Below, in pieces: positions 1 through 43,702 of a stretch of DNA of 43,702 nucleotides (positions are counted from its first letter, which is position 1; each line of letters begins with the position of its first letter). The stretch covers positions 1 to 43,702 of the forward strand of contig NZ_AULM01000030.1 of NCBI RefSeq assembly GCF_000422285.1. Reading direction: 5' to 3'. The translations under genes and the position numbers were made by a program. Origin of the DNA: Desulfatiglans anilini DSM 4660 (GTDB lineage: Bacteria > Desulfobacterota > DSM-4660 > Desulfatiglandales > Desulfatiglandaceae). The notes under the pieces were generated by a model. That model was not told the DNA's origin, did not search any database, and saw only the letters and a program-made list of their open reading frames with translations.

Positions 1-321
1 CTGACGAACAAGGCGGAGTACGAAGGGTTCTACACCCGGGAGGAGATCGAGGAGCTGTTCCGGGACGTGGCCTCCTACTACATCGACCCGGAGAAGTGCC
101 AGGCGTGTATGACGTGCTTCAGGCGCTGCCCGGCCGAGGCGATCATCGGGGGGAAGAATCTGATCCATGTGATCGACCAGGACAAGTGCATCCGGTGCGG
201 GACTTGCTTCGAGGTCTGCCCCCCGCGCTTCGGCGCGGTGCAGAAGCTCGTCGGCGAGCCGGTTCCGCCGCCGATCCCGGAAGAAAAGAGAAAAATCGTC
301 AGAAAAGGCAAAGAGAAATAG
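1..321 (+). CDS. C-terminal part of a 2x[4Fe-4S] oxidoreductase subunit (5' end outside window)
   Basis: The reading frame is open from base 1, so only the last 106 codons are visible. They hold two complete ferredoxin-type motifs, Cys33/36/39/43 and Cys63/66/69/73 (numbered from the first visible codon), each CxxCxxCxxxCP. These bind two [4Fe-4S] clusters that pass electrons between partner proteins. A basic, proline-rich tail follows. Such a module ends NuoF/HydB-like flavoprotein subunits and formate-dehydrogenase-associated subunits, and is also found in stand-alone ferredoxins. The convergent fdhD next door makes a formate dehydrogenase or NADH-linked complex the favoured setting, but that is inference. 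The gene ends just before a strong terminator. Confidence 0.75.
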   Translation: MTNKAEYEGFYTREEIEELFRDVASYYIDPEKCQACMTCFRRCPAEAIIGGKNLIHVIDQDKCIRCGTCFEVCPPRFGAVQKLVGEPVPPPIPEEKRKIVRKGKEK

Positions 322-331
322 AAACACGTAC

Positions 332-361
332 AAAAAAAGGGCGCCTTCGGGCGCTTTTTTT
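332..361. terminator. Bidirectional rho-independent terminator
   Basis: A seven-A run (332-338), a short GC stem (341-345 with 350-354, TTCG loop) and a seven-T run (355-361) form a symmetric structure. It reads as hairpin plus U-tract on both strands. It sits between two convergent genes, the Fe-S protein ending at 321 and fdhD ending at 449, and can serve both. Confidence 0.85.
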
Positions 362-448
362 ATGGCGCGCGAGGCATGGCGTGAATCTTGTGAAGTGAAG
401 GCCTTCTGCGGGTTGTGTCCCTTCGGCTCCGACCAGGCCTGGAAGTGA

Positions 449-1264
449 TCAGGGTGCGTCGCTTTGCAGTAAACGACCGGATCCGCAATAGATATAGATG
501 CCGGATTCACGCGACGGCGAGGCCAGGGTCATGTTGAGGGACCGGGCCAGATCGACAGCCAGGGCCGTTGGCCTGGAGGCCGCCAGGATGAAAGGGATGC
601 CGGCACGGGCCGCCTTCTGGACCAGTTCGTAGCTGATGCGGGAGGAGAGCACCAGAAGCTTGGCTCGATCGAGGGTCCCCTGCAGAAAAAGTTTTCCGAC
701 CGCCTTGTCCAGGGCGTTGTGGCGCCCGACATCCTCGGCCAGAGACAAGCGCTCGAAGGAGGCATCGTAGAGGGCGGCGGCATGGGCGGCGCGCGTCAGC
801 CGGTAGAGGGTCTGATGGTCCTTCAGGGTGTCGAGGCAGCTGCGGGCCTTTTGGAGATCGAGCTTCGGTCCGTCCGGGAGGATGTGCAGCACCTGGGAGA
901 GATCCTGGATCAGCTCTTTCCCGCAGATGCCGCAGCTCGACTGGCTGAGGAAGCCCCGGCGTTCGAGGATGGGCCTGATGACCCGCAGCCGTGAAGGGGT
1001 GACGGTCAGGGTCACCACGTTGGTCTGCTCCCCTTCACAGGAGGCGAGGGTCTCGATGTCAGCCGGCCGGTCCAGGATGCCCTCGGCGAGGCAAAAGCCG
1101 GCGGCGTGCTCTTGTTCGTCCCCCGGTGTCCGCATGACGACGGCGTAAGGCTGGCCCTGGACTCGGATGGACAGCGGCTCTTCCCGGATCATGTCCAACC
1201 GGGCTTCCCCGTTTTCCTTTCCTTCCCGCAGCTGAACCCGCAGCGGAATCGTGTGTGCAGTCAA
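449..1264 (-). CDS. fdhD: FdhD, formate dehydrogenase accessory sulfurtransferase
   Basis: This 271-residue cytoplasmic protein has the expected family length. FdhD receives sulfur from a cysteine desulfurase and transfers it to the molybdenum or tungsten bis-MGD cofactor of formate dehydrogenase, which is needed for activity. The conserved CGIC pair is Cys111/Cys114, equivalent to the reactive cysteines of E. coli FdhD. The other signature, EDVGRHNALDKAVG, lies at residues 177-190. No formate dehydrogenase catalytic subunit is visible, but the Fe-S subunit ending at 321 may belong to one whose main genes lie left of the window. The gene is convergent with that one, so it is transcribed separately. 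Confidence 0.95.
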   Translation of the reverse strand: MTAHTIPLRVQLREGKENGEARLDMIREEPLSIRVQGQPYAVVMRTPGDEQEHAAGFCLAEGILDRPADIETLASCEGEQTNVVTLTVTPSRLRVIRPILERRGFLSQSSCGICGKELIQDLSQVLHILPDGPKLDLQKARSCLDTLKDHQTLYRLTRAAHAAALYDASFERLSLAEDVGRHNALDKAVGKLFLQGTLDRAKLLVLSSRISYELVQKAARAGIPFILAASRPTALAVDLARSLNMTLASPSRESGIYIYCGSGRLLQSDAP

Positions 1265-1478
1265 GGCCCCTCCTTCACGTTGCAGGCGGCAAAGGCGTCA
1301 GGATTGCTCTTGGAATCGTTCCGGCCGGGCGGCCGCCGATCGGATCGTCAGCAGCCGGCATCCTGTAAGCCTGGCTGGACTTCAGATCCCTCGGGACCAT
1401 CGAGGTCCAGGCGAATCCGTTGGTCCATCGATCCCTGCGACCGTTCGTTCAGCCACCCCATCCAAATCGCATCGAGTG

Positions 1479-1507
1479 TTTTCAAAACCATCCACAGGGT
1501 GTATAAA
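1479..1507 (+). promoter_or_regulatory. Possible sigma-70 promoter of the AsmA-family gene
   Basis: TTTTCA (1479-1484) and TATAAA (1502-1507) are 17 bases apart, in a locally AT-rich stretch of the 327-base gap between divergent fdhD and the AsmA-family gene. The predicted start near 1514 leaves a leader of about 78 bases. The match is moderate (4/6 and 5/6). Nothing else convincing was seen in the gap. Confidence 0.4.
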
Positions 1508-1591
1508 ATTATCATGAACCAGATCTCCGCGCAAGCCCTGACCGGGAATCGGGAGGGTCTCCAGGGCGGAGCCGGAAAAGGGGGAGGTTTG

Positions 1592-3742
1592 ATGCGTTGG
1601 AAATGGTTCCTCGGCATTTTCGCCGTTATAATCGTCCTGACGGTCATGGCGGTTTATATCTTTGCTGCGACATACGACTATGACCGGCTCAGGCCCAGGA
1701 TCGTCCAGGCCATCAGGGATTCGACCGGCAGGGAGCTTCTGATCGAAAAGCCGCTGGCGGTCGAGATCGGTTTTTCACCCGTCATCGTCCTCGAGGAGGT
1801 GCGTTTCGGTGATTTTGGCGAAGATTCCGAAGCGGGCCTGCTGAGGGTCAAGCGCTGCGAGATCCAGATCGCCTTGCTGCCTCTGCTGAAGGATGTCCTG
1901 GAGGTCAAACGCCTCCAGTTGGTCGAGCCGCAGTTCCATGTCGATAGAAGCTCGCCCCCTGGGCCTCGAGCGCCAGGCGGCGCCGGACCCGGGACCGCCA
2001 GCGATTCAGGTCCTGTAAGTGCGACGGAGGAGGGGGCCGGTCAGCCGGCCCGGTCGGATGGCGCCGTCGAGCGGGGTGCTCAGCGGTTTCCGGCCTTTGG
2101 ATTCAAGGATGTCGAAGTGGTTGACGGGGTTGTCGTTTACCGGAGCGGGCCCGAGGGCGCCGTGCACACCCTTCGGCTGGAGCGTTTCGAGGCGCGGAGC
2201 GGTGGCATGGACGCCGATATCGACCTGGAAGCGAGTGGAGACTATGAAGGCCATCGTTTCGAGCTCAAGGGCCGCACGGGGGGGCTGCCGGCCCTGACAG
2301 ATCCGAAGAGGCCTTGGGATGTTCGTCTGGAGGGGCTTTTCGGCGGGGCCGCGATCTCGATCGAGGGGGAGATGGAGGATGTATTCCATATCCGCGGGGG
2401 GCGGTTCACGGTCTCCTTCCACGGTGAGGCCCTCGAGCCGCTGCCGTTTGTCGGGCCTCTGGGGATGACCGGCTTGCCGGAACCGTTCGAAGGGCGTTTC
2501 GAGATCGGTGATGTTGCGGCGGGCCGGTATCGAATCTCGGCCTTGCATATGAGGCTCGCGGAGAATACGCTCGAGGGCGAACTGGAGCTCGATACGAACG
2601 GGCCCATCCCGTCCATCGAAGGGGCGCTGTCGTCGGAGCGTTTGGATCTGAGGCCTTTTATCCCGAAAAGGGAGGCGGACGCCTCGAAGCCCGGGGCGGG
2701 GGCTTCCGGGAGCCGAGATGCAGCCGGCGGCGGGCGCGTCTTCTCCTCGGAGGCGATCCGGATCCCTTTCCCGGCCTGGCTGGTCCTGGATCTGAACTGC
2801 GCCTTCAAGAACGTGTTCATGCCCAAGTGGGCGTTTACAGATCTGGGTGCGCAGGTCCGGCTCTCGGACGGGCGTCTCCGGATCGAAGACCTGAAGGCGG
2901 ATACGGAAGCGGGCTCGGTCACCGGCCGGTTCCATTTCAAGGCTGCGGAGCGCGGGATTGTGCTTGACGCGCTGTGCAAGGTCACGAAGCTCGATGTGTC
3001 GCGGATGCTCAAGAAGTTGGGGGAGAAGCCGTCACTGGAGGGCGAACTCGACGCGGACCTCGATCTGCAGGGCCAGGGCGCGTCGTTTGCCGAGATTATG
3101 GCGGGCCTCGACGGGAAGATCTCCCTGGTGATGGGCGCAGGGCGGATCGATTCGTCGGGCTTCGACTTCTGGGGGGCCGATGTCGTTCAGAGCCTCATGC
3201 AGGTGGTCGATCCGGCCCGAAGGCCCCGATCCACCACGGACTTCAACTGCCTGGTGGCAGGGTTTCTCGTGACGGGGGGGCTTGCGCGCAGCACTGCGCT
3301 GGTCCTGGATACCGATGTCACGAGCCTCGTAGGGGAGGGGCAGGTGAATCTGCGCCATGAAACCCTTGATCTCGAGTTCGCCCTCATACCGAAATCGGGC
3401 CTCTCGGTGCCCGGCCTCGGCAAAGTGGGGATCACCATCGGGCAACTGACCCGGCCGTTCAAGGTGGGCGGCACCCTGAAGAAGCCCGCCGTCCGTTTCG
3501 ATGTTCATGAAACGGCCTGGGTGGTGGGAAAGGCCGTTGGCGGCTCGCTCCTTTTCGGGCCGGCCGGGATTGCCGCCGCTCTGGCCACCGGCGCCGCCGG
3601 CTCCGAAAACCCGTGTCTGGCGGCCGTGCGGGCGGCGGAAGCGGGGGTGCCGGTCAGGGAAGATGCCGGCACGCCGAAAGAACTCATCGACGGGATGGTC
3701 GATCAGGCAGGGAAACTGCTTGATCGCCTGTTGGGCAGATGA
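1592..3742 (+). CDS. AsmA-family inner-membrane-anchored envelope protein
   Basis: The protein has 716 residues. The frame is open further upstream, but the ATG at 1592 is preceded by a GGGGGAGG ribosome site and starts directly with a membrane anchor (about residues 4-27), so it is preferred. After the anchor comes the AsmA-type start YDYDRLRPRI, then a long beta-rich region. A low-complexity Gly/Pro/Ala/Ser linker lies near residues 115-160, and an AsmA C-terminal region near 480-660. AsmA-like proteins are large periplasmic proteins related to the bridge-like lipid-transfer group and affect outer-membrane lipid homeostasis. The specific substrate is unknown. The C-terminus has a Gly/Ala-rich hydrophobic stretch and a short charged tail. 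It stands alone before pxpA, 112 bases away. Confidence 0.82.
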   Translation: MRWKWFLGIFAVIIVLTVMAVYIFAATYDYDRLRPRIVQAIRDSTGRELLIEKPLAVEIGFSPVIVLEEVRFGDFGEDSEAGLLRVKRCEIQIALLPLLKDVLEVKRLQLVEPQFHVDRSSPPGPRAPGGAGPGTASDSGPVSATEEGAGQPARSDGAVERGAQRFPAFGFKDVEVVDGVVVYRSGPEGAVHTLRLERFEARSGGMDADIDLEASGDYEGHRFELKGRTGGLPALTDPKRPWDVRLEGLFGGAAISIEGEMEDVFHIRGGRFTVSFHGEALEPLPFVGPLGMTGLPEPFEGRFEIGDVAAGRYRISALHMRLAENTLEGELELDTNGPIPSIEGALSSERLDLRPFIPKREADASKPGAGASGSRDAAGGGRVFSSEAIRIPFPAWLVLDLNCAFKNVFMPKWAFTDLGAQVRLSDGRLRIEDLKADTEAGSVTGRFHFKAAERGIVLDALCKVTKLDVSRMLKKLGEKPSLEGELDADLDLQGQGASFAEIMAGLDGKISLVMGAGRIDSSGFDFWGADVVQSLMQVVDPARRPRSTTDFNCLVAGFLVTGGLARSTALVLDTDVTSLVGEGQVNLRHETLDLEFALIPKSGLSVPGLGKVGITIGQLTRPFKVGGTLKKPAVRFDVHETAWVVGKAVGGSLLFGPAGIAAALATGAAGSENPCLAAVRAAEAGVPVREDAGTPKELIDGMVDQAGKLLDRLLGR

Positions 3743-3854
3743 ACGGGACCACGGGCGAAACAGGGGCGACGGGGGGTTACAGGCGCAGGGTGTGCGGTGT
3801 CCCCCGGGCCGGTTTCGCCGGGCCGACTGCAACCTTTTCCATCGAGCCGGCGGC

Positions 3855-4640
3855 ATGGCGATGACCGACAAGATCGACATCAACTGTGATATGGGGGAAA
3901 GCTTCGGGGCCTACACCCTCGGGATGGACGCCGATGTCATGCGCTACATCACCTCCGCGAACATCGCCTGCGGTTTCCACGCGGGCGACCCCGGAGTCAT
4001 GAACCGGACGATCCAGTTGGCCCGAAACCATCGCGTCGGCGTCGGCGCCCATCCGGGATTCCCGGATCTGCTCGGCTTCGGACGCCGGAACATGGATTGC
4101 ACCTTGGATGAGATCAGGGACTACGTGGTCTATCAGGTCGGCGCCATGGAGGCCTTTTGCCGTCTGCACGGCGTGCGCCTTCAGCATGTGAAGCCCCACG
4201 GAGGGCTCTACAACATGGCGGCGGGAAACCTCGACATTCTGCGGGTCTTGACGGGGGCCGTCGCCGCCCTGGATGCGGAGATCCTGCTGGTGGCACCGGC
4301 CGGCGGACGGGCGCAGGCAATGGCGCGCATCGGGCGCGAGGAGGGGGTTCGGTTGGTTTTCGAGGCCTTTCCCGACCGGGCTTACACCCGGGAAGGTGCG
4401 CTGGTTTCGAGGCGGCTGCCGGAGGCGGTGATCCTCGACCCGCAGGAGGTTGTGGAACGGGCGCTCGCTCTGGTCGTGGAGGGAAGGATTTCGCTGCTCG
4501 AAGGGGGCAGCCTTGAGATGGAGGCCCAGACGCTTTGCGTGCATGGCGACAATCCAGGCGCTGTGGAGATGGCCGCGGCCATCCGAAGGGGCCTCGAGTC
4601 GGAGGGCATCGGGGTGGCCTCCATGGCGGAGTGGGTTTGA
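3855..4640 (+). CDS. pxpA: 5-oxoprolinase subunit PxpA (LamB/YcsF family)
   Basis: This 261-residue protein carries the family start INCDMGESFG and the motif HVKPHGGLYN, which place it in the LamB/YcsF family. With PxpB and PxpC it forms the ATP-dependent prokaryotic 5-oxoprolinase that opens 5-oxoproline (pyroglutamate) to glutamate in the cytoplasm. It is the first of three consecutive genes in the order A-B-C. ATG at 3855 and ATG at 3861 are both possible starts, and neither has a strong ribosome site. The longer frame running from 3501 overlaps the AsmA-family gene and is not believed. Length is normal for the family (about 245-260). Confidence 0.93.
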   Translation: MAMTDKIDINCDMGESFGAYTLGMDADVMRYITSANIACGFHAGDPGVMNRTIQLARNHRVGVGAHPGFPDLLGFGRRNMDCTLDEIRDYVVYQVGAMEAFCRLHGVRLQHVKPHGGLYNMAAGNLDILRVLTGAVAALDAEILLVAPAGGRAQAMARIGREEGVRLVFEAFPDRAYTREGALVSRRLPEAVILDPQEVVERALALVVEGRISLLEGGSLEMEAQTLCVHGDNPGAVEMAAAIRRGLESEGIGVASMAEWV

Positions 4641-4664
4641 GGCGAGATCTTCCACAGGTCGAGG

Positions 4665-5375
4665 GTGATGGCGGGCGTGCTCTATGAGACGCCCCGGTTC
4701 AGGTTCAGCGGCGACCGGGGCCTTCTGATCGAATACGGGGAAGGGGTGGACCTTTCGGTGAACGAGAAGGTCCACCGGATGACCGCGTTGCTTCAAAGAG
4801 CTTTGCCAGATGGGGTCGAAGCCGTCATCCCCGGCTACTGTTCCATGTGCATCCTCTACGACCCCTGCAGGACCGGCCCGGCCGCCCTGGAACGACACGT
4901 CCTGGGTCTCGAAAATGCACAGGATCGCAGAGAGGCGGCGCCCGCCAGGACCGTGAGGATCCCGGTCTGCTACGGCGGTGAGTTCGGCCCGGACATCGGT
5001 TTCGTCGCCGCCGGTCACGGCCTCTCGGAGGAGGAGGTCATCCTCCTTCACACCGAACGGTCCTATCCCATCTATGCCATCGGGTTCGCGCCGGGGTTCT
5101 GCTACCTGGGGGGGCTGGACGAGCGGCTACACACCCCGCGGCTCGAGACCCCGCGCACACGGGTCCCCGCCGGATCGATCGGGATCGCCGATGACCAGAC
5201 CGGCGCCTACGCGCTCGAGACCCCCGGCGGCTGGCGGATCATCGGTCGCACGCCTCTGCGTCTCTTCGTCCCGGAACGCCCGGACCCTTTTCTCTACCGT
5301 GCCGGCGATCGGATCCGGTTTTCCCCTATTTCCCAGGAGAAATTCGACGCGATCGCCGTGGGTGACCAGGCATGA
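4665..5375 (+). CDS. pxpB: 5-oxoprolinase subunit PxpB (KipI/AHS1 family)
   Basis: The family signatures GFAPGFCYLGGL and RTRVPAGSIGIA are present, followed by a QTGAY motif and PGGWRIIGRTPLRLF. This is the allophanate-hydrolase-subunit-1-like (AHS1) fold that pairs with PxpC in the 5-oxoprolinase complex. The start is GTG at 4665 or, more likely, the next codon ATG at 4668. It begins 24 bases after pxpA ends, and its stop codon overlaps the pxpC start in an ATGA arrangement, implying translational coupling. In Bacillus the homologue KipI was first described as a kinase inhibitor; the PxpB role is preferred here because all three subunits are adjacent. Confidence 0.93.
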   Translation: MMAGVLYETPRFRFSGDRGLLIEYGEGVDLSVNEKVHRMTALLQRALPDGVEAVIPGYCSMCILYDPCRTGPAALERHVLGLENAQDRREAAPARTVRIPVCYGGEFGPDIGFVAAGHGLSEEEVILLHTERSYPIYAIGFAPGFCYLGGLDERLHTPRLETPRTRVPAGSIGIADDQTGAYALETPGGWRIIGRTPLRLFVPERPDPFLYRAGDRIRFSPISQEKFDAIAVGDQA

Positions 5376-6349
5376 CAACCGTCTTCGCAGTCATCGCCCC
5401 CGGCCCCCTGACCACGGTCCAGGATGCCGGGCGGGGCCGGTTCCTGCACATGGGGGTCCCGCTCTCCGGCGCCCTCGACCCCTTCGCCTGTCGGGTCGCC
5501 AACCGGCTCGTGGGGAATTCGGACGAGGCCGCCGTCCTCGAAATGACCTTTGCGGGCCCGCACCTTCGGGTGCTCGATGAGGTGGATCTGGCGGTGACCG
5601 GCGCGGACATGGTGTGGTCCGTAAATGGGGTTTCCGCCCCATGCTGGCGCACCGTAAGGGTCGGCAGGGGGGATGTGGTGCGGGTCGGGCAGGCTCGGAG
5701 CGGTTGCCGCGGCTATCTGGCGGTGACCGGCGGGGTCGATGTCCCGGTGGTCCTGGGCAGCCGGTCCACCTGTTTGAGCGGCCGGCTGGGCGGCATCGAA
5801 GGCAGGCCCCTCCGAAAAGGGGATCGGATCGCGCGGGGCGCGGGAGAGCTGCTGAAGCGGGCGCGCAGGTTACCGGACCCGCCGGTCTACGGGCGTACGG
5901 TCAGGCTTCGGGCGGTGCCGGGGCCCCAAGACGAATGTTTCCAAGGGTCCCTGAATCTCTTTTTCGAGGCGGTTTTCCAGGTCACTCCCCGGAGCGACAG
6001 GATGGGATGCCGATTGAACGGCCCGGTAGTCCAGCGCGAAGAGGGGGCTCCGCAGGGCATCGTCTCGGAGCCGTCCCTGCCGGGCAACGTGCAGGTGCCG
6101 CCGGACGGCCGTCCCATCGTGCTGCTGGTGGAGCAGACGATGGGGGGTTACACGAAGATCGCCACGGTGATCTCGCCGGACCTTTCCCGGATTGCGCAGG
6201 CCCGGCCGGGGGACACCGTCCGGTTCGACCGGGTGACGATCGAAGAAGCCCACGCGGTCTGCAGGGAAGCAGCCCGCAGACTGGCCGGGATCGACGCCCT
6301 CCTGGCCCTCCCCGTCAGCTGCCTGGAACGCCTCGGACTTCCTTTTTGA
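5372..6349 (+). CDS. pxpC: 5-oxoprolinase subunit PxpC (KipA/AHS2, biotin-dependent-carboxylase-like)
   Basis: The protein has 325 residues, a normal length for this family. The N-terminal region TTVQDAGRGRF...GVPLSGALDP...ANRLVGN is the classic AHS2 signature. A later GGYTKIATVISPDL segment matches the conserved C-terminal half. PxpC completes the ATP-dependent 5-oxoprolinase with PxpA and PxpB. Its ATG lies inside the pxpB stop codon (ATGA). The gene is convergent with korC, and the 172 bases between them contain no clear terminator. The glutamate produced could feed 2-oxoglutarate to the neighbouring Kor enzyme, but that link is only inferred from proximity. Confidence 0.93.
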   Translation: MTTVFAVIAPGPLTTVQDAGRGRFLHMGVPLSGALDPFACRVANRLVGNSDEAAVLEMTFAGPHLRVLDEVDLAVTGADMVWSVNGVSAPCWRTVRVGRGDVVRVGQARSGCRGYLAVTGGVDVPVVLGSRSTCLSGRLGGIEGRPLRKGDRIARGAGELLKRARRLPDPPVYGRTVRLRAVPGPQDECFQGSLNLFFEAVFQVTPRSDRMGCRLNGPVVQREEGAPQGIVSEPSLPGNVQVPPDGRPIVLLVEQTMGGYTKIATVISPDLSRIAQARPGDTVRFDRVTIEEAHAVCREAARRLAGIDALLALPVSCLERLGLPF

Positions 6350-6521
6350 GCCTTCTACGGAGAAGAGGGTCTTTTTGGCCCGGGAGGCCGTCAGGCTTCA
6401 AAGGCGGTCTTGTTCCATTCAACCGTTGGCCTTGTTCTCCAGCGGGTTTCATTCCTGCGCTTTGAATCGCCGTTCATTTTCCCTTCGCAGGGGCTGTCCG
6501 ATCAGCAACTCCGGCAGATGC

Positions 6522-7070
6522 TCACCGAGCGGCGAACGGCGCCGCGATCCCGCAGCCGAGGGCGAAGGCCTCCAGGTTGATGTCGAGGACGCCCGGCGGG
6601 ATCCTGTTCTGCAGCACCTTCTGGACCGATCCCGGCTGCACCACGCCGGTCAGCTCCACCACTGCGCCGAGCATACAGATATTGTAGACGATCGGCTTGC
6701 CGATCCGGTCCATGACCTCGCGGTACAGGGGCAGTTGGAAGAGCCGGGCGTCGACCCTGCCCTCCGGCTTCACGTAGCGCGGGTCCGTGAGCAGGATGCC
6801 CCCCGGGCGGATGATGCCGAAGAACTTGTTGTAGGCCTCCTGTGTCAGGCAAACCAGCACGTTCGGCTGGTTGGCCTTCGGAAACCGTATGGGCGAGTCC
6901 GAGATGATCACGTCCGAACGGGTGGCGCCGCCGCGGGCCTCGGGGCCGTAGGATTGGGACTGGGTGGCGACGAGGCCCTCGTGGAGCACCGCCGCCTCGG
7001 CGAGGATGATGGCCGCCGTGATGACCCCCTGGCCGCCGGACCCCGAAAAGACCAGCCTGCAACGTTCCAT
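6522..7070 (-). CDS. korC: 2-oxoacid:ferredoxin oxidoreductase, gamma subunit (KorC)
   Basis: This 182-residue gamma subunit starts with the nucleotide-binding-like motif SGSGGQGVITA, typical of the POR/KOR gamma domain. The longer open frame upstream runs through korB and is not used. The ATG at 7070 shares one base with the korB stop (TGATG), so translation is coupled. It is the last gene of the leftward korD-korA-korB-korC operon. With the other subunits it oxidatively decarboxylates a 2-oxoacid, most likely 2-oxoglutarate, to the acyl-CoA and reduces ferredoxin, or runs in reverse for CO2 fixation in a reductive TCA route. Confidence 0.92.
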   Translation of the reverse strand: MERCRLVFSGSGGQGVITAAIILAEAAVLHEGLVATQSQSYGPEARGGATRSDVIISDSPIRFPKANQPNVLVCLTQEAYNKFFGIIRPGGILLTDPRYVKPEGRVDARLFQLPLYREVMDRIGKPIVYNICMLGAVVELTGVVQPGSVQKVLQNRIPPGVLDINLEAFALGCGIAAPFAAR

Positions 7071-7879
7071 CAGGCACCCCCTTTCATCGCTTTTTGGATG
7101 ACCCTGTCGTATTCGCGGCAGTACTCGGGTTTTTGCTCCTGAACGAAGATGCCCCGTTCGATAAGGGCCGGGTTCCGTTGCTTGGCCTCTGAGCCGGTGG
7201 GCGTCGTGTTGTCCTTGAACCACTCCATCATGTCGGCGGCGTCGCCCATCTGGTTCTTGCGCCCGAAATAGGTCGGGCACTGGCTCATGATCTCGACCAC
7301 GGAGAATCCCGGATGGGTGAAGGCCTTTTTGAGGATGTCGACCATCTGCGTTATGTGGTAAGTGGTGGTGCGCGCAACGAAAGACGCCCCGGCCGCCTTC
7401 GAGAGGGTCACGACGTCGAAGTCGTGGTCGATGTTCCCGTAAGGCGCCGTGGTGGCCTTGCTGCCATACCCGGACAGGGGCGAGTATTGGCCGCCCGTCA
7501 TGCCGTAGATCCGGTTGTTCATCACGATGGCGGTCATCTCGATGTTGCGCCGGGCGGCGTGGATGAAATGGTTGCCCCCGATGGCCAGGGCGTCCCCGTC
7601 CCCCATGGGGACGATGACGTTCAGCTCAGGTTTGGTGATCTTCACCCCTGTGGCGAAGGCGAGCGCCCGGCCGTGAAGGGTGTGCAGGGAGTGGAAATCG
7701 ACGTAGCCGGAGATGCGGGAGGAGCAGCCGATTCCGGAGACCATGACGATGCTGTTCTTGTCCCAGCCGATCTCCATGACGGCGGTGATGAGCCCCCTCA
7801 GGACGATTCCGTGGCCGCAGCCGGGGCACCAGATGTGGGGGAAAAAACGTTCCCGGATGTAATCCTTGATATTCGGCAT
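7070..7879 (-). CDS. korB: 2-oxoacid:ferredoxin oxidoreductase, beta subunit (KorB, TPP- and Fe-S-binding)
   Basis: The protein has 269 residues. Cys18/Cys21 (WCPGCGHG) and Cys52 (GIGCSSR) are cluster-binding cysteines of the beta subunit. The thiamine-diphosphate/Mg motif GDGDALAIGGNHF starts near residue 93, with the downstream NNRIYGMTGGQ. These features and the separate A/B/C/D subunits favour the 2-oxoglutarate (Kor) branch over pyruvate (Por) or branched-chain (Vor) types, but substrate cannot be fixed by eye. It starts three bases after korA ends and its stop overlaps the korC start. Confidence 0.93.
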   Translation of the reverse strand: MPNIKDYIRERFFPHIWCPGCGHGIVLRGLITAVMEIGWDKNSIVMVSGIGCSSRISGYVDFHSLHTLHGRALAFATGVKITKPELNVIVPMGDGDALAIGGNHFIHAARRNIEMTAIVMNNRIYGMTGGQYSPLSGYGSKATTAPYGNIDHDFDVVTLSKAAGASFVARTTTYHITQMVDILKKAFTHPGFSVVEIMSQCPTYFGRKNQMGDAADMMEWFKDNTTPTGSEAKQRNPALIERGIFVQEQKPEYCREYDRVIQKAMKGGA

Positions 7880-7882
7880 CGG

Positions 7883-9031
7883 TCAAACCCCCTTCCCCTG
7901 AATGACCCTGAGAATGTTGCGAATGTCGGTCGGGTTGATGAACTGCCCGTCGATGCGGTTGGCCAACACGACCCGTTGGGGGTTGGAAACGGCCCGTTTG
8001 ACGGCCCGGACGATCTGGCCCATGTTCATCTCGACGACTACGATATGCTTGGCCGCCGCGCATTTTTCTTCCACCAGGCCGTAGGGGAAGGGCCACAGGG
8101 ATTGCAGCTCGAGCAGGCCCAGCCGCTCGCCCCTGGCCCGCCGGTTCTCGACGACGTGCAGGGCGGAGCGGGCCGAGCATCCGTAGGAGATCAAGACCGT
8201 CTCGGCATCCTCCAACTGGTATTCCCGGTACCGCGTGATCGCCTCGACGTTGTGCACGATCTTGTCCTTGAGGTGGCGGAGCAGTCCGTGGACGACACCT
8301 GGGTTGTCCGAGGGAAAGCCCCACATGTCATGGAAGAGCCCGGTGACATTGTAGCGGTGCTCGCCGCCGAAATCGGACATCGGGATCCGTCCATCTTCCC
8401 TCGGCAGATAGGGGTGGAAATCCACACCGGCTTTGACCGAGGTCCTCAGCCGCTGCACCACCGGAATGGCGCTTTCTTCGGGGATGACGAGGCCCTCCCG
8501 GAGATGACCGATGACCTCGTCGAAGAGGAGGATCACCGGCGTCCGGTAGGTTTCGGCCATGTTGAAGGCGTGGACCGTCATCTCGAAAACGTCCTGATGG
8601 TTCGATGCCGTGAGCGCGATGATGGCATGATCCCCGTGGACCCCCCATCGCGCCTGGTAGACGTCCCCCTGGCTCGGCCCCGTCGGTAGCCCGGTCGACG
8701 GTCCTCCGCGCTGCACATCCACAATGACGCAGGGGATCTCCGTCATGATGGCGTAGCCGAGGCCCTCCTGCATGAGGGAAAACCCCGGGCCGCTCGTGGC
8801 GGTCATCACCTTGTGCCCTGTCAGCGAGGCCCCGATGATGGCGCAGATGGAGGCGATTTCGTCCTCCATTTGGATGAATTTGCCTCCAAGCTGCGGGAGG
8901 CGGTAGGACATGTGCTCGGCGATCTCCGTCGAAGGGGTGATCGGGTACCCGGCGAAGAATTCCACCCCTGCATAAAGCGCCGCCTCCACGCAGGCCTCGT
9001 TTCCCTGAACGAATCGAATCGACCCTTCCAT
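7883..9031 (-). CDS. korA: 2-oxoacid:ferredoxin oxidoreductase, alpha subunit (KorA)
   Basis: This 382-residue alpha subunit contains GYPITPSTEIAE near residue 28 (pyrimidine-binding domain entry), a SGPGFSLMQEG segment, and RGGPSTGLPT followed by QGD, all standard in KorA/PorA N-domains. A C-terminal transketolase-like domain follows. It supplies the catalytic Glu side of the TPP site, with KorB completing it. It begins directly after the korD stop (9032) with no spacer, and korB follows after three bases, so all four genes are one transcript. Confidence 0.94.
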   Translation of the reverse strand: MEGSIRFVQGNEACVEAALYAGVEFFAGYPITPSTEIAEHMSYRLPQLGGKFIQMEDEIASICAIIGASLTGHKVMTATSGPGFSLMQEGLGYAIMTEIPCVIVDVQRGGPSTGLPTGPSQGDVYQARWGVHGDHAIIALTASNHQDVFEMTVHAFNMAETYRTPVILLFDEVIGHLREGLVIPEESAIPVVQRLRTSVKAGVDFHPYLPREDGRIPMSDFGGEHRYNVTGLFHDMWGFPSDNPGVVHGLLRHLKDKIVHNVEAITRYREYQLEDAETVLISYGCSARSALHVVENRRARGERLGLLELQSLWPFPYGLVEEKCAAAKHIVVVEMNMGQIVRAVKRAVSNPQRVVLANRIDGQFINPTDIRNILRVIQGKGV

Positions 9032-9259
9032 TCAACTCCGCTCCTCTTCCGGCATGGTCTCGACCGTCAACGCCAGGTCCGGGCACCGCATCTCGCACAT
9101 CCTGCAGCAGATGCAGTCCTCCGGCCGTACGGCGCAGGCTTTGTCCTGGTCGTCCAGCTCCAGGACGTGCTTCGGGCAGAAGTGCACGCAGATCCCGCAG
9201 CCCTTGCACCAGTCCCGGTTGATGACGTGCCCTTTCAGTTTCGGCTTCCCTTTCGGCAT
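9032..9259 (-). CDS. korD: 2-oxoacid:ferredoxin oxidoreductase, delta (ferredoxin-like) subunit (KorD)
   Basis: This small protein of 75 residues has two ferredoxin motifs: Cys18/21/24/28 and Cys49/52/55/59, with an additional Cys51. It is the [4Fe-4S] electron-transfer subunit that carries electrons from the TPP site to free ferredoxin. It is the promoter-proximal gene of the kor operon, an order (D-A-B-C) common in anaerobes. The sequence before the fold is basic (KGKPKLKG). The 684 bases upstream are non-coding up to the divergent secreted-protein gene. Confidence 0.92.
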   Translation of the reverse strand: MPKGKPKLKGHVINRDWCKGCGICVHFCPKHVLELDDQDKACAVRPEDCICCRMCEMRCPDLALTVETMPEEERS

Positions 9260-9413
9260 CGGATTGTCCTTTCACGGTCCACACGAGGACTCGGATCTCG
9301 TTTGTCTCTGTGCTCGACCTTTCCAGCCGGATGAAAAAAGATCCCGGCTCGATCCGAGGGTCGGATCCTGCCCCGACCATCCGAACTCCCTTTCTACCAG
9401 AAGGAGACGATCA

Positions 9414-9539
9414 ATGGAACCGAAACATGTCCGGGGCAGGACTGGCGGCTCGGCGGACCAAGTTGAGACGTGTCCTTCTTTTTTTTTGTTCGAAAATAGT
9501 TCTGACCTTGTCGTTTTCTTACCGGCGGTGGCTGCGTGA
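9414..9539 (+). CDS. Candidate small ORF of 41 codons
   Basis: ATG at 9414 is preceded by AAGGAG at 9401-9406 with a seven-base spacer, an ideal ribosome site. The 41-residue product begins MEPKHVRGR, has a Phe-rich middle (PSFFLF) partly produced by a nine-T run, and ends in a hydrophobic segment. No family is recognised. The good ribosome site is the only positive evidence; the T-run makes a non-coding explanation equally likely. Confidence 0.22.
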   Translation: MEPKHVRGRTGGSADQVETCPSFFLFENSSDLVVFLPAVAA

Positions 9540-9799
9540 ATCCCCATTATTTTTAAAACGGATGCACAGCATTCAGAGCAATCCGCCCATTTCGTGATGG
9601 AGGAATCCTTTTTTCTGCAGGATACGGGATAGATCTGATCGGCAGACCTATGACTATGAAAGTATTCATTACTTTAAAATCAATAAGTTATACAGCTTTT
9701 TCATCTTCTTGGTATGGATATGTTTGCCTGGATACGTTCCTGCACTATTTGGCATCTTTTTTGCTAGATCAATCCATTCAGGTAAAACTCATCGGAACG

Positions 9800-9829
9800 G
9801 CGGGCTCGAACCTGGGGGTTGGAGCCCGC
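9800..9829 (+). terminator. Terminator-like hairpin in the leader of the secreted-protein locus
   Basis: GCGGGCTC (9800-9807) pairs with GAGCCCGC (9822-9829), and an inner AACC/GGTT stem can extend it. It is followed by only four T (CTTTTC), so termination would be inefficient. It lies 115 bases upstream of the ATG at 9944 and downstream of the AT-rich probable promoter region. It may be an attenuator, an mRNA-stabilising structure, or chance. Confidence 0.4.
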
Positions 9830-9943
9830 TTTTCGGTTCTCGAGAGGGAGGAGACCTTTACCAAGTTGGAGTGGATCCGAAAGCGGAGAGGCTGCACGCC
9901 CTTGGAAATCAGGCAAACGGGTTCCATTTCTTGTTGGAGCTGC

Positions 9944-12900
9944 ATGATGCATTGGATCGTGCTCGTTTCCGGATTCATCACCCTGGTTTTGTCGCCTGTT
10001 TTTGCTTGCGCCGACGGTTTCAACGCTCCTGTTCCTCCGGCCAAAGACAACCCTCCTCGGGTGGCATTCCAGGGGATGCCCCTCCGCTTTGTTGCCAATG
10101 CAGGTCAAGTGGATCCACATGTCATGTTTTATGCCCGGGCGTCGGGTTACACCTTGTGGGTGACGGCCGAGGGTATGGTCTTCGACGTGGTGCGGGCCGA
10201 ATCGAGCAAGACAGCGGTGGCCGGGGGTTCATCAACAGGGTTGGAAAAGGAAGCCATCAAGAGGGAGGTGACCAGACTCTCCTTTCCAGGCGCCGTGAAG
10301 ATGCCCGAGTTGGAGGCCCTCGAGGAGGCGGAATGCCGCGTAAACGTCATCAGGGGGCCGGACTGCCAACACTGGAAGACCGGGATTCCCACTTTTCAAT
10401 CCGTTATGTACCGGGGGATTTATGAAGGGATAGACCTCAAAGTCTACGGGATGGCGAGGCAGGTCGAGTATGACTGGATTGTGGGGCCAGGGGCGGATCC
10501 CGGGCGTATCTGTCTCAAATATGCCGGGGTACGGGGTAGCCGGATAGACGATAAGGGGGATCTGAGGATCGAAACGGTTCACGGCGAACTGATCCACCGG
10601 CGTCCGTTGAGTTATCAAGAATTCGAGGGCCGCCGTGTGGCGGTGGCATCGGGTTACCGGAAAACGGGGGAAGATACGTACGCTTTCGAGGTGGGCTCCT
10701 ACGACCGCAGTCGACCGCTCGTTATCGACCCCGTTGTTGTGACGCAAGAAGCATTTCTTGGCGGCGCAGCGGACGATTTTTTGAACGGCGCCGCAGTGGA
10801 CTGCGACGGACAGGCTTATCTTGCAGGCATTACGCTCAGCAGCGATTTCCCTCTGGAAAACTCCTGTCGGGTTGATCCCAACGATACCGACATCTTTCTT
10901 GTCCAAATCGACACCACCCGGCCGGCTGCTGAGAATCCAGTTTATGCAACCTATCTCGGCGGGAGCGGGCAGGAATTCGGCGGATGGATAGCGGCTGGCG
11001 ACGACGGAAATGTCTATATTACAGGGTGGACGGACAGTCCGGATTTTCCGGTCTTAGCCGGGTGTCAGTTGAATCTTCGAGGGGATGCCGATGCCTTCCT
11101 GATTCGGATCGACACCACCCGGAAGGGTGTCGAAAGCCTCATCTATGCAACCTATTTCGGGGGAACCGGAGGCGATCTTGCTTATGCGGTAGCGGTAGAC
11201 GGCCGGGAGAACGCGTATATCGCCGGTTCCACGGACAGTCTGGATCTGGCGGGTCTGCACGAGAAATTCCGCTCGGGATTCCAGCCGCAGCCGAAGGGCG
11301 GTCAGGATGCCTTTATGGTCCAATTGGATACGCGTCTTGAAGGCTCCGAAAGCTTGGTTTACGCCACGCATCTCGGTGGCAGCCAGCATGAGAGCGGGTT
11401 GGGCGTGGCGGTAAACAGCCGCGGCTTGACCTTCGTCACAGGCTCCACCTTCAGCTTCGATTTCCCCGTTCTCAATGGTTGTCAGCCCGAATTGTCAGGG
11501 CGTTGCGATGCCTTTCTGGCCTGTCTGGACACGGCCAAAGAGGGACATCAAGGCCTCGTCTATGCGACCTTTGTCGGTGGGGAAAAGACGGAAACAGGCT
11601 ATGGCGTGGCCGTAGACGACAGGTACGGAGCCGTTCTGGTCGGAGACACGGAAAGCCGTGATTTCCCGGTCCTGAACGGCTGTCAAACGGCTTTGAGGGG
11701 GGGCGTGGACGTCTTTGCGGCCAAAATAGATACAACCCGCAGCGGTTCAGAAGGCCTTGTCTACTCGACTTACCTCGGGGGAAGCGGTATCGAAGCATGT
11801 TCGGCTGTTGCTCTGGATGTCGATGAACATATCTATGTGACCGGACAGACGGCCAGTTTGGATTTTCCTGTCCGTGACGGGTATCAAGGTGGACTGAAGG
11901 GTGAGAGCGACGTCTTCGTGGTCACCTTGGATACAGGGTTGAGCAGCGCGGCAAGCCTGGTTTTCTCGGCCTTTCTGGGTGGGGAAGGCCGGGAATACGG
12001 AAGCGCCGTCGCAGCGGGGTCCAACGGTACCGTCTATGTTGCCGGGGTAACGGATGGCCCGCGTCCCGATAACGGCGCGCTGGCCGCTGGACAACCTGCC
12101 GGCACGCGGCATGACCTTTTTCTGATCGTACTGGGTGAGAACGCGGCTTCTGGGGTGGATTTGAGCATAGGGAAAGACGTCAGCAACGCCAACCCCTCGA
12201 AGGGCGAGGAAATCGCTTTCACCCTCACGGCAATGAACCACAGCACGCAAAATGCCACGCAAGTCGCAGTGGAAGATCTTCTCCCTGCGGGGTTGGTATT
12301 TGTGTCCGCTTTTACGGCTGTCGGAGGCTATGACCCCCACAGGGGCCTCTGGCATATCGGCGACCTCGCCGCGGGCGGGAGTGTTTCATTGGATATCGTC
12401 GTCCAGGTGTCCGCCGGCGCGGCGGGTCGAATCGAAAATAGGGCCGAAATCCGGAGCGCTGAAAACGATGTGCATGGGTGGGACAACACCGCCGTCGCCA
12501 CGGTATATATGGATCCCTTTCATATGATCAGAGCGACGGCCGGACCGAACGGCAGGATCCACCCGGCCGGCGAGATCTATGGAAACCAAGGCTCTGCCCA
12601 GACCTTCACCATCACACCGGACGCTGGATACGTTATCAAAAACGTTCTCGTAGACGGTGCATCCGTAGGGGCGGTGGCCCGCTACACGTTCCCTTCCATA
12701 GTGGTCAATCATACTATCCATGCGGTCTTCGCCGAAGAGGGCCTGGTCAACGGCGATTTGAATGAGGACGGCGAGATAACGGTCCAGGATGCAAAATGCG
12801 CCTTGGACGTTTCCCTGGGGATTTGCCCGACCGATTGCGGGGCGTGTGACGAACTGCCTTCCGCAGATGTCGACAGGGACGGGAGCGTGACTGCGGCCGA

Positions 12901-12952
12901 TGCGCAATGCATTCTGGATAAAGCCATGGGGCGTCCGAGCTGCCTCGATTGA
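9944..12952 (+). CDS. Secreted SBBP-repeat (seven-bladed propeller) protein with DUF11-like domain and C-terminal dockerin
   Basis: The preferred start is ATG 9944 (next codon also ATG) after a GGAG site, giving 1002 residues with a signal peptide cut after ACA (residue 23). Domains in order: a conserved N-domain starting RFVANAGQVD (about 45-260); seven SBBP-type repeats (about 264-715), each with a YATYLGG-like strand and a later GxTxSxDFP strand, spaced near 67 residues; a DUF11-like domain (about 735-855); a GRIHPAG bacterial repeat (about 859-932); and a type I-like dockerin (about 934-1001). The dockerin has two calcium loops, DLNEDGEITVQD and DVDRDGSVTAAD. Several repeats share a GCQ motif. 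The next gene encodes a cohesin, the usual dockerin partner, so this protein is probably docked at the cell surface. The ligand or enzymatic role is unknown. Confidence 0.88.
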   Translation: MMHWIVLVSGFITLVLSPVFACADGFNAPVPPAKDNPPRVAFQGMPLRFVANAGQVDPHVMFYARASGYTLWVTAEGMVFDVVRAESSKTAVAGGSSTGLEKEAIKREVTRLSFPGAVKMPELEALEEAECRVNVIRGPDCQHWKTGIPTFQSVMYRGIYEGIDLKVYGMARQVEYDWIVGPGADPGRICLKYAGVRGSRIDDKGDLRIETVHGELIHRRPLSYQEFEGRRVAVASGYRKTGEDTYAFEVGSYDRSRPLVIDPVVVTQEAFLGGAADDFLNGAAVDCDGQAYLAGITLSSDFPLENSCRVDPNDTDIFLVQIDTTRPAAENPVYATYLGGSGQEFGGWIAAGDDGNVYITGWTDSPDFPVLAGCQLNLRGDADAFLIRIDTTRKGVESLIYATYFGGTGGDLAYAVAVDGRENAYIAGSTDSLDLAGLHEKFRSGFQPQPKGGQDAFMVQLDTRLEGSESLVYATHLGGSQHESGLGVAVNSRGLTFVTGSTFSFDFPVLNGCQPELSGRCDAFLACLDTAKEGHQGLVYATFVGGEKTETGYGVAVDDRYGAVLVGDTESRDFPVLNGCQTALRGGVDVFAAKIDTTRSGSEGLVYSTYLGGSGIEACSAVALDVDEHIYVTGQTASLDFPVRDGYQGGLKGESDVFVVTLDTGLSSAASLVFSAFLGGEGREYGSAVAAGSNGTVYVAGVTDGPRPDNGALAAGQPAGTRHDLFLIVLGENAASGVDLSIGKDVSNANPSKGEEIAFTLTAMNHSTQNATQVAVEDLLPAGLVFVSAFTAVGGYDPHRGLWHIGDLAAGGSVSLDIVVQVSAGAAGRIENRAEIRSAENDVHGWDNTAVATVYMDPFHMIRATAGPNGRIHPAGEIYGNQGSAQTFTITPDAGYVIKNVLVDGASVGAVARYTFPSIVVNHTIHAVFAEEGLVNGDLNEDGEITVQDAKCALDVSLGICPTDCGACDELPSADVDRDGSVTAADAQCILDKAMGRPSCLD
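10735..12090 (+). repeat. Seven tandem SBBP repeats of about 200 bases within the dockerin protein gene
   Basis: The (F/L)xGG codon clusters recur near 10755, 10951, 11149, 11365, 11567, 11768 and 11970, a spacing of 196-216 bases. Seven copies equal the blade number of a common beta-propeller. The copies are diverged at DNA level, so this is protein-level repetition rather than recent duplication. Confidence 0.75.
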
Positions 12953-12986
12953 CGTTCCTTCATTTCCTTTGTCGAGATTTGAAGGC

Positions 12987-13009
12987 GCCGCCGCTAAAGG
13001 GCAGGCGGC
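12987..13009 (+). terminator. Weak intergenic hairpin between dockerin and cohesin genes
   Basis: GCCGCC (12987-12992) pairs with GGCGGC (13004-13009) around an 11-base loop. The following ATGGTTTGGTT is only moderately T-rich. It may reduce read-through or mark an mRNA processing point between the two genes. Confidence 0.3.
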
Positions 13010-13019
13010 ATGGTTTGGT

Positions 13020-13025
13020 TATAAT
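13020..13025 (+). promoter_or_regulatory. Possible -10 element ahead of the cohesin gene
   Basis: A perfect TATAAT lies 45 bases before the GTG start at 13070, in a short AT-rich patch. No matching -35 hexamer is present at 16-18 bases upstream. It could be an internal promoter for the cohesin and TpsA-like genes, or chance. Confidence 0.25.
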
Positions 13026-13069
13026 TTCACAGTGCTGCAAATTCTTAGAACAAGGAAAGGGTGATCGTA

Positions 13070-13903
13070 GTGGACGGCAAAACAATCCGAGCATCCAGGG
13101 AGTGGTTAGCTCTTTTCCTTATCCTTCTGCTGACCGCTGCAACGGCGGTCGATGTCGGTGCAGGAACGATCGAAAGGGGGCTCTATTTGGCGGAAAATGC
13201 CTGTCCCTCACCGGGACAGTACGTTTTCGAAGTCCATGTGGTCGATGCCCCTAACGATTTGGGCGCTTTCATGTTCGAAGTCCGGTTCGACACGGCCGTT
13301 TTGTCATTTGATGGAGGAGAAAAAGGTCCGCTGATATCCGGATTCGTTTCGGATCATAACGAGATCGTTCCAGGTGTGATAAGGGTCGGGGGCTATTATC
13401 TTTCCAATAAACTGCCAAGCGGCTGTTCAGGGGTCTTGTATCGGCTGGTGTTTACCGCTGCTCAATGCATATGCAGCCGTTTGGAATTGATCAACTTGAA
13501 GGACAGTGTCGCGGGGTGGGATGTCCATGATGCCTTTCTGAAGGTTGACCCCGTTATCGGGCGTTTCACGGCGACACCGGAATGCATAAAGCCAGGGGGA
13601 AATTTGACCTTGTCCTGGGCGGTGGAGGGTGCGGAGAGCATGTCGATCACGCCCGATCCGGGATCTGTGGATCCATCAGGGGGGAGTCTCCAGGTCAGTC
13701 CTTCGCAGTCGACCACCTACATCCTGAGGGCCCTGAACGCCTGCGGCGAGACGACCGCCGCGGTCAAGGTGTCGGTGGAGCAGGATGCCTGCGCCGTTCC
13801 TGCCTTGAGCAAATGGGGCGCTATGATCATCGCAGTTCTCCTCGGAGGTGTCTGCGTTCGCTTTCTGAGGCGTCGAAAAACCGGGGAGAGGTTGAAATGG
13901 TGA
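13070..13903 (+). CDS. Cohesin-domain surface protein with Ig-like domain and IPTL-CTERM-like sorting tail
   Basis: The protein has 277 residues from GTG 13070, which lies nine bases after AAGGAAAGG; GTG 13061 is in frame but abuts that site. A signal peptide is followed by a cohesin-like domain (about residues 28-155): PGQYVFEVHV, LGAFMFEVRFD-AVLSF, PGVIRVGGYY and GVLYRLVFTA follow the order of cohesin beta strands. An Ig-like domain comes next (about 160-240), then the tail VPALSKWGAMIIAVLLGG and RRRK, which closely resembles the IPTL-CTERM signal processed by exosortase-type enzymes in Gram-negatives. It is likely an envelope-held receptor for the dockerin protein encoded upstream. Its stop overlaps the next gene by seven bases. 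No exosortase is in the window. Confidence 0.8.
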   Translation: MDGKTIRASREWLALFLILLLTAATAVDVGAGTIERGLYLAENACPSPGQYVFEVHVVDAPNDLGAFMFEVRFDTAVLSFDGGEKGPLISGFVSDHNEIVPGVIRVGGYYLSNKLPSGCSGVLYRLVFTAAQCICSRLELINLKDSVAGWDVHDAFLKVDPVIGRFTATPECIKPGGNLTLSWAVEGAESMSITPDPGSVDPSGGSLQVSPSQSTTYILRALNACGETTAAVKVSVEQDACAVPALSKWGAMIIAVLLGGVCVRFLRRRKTGERLKW

Positions 13904-16900
13904 CGACGTTTGGAAGGGTCGCGAGAGAATGCAAGAGAGGTTTGAAGCACATGCTTCGGAGTCTGCGGGGCACACGCCATCGGTTTGCCTTTTGCATCGC
14001 CTTCACAGCTTTGTCGGCGCTGATTTCCAGCGGGGCGTCCGCGTTTCCCGAAGAGAAAACTGCGGCCCTCCCCGTCAATGGGCGGATCGTTTTCGGAGAA
14101 GGGCATATCCAGACGGTTGGACAGACTCTAACGATCAGCCAGACCTCCAGCCGGATGATCATCGAATGGGAGAGTTTCGATATCGGTGCGAGTGCTGCGG
14201 TTATCATCCGGCAAAGCGATGCCTGCTGTGCCGTCTTGATTCGAACCGGCAGATCCGGGCCGAGTGAGATTCACGGCCGGCTCAGCGCTGAAGGAGCCCT
14301 ATTTCTGGTGAATCGTTCGGGCATTCTCTTCGGCCCGGCGGCTCAGGTGAAGGCGACAGAGTTCTTTGCTTCCAGTCAGTCTATAACGGGGGCAGCATTC
14401 TTGTCGGGGGAAACGGCCTTTGCATCATCATCCGGCCTTTCCGGGTTTCTCTGGAACGCGGGGAGGATCGAGGCCGCCGCAGGCGGCCGGGCGGTTCTCA
14501 TTGCCCCGCGGATCGAAAACGAGGGGGTGATCGAGACCTCCTCCGGGCCGGTGCTTATGGTGGCGGGGGATTCGATGCGTCTGACCGGTGAAGGGAGAGA
14601 CATCCTGGAATTCCATCCAGCACCAGGCAAGATGGATGTCTGGATCGAAAACCGGGGGGTCATCCGGGCGGATGGTGGTACGGTGGCGTTGAAAGCTGCA
14701 GCGGTAGAGGAGGGGAGGACGGCTACGGTAATCAATTCAGGGATTATTGAGGCGAAGGCCCTGTCAAATTGTGCCGGACGGATTCTGCTCTTGTCGGACC
14801 GCATGCGAGGGGAGGTCATCGTCGGAGGAACGCTCGACGCGTTGGACTCCGAGGGAACTGGGGGAGGGTTTATAGAGACGTCGGCGGGCAAGGTTTCAGT
14901 GAAAGACAATCTGCGTGTTGCGACGAGCGTGCACGGTCGAACCGGGGGGCTGTGGGTCATCGATCCTGAGGATTTCACTATCGCTTCCTCCGGGGGAGAC
15001 ATAACGGGTGAGGGACTTTCCAGAGCCTTGGCCCAAGGCAGCGTGAGGATTGAAACCTCTGCCAGCGGCAGGGGCGGTCAGGGCGACATTTTTGTCAATG
15101 ACAAAATCACGTGGGGTCGGAACACCTTGACCCTTTCCGCTTTCCGCAACATCGAGATCAACAGCGACTTGTCCGGGTCCGAAGAGGCCATGCTGATCCT
15201 GGAATACGGCCAGGGATCTGGTGACGGGATAATCGAAGGGACCCAAGCTGAATATCTTATCAGGGCACCCATCAACCTGCCGGGGGGTGACACCTTTCAA
15301 ACGCGCTGCGGGAGTGAACGCCCGGCGATGGATTTCAGGGTGGTTACCCATCTGGGAAATCCAGGCAGCCGAACGACAGAGGATCTCCAGGGGATGCTGG
15401 GGGATCTCAGTCGCCATTATGCTTTGGGGGCCGATATCGATGCCTCGGCCACACGGAACTGGCATGATGGTTCCGGGTTCGAACCTGTTGGCGGGAATGA
15501 AAGCGATTATCGTGTAAGAGATCGATTTGCAGGCCATTTCGATGGGCTTGGGCATACCATCAGCGGGCTTCACATCGGAAGGCAGGGCAGGAATTTTGTC
15601 GGCCTTTTCGGTGCCATCGAAGAAGGCTGTGTCGCCCATGTATGTCTGGAACATCCTTCTATAAGAGGGACTGTGGGAGTGGGAGCTCTGATTGGCAGAG
15701 CCGTGAAAGCACGGATCGAGAACGTATGGAGTAATGGCGATGTCATTGGAGAGCACAGTGTCGGCGGGGTGGTCGGTGTTTGCATCGGTTCCGATATGTA
15801 TTCATGCACCAGCGGGGGTTCGGTGAGCGGAACGGTAGAAGCTGGCGGGCTTGCAGGTTCGGCATGGGAAGAGACACACATCGAGGATTGCAGCAGCAGG
15901 GGGACTGTGTCGGGTAACGGGATCGTCGGCGGGCTGGTGGGAAAGGCGAATGACAGGTCGGAGATTCATGGTTGCAGCAGTGTCGCAGATGTTTCACTGA
16001 ACGGGCAGAGTGTGGAAAGGTGTGCAGGCGGTCTTGCAGGAGAGATTAACAGTGGCACGATTAGCGGCAGTCACAGCAAGGGGAATGTCACGCTTAGCGG
16101 TTTATGGGGTCATGGCGGAGGCCTGGTTGGCGCAGCCGTTGGTTCGACCATTTTCTCGAATTGGAGCACCTCCGCCGTGGTCCAGAATATCGATGAGAAA
16201 AATTCGGGTGCCCTCGGCGGTCTGGCGGGGGTTTCCGCGGACAGTTGCATCGAGAACTGCTGGAGCGTCGGCAATGTTCTTGGCAAGGGCTATGCGGGCG
16301 GATTGGTGGGTGAGCTGTTGTGTTCGGGTATTTCTTGGAGTTGGAGCAGCAGTGAAGTGAAAGGCGGGAACTGGACCGGTGGTCTTGTGGGGTATTCTGG
16401 GGATTCGACTATTGTATCCTGTTGGAGCAACGCTCACGTGGAGGGTGATGGAGGTCTGGGTGGTTTGGTCGGGTACTTCTGCAAGGAAAGCGGGAGTGAG
16501 GTTAGGATAGGGAACAGTTGGAGCAGTGGTTCCGTAAATGGAACGGCCGCAATTGGGGGGTTGGTCGGGATTCTTCAAGAATCTGGCGTGGAAAACAGCT
16601 GGAGCGACGCTTCTGCAGGGGGGAGTCTATTCGTCGGCGGTCTGGTGGGAATGATCAGTGACGGCCGCATCGAGAACAGTTGGTGTGTCGGTGAAGTCGT
16701 TGGGGAAGACCATTTTGGCGGATTGGTGGGGGGTAAGTATTGGGGATCTGGTTACGTCTCCAGGAGTTTTTGGGATAGGGAGACCTCGGGCCAGGCGACT
16801 TCGGCCCTTGGCACGGGCAAGACGACGGCCGAGATGAAAAAATTATCCACCTTTGTAAACGCGGGTTGGGACATCGACGACGCAGGGGGCACCGGAAAGG

Positions 16901-17493
16901 TATGGCGCATTTATGGGGGATACAGCTATCCACTCCTGCGCTGTTTTCTTCCCCCCATAACGGCTGCTTTCACATGTCAGCAAAAGGGCAGCGGATCGTA
17001 CGCCAAAATATACGACGGAACAAAATGCCTGCCCGATGGTTGCGTGTGCAGCTTATCCTGGGCCGACAAGCCGGGGGGTTTCGATGAAGGAAAGATCCTC
17101 GGTGAACCTATTTTCATGACCGAAGGCAAGGATGTGGGATTGCGGTCCGTCGTCCTGGGCGGCCTTTACAGTGATCAGCAGGGATATGATATCAAGTTCC
17201 AAGGGAACCAGACGGTCGAGGTTCTTCCTCGGCCGATCACTGCGTCCTGTGCAGTCGAAGACAAGGTCTATGACGGCACGACTACGGCACGAGTGTCAGG
17301 CTTCCTGACAGGGGTCGTTGCCGGGGATGACGTAGGCTTTAAGTGCACCGCCGCCTATTTCGCTGACCGGAATATGGGCACCGGCAAGGCGGCCACGGTA
17401 TGGGATCTTGGACTGGCGGGCCGGGACAGCGGCAACTATGTCTTGGAGGAGACCGATGTGACAGCTGTTGCCGACATCGTTCTCAAAAAATAA
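13897..17493 (+). CDS. TpsA-like filamentous exoprotein with GLUG and YDG repeats
   Basis: The protein has 1198 residues. ATG 13897 has a GGAGAGG site and overlaps the cohesin gene (ATGGTGA), so the two are coupled; ATG 13951 is an alternative. A long signal peptide ends near residue 49 (SSGASA). Residues 50-220 resemble the two-partner-secretion/haemagglutination domain, with NGRIVFGEGHIQTVGQ and LFLVNRSGILFGPAAQV (NRSG where NPNG is usual). A filamentous beta-helix region with WVIDPEDFTI follows (about 220-500), then GLUG repeats (about 521-948) introduced by HFDGLGHTISGL, and two YDG/MBG-like domains at the C-terminus (KIYDGT, KVYDGTT). It is probably exported by a TpsB pore not seen here and acts as an adhesin or surface filament. 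Confidence 0.87.
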   Translation: MVTTFGRVARECKRGLKHMLRSLRGTRHRFAFCIAFTALSALISSGASAFPEEKTAALPVNGRIVFGEGHIQTVGQTLTISQTSSRMIIEWESFDIGASAAVIIRQSDACCAVLIRTGRSGPSEIHGRLSAEGALFLVNRSGILFGPAAQVKATEFFASSQSITGAAFLSGETAFASSSGLSGFLWNAGRIEAAAGGRAVLIAPRIENEGVIETSSGPVLMVAGDSMRLTGEGRDILEFHPAPGKMDVWIENRGVIRADGGTVALKAAAVEEGRTATVINSGIIEAKALSNCAGRILLLSDRMRGEVIVGGTLDALDSEGTGGGFIETSAGKVSVKDNLRVATSVHGRTGGLWVIDPEDFTIASSGGDITGEGLSRALAQGSVRIETSASGRGGQGDIFVNDKITWGRNTLTLSAFRNIEINSDLSGSEEAMLILEYGQGSGDGIIEGTQAEYLIRAPINLPGGDTFQTRCGSERPAMDFRVVTHLGNPGSRTTEDLQGMLGDLSRHYALGADIDASATRNWHDGSGFEPVGGNESDYRVRDRFAGHFDGLGHTISGLHIGRQGRNFVGLFGAIEEGCVAHVCLEHPSIRGTVGVGALIGRAVKARIENVWSNGDVIGEHSVGGVVGVCIGSDMYSCTSGGSVSGTVEAGGLAGSAWEETHIEDCSSRGTVSGNGIVGGLVGKANDRSEIHGCSSVADVSLNGQSVERCAGGLAGEINSGTISGSHSKGNVTLSGLWGHGGGLVGAAVGSTIFSNWSTSAVVQNIDEKNSGALGGLAGVSADSCIENCWSVGNVLGKGYAGGLVGELLCSGISWSWSSSEVKGGNWTGGLVGYSGDSTIVSCWSNAHVEGDGGLGGLVGYFCKESGSEVRIGNSWSSGSVNGTAAIGGLVGILQESGVENSWSDASAGGSLFVGGLVGMISDGRIENSWCVGEVVGEDHFGGLVGGKYWGSGYVSRSFWDRETSGQATSALGTGKTTAEMKKLSTFVNAGWDIDDAGGTGKVWRIYGGYSYPLLRCFLPPITAAFTCQQKGSGSYAKIYDGTKCLPDGCVCSLSWADKPGGFDEGKILGEPIFMTEGKDVGLRSVVLGGLYSDQQGYDIKFQGNQTVEVLPRPITASCAVEDKVYDGTTTARVSGFLTGVVAGDDVGFKCTAAYFADRNMGTGKAATVWDLGLAGRDSGNYVLEETDVTAVADIVLKK
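15460..16740 (+). repeat. Array of GLUG-type repeats in the TpsA-like gene
   Basis: The encoded pattern GGLVG, then about 8-12 residues, then (I/V)ENSWSxGxVxG, recurs roughly a dozen times at about 35-45 residues per unit. Asn-Ser-Trp-Ser clusters become more uniform towards the 3' half. This resembles the GLUG motif found in large surface and adhesin proteins. DNA copies are diverged. Confidence 0.7.
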
Positions 17494-17513
17494 GCGGGGT
17501 TGCGTGACCCGCT
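17482..17513 (-). terminator. Rho-independent terminator of the acyl-CoA dehydrogenase gene
   Basis: Read on the minus strand, AGCGGG (17513-17508) pairs with CCCGCT (17498-17493), followed by a U-rich tract from the A-run at 17485-17490. It overlaps the last codons of the convergent TpsA-like gene and lies 14 bases beyond the dehydrogenase stop. Confidence 0.65.
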
Positions 17514-17526
17514 GTCAAGCATCCTC

Positions 17527-18774
17527 TCAATAGATTTTTTCATCTTCTGCGAATGCCTCGGGTGCGTCGCTTTCATAGTCCCGCTCACGCCCGCCCTTTT
17601 TGCGCAGGGTGTACTCCCGGTACCACTCGTGGGCGGTGATCAGGGCCATCACCTCGTTCGATCCGGTCCAGATGGAGGCGAGCCCGAGGTCGCGCACGAT
17701 CCGTTCGATGGGGAAGACATTGGTGTATCCGATGCCGCCCATGACCTGCATGGCCTTGCGCGCGGCTTCCTGGCACGATTCGGTGACGAACTTCTTGGTT
17801 TCGCTTACCAGCCGGCGGATGGTGTTGGGGTCTTGACCCGACTCGATGGCCCGGGCGGTGGTGTAGACGAGCGAGCGGCTGGCATCGAGAAGGGTCGCAG
17901 CCTCCGCGACCTGGAAGCTGACCCCCTGGAACTGGTTGATGGTCTGGCCGAAGGCCTTGCGCCGGGTGGTGTACCCCGTGGCGATATCCAGGGCGGGCCG
18001 GGCGGCGCCGATGGTCATGGCGGCGGTCCCGAGGCGCTCCGGGATCATCATCGTGTTGAAGACCTTGTAGGCCCCGTTCAGCCTCCCCACGATGTTTTCC
18101 CTGGGCACCACGGCATCCTTGAAGACCAGGCGGCCGGCGCCCCCGCCGCGGCACCCCATGAGGCCGTAAAGGTAGCTGACCTCTACACCCGGCCCCCGAT
18201 CCACGACGAAGCAGGTCAGGGCCTTGTGGGGGTGGGTCTGGGGGTCGTGATCGGTGCGGGCGTAGACAAGGAAGTAGTCGGCGCCCTCCGCCCCCACAAT
18301 AAAGCGCTTCTGTCCGGTGAGTAGAAAATGGTCGCCGCTCTCGATGGCAGAGGTGGAGGTGCCGAAAAAGTCGGAGCCTCCCCGGGGTTCGGTCAGGCAC
18401 TCGGCGGCGAAGATCTTACCTGCCAGCAGCGGTTTGACATATTTCTTTTTGAGGTCGTCGCTCCCATGGAGCACAATGGCGTCGCAGACGAGTTCCGCCC
18501 CCACCCCGAAGGTGCAGGCGAAGATATAGCCGAGGGTCCCGATCTCTTCCATGACCGCGCAGGTGGCCACCCAGTCCATGCCCCGGCCGCCCCACTTCTT
18601 GGGGTAACGGCAGCCAAGGAGGTTGCGGCGTCCGGCCTCCTGCAGAAATTCCCGGGGGAAGACGATCCTTTCCCGGTCCATGTCCAGGATCATCTCCCGC
18701 GGCACCCATGCCACGAGGTCCCTGGCTTCCTCCACGATCTGTTTCTGGGCCTGGCTCAGCAGGAATTCATACAT
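17527..18774 (-). CDS. Acyl-CoA dehydrogenase
   Basis: This 415-residue cytoplasmic flavoprotein oxidises an acyl-CoA to the 2,3-enoyl-CoA and passes electrons to ETF. Family marks: LTEPRGGSD near residue 127, the RKAFGQTINQFQ helix near 272, and MQVMGGIGYTNVFPIERIVRD near 342-362. At the position of the medium-chain enzyme's catalytic Glu (before the GT/GS turn) there is Thr370 (IWTGSNE). Glu246 in PERL sits in helix G where isovaleryl- and long-chain enzymes carry their base, so catalysis probably uses Glu246. The substrate could be branched, long or aromatic-derived. It stands alone with its own terminator; 262 non-coding bases separate it from pabC. Confidence 0.92.
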   Translation of the reverse strand: MYEFLLSQAQKQIVEEARDLVAWVPREMILDMDRERIVFPREFLQEAGRRNLLGCRYPKKWGGRGMDWVATCAVMEEIGTLGYIFACTFGVGAELVCDAIVLHGSDDLKKKYVKPLLAGKIFAAECLTEPRGGSDFFGTSTSAIESGDHFLLTGQKRFIVGAEGADYFLVYARTDHDPQTHPHKALTCFVVDRGPGVEVSYLYGLMGCRGGGAGRLVFKDAVVPRENIVGRLNGAYKVFNTMMIPERLGTAAMTIGAARPALDIATGYTTRRKAFGQTINQFQGVSFQVAEAATLLDASRSLVYTTARAIESGQDPNTIRRLVSETKKFVTESCQEAARKAMQVMGGIGYTNVFPIERIVRDLGLASIWTGSNEVMALITAHEWYREYTLRKKGGRERDYESDAPEAFAEDEKIY

Positions 18775-19036
18775 CTTGGATTTTCTCCTGTGACAGACGG
18801 ATAGCTTTCAGACAAAGACCCTTCGGATTCACCCGCCTTCCGGAATGCATGGTTTGCTTCAACGGCCTTCAGGAGCGCTGCCTGGACAGCGGACTTCTAC
18901 GCTATAGGCCCGGTCGGCTGAGCGCCTGGAGGCGAAAGCCGGATCCGGCAACCGCCCTGATCTTACATGCACCGTGTGGGAACTGCAAGCAGCGCCCGTG
19001 CAAATGACAGGACCGGAAGCCTCTGCTTCGAACGCG

Positions 19037-19894
19037 TCAATTCCCGGCCACCAGCAGCCCCCGGATCCGGTCTGCGGCGTCGTGCAGGGGATCAGGGATG
19101 ATCCGCCCGTCGATCTGCACGGCCGGCATGACGCCGATGAGCGCGTTGAGCACCCAGACGGTGCCCACGTTCCGCAGGTCCGCCGGCCGGGCGGCCCGGG
19201 TATCCACGGGGGTTCCGCTTAGGCCGAGGAGGCGCCGGACCTGTTGAAGGGTGATGCCGGTGAGCTGGTGCGGGCTTTCAGGGGTCCACCAGGTCCCCCC
19301 ACTCCGGCAAAGAAGCGAGCCCGCCGCGGTTTCGCAGACCCGGCCCTCGGGGTCCAAGACCACGGCCTCGTGGCATCCGGCATCCAGCGCGGCCTGACGT
19401 GCACAAAGATAGAACAGGTAATTCAGTGACTTGTATCGGGCCAGGGGCGGTGCGTAGCTGTTCAGGTGGCAGTGCAGGCGCCAACCCTCGAGGTAATCCC
19501 GGGCCGTGGGGGGGTGATACCGTTCGGCGCTCAGAATGATGGTCGGCCTGCACGCCGTGGGAAGACCCAATCGAGGTTCCTGCCCGCGTGTGACGATGAT
19601 CTTCACCCGGGCCGCGCTTTTGCACAGGCCATTGACCTGGAGCAGGCGGGCGATGATCCCATCCCAGTGAAGGTCACCGGGTAGATTCAGGCGCAATTCT
19701 TCCGCTCCTTGTCTTAGGCGGTCGAGGTGTTGGGAGAGGTAGAGAGGCCGTCCATTTTGGGCCCGCAGGGTCTCGAAGAGCCCGTCGCCGTAAAGGAACC
19801 CGCGGTCCAGGGGATGGATCGCCGGCCGGTCTTCCGGCACGAAGCGACCGTTGAGCCAAATCCGCCTGCTGGATGGTGTGACCGATTCGCTCAT
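19037..19894 (-). CDS. pabC: Aminodeoxychorismate lyase (PabC), class IV PLP enzyme
   Basis: The protein has 285 residues of the class IV aminotransferase fold. RGFLYGDGLFETLR near residue 31 is the family N-terminal motif, and Lys155 in YKSLNYL is the expected PLP lysine. VCETAAGSLL forms the C-terminal PLP-site motif. Sequence alone could also suggest a branched-chain or D-amino-acid aminotransferase, but the operon with pabA and pabB makes 4-amino-4-deoxychorismate lyase (giving p-aminobenzoate and pyruvate for folate) the best call. Its ATG overlaps the pabB stop by four bases (ATGA). Confidence 0.87.
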   Translation of the reverse strand: MSESVTPSSRRIWLNGRFVPEDRPAIHPLDRGFLYGDGLFETLRAQNGRPLYLSQHLDRLRQGAEELRLNLPGDLHWDGIIARLLQVNGLCKSAARVKIIVTRGQEPRLGLPTACRPTIILSAERYHPPTARDYLEGWRLHCHLNSYAPPLARYKSLNYLFYLCARQAALDAGCHEAVVLDPEGRVCETAAGSLLCRSGGTWWTPESPHQLTGITLQQVRRLLGLSGTPVDTRAARPADLRNVGTVWVLNALIGVMPAVQIDGRIIPDPLHDAADRIRGLLVAGN

Positions 19895-21306
19895 GAGTGT
19901 CTCCGGCCGAGCTGCCGGTGCACCTCGAAAAGGGTTCCGGCCTTGTGGAGGGTTTCCAGAAACTCCATCTCCGGGTCCGAATCATACACGATACCGCCGC
20001 CTGCCGAAAAGCGGCATGTCCCTTGATGCACGATGGCCGTGCGGATGGCGATATTGAGGTCCAGGTTCCGGTGCAACCCGAGGTAGCCGATGCAGCCGGT
20101 GTAGACATGCCGGACGCACGGTTCGAGTTCGTCGATGATCTCCATGGCCCGTATCTTCGGACAGCCGGTGATGGAGCCGCCCGGGAAGGCGGCGCGCAGG
20201 AGACCGGCATGCGTGAGGTTAGTGATGGCTTCACCGGCCACCGTGGAGACCAGGTGGAAGACGTTCCGGTAGGCCTCCACCCGCTTGTGCGACACGACGC
20301 GGATGGTGCGCGGGCGGCAGACCCTGCCGAGGTCGTTTCGCAGGAGGTCCACAATCATGGAGAGTTCCGCATCGTCCTTGGTGCTTTGCTGGAGTTCCCT
20401 CCCGAGCCGGATGTCTTCGGCCGGGCTGCCGCCTCTGGGCCGGGTGCCTTTGATGGGCCGGGTCTCGATGGTGTCGCCCTCCCGGAAAAGAAATCGCTCC
20501 ATCGAGGTGCAGAGCACCTGGTGGTCGCCGGTGTTCAGGTAGGCGTAGAATGGGGCTGGGTTCCGTGCGAACAGGCGCTCCCAAAGGGCGAACGGATCCC
20601 CTTGCAGCTGGAAGCTGAAGCGCTGAGACAAGTTGACCTGATAGACATCCCCTGCCGCGATATATTCCCGAACGGCGGAGACGGCTGCGCGGTACGCGTC
20701 AGGGGTGAAATTGCTCTCGGTCCGGCCTGCTCTGGGAGGGGGGCCCGGCCTCAGGATCCGACGGTGAAGAGGATTCACATCCAAATCTTGATGGTTTCCA
20801 GTGCCGAGGACAAGATATCGCAGGATTCCAAGCGAGCGGTCATGGGTCAGGACCCTGGATGGGAAGGTCAGATAGAGATCGGGCAGTCCCAGGTCGTCGC
20901 GGACGGTCTGGGGGAGGGTTTCGATCCGGTTCTTGAGTTCATAGGCCAGATAGCCGACGGCTCCGCCGCCAAATGGGGCGGCCGGCAGGTTGAAATCGGG
21001 CTGCAGCCTCCAAAACAAATGGTCCAGGCATTCCAGCGGGTCACCCTGCTTTTGTTGGGTTCCAAAGGGCGTCTCGAGGGTGATGGCTTCGCCTTTGGCT
21101 TTGAAGGTGAGAAAAGGGTCCCAGGCGATGAGCGAATAGCGGCTGCAGTCCAGATCTCCTCCGCTTAGAAGGACGCAGCAACCGGGCATCCCTGCAAGGC
21201 CTCTGGCTGTCTCCAGGAAAATAGCATCCGAGGCATATTCGCAGAGGATCTCGTTCTTGAGCAGCTTGAGAGGGGCCTGACAGGAGAGCGTTCGCGAAGG
21301 CTTCAT
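19891..21306 (-). CDS. pabB: Aminodeoxychorismate synthase component I (PabB)
   Basis: This 471-residue chorismate-utilising enzyme has the signature PIKGTRPRG. The Lys286 in that motif separates PabB from anthranilate synthase TrpE, which has Ala there, because the Lys takes part in the PabB amination mechanism. LRNDLGRVC and the ITGCPKIRAMEIIDELEP segment are the conserved active-site strands. With PabA it converts chorismate and glutamine to 4-amino-4-deoxychorismate in the cytoplasm. It overlaps both neighbours by four bases, so pabA-pabB-pabC are translationally coupled. Confidence 0.94.
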   Translation of the reverse strand: MKPSRTLSCQAPLKLLKNEILCEYASDAIFLETARGLAGMPGCCVLLSGGDLDCSRYSLIAWDPFLTFKAKGEAITLETPFGTQQKQGDPLECLDHLFWRLQPDFNLPAAPFGGGAVGYLAYELKNRIETLPQTVRDDLGLPDLYLTFPSRVLTHDRSLGILRYLVLGTGNHQDLDVNPLHRRILRPGPPPRAGRTESNFTPDAYRAAVSAVREYIAAGDVYQVNLSQRFSFQLQGDPFALWERLFARNPAPFYAYLNTGDHQVLCTSMERFLFREGDTIETRPIKGTRPRGGSPAEDIRLGRELQQSTKDDAELSMIVDLLRNDLGRVCRPRTIRVVSHKRVEAYRNVFHLVSTVAGEAITNLTHAGLLRAAFPGGSITGCPKIRAMEIIDELEPCVRHVYTGCIGYLGLHRNLDLNIAIRTAIVHQGTCRFSAGGGIVYDSDPEMEFLETLHKAGTLFEVHRQLGRRHS

Positions 21307-21971
21307 GGCGCGATTTCTCCGGGGGGCGGTTGATGTTCAGCGCACGGTTGCTTCCAGCGGGGAAACCGCTCACTCACCGGCTGCGGTACGATCTGATGGG
21401 CGGGGAAGCCGGGGGCGAGCCTCAGAAAGTTTTCGGCCAGTTGCAGCCCGTACGCGCTGAAAAACGATTCCGGGTGGAACTGGACCCCCCAGATGGGCAG
21501 GTGGCGGTGCTGCAGCCCCATGATGACGCCGTCTTCGGCGTGCGCCAGGGGCTCCAGGTCGGAGCCCGGCACCACCTGAAGGGAGTGATAGCGTGCCGCC
21601 TGGAAGGGCGACGGCAGCCCTCGGAAGATGCCCCGCCCTGTGTGGTGGACCGGGGAGGCCTTGCCGTGGACCGGCAGCGGGCTTCGGACGGTCCGTCCGC
21701 CGTAGACCTCGTTGAGGATTTGCATGCCGAGGCAGACCCCCAGGAGCGGGACACGCCTGGCAAGGCGCTTGACCAGTTCTTTCGTCTCTGCAGCATCTCC
21801 GGGGGTGCCGGGCCCGGGTGAGAGACAGACCCAGTCAGGCCGAAGTCTGTCCAACTTCTGCTTGTCGATGGCGTCGTGGCGAAAGACCGGGATGTCGATG
21901 TCGAATTCCTGGAAGAGCTGCACCAGGTTGTACGTGAAAGAGTCGTAGTGGTCGATCATGACGAGCAGCAT
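21303..21971 (-). CDS. pabA: Aminodeoxychorismate synthase component II (PabA), glutamine amidotransferase
   Basis: The protein has 222 residues from the ATG at 21971, where the typical start MLLVMIDHYDSFTYN begins. The frame is open further upstream, but that part covers a terminator hairpin. The class I amidotransferase triad is Cys80 (GVCLGMQ), His166 and Glu168 (FHPESF). It releases ammonia from glutamine for PabB. The TrpG role cannot be excluded by sequence, since PabA and TrpG are near-identical in type, but no trp gene is nearby. The C-terminal 30 residues are Pro-rich and beyond the usual fold. Expression is probably set by the hairpin just upstream. Confidence 0.92.
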   Translation of the reverse strand: MLLVMIDHYDSFTYNLVQLFQEFDIDIPVFRHDAIDKQKLDRLRPDWVCLSPGPGTPGDAAETKELVKRLARRVPLLGVCLGMQILNEVYGGRTVRSPLPVHGKASPVHHTGRGIFRGLPSPFQAARYHSLQVVPGSDLEPLAHAEDGVIMGLQHRHLPIWGVQFHPESFFSAYGLQLAENFLRLAPGFPAHQIVPQPVSERFPRWKQPCAEHQPPPGEIAP

Positions 21972-21984
21972 GCGCCTTGTCTCC

Positions 21985-22026
21985 CAAAAAACAAAAAAAG
22001 CCATCCAGACCGAGTCTGGATGGCTT
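21985..22026 (-). terminator. Strong terminator hairpin in the pabABC leader (probable attenuator)
   Basis: On the minus strand a perfect 13-base-pair stem (22026-22014 with 22010-21998, three-base loop) is followed by a U-tract of 13 T interrupted by one G (21998-21985). It ends 13 bases before the pabA ATG at 21971. No minus-strand gene lies upstream to be terminated, so it most likely regulates pabABC by premature termination. Confidence 0.8.
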
Positions 22027-22031
22027 GCGCC

Positions 22032-22076
22032 TGACATCACTCCTCTATACATTGCCTCAGATCGTTCCTGATGTCA
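22032..22076 (-). promoter_or_regulatory. Inverted repeat and TTGACA box upstream of the pab attenuator
   Basis: TGACATCA and TGATGTCA form a perfect 8-base inverted repeat (22069-22076 and 22032-22039). On the minus strand TTGACA (22077-22072) overlaps the first arm and could be a -35 box, but no good -10 follows at 16-18 bases. The second arm abuts the terminator stem. The repeat may be an operator or part of an alternative leader fold. The rest of the gap up to 22352 shows nothing definite. Confidence 0.4.
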
Positions 22077-22352
22077 AGGGATCCCATGCGCGCCCGCGGC
22101 AGGACCCTGGATCCGGCGGCTTTGGGCATCGAAAGCCGGAACGGGAGCCGGGCAAGATCAAGGGACGATCCCGGACCAGCCCGGGTATCGCGTCGGGACT
22201 GCCAGGTATGAAGTGCGTGGAGGCCCTGACTGAGCCTCCCACATAGTCGTTGACAAGGCGCCGGATTGCGGGCAGGCTGAAAAACGGCGACCAGGCGGAC
22301 AGTTCTCCCCGAAATTTTTTGGCCATGGACCTGCATGGATCGATCATAGCGT

Positions 22353-23579
22353 ATGAAACAGCCCAGCATGCAGCCCGAGGACAGGGGTTCTTCACTGAAC
22401 CGCGAGGCCCTGCACAATCGCCTGTACACCCCTTCTTTCCTTATCATGGCGTTTGCCAGCTTCAGCATGGTCTCGAGTCTGGCTTCCTTCTTCCTGTTTC
22501 CTCTTTTTGTCACCGCGCGTGGCGGCTCGAAGATCGACATCGGCGTCATGATGGGTGTGATGGCCCTGGCTGCAGTGTTTTGCCGCCCCTGGGTCTCCCT
22601 GATGGTAGACCGCGCCGGCCGCAAGCGGAGCTACACCGCGGGGAGCTTCATCATGGGATCGGCCCCGCTCGCCTATCTCCTTCTGGATGGCCCTTTGACC
22701 GGCTTTTATTGGCCCCTCGTCGTGCTCAGACTGTTTCACGGCATCGGCGTGGCCCTCTGTTTCACGGCGTCCTTTACCTATATCGCCGATATCATTCCTC
22801 CCGGACGCCTCAACGAGGGGATCGGCATGTTTGGCACGTCCGGTCTGATGGGGATGGCGGTAGGCCCCCTGATCACCGAGCCGATCATCCATCGGTTTGG
22901 GTTCGATGTCTATTTTCTGGCCTGCGCAGGCATGGGGTTCCTGAGTTTTTTCCTTCATCTGCCGCTGCGGGAGACCTTTGTGTACCGTGCAGACGAGCGT
23001 CAGGCTGGTTTTTTCGAAGTGCTTCGGCGCAGAAAGATCCTCATGGTCACGATGCTGGCGTTCCTGTTCGGCATCGGGCTGGCGGGCTACGGAGGGTTCG
23101 TTGCGCCTTTCGCCCAGGCGCTGGGGATCGAGCACATCTCGGTCTATTTCGTGGCGTACACCTTTGCGGCGGTGGTTACCCGTTTTTTCGGGGGGCGGGC
23201 GGCAGACCGGGTGGGGGAGGAGCGGGTCGTTCCCTGCGCCCTTTTCATCACAGGGGGCGGACTCCTGCTGCTGACGCAGCTGGGAGGGCATGTGCTGCTC
23301 GCGATCGCAGGGCTGGTGAGCGGCTGCGGGCATGGGATCCTCTATCCGTCTTTGAACACCTTGGCCCTGCGCCGTGAACGATCCGAGGTCAGGGGCAAGA
23401 TCAACGGCATCTACACGGGCGGGATCGATCTGGGGATCTTTCTGGGCTCCGTCCTGCTCGGGTGGATCGGGGAACATGCCGGCTACCGGGCCGTTTTTGC
23501 CGTCGCCGGCGGGTCGCTCATGCTGGGGCTGGCCGTCTTCCTGTCGAGGATGCGGGTTTGGCTGGACGAGCCGGATTGA
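22353..23579 (+). CDS. Major facilitator superfamily transporter
   Basis: This 408-residue membrane protein has about 12 hydrophobic segments in two halves. The loop after helix 2 carries the MFS motif (VDRAGRKR), repeated in the second half (RAADRVGEER). A charged N-terminus precedes the first helix (SFLIMAFASFSMV). Substrate is unknown; it resembles the drug/sugar-phosphate exporter type in general layout. The ATG at 22353 lacks a clear ribosome site; ATG 22368 is an alternative. It is divergent from pabABC, so they share the intergenic region but not a transcript. Confidence 0.88.
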   Translation: MKQPSMQPEDRGSSLNREALHNRLYTPSFLIMAFASFSMVSSLASFFLFPLFVTARGGSKIDIGVMMGVMALAAVFCRPWVSLMVDRAGRKRSYTAGSFIMGSAPLAYLLLDGPLTGFYWPLVVLRLFHGIGVALCFTASFTYIADIIPPGRLNEGIGMFGTSGLMGMAVGPLITEPIIHRFGFDVYFLACAGMGFLSFFLHLPLRETFVYRADERQAGFFEVLRRRKILMVTMLAFLFGIGLAGYGGFVAPFAQALGIEHISVYFVAYTFAAVVTRFFGGRAADRVGEERVVPCALFITGGGLLLLTQLGGHVLLAIAGLVSGCGHGILYPSLNTLALRRERSEVRGKINGIYTGGIDLGIFLGSVLLGWIGEHAGYRAVFAVAGGSLMLGLAVFLSRMRVWLDEPD

Positions 23580-23860
23580 TCGAATCCGATGCCCGCGAAT
23601 CCTCTTGATGGTCCTGATGCAGGGGCTCGGATCGCCCCGAGGATGAAAGATGGCAGGGGAAAAGGTAGAGGGAGTGATGGCGCGCAGATGACATGGTGGC
23701 ATAGTTCCGGCAGCTGAGGAGGGGGTAGCTCGGGATTGACAGCAAAATGCCGACCGCTTAGTCTGAACGAACCGAGGTCATGGAGTGTCTTAGGTCGAGT
23801 CCGGTCGAACATGGGCGGGCTTGTTGCAGGAATGAATGAACGGGTTGAAGGGATCCTCTC

Positions 23861-25315
23861 ATGAAGAAAATGGGATTCAGGAATCAATGGGTTTTCGTTT
23901 TGTTGGCCGTGTGTCTTCTCATCCTTCCGGCCTGTGCGATCGACCCGGTTACCGGGCGGACCCAGCTCATGCTGATGAGCGAAGAGCAGGAAATTCAGAT
24001 GGGGAGGCAAAGCGACCAGGCGGTTTCCAAGGAATACGGCCTTTACGACAACACGCCCCTGACGGCTTATGTGGCGGGAATCGGTCAGCGGCTCGGGGGG
24101 CTTTCCCATAGGCCGCATCTGCCTTATCAGTTTGCGGTTCTGGATACGGCCGTGGTGAATGCCTTCGCCGCCCCCGGGGGCTATGTCTACATGACGCGGG
24201 GGATCCTGGGGTCCCTCAACAGCGAGGCGGAGCTGGCTGCCGTCCTGGGGCACGAACTAGGCCACATCACGGCCAGGCATTCGGCCGAGCAATACAGCCG
24301 CGCGCAGTTGGCTCAGATCGGCTTGGCCGCCGGCATGCTCTTTTCGCCGACGCTGCAACGCTTCGAGGATGCAGCTCAGACAGGGGTCCAGCTGCTTTTC
24401 CTGAGTTTCAGCCGCGAAAACGAGCGGGAGGCGGATGACCTTGGGGTGGAGTATGCCAGCAAGGCAGGGTACGACGCAAACCAGATGGCGGTTTTTTTCG
24501 AGACCCTGGAGCGGATGAATCCCTCCTCGGACCGCAGCGGTCTGCCGGAATGGTTTTCGACCCACCCGAATCCCGACGACCGGATGGGGGCGGTCAGACG
24601 CAAGACCGCTGAGTGGCAGGGTCGGCTGGGGGCCCGGCAATACCGTGTGGATCGTGAGCGTTACCTGATGCGCATTGACGGGCTCGTGTTCGGGGGCAAT
24701 CCGCGCGAGGGATATACCACCGGCGGTGTTTTCTACCATCCCGATCTCCGGTTTCAGTTCCCCGTCCCGGGCGGATGGGCCCTACAGAATACCCGTCAGG
24801 TGGTCAGGGTGATGAGCCCAAGCAAGGACGCCGCCCTCACCCTTTCGATGGCTGCTGCCGGAACGCCTCGGGATGCGGCGGGGGCTTTCGTGAGCCAGTC
24901 GGGCGCCCAGGTGGTCGATTCGGGCGAGGAAACCGTCAACGGGCTACGGGCTGTCCGCCTCGTGAGCCAGGTGCGGACGAACCAGGGGGTGCTTGGGGTA
25001 TTGTCCTACTTCATTCAGAAGGATGGCAAGATATTCGAGTTCCAGGGTTTTTGCGCCGCCGGCAGCTTCTCCTCCTACAGCCCGGTTTTTCGGCAGGCCG
25101 TGGGAGGATTCCAGGCCCTTCGAGATTCTGCCAGGATCGATGTCCGGCCGGACCGGATCCGCATCGTCAAGGCCCCTTCCTCGGGGATGCTGGGGCAGGT
25201 GCTGAGGGCCCTCGGGGCTCCGCAGGACAAGGTCGAGGAGTGGGCCCTATTGAACGGCGGATCGGTGAACACTCCGGTTGAGAAGGGTGCTCTGGTGAAG
25301 GTTATCCGCAAATAG
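23861..25315 (+). CDS. M48-family metalloprotease lipoprotein with extra C-terminal domain
   Basis: The protein has 484 residues. The signal peptide ends in the lipobox LPAC, with Cys25 the lipidated residue, so it is anchored to a membrane facing the periplasm. HELGH at 131-135 supplies two zinc ligands and the catalytic Glu. ENEREADDLGVEYASKAGYD near 188-207 holds the third ligand. The layout resembles BepA/LoiP-type periplasmic proteases that handle outer-membrane proteins. Unlike BepA, which carries TPR repeats, the region after about residue 260 looks beta-rich (FPVPGGW) with a short tail resembling LNG...LVKVI endings, and is not recognised. The 281 bases before it contain no gene. Confidence 0.88.
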   Translation: MKKMGFRNQWVFVLLAVCLLILPACAIDPVTGRTQLMLMSEEQEIQMGRQSDQAVSKEYGLYDNTPLTAYVAGIGQRLGGLSHRPHLPYQFAVLDTAVVNAFAAPGGYVYMTRGILGSLNSEAELAAVLGHELGHITARHSAEQYSRAQLAQIGLAAGMLFSPTLQRFEDAAQTGVQLLFLSFSRENEREADDLGVEYASKAGYDANQMAVFFETLERMNPSSDRSGLPEWFSTHPNPDDRMGAVRRKTAEWQGRLGARQYRVDRERYLMRIDGLVFGGNPREGYTTGGVFYHPDLRFQFPVPGGWALQNTRQVVRVMSPSKDAALTLSMAAAGTPRDAAGAFVSQSGAQVVDSGEETVNGLRAVRLVSQVRTNQGVLGVLSYFIQKDGKIFEFQGFCAAGSFSSYSPVFRQAVGGFQALRDSARIDVRPDRIRIVKAPSSGMLGQVLRALGAPQDKVEEWALLNGGSVNTPVEKGALVKVIRK

Positions 25316-25346
25316 GCCTTTTCAGAGGATGGAGGGATAGGGAGCC

Positions 25347-26177
25347 ATGCCGGAGCTTCCCGAGGTGCAGACGATCGTAGACGACCTTCTGGAGGGGGGG
25401 CTCAGGGGCGCCGTCATCACGCGAGCGGAAGTCCTGTGGCCGCGGACTGTCAGCGGGCTCACGCCCGAACAGTTTTGCAGGGGGATCGCGGGGAAGGTCG
25501 CCGCAGCTGTTCGCCGGAGGGGGAAGTTTATCGTCTTCGATCTGGCGCCTCAGGGACACCTGCTGGTTCATTTGCGTATGTCCGGCCGGCTCATTGTCGC
25601 CTCCCCCCGAGAGGCACGCTCGCCTTACGACCGGCTCGTCCTGCGGTTCGGAGCGGATCGCGAGGTGCGGCTTCACGATACGCGGAAGTTTGGACGCTGC
25701 TATCTCGTCGAGGATACCAAGGGCATTCTTGACCGGTTGGGGCCGGAACCCCTCGATCCGGATTTCAGCGTGCCGCTCTTGGCCGAGAGGCTCCGTTCCC
25801 GCAGGCGGCGCTTGAAGCCCCTTCTGCTGGATCAATCCTTTCTGGCGGGGCTCGGGAATATCTACGTCGATGAGGCCTTGTGGGAGGCGAAGCTCCATCC
25901 CTGCAGGGTCTCTGCGACCCTCACGCGCAAAGAAATCCGGGCTCTTCACAGGGCGATCGTCAAGGTGCTCGAAAAAGGCATTCGAAACAGCGGGACATCC
26001 CTCGGGCGCGGTAAGGCCAATTTCAGGTCACTGGGGGAAAAAGCGGGCAAGAACCAGGCTCATCTGGAGGTTTTCCGCCGAACCAGCGAGCCGTGCCGGC
26101 GCTGCCGCTGTCCGATCGAACGGATCGTGGTGGGGCAGCGCGGCACCCACATCTGCCCGCAATGCCAGGCCTTGTAA
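25347..26177 (+). CDS. mutM: Formamidopyrimidine-DNA glycosylase (MutM/Fpg)
   Basis: The protein has 276 residues, normal for Fpg. After Met removal the N-terminal Pro of PELPEV is the catalytic nucleophile, with Glu3 the partner. Lys60 matches the conserved lysine of the N-domain. The C-terminal zinc finger uses Cys250/253 and Cys270/273, with Arg265 in the finger hairpin (QRGTHIC). The enzyme removes 8-oxoguanine and formamidopyrimidines and nicks the abasic site. A GGGAG ribosome site precedes the ATG. It follows the M48 protease by 31 bases and may be co-transcribed with it. Confidence 0.96.
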   Translation: MPELPEVQTIVDDLLEGGLRGAVITRAEVLWPRTVSGLTPEQFCRGIAGKVAAAVRRRGKFIVFDLAPQGHLLVHLRMSGRLIVASPREARSPYDRLVLRFGADREVRLHDTRKFGRCYLVEDTKGILDRLGPEPLDPDFSVPLLAERLRSRRRRLKPLLLDQSFLAGLGNIYVDEALWEAKLHPCRVSATLTRKEIRALHRAIVKVLEKGIRNSGTSLGRGKANFRSLGEKAGKNQAHLEVFRRTSEPCRRCRCPIERIVVGQRGTHICPQCQAL

Positions 26178-26254
26178 GGGGCGCGTTGCGCGGCCCCGTC
26201 ACCGGTGCCTTGGCCTGGCTGGAAACGTCGGATGATTGTGCCTTTTCGCTATCC

Positions 26255-26701
26255 CTATGGGATCGAGCACCTCTCGCGGATGGCCTGGTCGATCGCTGCA
26301 GGGATGCGCACCGGTTTCTGGTTTCCATCCAGGCAGGCATGGGTGGTGTGGCCGCTGACGAGCAGGCGCCCTTCTTCATCCAGGATCCGGTATTCGAAGC
26401 GCATACGCACCCTGCTCAGCTCCGCGACATTCGATCGGGCGCGGACGACCGCGTCATAACCCACGTTGCCATGGTACTTCGCCGCCGCCTCGATCACCAC
26501 CAGACTGTAGCCGTCCGCTTCGAGGCGGGCATATGAAAACCCGAGATCCCGCATGAATTCCGCGCGGGCGATTTCGAAAAAGGTGAGGTAATTGCCGTAA
26601 TAGACGACGCCCATCCGGTCGGTGTCCTTGTAACGGACGCGGATCCGGCATTCGTGCCAGCCGTTGGAGGGGACGTCGCTTCGATCCGTTATTGGTTCCA
26701 T
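26255..26701 (-). CDS. YbgC/4-hydroxybenzoyl-CoA-type acyl-CoA thioesterase
   Basis: This 148-residue hotdog-fold protein starts at the ATG at 26701, supported by an AAGGA site seven bases upstream. RYKDTDRMGVVYYGNYLTFFE holds the active-site pattern; Asp28 matches catalytic Asp17 of Pseudomonas 4-hydroxybenzoyl-CoA thioesterase. It hydrolyses an acyl- or aryl-CoA in the cytoplasm. YbgC relatives act with the Tol-Pal system, but no tol gene is near. Since a hydroxybenzoyl-CoA-reductase-like cluster is in the same window, an aryl-CoA substrate is possible but unproven. It is convergent with mutM. Confidence 0.9.
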   Translation of the reverse strand: MEPITDRSDVPSNGWHECRIRVRYKDTDRMGVVYYGNYLTFFEIARAEFMRDLGFSYARLEADGYSLVVIEAAAKYHGNVGYDAVVRARSNVAELSRVRMRFEYRILDEEGRLLVSGHTTHACLDGNQKPVRIPAAIDQAIRERCSIP

Positions 26702-27265
26702 TCCAAATCCTTTCAGGCTGCCTGGGTGCGTGGTCCGATCGCTGCGGCGCCGCACCGGCCGTATCGTCGAAGGTGATCCGGCGAATCGGCTTTGCCTTGG
26801 TGAGCTTTTCCGGCAGACTGCAGGACGACTCTATGAGACGTCGAAATCATCCATTGCAGAACGCTCGGGGTAGGTTCGTATCCATTGTGAGATCGATGGA
26901 TCGAGTGAGTTCCCCGGTATAAGACCGCTGAAAGTTCGAGAAGGGCGGCTGCATGGTTTTTCCTGTTCTCCCGGGTTGAACTTTCGAGCGTGGGAGAGGG
27001 TGTACGGTCTGTCGCCGGGTCGGCTGCCCGGGTGTCTATTGTAGGTTCAGCAGGGGATGTGTCAAGCCCTTAATCTGTCCGAGAAAGGCGTGACCAGGCA
27101 AATAGTTCAAAATCTAAATACCCTATAGCCTTCCCTTCGATGTCCCCCTGCGGGTGGAAGATTCATCCACTGCTTTTAGTGCTTGCCAGGTCCGCCTGAA
27201 ATTTGAAAAATGTCACTTAGGCATATCCTGGGGTGCAACTGCAAGCTTCATGCGGGAGAATAGTC
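26702..27265. other. 564-base intergenic region upstream of the hydrogenase cluster
   Basis: No protein-like frame is seen. A discontinuous inverted repeat lies at 26930-26985: GAAAGTTC (26930-26937) with GAACTTTC (26978-26985), plus GAGAA (26938-26942) with TTCTC (26966-26970). Bases 27090-27240 are AT-rich and probably hold the hydB promoter, but no convincing sigma-70 or sigma-54 pair was found. Confidence 0.5.
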
Positions 27266-28390
27266 ATGACGAGCCAACAGCGAACGACGCCGTCTGAGGA
27301 GATCCTGGACCTCGAAGGATTCGAACGGCTGATTGCGGCCCTCAAACAGGCAGGCTACACGACTATCGGGCCGCTGGAACGCAGCGGGGCTATCGTATTG
27401 GGGGAGATCGGATCGACCGCGGATATTCCTGCCGGGCGGGTCGATGAACAGGACGCCGGGCGCTATCGATTGATGGATGAACCTGCAGGAAGCCTTTTCG
27501 CCCACGTGGTGGGACCCCATTCCCTGAAGCATCATCTCTACCCGGCCGAGATTCGGCTCATCGGGGCGCATCTGACAGACAGCGGATTCAAACTGGAGGC
27601 GTTTAAGGAGGATCCTCCCCGCTATGCCTTTATCGGGGTAAGGGCCTGTGATACGGCGGCCGTTGCTGTCCTGGACGGGGTCTTGCTGGATGGTCCGTCG
27701 GCCGATCCGGTTTATGCGGCCAGGCGAAAAAAGATGTTCATTGTGGCGGTGGATTGTACCAGGCCGGGCGGAACCTGCTTCTGCGTCTCCATGAAAACAG
27801 GCCCGCGGGTGGTTTCCGGCTTCGACATCGCCATGACGGAATTGAATCTGGATGGCCGGCACTGCTTCGTGGCCCGTGCTGGAAGCCGAGAGGGCGAACA
27901 GATCCTGAAGTCTGCCGGCGCGAAGCTGGCACCCGAGGAGGATAAGCGCCTGGCGGCGGAGGTAATGGAGAAAGCGGCCCGTAAAATGGGGCGCCGCATG
28001 GATACGGAGACGTTGGATGCCTTGTTCTTCGAGCATTTCGAGCATCCGCACTGGGATGAGGTGGCCGCACGCTGCTTGACGTGCGGCAATTGTACCCTGG
28101 TCTGCCCGACCTGTTTCTGCCACGGGGTTTCGGAGGAAAACGCGGTCGACGGGCGGAGCGCGGGGCGCATCCGGATGTGGGATACCTGCTTCAGCCGAGA
28201 CTTTTCTTACATCCACGGGGGAAGTGTCCGGGAGTCGGCAAGGTCGCGGTACCGCCAGTGGATGACGCACAAACTGGTGACGTGGGTGCCGCAATTCGGG
28301 GCACGCGGGTGTGTCGGGTGCGGACGCTGCATCACCTGGTGTCCGGTGGGGATCGACATCACGGCTGAGGTGAAGGCCCTTCAAGCATAA
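27266..28390 (+). CDS. hydB: Sulfhydrogenase-type beta subunit (HydB), 2x[4Fe-4S]
   Basis: The protein has 374 residues from ATG 27266, which has a GGGAG site; an in-frame GTG lies 33 bases upstream. The middle has the family segment [15 protein letters not shown], then [11 protein letters not shown]. Two ferredoxin motifs follow, Cys270/273/276/280 and Cys349/352/355/359. In the group 3b (hydBGDA) hydrogenases this subunit moves electrons between the hydrogenase module and the NAD(P)H-binding HydG subunit. Its four companions follow, with one additional gene inserted. The complex is cytoplasmic and can reduce NADP+ with H2 or evolve H2, and related archaeal enzymes reduce sulfur. It is 238 bases from the next gene, a longer gap than elsewhere in the cluster. 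Confidence 0.9.
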
Positions 28391-28628
28391 GGAAGCCGCC
28401 CGCTGGAATCGATGGCGCGGCGTCGGGCACCCGCCGGGGCGCCCTGAATCGGAAACGCGGTTGCACCCGGAAAATCATTACCGGATGGAAACGGTTTGGA
28501 AAGGAGGAAAGGTTCTGCAAACTTGAAGAACCTGTCCGCCGGGGGCCTCGTGAGGCCGCGGGGATGAGGAACGGAAGGAGATTCGTCCAGGGTCTATAGG
28601 GTGAGTTAGATAGGGGAGGGGAAGGAAG

Positions 28629-29105
28629 ATGAAGGAGCACGCAGCTGAAGAGGCGGAAAAGATGCTGGCCGAGCATGTCTTCTTTCGTGATCTCGATCCA
28701 GCGATTATCAAGATGCTGTCTTCCAGCGCCCGGTCGGTGAGTTTCGATGCCGGAGAGCCCATTTACCGGGAGGGGAACGAAGCGGATCGGTTTTTCCTGA
28801 TCGAAACGGGCCGGGTGGCGATCCAGGTGTTTGTTACCGGGCGCGGATCCGTGACCGTCTACACGGTGGGACCCGGGGACATCCTGGGCTGGTCCTGGTT
28901 TTATTCGCCTTACCGGAGGCGTTTCGATGCGACGGCGCTGGAAAAAACCCGGGCCGTGATGTTGGAAGGTGCGTTTCTAAGAGAGAGGGCCGAAGAGGAT
29001 CCGCGCCTCGGTTATGAGCTGTTGAAGCGTTTTTCACTTGTTGCCGTCAATCGCCTCCAGGATATGACCCTGCAGCTCCTGGATTTGTACGGCAGGCATC
29101 TTTGA
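28629..29105 (+). CDS. Stand-alone cyclic-nucleotide-binding-domain protein in the hydrogenase cluster
   Basis: This 158-residue protein has a cNMP-binding beta-barrel of CRP/FNR type. The barrel includes the segment YREGNEADRFFLIETGRVAI and a GPGDILGWSWF turn. No helix-turn-helix follows; the last 45 residues are a long helix ending RLQDMTLQLLDLYGRHL. It therefore probably does not bind DNA and may instead sense a ligand for, or bind to, the hydrogenase. A strong AAGGAAG ribosome site precedes ATG 28629. It sits between hydB and hydG, 16 bases before hydG. No cyclase gene is in the window. Confidence 0.85.
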   Translation: MKEHAAEEAEKMLAEHVFFRDLDPAIIKMLSSSARSVSFDAGEPIYREGNEADRFFLIETGRVAIQVFVTGRGSVTVYTVGPGDILGWSWFYSPYRRRFDATALEKTRAVMLEGAFLRERAEEDPRLGYELLKRFSLVAVNRLQDMTLQLLDLYGRHL

Positions 29106-29121
29106 AAGGATAGGTTGCGGC

Positions 29122-29961
29122 ATGCCGGAGCATTCGTACACGGTGATGGAACCGGTCCTTTACAGCATCGAGCGCCGAAAGAGGGAGACACGGGATACGT
29201 TCACCCTGGAACTCGTGCGGGAAGACGGTGGCGCTCCCATGCGTTTTTGGCCGGGGCAGTTCAACATGCTTTACATGTTCGGCGTGGGGGAAGTTCCGAT
29301 CTCGATCAGCGGGGATCCGCTGGACGAAGCGAAGATCGTCCATACCATCCGCTCTTACGGCTCTGTAACCCACAAGATGGCCGAGCTGAGGCGGGGGGAC
29401 GTGATCGGGGTCCGGGGGCCCTTCGGCCGGCCATGGCCGCTCGATGAATTGGAAGGGGGGGATGTCGTCCTGGCCGCCGGTGGCATCGGCCTCGCGCCCT
29501 TGCGGCCTGTCATCTATTCGATCCTGGGGCGCAGGCAGCGCTTCGGGGATATCGCCCTCATTTACGGGGAGCGGACTCCGTCCGATATCCTCTTCCGTAC
29601 CCTCCTCGAACAATGGCGCGGTCGTTTCGACATGAAGATCGAGGTAACCGTCGACAGCGCCCGTGAGGGGTGGCGGGGCAGTGTCGGGGTGGTGACGACC
29701 CTCATCCCGGGCCTCCGTCTGGACGCCGAGCGCACCCGAGCCCTGATCTGTGGGCCTCAAATCATGATGACCCATACGATCCGGGCGCTCAAGGATAAAG
29801 GACTGACCGAAGAACGCATCCATGTGTCCACGGAGCGGAACATGAAATGCGGGGAGGGGATCTGCGGCCATTGCCAGCTCGGCACGGTCCTGGTCTGCCG
29901 GGACGGCCCGGTTTTCCGCCTGAGTGAGATCGGGACGCTGTTGGGGAAACGGGAGTTGTGA
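29122..29961 (+). CDS. hydG: Sulfhydrogenase-type gamma subunit (HydG), FAD/NAD(P)-binding with [2Fe-2S]
   Basis: This 279-residue protein is of the ferredoxin-NADP reductase fold. WPGQFNMLY and VPISIS form the FAD site, and [18 protein letters not shown] the NAD(P) site. [12 protein letters not shown]...VC binds a [2Fe-2S] cluster through Cys243, Cys248, Cys251 and Cys259, as in dihydroorotate dehydrogenase PyrK and HydG. It is the NAD(P)H-reactive subunit of the cytoplasmic hydrogenase. Its stop overlaps the alternative GTG start of hydD. Homology to PyrK or Nfn alone would be ambiguous; the flanking hydrogenase subunits settle the role. Confidence 0.92.
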
Positions 29962-29963
29962 AG

Positions 29964-30746
29964 ATGCCGAAAATGAGAAAACCGAAGCTCGCCGTTTGGA
30001 AATTCGCCTCCTGTGACGGGTGCCAGTTGACGCTTCTCGATTGCGAAAGGGATCTCCTGACCATCGCCGGTGAGATCCGGATCGCCTATTTCCCGGAGGC
30101 CTCCCGCACGTTCTTGCCGGGGCCCTACGATCTATCGCTTGTCGAGGGGTCTATCACGACCCCTCATGACGAGGAGCGGATCCACAAGGTGAGGCGCCGG
30201 TCGAAAATCGTTGTGACCATCGGGGCCTGCGCCACGTCGGGAGGGATTCAGGCCCTCAGAAATTTCGATGATGTGCGGCGCTTCACAAGAGCGGTGTATC
30301 CGAGACCCGAATGGATCCAGACGCTCAAAAAGTCGACGCCGGTTGCTGATCACATCCAGGTGGATTACGAGCTGAAAGGCTGCCCCATTCAAAAAACCCA
30401 GTTGCTCGAGGTGATTACCGCGCTCCTTGCGGGCCGTAAACCGTGCATCCCCACATACAGCGTCTGTGTGGAATGCAAACGCCGTGGGAATGTCTGCGTA
30501 ACGGTGGCGCGGGGCGTCCCCTGCCTCGGGCCGGTGACACAGGCTGGTTGCGGCGCCATTTGCCCGAGCTATGATCGCGGCTGTTATGGGTGTTTCGGGC
30601 CGAAGGAGACCCCCAATACCGCCTCGTTGACGCACATGTGGCGTGCTGCACTCGGGGTCGAGAAGGTCGATATCCTCAGGGCCTTCCGCGGCTTCAATGC
30701 CAACGCGGATGCCTTCCGGAAAGAGAGTGAGACCCATGAAAGGTGA
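29964..30746 (+). CDS. hydD: [NiFe] hydrogenase small subunit (HydD), group 3b-like
   Basis: The protein has 260 residues from ATG 29964, chosen because GGGAG lies eight bases before it; the GTG at 29958 is also in frame. The proximal cluster ligands are Cys17/Cys20 (SCDGCQ), the Cys in [10 protein letters not shown] and the Cys in GCPIQ. The C-terminal third has many cysteines ([22 protein letters not shown]) for two further clusters. No twin-arginine signal is present, consistent with a cytoplasmic enzyme. It passes electrons from the NiFe site in HydA to HydB/HydG. It overlaps hydA by 11 bases. Confidence 0.93.
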
Positions 30747-32016
30747 CAAGACCATCAAGGTGGATGTTTTGGCGAGGGTGGAGGGCGAAGGGGGCCTCTT
30801 TGTGAAAATCAAAGGGGGGCAGGTCGAATCGGTCCAGTTCCGCATCTTCGAACCTCCCCGCTTCTTCGAAGCGCTCCTTTGCGGCCGCTGTCATGCTGAG
30901 GCGCCCGACATCACGGCCCGCATCTGCGGAATCTGCCCGATCGCTTACATGACCAGCTCCAGCCAGGCGATGGAGTCGGCTTTCGGCGCAAGGCTCACGG
31001 GGCCCTTGAGGGAGTTGCGGCGTCTCATTTACTGCGGGGAGTGGATCGAAAGCCACGGACTGCACATTTATATGCTCCACGCCCCGGATTTCCTCGGCTG
31101 CGCGGATGCCATCGAACTCGCGGGGATTCAGCCCGAGATGGTGAAGCGTGGACTCAGACTAAAGGCCGTTGGAAACCGCATCGTCACGCTCCTTGGAGGG
31201 CGCGAGATCCATCCCGTCAATTTCAAGGTCGGCGGCTTTTACCGGGTTCCGGGACGGCGGGAATTGCTGGCACTGACCGAAGACCTTGAATGGGCGCGGG
31301 ATGCGGCCTATGACACGGTTCGGTGGGTGGCGGGTTTCGATTTTCCCGTATTTGAGCAGGACTATGAATTTGTCTCTATGCACCATCCGGATGAATACGC
31401 GGTGCTCGAGGGGCGTCTGGTATCCAGCGAAGGGCTCGACATCCCTCTGGAGGCCTTCGAGGCGCATTTCAGGGAAGAGCAAGCCGCCCATTCGACCGCT
31501 CTCCATGCGGCGGTAAAAGCACGTGGCCCCTACATGGTTGGCCCCATGGCGCGTTTCAACCTGAACTTCGACCAACTGCCACCGATGGCGCGGCGGGCGG
31601 CAGAGGAGGCCGGCTGCGTTCCGCCCTGCCGGAATCCGTTCAAGAGCATTGTCGTCAGGGCCATCGAAGTCCTTTGCGCCTGTGAAACGGCGCTCGATAT
31701 CGTCGCCGGCTATGACCCCCCGCCAAGCCCTGCAATCGATTTCGAGCCCCATTCGGCTACCGCGTACGGTTGCTCGGAGGCTCCACGGGGGATCTGCTGG
31801 CACCGCTATGCATTGGATGAGGAAGGCGTGATCCGGTCCGTGCGGATTGTACCGCCGACCTCGCAGAATCAGGGCGTCGTCGAAAGGGATCTGCGCCGGC
31901 TGGTGGAGCGGTATGCGGATCTACCGGAGGACCGGCTCACCTGGCTGTGCGAACAGGCCATCAGGAACTACGATCCCTGTATTTCCTGTTCTTGCCACGT
32001 CGTGCAGACGAGTTGA
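30736..32016 (+). CDS. hydA: [NiFe] hydrogenase large subunit (HydA), group 3b-like
   Basis: The protein has 426 residues. The N-terminal nickel motif RICGIC provides Cys64/Cys67, and the C-terminal motif DPCISCSCH provides Cys415/Cys418 with His421; all four nickel-site cysteines are intact. The residue four after Cys67 is Tyr71, where the classical motif has His. Only five residues follow His421, so the peptide removed by a maturation endopeptidase would be very short. No hyp maturation gene or endopeptidase is in the window. The gene starts inside hydD and ends the cluster. The enzyme interconverts H2 with protons and electrons in the cytoplasm. Confidence 0.93.
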
Positions 32017-32110
32017 CAGCGCGACGCGGCGCTCCGGCCGACCCGCCATGGGAGTTCCGGAGACTGGATAGCCGGGTCGAGAGTCCGAACCAGGGAAGAT
32101 GCGCGCCGCA

Positions 32111-33388
32111 TCACGGGAAGCCGTTGTCCCAGCCGCAAAGGGTCAACGTGTTCTTATAAATCCGGTATCTTTTCGCCGCTTCTTCGTCATAGAAGACGGT
32201 CGCTGCGTTTTCGAGGACGGTCGACCTGCTCCGGATTGCGCCATAGAGGGCGGCTTCCACCCCGAGGGAGACGTCGGCGTAGGGGGCGTAAACGAGCCCC
32301 ATAACAGTGCACCCCGACCCAATGGAAATGGTGTCAGGGGTGTTGCACAGGATGGTGAAGTCCGACGGGCTGCCCACCACCTCGATGACGGAGCCGGGCT
32401 CGCACAGCATCGGCCCGCTCAGGTACAAGGTCAACGGCCCGGACCGCACGTCGATGCTCAGAACCGCCCCGGCCTTCAGGGCGATGCGGTCCAAAAGATA
32501 TTCCGTCCCTTCGCTTCCGCCGAGGAGTGTGAGGCTTTTGTCGATTTCGAGCGATGAATCGACGCCGTCCGCTTCGTTGTTGAAATCGGCCGGCGGTGCG
32601 TTGAATCGGGCGGCATAGGCGCCCGTTCGAAGCCCGAGAGGATCCGGCGCTATCCTGCCTGCCAGAATCCCCTTTTCTCCGGAAATGCCGCCGCCGGAAG
32701 GCTCGGCTGACCAAATACATGCCTGAACTCCCCCGGCGTCTTCGCCAAGGTAAACATCTCCATCGATGACGGTCTCCTCCGCGAGGCTGATCGAACGGTT
32801 CGAGGCAACCGAGCCTTTGTGGGTCAGCGCATCGTTGTCGTTCCGGGATGGTTTTCCGGAGCCTCTGGAATTGTAGCTGTAAGCCCCCGCGGCCGCGTGA
32901 AATTCCACCCCCTTGTCGCCGAAGACGGCGTAGCGGAGGGCGGATTCCCTGTCTCGCTTGAAGAGGGCCCTGATCCTGGTCTGGGCGCCTTGGGGGCCGA
33001 AGCCCCTGCTCGAAAATGCGTAGACATTTCGTTCCGTCTTGATGAGGCTCCCGGGCTCTATCTGGAACTCCAAACCTGCCGGGATTTCTCTGATCGGCGG
33101 CGACGTCGGGCTCCCTTCTATTTCAGGGAGGCTGAAGGATCCGTCCTCGAGCCCCTGCTCCATGACCTCGAGGGCGTGCTGGAGGCCGGCTTCGGCATGG
33201 TAGAAAGCGACGGCCTGATCTTTGAGACTGCCGGCCATCCGGATCTCGTTGGTGGAAGCCTTCAGCGCGGAGAGCCCGAGCAGGCTGAAAAGAGACAGAA
33301 AAACCAGTGCGAGCAGCAGAGCGGTCCCTTCCTGGCGGCGTCTGGGAGGGGGATGCAGGCTGCTTCGAAAGAGGTGTGAAGGGTTCAT
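32111..33388 (-). CDS. pilX: PilX-type minor pilin with large C-terminal beta-rich domain
   Basis: This 425-residue protein is much longer than typical PilX (about 170-200). A basic N-terminus precedes GTALLLALVFLSLFSLLGL, the type IV pilin-like helix, followed by KASTNEIRMAGSLKDQAVAFYHAEAG, characteristic of PilX. The C-terminal half is beta-rich and repetitive (GPLTLYLSG, DFTILCN, VMGLVYAPYADVSLGV, ALYGAIRS), like the bactofilin-related domain seen in long PilX proteins of Desulfobacterota. It is probably a pilus-tip or priming pilin. The ATG overlaps the pilV stop (ATGA), and it is the last gene of the fimT-pilW-pilV-pilX operon. Confidence 0.82.
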   Translation of the reverse strand: MNPSHLFRSSLHPPPRRRQEGTALLLALVFLSLFSLLGLSALKASTNEIRMAGSLKDQAVAFYHAEAGLQHALEVMEQGLEDGSFSLPEIEGSPTSPPIREIPAGLEFQIEPGSLIKTERNVYAFSSRGFGPQGAQTRIRALFKRDRESALRYAVFGDKGVEFHAAAGAYSYNSRGSGKPSRNDNDALTHKGSVASNRSISLAEETVIDGDVYLGEDAGGVQACIWSAEPSGGGISGEKGILAGRIAPDPLGLRTGAYAARFNAPPADFNNEADGVDSSLEIDKSLTLLGGSEGTEYLLDRIALKAGAVLSIDVRSGPLTLYLSGPMLCEPGSVIEVVGSPSDFTILCNTPDTISIGSGCTVMGLVYAPYADVSLGVEAALYGAIRSRSTVLENAATVFYDEEAAKRYRIYKNTLTLCGWDNGFP

Positions 33389-33807
33389 GACGGCTTCCTG
33401 AGGGATTGCAGTTTCATGGAGTGGGTCCGTTTTCCCTGCCGCCAGGTGACGTTGACGGTCAATAGCACCCCGGCTGTTTGCGGCACCAATGGCTCAGCGG
33501 CGGTTCTTGCGGAAAACCCCCGGATGTTCGCGTTGCGGGATTCGGTCATCTTTTGGAGGCTTGAATAGGGCGCTGCCAAAAGCTCCTCCATGCAGGTTTT
33601 GGCGATGGCCGTGGCTTGGGAGAGATCCCGCGCGTAGGCATTGGCGCGCATCGCCGTGATCTGCAGGGAAGCAAGAGCGAGCAGGCCCAGGGAAAGAACC
33701 AGCGTGGCGGACAGGACCTCGATCAGGGTCATCCCGCCGGAACCGCGCATCCTGGATAAAGTCAAGGCCGGGGCGACCATCGGATGCCTAGGACCGGGCA
33801 TCGTCAT
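33385..33807 (-). CDS. pilV: PilV-type minor pilin
   Basis: The product has 140 residues from ATG 33807; ATG 33801 has better spacing from GGTGG and may be the true start, giving 138. The prepilin cleavage motif is GG|MTLIEV followed by a hydrophobic helix (LSATLVLSLGLLALASLQ), then the conserved helix with AKTCMEELL. The Glu at +5 needed for assembly is present. PilV acts with FimT, PilW and PilX to prime type IV pilus assembly. It overlaps the end of pilW and has a four-base overlap with pilX. Confidence 0.87.
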   Translation of the reverse strand: MTMPGPRHPMVAPALTLSRMRGSGGMTLIEVLSATLVLSLGLLALASLQITAMRANAYARDLSQATAIAKTCMEELLAAPYSSLQKMTESRNANIRGFSARTAAEPLVPQTAGVLLTVNVTWRQGKRTHSMKLQSLRKPS

Positions 33808-34561
33808 CTTCCACCCGCAGGTTTCGGCAATACACCGCTTCGATCAGAGAGGCGCGGCGGTATGCATCCTGCGAGGCCGGCAGGATGCACCGGCCCTGCA
33901 GATTGAACAGGCCGGCGGTGTGCCGGACCTTTCGGTCCTCGAGCGGACTCCTCACGGCGAGGAGGATTTGGATACTGGAGATCCGGTCGACCCTCTCGGT
34001 GACGCTGCCCTGCCCGTCGTCATCGAGGACCTTCCCGTTCCGGTCGAGATAGACGAAATCGATCGCCTCGACATGGTTGATCACAGGCTGAAAAGATGCG
34101 CGGCCCCCGGAGGAGGATTTGCGATGCAATGCCGATCCACCGTCCGAATCCTTGACCCGATAGTCGACGTCCTCGTTCGGGTCGTCGGTGTCTCCATCTC
34201 CGTTGAGATCCATGGTTATGCGGATCCGGTCCCTGCCGGCGAGGAGGATCCCGGTTCCTACGGGGGGCCGCCCCGCCTGGCGGATCGGATCGTAGCCGGC
34301 CATACGCAGGTCGTCCGCGATGAGGGTCATCGTCGAACGTAGGTCTTCCTGCATCGCGAGGGTCTGTATTTGAAAGAGAGAGGCTTCGTGCTGGGACTGG
34401 TAGTTTACCCAGATCAGCGAAGAGAGAATGACCGTCACTGCCATGGCGATCATCATCTCGGGCAGACTGAAACCCTCGACATGGGGTGAGGCCTGTCTGC
34501 CGGAGCCGGCACGGCGGGAGAAGGCCCGGTGAAAAGAGGGTTTTGAACGGGAGAAACCCAC
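33788..34561 (-). CDS. pilW: PilW-type minor pilin
   Basis: The product has 257 residues. GTG at 34561 is preferred: GGAGGA, formed by the last fimT codons, lies eight bases upstream, and the longer frame would run deep into fimT. A basic leader of about 29 residues ends in EG|FSLPEMMIAMAV, the prepilin peptidase site, followed by the pilin helix. The C-terminal part has a calcium-site-like Asp-rich loop (DLNGDGDTDDPNEDVD) near residues 115-130, seen in several minor pilins. It overlaps pilV by 14-20 bases, depending on the pilV start. Confidence 0.87.
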   Translation of the reverse strand: MGFSRSKPSFHRAFSRRAGSGRQASPHVEGFSLPEMMIAMAVTVILSSLIWVNYQSQHEASLFQIQTLAMQEDLRSTMTLIADDLRMAGYDPIRQAGRPPVGTGILLAGRDRIRITMDLNGDGDTDDPNEDVDYRVKDSDGGSALHRKSSSGGRASFQPVINHVEAIDFVYLDRNGKVLDDDGQGSVTERVDRISSIQILLAVRSPLEDRKVRHTAGLFNLQGRCILPASQDAYRRASLIEAVYCRNLRVEDDDARS

Positions 34562-34565
34562 TGGA

Positions 34566-35114
34566 TCATTCCTCCGGCGTTTCGGCGATACGCAGCCGGC
34601 CGGCGCAGGAGAGGATGACTCCGAGGCTTCGGCCGCAGCGGTTTTCAAGGAAAACGGATCCCATGCCGAGTCCGCCGGTGCTCGAAACCGGGATCCCGTT
34701 CGGCCGGAATCCGACGGCAGGATGACTGCCAGCATTGCAGTCGAAGGAAATTCTTTCGACCCCGCCTTTTTCACGGGCCAACGAGATGCCCGGGTAGTCC
34801 CTCCAGCGGACCTGCTCGAGGATGGGTTCCCCCTCATCACGACTCAAATCGGCATCGAGATCGGAAAAGACGGTAAAGCCGCTGATAGAGCCTCCGCTGT
34901 CACGGTCGAAGACAAGGCCTGCAAGGGTGTTGCCCCGGGCCGCGGAGTTTTTTGCCATCTGGAAGCCCTGGTAAAGGTCTTGGACCGCGTTTCTCAGACG
35001 CCACTGGTGAACCGTTTGGGAAAGAACGGGGATCGCGGCTGCGGCGAATGTCCCCGCGATGAAGAGGACGGCCAGGAGTTCGACGAGCGTAAAACCTTTG
35101 CAGTGGATAAACAT
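34566..35114 (-). CDS. fimT: FimT/GspH-type minor pseudopilin
   Basis: The protein has 182 residues with a very short leader, MFIHCKG|FTLVELLAVLFIAG, cut before Phe8; Glu at +5 is present. The GspH/FimT domain follows (about 45-175), with FDRDSGGSISGF and the FRPNGIPVSSTGGLGMGSVFLEN strand pair usual for this family. FimT-like pseudopilins join the pilus-initiating minor pilin complex, and FimT has been linked to DNA uptake in other bacteria. It is the first gene of the operon and lies about 64 bases downstream of a predicted sigma-54 start site. Confidence 0.87.
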   Translation of the reverse strand: MFIHCKGFTLVELLAVLFIAGTFAAAAIPVLSQTVHQWRLRNAVQDLYQGFQMAKNSAARGNTLAGLVFDRDSGGSISGFTVFSDLDADLSRDEGEPILEQVRWRDYPGISLAREKGGVERISFDCNAGSHPAVGFRPNGIPVSSTGGLGMGSVFLENRCGRSLGVILSCAGRLRIAETPEE

Positions 35115-35187
35115 GAATCGACCTCACGGCGATTGAAAGGGGGCGGAGCAGGCCGTTCAAATGAAACCCATTTAAAAGGAGCGGAGC

Positions 35188-35203
35188 AGCAATAGATGTG
35201 CCA
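35188..35203 (-). promoter_or_regulatory. Sigma-54 promoter of the fimT-pilWVX operon
   Basis: On the minus strand TGGCACATCTATTGCT matches the -24/-12 consensus. GG is at 35202-35201 and GC at 35190-35189, ten bases apart, with TGGCAC and TTGCT intact. The start site would be near 35178, 64 bases before the fimT ATG. Two direct AATGAT copies (35228-35233 and 35245-35250) lie upstream and could be activator sites. The rest of the 345-base gap to 35459 contains the cold-shock-gene terminator. Confidence 0.8.
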
Positions 35204-35405
35204 GGAGGCAGAGGACCTTTTTTGATGAATGATCTTGGGGGCTTAATGATTCAAGCGGATGGCCGTATCGAGGCGGTATGCACAGGCTGAAGGGCGTTTT
35301 TTTTACGCTCGGCTGCAATCTCGAGAGTTTTTTGGATGCAAGGGGCGTGTCCAGGGCGTTCCTGAGGATGAGGGGCGCTTCCTCGGCGATTTTCCAGGGC
35401 TACAT

Positions 35406-35440
35406 AAAAAAAGGCAATCCGCACGGAGGGGCGGATTGCC
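35406..35440 (-). terminator. Rho-independent terminator of the cold-shock gene
   Basis: On the minus strand GGCAATCCGC (35440-35431) and GCGGATTGCC (35422-35413) form a perfect 10-base stem with an eight-base loop, followed by a run of seven T. It lies 20 bases beyond the cold-shock-gene stop. Confidence 0.9.
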
Positions 35441-35459
35441 TGGTCGAATCGCGGGGTGC

Positions 35460-35660
35460 TTAGATCTTTTCGACGTTTTTCGCAGCGGGGCCTTTGGTGC
35501 CCTGTTCCACATCGAAGCTCACGCGGTCGCCCTCGGCCAGCGATTTGAAGCCGGTGCCTTTGATCGCGGAGAAGTGAACAAAAACGTCTGAGCCCTCATC
35601 CTGTTGAATAAAACCGAATCCTTTTTGGTCGTTAAACCACTTGACGGTGCCTTTTGCCAC
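35460..35660 (-). CDS. CspA-family cold-shock protein
   Basis: The product has 66 residues when started at GTG 35660, which lies nine bases after AGGAGG and gives the usual [10 protein letters not shown] start. The in-frame TTG at 35669 directly abuts the ribosome site and is rejected. RNP1 (KGFGFI) and RNP2 (VFVHFS) single-strand nucleic-acid-binding motifs are intact. The small OB-fold protein binds RNA or ssDNA and prevents secondary structure. Whether it is cold-induced or constitutive cannot be told. It has its own terminator and a predicted leader of about 119 bases. Confidence 0.95.
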
Positions 35661-35766
35661 AGTGCCCAACCTCCTTTCAACAAAAGTTCAACCTGTTCCC
35701 CATCCGAGGTCGTCACTCTGACAAATGGATCACTACCTGCGAATGAAGCCGGCCCGGATGCCCTAC

Positions 35767-35813
35767 CGGGATAATTCAGGGAAATACTATAAATTATCCC
35801 GCAAAAAACGCAA
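35767..35813 (-). promoter_or_regulatory. Predicted promoter and overlapping perfect dyad upstream of the cold-shock gene
   Basis: On the minus strand TTGCGT (35813-35808) and TATAGT (35791-35786) are 16 bases apart, predicting a start near 35779. A perfect 10-base inverted repeat, CGGGATAATT (35767-35776) and AATTATCCCG (35792-35801), brackets the -10 box and the start. Its position suggests a repressor operator rather than an RNA hairpin, since one arm is upstream of the predicted start. Confidence 0.5.
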
Positions 35814-35951
35814 GAGATATTTTCAAAATTTTAACGAGTGCACCGGCTTTTTTAAAACCGGCCTCGATGAATATGCTATCTTGGCCGGGGACCGCCGGCA
35901 AAGCATGCATCGCCCAGGCTTGCCGTTTCCCGCAGTGCACTTTCTGAATAC

Positions 35952-37757
35952 TCAATGCTCCCCTTCGCCGGAGTCGTCCGGGAAGAGTCCGCCTGTCAGA
36001 CCGTCTTTCAGGTTCACATAGCCTTCCTCGCAGATGCGCAGATAGGGGATGGCGGCGCCGGTCAGCGTGACGAACGAAAGCGCCGGGTCTGGAAAAGTTA
36101 CGCCCATCTCCCGGATGACCCGGGCCATCCTGTTCAACTTCTCAGCTACGGTCTCGATCGGTTCGAGGGACATATATCCAAAGACCGGCAGGGAAATTTC
36201 TTCGACCACCCGGCCGCCGGCGCAGATGACGAAGCCGCCCTGCAGGTCGAGGATGCGGTTGACCGCCGTGGCCATGTCGTCCTCGTTTGCACCTGCGACA
36301 ATGATGTCGGTGGAGTCCCATGCGGCGCTGATGGCTACAGCTCCGTGCGTCATGTGAAGGCCCTTGATGAAGCCCGTAAATGTCTTGCCCGGAGTGATCC
36401 GGCGGTCGATGGCGGCGATCTTGACAATGTCCTTTTGTGGATCGGCCGATATCCGCCCTTCGGCGACAGGCAGATCCAGGCGGCGCTCGGCGGTGACGAG
36501 ATCCGTCACCATTTCCATGGCGCGCACTCGGACCCTCGGACCTTTGGCGGGGCTTGCCACATCGAAATCAGCGGCTTCCATCCGTCTCGGGAGATGAATG
36601 GTGCTGAGGCTCGCCTCGCAGAATGGATGACGGCGGGGCTGGATCAGGAGCCGCCCCTTTTCAGCGATGACCCGGCCGTTCGAGACGACCCATTCCGCCC
36701 GGATCGTGCGGATGTCGGGGATGACGACCAAATCGGCATATCGACCTGGTGCGATGCCTCCGATCAGGTGATCCAAATGAAAATGCTCGGCGACGTTCAG
36801 GGTCGCCATGCGGATGGCGTCCATCGGTGCGAAGCCGCAGTCGATGGCCTTCTGGACGACGCATTCCAGGTAGCCGTTCGATACCAGATCATCCGGCGCG
36901 ACGCTGTCGGTGCAGACGCTCACACGCCGCAGGTCCACGCCGGTCTCCAATATGCCGGCCAGGACCTCCAGGTCTTTCCGGACGCCTCCTTCCCGGAGCA
37001 TGACGTTGACTCCCAGGCGCAGGCGTTCGAGCACCTCCATCGGCTTGACCGGTTCGTGGCAAGAGGTGATGCCCATTGCGGTGTAAGCCTGGAGTTTGCG
37101 GGTGCTCGCTCCGGCCGTATGGCCCTCCAGCACCATTCCGCGCCTGCGCGTTTCGAGCAGGGCAGGGAGGTAGACCTCCGGCGACTGGATCACCGCCTGC
37201 CAGTAGGACTCGCCGATGCCCACCGTCTCGGGCCGATCAGCCAGTATCCTGAGATCGTCGAGCGCGATGCCTCGGCAGGCGTGGCTGATGGAGACCATGG
37301 CGGGCATCGTGGTGAAGATCTTGATCGGTTGATCGCCCAGGGCCTCGGCGAAATCGATGGCCCCGTCGATGCCTGCCACAGGGTAGGGCTCCATCATTTC
37401 CGCGATCAGGCTCGTTGTGCCGCCTTTCATAACATAGCGTAGGAATTCGCTCGGGAGGCACGGGTTCGAGATGTGGGTGTGACCGTCGATCAGCCCGGGG
37501 ATGACGGTCTTGCCGGCGGCGTCGATGACGCGGGTTTCGCGCCCGATGGAGGTCCGGGGATCCTCCCCCGTGTAAGCGATCCAACGCCCGCTGACGCACA
37601 CCCCCTGGTTCGGAAGGATTTCGCCGGTATAGACATTGACGAGATTCGCGTTTACGATGGCCAGATCGGCCGGCCTTCGCCCGAGGGCCGTGTCCATGAG
37701 CCATGTGGCCTCATCGAGGGTCATGGCAGTCATAATAGCGCTGTGGGTGTCGTTCAT
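35952..37757 (-). CDS. ade: Adenine deaminase
   Basis: The product has 601 residues from ATG 37757, which follows AGGAG by seven bases; the longer frame upstream has no family support. It is an amidohydrolase with the metal-binding HxH at His93/His95 (DGHTHISN). The following segments are typical of Ade: FIKGLHMTHGAVAISAAWDSTDI in the C-domain, and the preceding PGRYADLVVIPDI. It converts adenine to hypoxanthine and ammonia for purine salvage. Length matches the family (about 570-610). It stands alone, divergent from the kinase gene. Confidence 0.92.
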   Translation of the reverse strand: MNDTHSAIMTAMTLDEATWLMDTALGRRPADLAIVNANLVNVYTGEILPNQGVCVSGRWIAYTGEDPRTSIGRETRVIDAAGKTVIPGLIDGHTHISNPCLPSEFLRYVMKGGTTSLIAEMMEPYPVAGIDGAIDFAEALGDQPIKIFTTMPAMVSISHACRGIALDDLRILADRPETVGIGESYWQAVIQSPEVYLPALLETRRRGMVLEGHTAGASTRKLQAYTAMGITSCHEPVKPMEVLERLRLGVNVMLREGGVRKDLEVLAGILETGVDLRRVSVCTDSVAPDDLVSNGYLECVVQKAIDCGFAPMDAIRMATLNVAEHFHLDHLIGGIAPGRYADLVVIPDIRTIRAEWVVSNGRVIAEKGRLLIQPRRHPFCEASLSTIHLPRRMEAADFDVASPAKGPRVRVRAMEMVTDLVTAERRLDLPVAEGRISADPQKDIVKIAAIDRRITPGKTFTGFIKGLHMTHGAVAISAAWDSTDIIVAGANEDDMATAVNRILDLQGGFVICAGGRVVEEISLPVFGYMSLEPIETVAEKLNRMARVIREMGVTFPDPALSFVTLTGAAIPYLRICEEGYVNLKDGLTGGLFPDDSGEGEH

Positions 37758-37784
37758 GCACCTGCTCCTTTGAAGATGGTCTCG

Positions 37785-37818
37785 CCCATGCCCGGCATGG
37801 GTATCACCGGGGTGAGTC
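37785..37818 (-). promoter_or_regulatory. Tandem hairpins in the ade leader
   Basis: On the minus strand TCACC/GGTGA with a two-base loop is followed three bases later by CCCATGC/GCATGGG with a three-base loop (37801-37785). They lie within the predicted 154-base leader, ending about 28 bases before the ade ATG. No U-tract follows, so they are not a terminator. No known riboswitch class was recognised. Confidence 0.35.
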
Positions 37819-37917
37819 GCGCCTTCCGCCGAAAACGATGGTGAAGGGGTTGGTGTCTCCTCCCTGGAATGAAAATAGGGGTCCCGGGCGCTTGCAGGCG
37901 GAAGGCGGTGTAAGGCA

Positions 37918-37946
37918 TATATACAACTCTGCCTGAAGAAGGTCAA
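37918..37946 (-). promoter_or_regulatory. Sigma-70-type promoter of ade
   Basis: On the minus strand TTGACC (37946-37941) and TATATA (37923-37918) are separated by 17 bases, a good match. The start would be near 37911, giving a leader of about 154 bases before the ade ATG at 37757. The remaining bases up to 38139, upstream of the kinase gene, hold a possible -10 (TATGAT at 38071) without a convincing -35. Confidence 0.55.
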
Positions 37947-38139
37947 AGCCTGAGAGCGCGCAAGGACCCTGCGGATGAGCCGATGCGGGGAGCTTCTTTC
38001 TGGAGGTGTCCGGAATTTAACCTTTTTTAGGGATTGTCCGTTTGGAGGACTGTCCGCTGAAGGGATATGCTATGATGCTCTGGGACGGCAAGCGGCCGAT
38101 TGAGGCGGAGCGGCGTGCGTCGAAGAGGGGAGGAATTCG

Positions 38140-39755
38140 ATGACCGAGAAAACAGGAATCGACGGGCACCGTCGTTCAGAGGCGCGCCGCAAGATGAAAT
38201 TCAGGGGGGCGCCGGATCCTCCCGTTCCCTCCGCCGGCCGGGAGCCGATCAACTGGGACCGGTTGATCCTGGGTATGAAGAAGACCACCAAGGAGTTCAT
38301 CGAAAACGTCCTGGAAAACATCATCGAATCCATCGTGATAACCAATCTGGAAGGCTACCTGGTCTTTTTCAACAAGTATTCGGAGCAGATGTTCGGGTTC
38401 GAGGCCTCCGAGGTCCTGAACCGCCACATCGCCGTCCTGGGTGCCAGGGAGCCGGACGTCCTCGGCTGCATCCGAAGGAACGAAACATACAACGGCGAGA
38501 TCATGTTCCGCACCAAAGGCGGCAGACGGTTCCCAGCCCATGTAAGGTGTGTGCCTCTGAGGGGCGAACAGGATGAGCCCATCGCCATGGTGGGTGTGGC
38601 CCGTGACCTCACGAAGGAGAAGGAGAAACAGAGAATAGACCAGGAGATGGTCCGCTTGAAGGCTTTCAACGAGAACCTGATAGCCTCCCTCAACGACGGG
38701 ATACAGATCATCGACCTGTCAGGGAGAATCACTTTCGTGAACAAGCGTCTTGCCGACCTGCTCGAGTACGAGCCCGGGGATTTGCTGGGGCGGCACTATA
38801 CCACGGTCGTCGATGCGGAGGATCATTCCCTGTTCGAGCACTTGACGGCTTCCCGGGGGGAAAAGGCCGGGCAGTCATCCTTCGAGACCAGCTTCATCAC
38901 CAAGAGCGGGAAAAAGGTCCCTTTCTTTGTTTCCAGTTCGTACCTGCGTGAAGGAGGGGACATCGTTTCAGGCATCGTCAACGCGGTTACGGACATCTCA
39001 GAGATCCAGAGGCTCAAGGAGGAGCTTTTCCAGTCGGAAAAGATGTCTCTGATCGGCACGTTGGCGAGCGAGGTGGCACATGAGATCAACAACCCTCTGG
39101 GCGGGCTCATCATATCCGTTCAAATGCTGCTGGAGGATATCCGCGATGGAAGGCTCGACCTCGAGATGGCCCTCGAAGAGCTCGAGGAAATGGAAAACGA
39201 TGCGCGCCGATGCAAGAAGATCACGCAGAAGCTTCTGGACTTCTCGCGCAGCATTCCCGAAGAGCGAAAACCCCTCAGTATCACGAGGGTGATCGACGAC
39301 AGCCTGATGCTCGTTCAGCGTCAGGCGGAGATCGAGAACATCGAAATCGTCAAACAGTACCGGGAAAACCTCCCTTTTGTGAAGGGCAACTCCAACAGCC
39401 TTCAGCAGGTGGTCATGAACGTCGTCAAGAACGCACGGGACGCGCTGGTCCAAGGGGGCCGAATTACCATTTCAGCCGAGCCTCACCGGTTTCCCAAAGA
39501 GGCCAGGAACTGGATTCGTTTGTCCGTAGCCGACAACGGTCCGGGAATTCCTTCTGATCTGATGCATCGTGTCTTCAAGCCGTTTTTCACTACCAAGCAG
39601 GATGGTAAGGGAACCGGCCTGGGGCTTGCAGTCAGCAAAAGGATCGTCGAAGAGCACGGAGGGCGGATGATGGTGGAAAATGCACCAGGAGGCGAAGGCT
39701 CCGTGTTCCGCATTCTTTTGCCGGCCTTGGAGGCGGGCGGGGAAGGAGGCGTCCG

Positions 39756-39759
<4 letters not shown>
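38140..39759 (+). CDS. Cytoplasmic PAS-PAS sensor histidine kinase
   Basis: The protein has 539 residues with no membrane segment. Two PAS domains lie at about 52-160 and 174-290, then a HisKA domain with His314 in SEVAHEINNPLGG and an HATPase domain with NVVKNARDAL, DNGPGIP and GKGTGLGLAVS. It autophosphorylates and should phosphorylate the regulator encoded directly after it; the regulator's TTG start overlaps this stop codon. The class is NtrB-like. Lack of membrane segments points to an internal signal such as redox state, an aromatic compound or CoA thioester bound by a PAS domain, which cannot be determined here. Confidence 0.93.
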
Positions 39760-41162
<1,403 letters not shown>

Positions 41163-41370
41163 GCAGCCCGCAGAGACCGTCGAACGCCGTGTTCAAGGTT
41201 GCAGGGAAAGGAGTCCAGCGGATGAGCCGATCGATCATCGACCGCTTGGCCGCTGCCAGCGACAGAGTCTGTTTTACCGGAATAGCGTCAAGAGGTTCGT
41301 TTAGCGAGCTCGGTGCGCATCTGTTTCATTCAAGGAGACATTCCTGCCTCGTAACAGGAGGCATAAATTC

Positions 41371-41389
41371 GTTTTCTCCATGAGAAAAC
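41371..41389. promoter_or_regulatory. Perfect dyad, candidate upstream activator site
   Basis: GTTTTCTC and GAGAAAAC form a perfect 8-base inverted repeat with a three-base centre. It lies about 76-94 bases upstream of the predicted sigma-54 start near 41465, the usual place for an NtrC-type activator to bind. It has no T-run and so is not a terminator. It may be the binding site of the regulator encoded just upstream. Confidence 0.6.
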
Positions 41390-41438
41390 AATCCCGATTT
41401 CCATGTATTTTCAGCTCAATAAACCGCTGAAAAGTCTT

Positions 41439-41454
41439 TGGCATGCCTGTTGCT
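41439..41454 (+). promoter_or_regulatory. Sigma-54 promoter of the hcrBCA-like operon
   Basis: TTGGCATGCCTGTTGCTT (from 41438) matches the -24/-12 consensus: GG at 41440-41441 and GC at 41452-41453, ten bases apart. The predicted start near 41465 leaves a leader of about 160 bases before the first ATG at 41627. The remainder of the 464-base gap (41163-41626) has no gene. Confidence 0.85.
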
Positions 41455-41626
41455 TAAGCTTATCTCAAACTTTACCGGCGAAAGATGCCCATGTGTGCAT
41501 CCAACGCGGAACCCGCTTAAGAGAACCGATGAGGGGCCGCCGCCGACGTAGCTTCTTTTGGTGGCGTGAATGGCTCAAACGGTCCGTCTTCGAGCGGATA
41601 ACCTTTTCATGGACGGAGGGATGGAC

Positions 41627-42625
41627 ATGTACCTTCCCAGATTTGCATTCGAGAAACCGACCAGCCTAAAGGAGGCCTCGAGCCTCTTGACGGAAAAGGC
41701 CGTCAAGAGCACCTTGCTGGCCGGAGGAACGGATCTGCTGCCTCGCATGAAATACGGGGTGGCCGATCCAGAGCGCCTGATCAGCCTGAAGGGCCTCGGG
41801 GTCTCCGCTCCGAAGGTCCTCCCGGAGGGCGACCTGATCCTGGACGGCGCTTCGACGCTGGCGTCCGTGGCGCTTTCGCCCGAGGTGGCGGAGAATGCGC
41901 CGCTTCTCGCTGCGGCCGCCGGCAGGGTGGCTACGCGGGAGATCAGGAATGTCGCTACGCTGGCGGGGAATCTCTGCCAGGACACGCGATGTCTGTATTT
42001 CAACCAGAGGCATACCTTCCAGTTCGTAGAGCCGTGCTTCAAACGGGGGGGAGATTTCTGCTATTTCATACCGAAGGGGAAAAAGTGCTGGGCCGTTTAC
42101 ATGTCGGATACGGCGCCCGCCCTCATTTGCCTGGGTGCGAAGATCCAGGTCGAAGGGGACGGGGCCGGCGCGCTGCTGGACCTCGAAGCCCTTTACAGCG
42201 GTGATTCCCTGCACCCTTTGACCATTGGGTCCGATACGATCATTTCCGGCATTCGGGTGCCTCCGACCGGAGGCACCCGGGGGTGGGCCTTCTCGAAACT
42301 GACCTTGAGGGAGGGGATGGAGTTCGGGGCCTTGAACATCGCGGTGCTCCTGGAAACCGGCAAGGACCCGGGAACCTGCACCCGGGCCCGGATCGCCGTT
42401 GGGGCGGTGTCTCCGGCTCCTGTGCGGGCGCTCAAAAGCGAGGGGTTGCTCGTGGGAGGGCCCTTTTCGCCGGCGCTGCTGGCCGAGGCGGCGCGCCAGG
42501 TGGCGGAGGAGGTGACGGTGATCCCTCATCACGGCTATTCCAAGTGGTATTTGACCAGGGCCCTCGAGGTCGAAGCCCTGAATGCCCTGACCCGCGCAGT
42601 GAATCAGCTTACCGGCGGCCGATAA
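41627..42625 (+). CDS. hcrB: FAD-binding medium subunit of a 4-hydroxybenzoyl-CoA-reductase-like molybdoenzyme (HcrB-like)
   Basis: The protein has 332 residues; ATG 41627 is six bases after GGAGGG and gives the usual MYLPRFAFEKPTSLKEA start, so the in-frame ATGs at 41609 and 41621 are less likely. FAD-site motifs are LLAGGTDLLPRMK and TLAGNLCQDTR. It has an insert of about 40 residues with Cys122, Cys137, Cys145 and Cys154. This placing and spacing closely match the extra [4Fe-4S]-binding loop of HcrB, which ordinary xanthine-dehydrogenase-type medium subunits lack. Cys117 is an additional nearby cysteine. In 4-hydroxybenzoyl-CoA reductase this cluster brings in low-potential electrons to remove the hydroxyl group and form benzoyl-CoA. 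Confidence 0.85.
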   Translation: MYLPRFAFEKPTSLKEASSLLTEKAVKSTLLAGGTDLLPRMKYGVADPERLISLKGLGVSAPKVLPEGDLILDGASTLASVALSPEVAENAPLLAAAAGRVATREIRNVATLAGNLCQDTRCLYFNQRHTFQFVEPCFKRGGDFCYFIPKGKKCWAVYMSDTAPALICLGAKIQVEGDGAGALLDLEALYSGDSLHPLTIGSDTIISGIRVPPTGGTRGWAFSKLTLREGMEFGALNIAVLLETGKDPGTCTRARIAVGAVSPAPVRALKSEGLLVGGPFSPALLAEAARQVAEEVTVIPHHGYSKWYLTRALEVEALNALTRAVNQLTGGR

Positions 42626-42637
42626 CAGGAGTGCCTT

Positions 42638-43129
42638 ATGAGAACGAAGCCATCGAAACGTTTGTTGGAATTGACGATCAATGGAGAGACCTATGAGCTT
42701 GCCGTGGAGCCCCAAGAGACCCTGTCGGAAGTCCTGCGCAACCGGATCGGTTTGACGGGGGTCAAGGAAGGCTGCGGAACGGGCGAGTGCGGCTCCTGCA
42801 CGGTGCTGGTGGAGGGGGAGCCGGTTCTGGGTTGCCTTCTGCTGGCCGTTGAATGCGAGAGGAAGCGGGTCGAAACGATAGAAGGGCAGGCAGAGGAAGG
42901 TGTTCTGACCCCTGTCCAGCAGGCCTTCCTCGAGAAAGGCGCCGTCCAGTGCGGGTTTTGCACCCCGGGCATGGTCCTGGCTTCGACGGCCTTGCTCAAA
43001 CGAAGGCCCAACCCGAGCGAGGAAGAGATTCAGGAGGCGTTGGAAGGACACCTGTGCCGGTGCACGGGCTACAACAAGATCATGGAGGCCGTGCTGCACG
43101 CGGCTTCTTCGGCGGCCGACAAGCGCTGA
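42638..43129 (+). CDS. hcrC: 2x[2Fe-2S] small subunit of the same molybdoenzyme (HcrC-like)
   Basis: The product has 163 residues. Cys46, Cys51, Cys54 and Cys66 form the plant-ferredoxin-type cluster. Cys105, Cys108, Cys140 and Cys142 form the second cluster in the four-helix domain (QCGFCTPGM and CRCTGY). These are standard for the small subunit of the xanthine-dehydrogenase/CO-dehydrogenase family. It relays electrons between the molybdenum site and the FAD/[4Fe-4S] subunit. It starts 12 bases after hcrB and ends 22 bases before the next gene, so it is in the same operon. Confidence 0.92.
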   Translation: MRTKPSKRLLELTINGETYELAVEPQETLSEVLRNRIGLTGVKEGCGTGECGSCTVLVEGEPVLGCLLLAVECERKRVETIEGQAEEGVLTPVQQAFLEKGAVQCGFCTPGMVLASTALLKRRPNPSEEEIQEALEGHLCRCTGYNKIMEAVLHAASSAADKR

Positions 43130-43151
43130 GCCATCCCAAGGAGCATCAATC

Positions 43152-43702
43152 ATGGGCGATCTGGAATATGTGGGAAAACGGATTCTAAGAAAGGACGGTC
43201 CTGAAAAAGTGACCGGGCAGGCCGTTTACACGGTGGATCTCCAGCTGAAAAACATGCTGGTGGGAAGGATATTGAGGAGTCCTCACGCCCACGCGCGCAT
43301 CGTCCGTATCGATACGACGCGCGCACGGCAGGTCCCGGGGGTCAAGGCGGTCATCACCGGTAAAGACACCCTGGGCGTCAAGCATGGTTTTGTGGAGACC
43401 CCCAGGTATCCTGCGGATCAGTATCCTCTGGCCATGGACAAGGTGAGGTTCATCGGGGAGGAAGTAGCGGCGGTGGCTGCCACGGACGTCTATGCGGCGG
43501 ACGAGGCCCTGCGGCTGATCGAGGTGGAATATGAGCCTCTTCCGGCTGTTTTTGACCCGGAGGAGGCGATGAAGCCGGATGCACCGGAGATCCACCCGAC
43601 GCATCCGAAGGTCAAAGAGCCTGTGATGAACATCGGCGGAAAGACCACCTCGGAGTGGGGCGACATCGAAGCCGGTTTCAAGGAGGCGGATTATGTCAGG
43701 GA
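43152..43702 (+). CDS. hcrA: Molybdopterin-binding large subunit, N-terminal part (HcrA-like, cut by window end)
   Basis: The first 183 codons are visible. The start GKRILRKDGPEKVTGQAVYT and the segment GRILRSPHAHARI are typical of the large subunit N-domain. DKVRFIGEEVAAVAA and then EVEYEPLPAVFDPEEA follow, as expected in this family. The molybdenum-binding domains lie beyond the window. The assignment to the 4-hydroxybenzoyl-CoA reductase branch comes from the HcrB-like neighbour; other aryl-CoA or aldehyde-oxidising members remain possible. Confidence 0.85.
   Translation, partial: MGDLEYVGKRILRKDGPEKVTGQAVYTVDLQLKNMLVGRILRSPHAHARIVRIDTTRARQVPGVKAVITGKDTLGVKHGFVETPRYPADQYPLAMDKVRFIGEEVAAVAATDVYAADEALRLIEVEYEPLPAVFDPEEAMKPDAPEIHPTHPKVKEPVMNIGGKTTSEWGDIEAGFKEADYVR

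Follow-up and report, generated by a model that had tools for sequence, protein, structure and literature searches.

A putative exosortase-anchored cohesin encoded beside a dockerin-bearing beta-propeller protein in Desulfatiglans anilini

Within a 43,702-nucleotide stretch of the Desulfatiglans anilini DSM 4660 genome (the window), a gene for a secreted beta-propeller protein with a C-terminal dockerin is followed by a gene for a cohesin-like protein with a sorting tail and by a large TPS-domain gene (genes 1, 2 and 3). Genes 1 and 2 probably encode a surface docking pair, in which an exosortase-anchored cohesin keeps the secreted propeller protein on the cell surface or within the matrix; gene 3 probably encodes a neighbouring surface protein and not a bound subunit. 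Cohesin-dockerin pairs are best known from cellulose digestion. Non-cellulosomal cohesins and dockerins occur in many organisms, and we know of no established role for them.

The propeller-dockerin gene and the cohesin gene

Genes 1 (9944-12952), 2 (13061-13903) and 3 (13897-17493) all lie on the forward strand, between opposite-strand genes for a POR-type oxidoreductase subunit (7883-9031) and an acyl-CoA dehydrogenase (17527-18774); only 33 bases separate the stop of gene 3 from the latter. Their G+C content is 0.58, 0.56 and 0.57, respectively, and that of the flanks 0.64 and 0.61. The ATG of gene 3 stands at 13897, behind a ribosome-binding-like GGAGAGG, and the TGA of gene 2 at 13901-13903; these coordinates bear out the 7-base overlap (13897-13903, forward strand) between the cohesin gene and the TpsA-like gene given in a preliminary description of the locus. 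A plasmid search returned no match and an Rfam scan of the window none at gathering score; a sub-threshold Rfam match to Magnesium-II within gene 1 was dismissed.

The reading frame of gene 1 is open from 9650, and translation likely starts at 9944 because the N-terminus there is signal-like and TTGGAG lies upstream. The secreted product of about 1002 residues comprises, by Pfam search, a DUF7948 domain (residues 49-264, E 8e-60) and an SBBP beta-propeller (E 6.5e-15), together with a DUF11 domain (residues 739-854), an InlB-like repeat (Flg_new_2, residues 861-931) and a C-terminal two-loop type I dockerin with a Cys-rich linker (12752-12910, forward strand; Dockerin_1, residues 937-989, E 1.9e-4). 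Both 12-residue loops of the dockerin, DLNEDGEITVQD and DVDRDGSVTAAD, are canonical and intact. The Dockerin_1 score is 22.0 bits in hmmscan, just below the cut-off of 22.9, and 24.2 bits, above it, in the genome-wide search. Among solved chains, its nearest relatives by sequence are mostly cellulosomal dockerins, although the matches are weak. With the SBBP and Dockerin_1 matches and the canonical loops, the reading of gene 1 as a secreted beta-propeller protein ending in a two-loop dockerin stands as first proposed.

The 280-residue product of gene 2 combines a hydrophobic N-terminus that reads as signal-like, a divergent cohesin domain (residues 36-168 as modelled; 13166-13564, forward strand), an Ig-like domain (residues 155-243; 13523-13789, forward strand) and an IPTL-CTERM tail. 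By sequence the cohesin is faint: its Pfam match is sub-threshold (15.5 bits against a cut-off of 24.1, E 0.02), hhalign aligns it to PEP-CTERM cohesins with a probability of 21, and a sequence search of solved structures returned no cohesin among its matches. Of the pair that had been described, profile searches recovered the dockerin above its cut-off in the genome-wide search and the cohesin as a sub-threshold match. A scan of named genomes with gene 2 as sole query found no match, and gene 2 has no orthologue within the order, where matches are confined to its Ig-like domain and tail; the order's relatives of the Ig-like domain are mostly repeats within large proteins.

Structure prediction gave an eight-strand beta fold for the cohesin domain (pLDDT 73.8, pTM 0.71). 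The first 35 Foldseek matches to this model are cohesins, as are nearly all down to rank 50 and all three with E < 0.001, and the top 46 matches from VIA are likewise cohesins, with Z up to 9.1. The alignment behind the model included 14 related cohesins, and folding from the single sequence reached a pLDDT of only 36.6; because of this dependence, the fold matches are good support for a cohesin, short of proof. There is thus a slender chance that gene 2 carries some other immunoglobulin-like beta-sandwich surface domain that lies beside a dockerin by coincidence, as the sub-threshold Pfam score, the low hhalign probability and the lack of a confident model without the alignment would allow. 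We consider this very unlikely, since the fold matches are almost throughout to cohesins, the neighbouring gene encodes a dockerin, and a distant locus described below (L101) pairs a partner of this architecture with a cohesin that scores better. The fold matches, and a tail that scores above its cut-off, agree with the initial description of a cohesin-like domain with a membrane-sorting tail.

Sorting tail, exosortase and recurrence of the pair

The sorting signal of gene 2 (13793-13873, forward strand), of the IPTL-CTERM type that goes with exosortase XrtH, consists of PALSKWG, a hydrophobic stretch and RRRK. It scores 21.8 bits against the IPTL-CTERM cut-off of 20.8 in the genome search, and also matches midcut_by_XrtH (E 2.3e-4) under that model's cut-off. 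The genome encodes a single XrtH exosortase (90.9 bits, over the cut-off of 86), in whose sequence Cys, Arg and His follow one another as expected. Twelve IPTL-CTERM matches were found in the genome at E up to 1, and six of these, gene 2 included, exceed the cut-off. On another contig of this genome (C17; L029 1-7732), three genes with IPTL-like tails are clustered, in frames 1-1395, 4880-6484 and 6866-7732.

The genome contains two cohesins of note, each in a single-cohesin gene, and three dockerins over the cut-off, all three of which lie within about 0.8 kb of the two tailed cohesins. The second set, on contig C19 (L011 10015-11529), consists of a cohesin-IPTL gene followed by genes for two secreted dockerin proteins of 105 and 111 residues, hardly more than a dockerin each. 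It is flanked by a Wzy_C gene and by BBP2_2, Poly_export and Wzz genes and, by its gene content, sits in an exopolysaccharide locus. No glycoside hydrolase domain was found in genes 1-3 or in the examined proteins of the C19 set, and the combination that marks a cellulosome, a multi-cohesin scaffoldin with dockerin-bearing glycoside hydrolases, does not occur among them.

Two cohesins and three dockerins in one genome, with residues that differ at loop positions 10-11 as read from sequence, could also point to cross-pairing: the gene 1 dockerin would bind the C19 cohesin, gene 2 would bind other ligands or the C19 mini-dockerins, and genes 1 and 2 would be adjacent because surface proteins of the XrtH route are co-regulated. 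Tailed cohesins and dockerins are, however, preferentially adjacent in the genomes described below, which points to cognate pairs, and we regard cross-pairing as improbable.

In a survey of the phylum, 43 of 394 genomes had a cohesin match. A set of 52 cohesin-bearing genomes holds 75 dockerins. Of these, 21 lie no more than 5 kb from a cohesin, 13 being encoded by a gene of their own and 8 by the frame that also encodes the cohesin, where random positions would give 0.38. A separate dockerin gene lies nearby for six of the nine tailed cohesins versus 7 of the 74 others (Fisher p 3e-4). One of the three tailed exceptions (L081) is directly followed by three genes with dockerin-like repeats that are sub-threshold in Pfam. 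The closest parallel to genes 1 and 2 is L101, from another family, distant in the phylum, where a DUF7948-SBBP-dockerin gene adjoins a cohesin gene with a PEP-CTERM tail; its propeller-dockerin protein matches gene 1 with a phmmer E of 4.9e-105. L101 also contains a c-di-GMP-I-GGC riboswitch (2900-3039, reverse strand; 61.3 bits, cut-off 59), in the interval that separates the propeller-dockerin gene from the next large gene encoded on that strand.

Scanning named genomes with three PEP-CTERM cohesins as queries yielded 18 cohesin loci, two of which (L106 and L109) were already in the phylum survey. They come from Desulfobulbaceae, other Deltaproteobacteria, Methylococcaceae, Nitrospirae, Steroidobacter, Myxococcota, Thioalkalivibrio, Colwellia and Thalassotalea. 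A PEP-CTERM-like tail ends all 18 cohesin frames, a count that is not independent of the search because the query carried such a tail. At least 11 of the 18 loci (in Desulfobacterota, Methylococcaceae and Thalassotalea) have an adjacent dockerin gene, and the dockerin partners are frequently propellers of other types (BNR, NHL/SMP-30 or PQQ). In a Methylococcaceae locus (L113 3422-8624), a c-di-GMP-I riboswitch (44.9 bits against a cut-off of 35) heads a series of genes with PEP-CTERM-like ends, which a BNR-dockerin gene and a cohesin-PEP-CTERM gene complete. With the tail and XrtH identified and the pairing found in distant taxa, the earlier suggestion of a pair untied to polysaccharide degradation is supported. 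Gene order elsewhere upholds that description in part: cohesin-dockerin adjacency recurs in a range of unrelated Gram-negative bacteria, where nothing evident ties it to cellulose breakdown, and no TPS homologue of gene 3 accompanies it in the other cohesin loci examined.

The TPS-domain gene and the same-genus site

Gene 3 encodes a 1198-residue protein with a TPS domain (PF05860, E 1.9e-18), GLUG repeats and a YDG domain, and without a sorting tail. No ShlB match was found in the genome, and POTRA_2 gave only a sub-threshold match (17.7 bits against a cut-off of 24) in a 928-residue frame. A TpsB is thus likely, not certainly, absent, since the genome is 98.7% complete, and the usual two-partner secretion of gene 3 is unlikely given these two search results. 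The label "TpsA-like" therefore fits the TPS domain of gene 3 and not the expectation of a cognate TpsB.

A genome of the same genus (G039) shares this site, with flanks 90-97% identical. It carries a single TPS homologue of 1135 residues (L129 1600-5007, reverse strand), 39% identical to gene 3 over 737 residues, whose InlB-like, TIG and IPTL-CTERM ends gene 3 lacks; the IPTL-CTERM end scores 20.7 bits against a cut-off of 20.8. That site contains neither gene 1 nor gene 2, and because they have no orthologue in the same-genus genome the pair is, on this comparison, accessory. We favour gain of genes 1 and 2 in one lineage over loss in the other because both are low in G+C and sporadic, although gene 3 has a similar G+C content and two genomes cannot tell the alternatives apart.

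The preliminary description had included the filamentous protein as a third component. Such a three-part assembly would join the cohesin, the propeller-dockerin protein and the TPS filament, the last perhaps tethered via the cohesin protein, its own tail having been lost. Three features would fit: the overlap of 7 bases suggests that genes 2 and 3 are translationally coupled, all three genes run in one direction as a unit bounded by opposite-strand neighbours, and gene 3 lacks the IPTL tail of its same-genus homologue. Nevertheless, gene 3 contains no dockerin, no homologue of it was found in the other cohesin loci examined, and G039 has the TPS gene by itself, ending in an IPTL tail of its own. 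These observations speak against a third component, and we consider such an assembly unlikely.

Proposed mechanism and comparison with known systems

For genes 1 and 2 as a surface docking pair, we propose that gene 2 would be exported and its IPTL-CTERM tail recognised by XrtH, and that processing would leave the cohesin on the cell surface or within the exopolysaccharide layer, as the tail and the single XrtH suggest. The C-terminal dockerin of gene 1 would then bind the gene 2 cohesin in a calcium-dependent manner and thereby keep the propeller protein attached in trans; the domain types and the recurrent pairing argue for this step. The likely role would be matrix or surface assembly and not polysaccharide digestion, consistent with the C19 set in its exopolysaccharide locus and with c-di-GMP control of a related operon. 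It is possible, though we lean slightly against it, that exosortase-anchored cohesins serve Gram-negative bacteria generally as a docking system, which retains exchangeable secreted proteins (often beta-propellers) in a matrix under c-di-GMP control, and that, separately, the TPS-domain proteins of this genus reach the surface via XrtH and not by two-partner secretion.

A tailed cohesin with its dockerin partner in the next gene makes the role of non-cellulosomal pairs testable in culturable bacteria, among them Thalassotalea eurytherma JCM 18482, which has such a pair. If the proposal is correct, trans attachment of proteins would be added to the functions of exosortase systems, and cognate cohesin-dockerin pairs would become available for protein engineering.

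As in cellulosomes (C. thermocellum CipA; the sortase-anchored scaffoldin of Ruminococcus flavefaciens), the secreted partner of the pair bears a calcium-loop dockerin, and the protein predicted to be anchored has a cohesin fold. The pair differs from cellulosomes in that genes 1-3 encode a single cohesin and no scaffoldin array, cellulose-binding module or glycoside hydrolase, and in that the anchoring signal of the gene 1-2 pair is an IPTL/PEP-CTERM tail for exosortase. Gene 3 is like the TpsA proteins of two-partner secretion in its TPS domain and large repeat region, and unlike them in that no TpsB was found in its genome and the same-genus homologue has an IPTL end. An adhesin role has been proposed for cohesin and dockerin proteins from syntrophic sulfate-reducing bacteria and from ANME archaea, and adjacent cohesin and dockerin domains are reported in Hot-Seep1 (PMC10553843, PMC5244752); the available portions of these papers mention neither a cohesin sorting tail nor a propeller-dockerin partner. 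PEP-CTERM/exosortase surface proteins (PMC1569441; the floc-forming PepA, PMC9850573) share the tripartite tail, the exosortase and the exopolysaccharide context. In PMC1569441 cohesin and dockerin are not mentioned, whereas the tail of gene 2 carries a putative docking socket for another protein. A limited literature search found no work joining exosortase sorting with cohesin-dockerin pairs and no publication with PEP-CTERM together with cohesin and dockerin; one publication names both exosortase and dockerin, unconnected in the part of its text available. In summary, exosortase anchoring would be a new variant among non-cellulosomal cohesin-dockerin systems.
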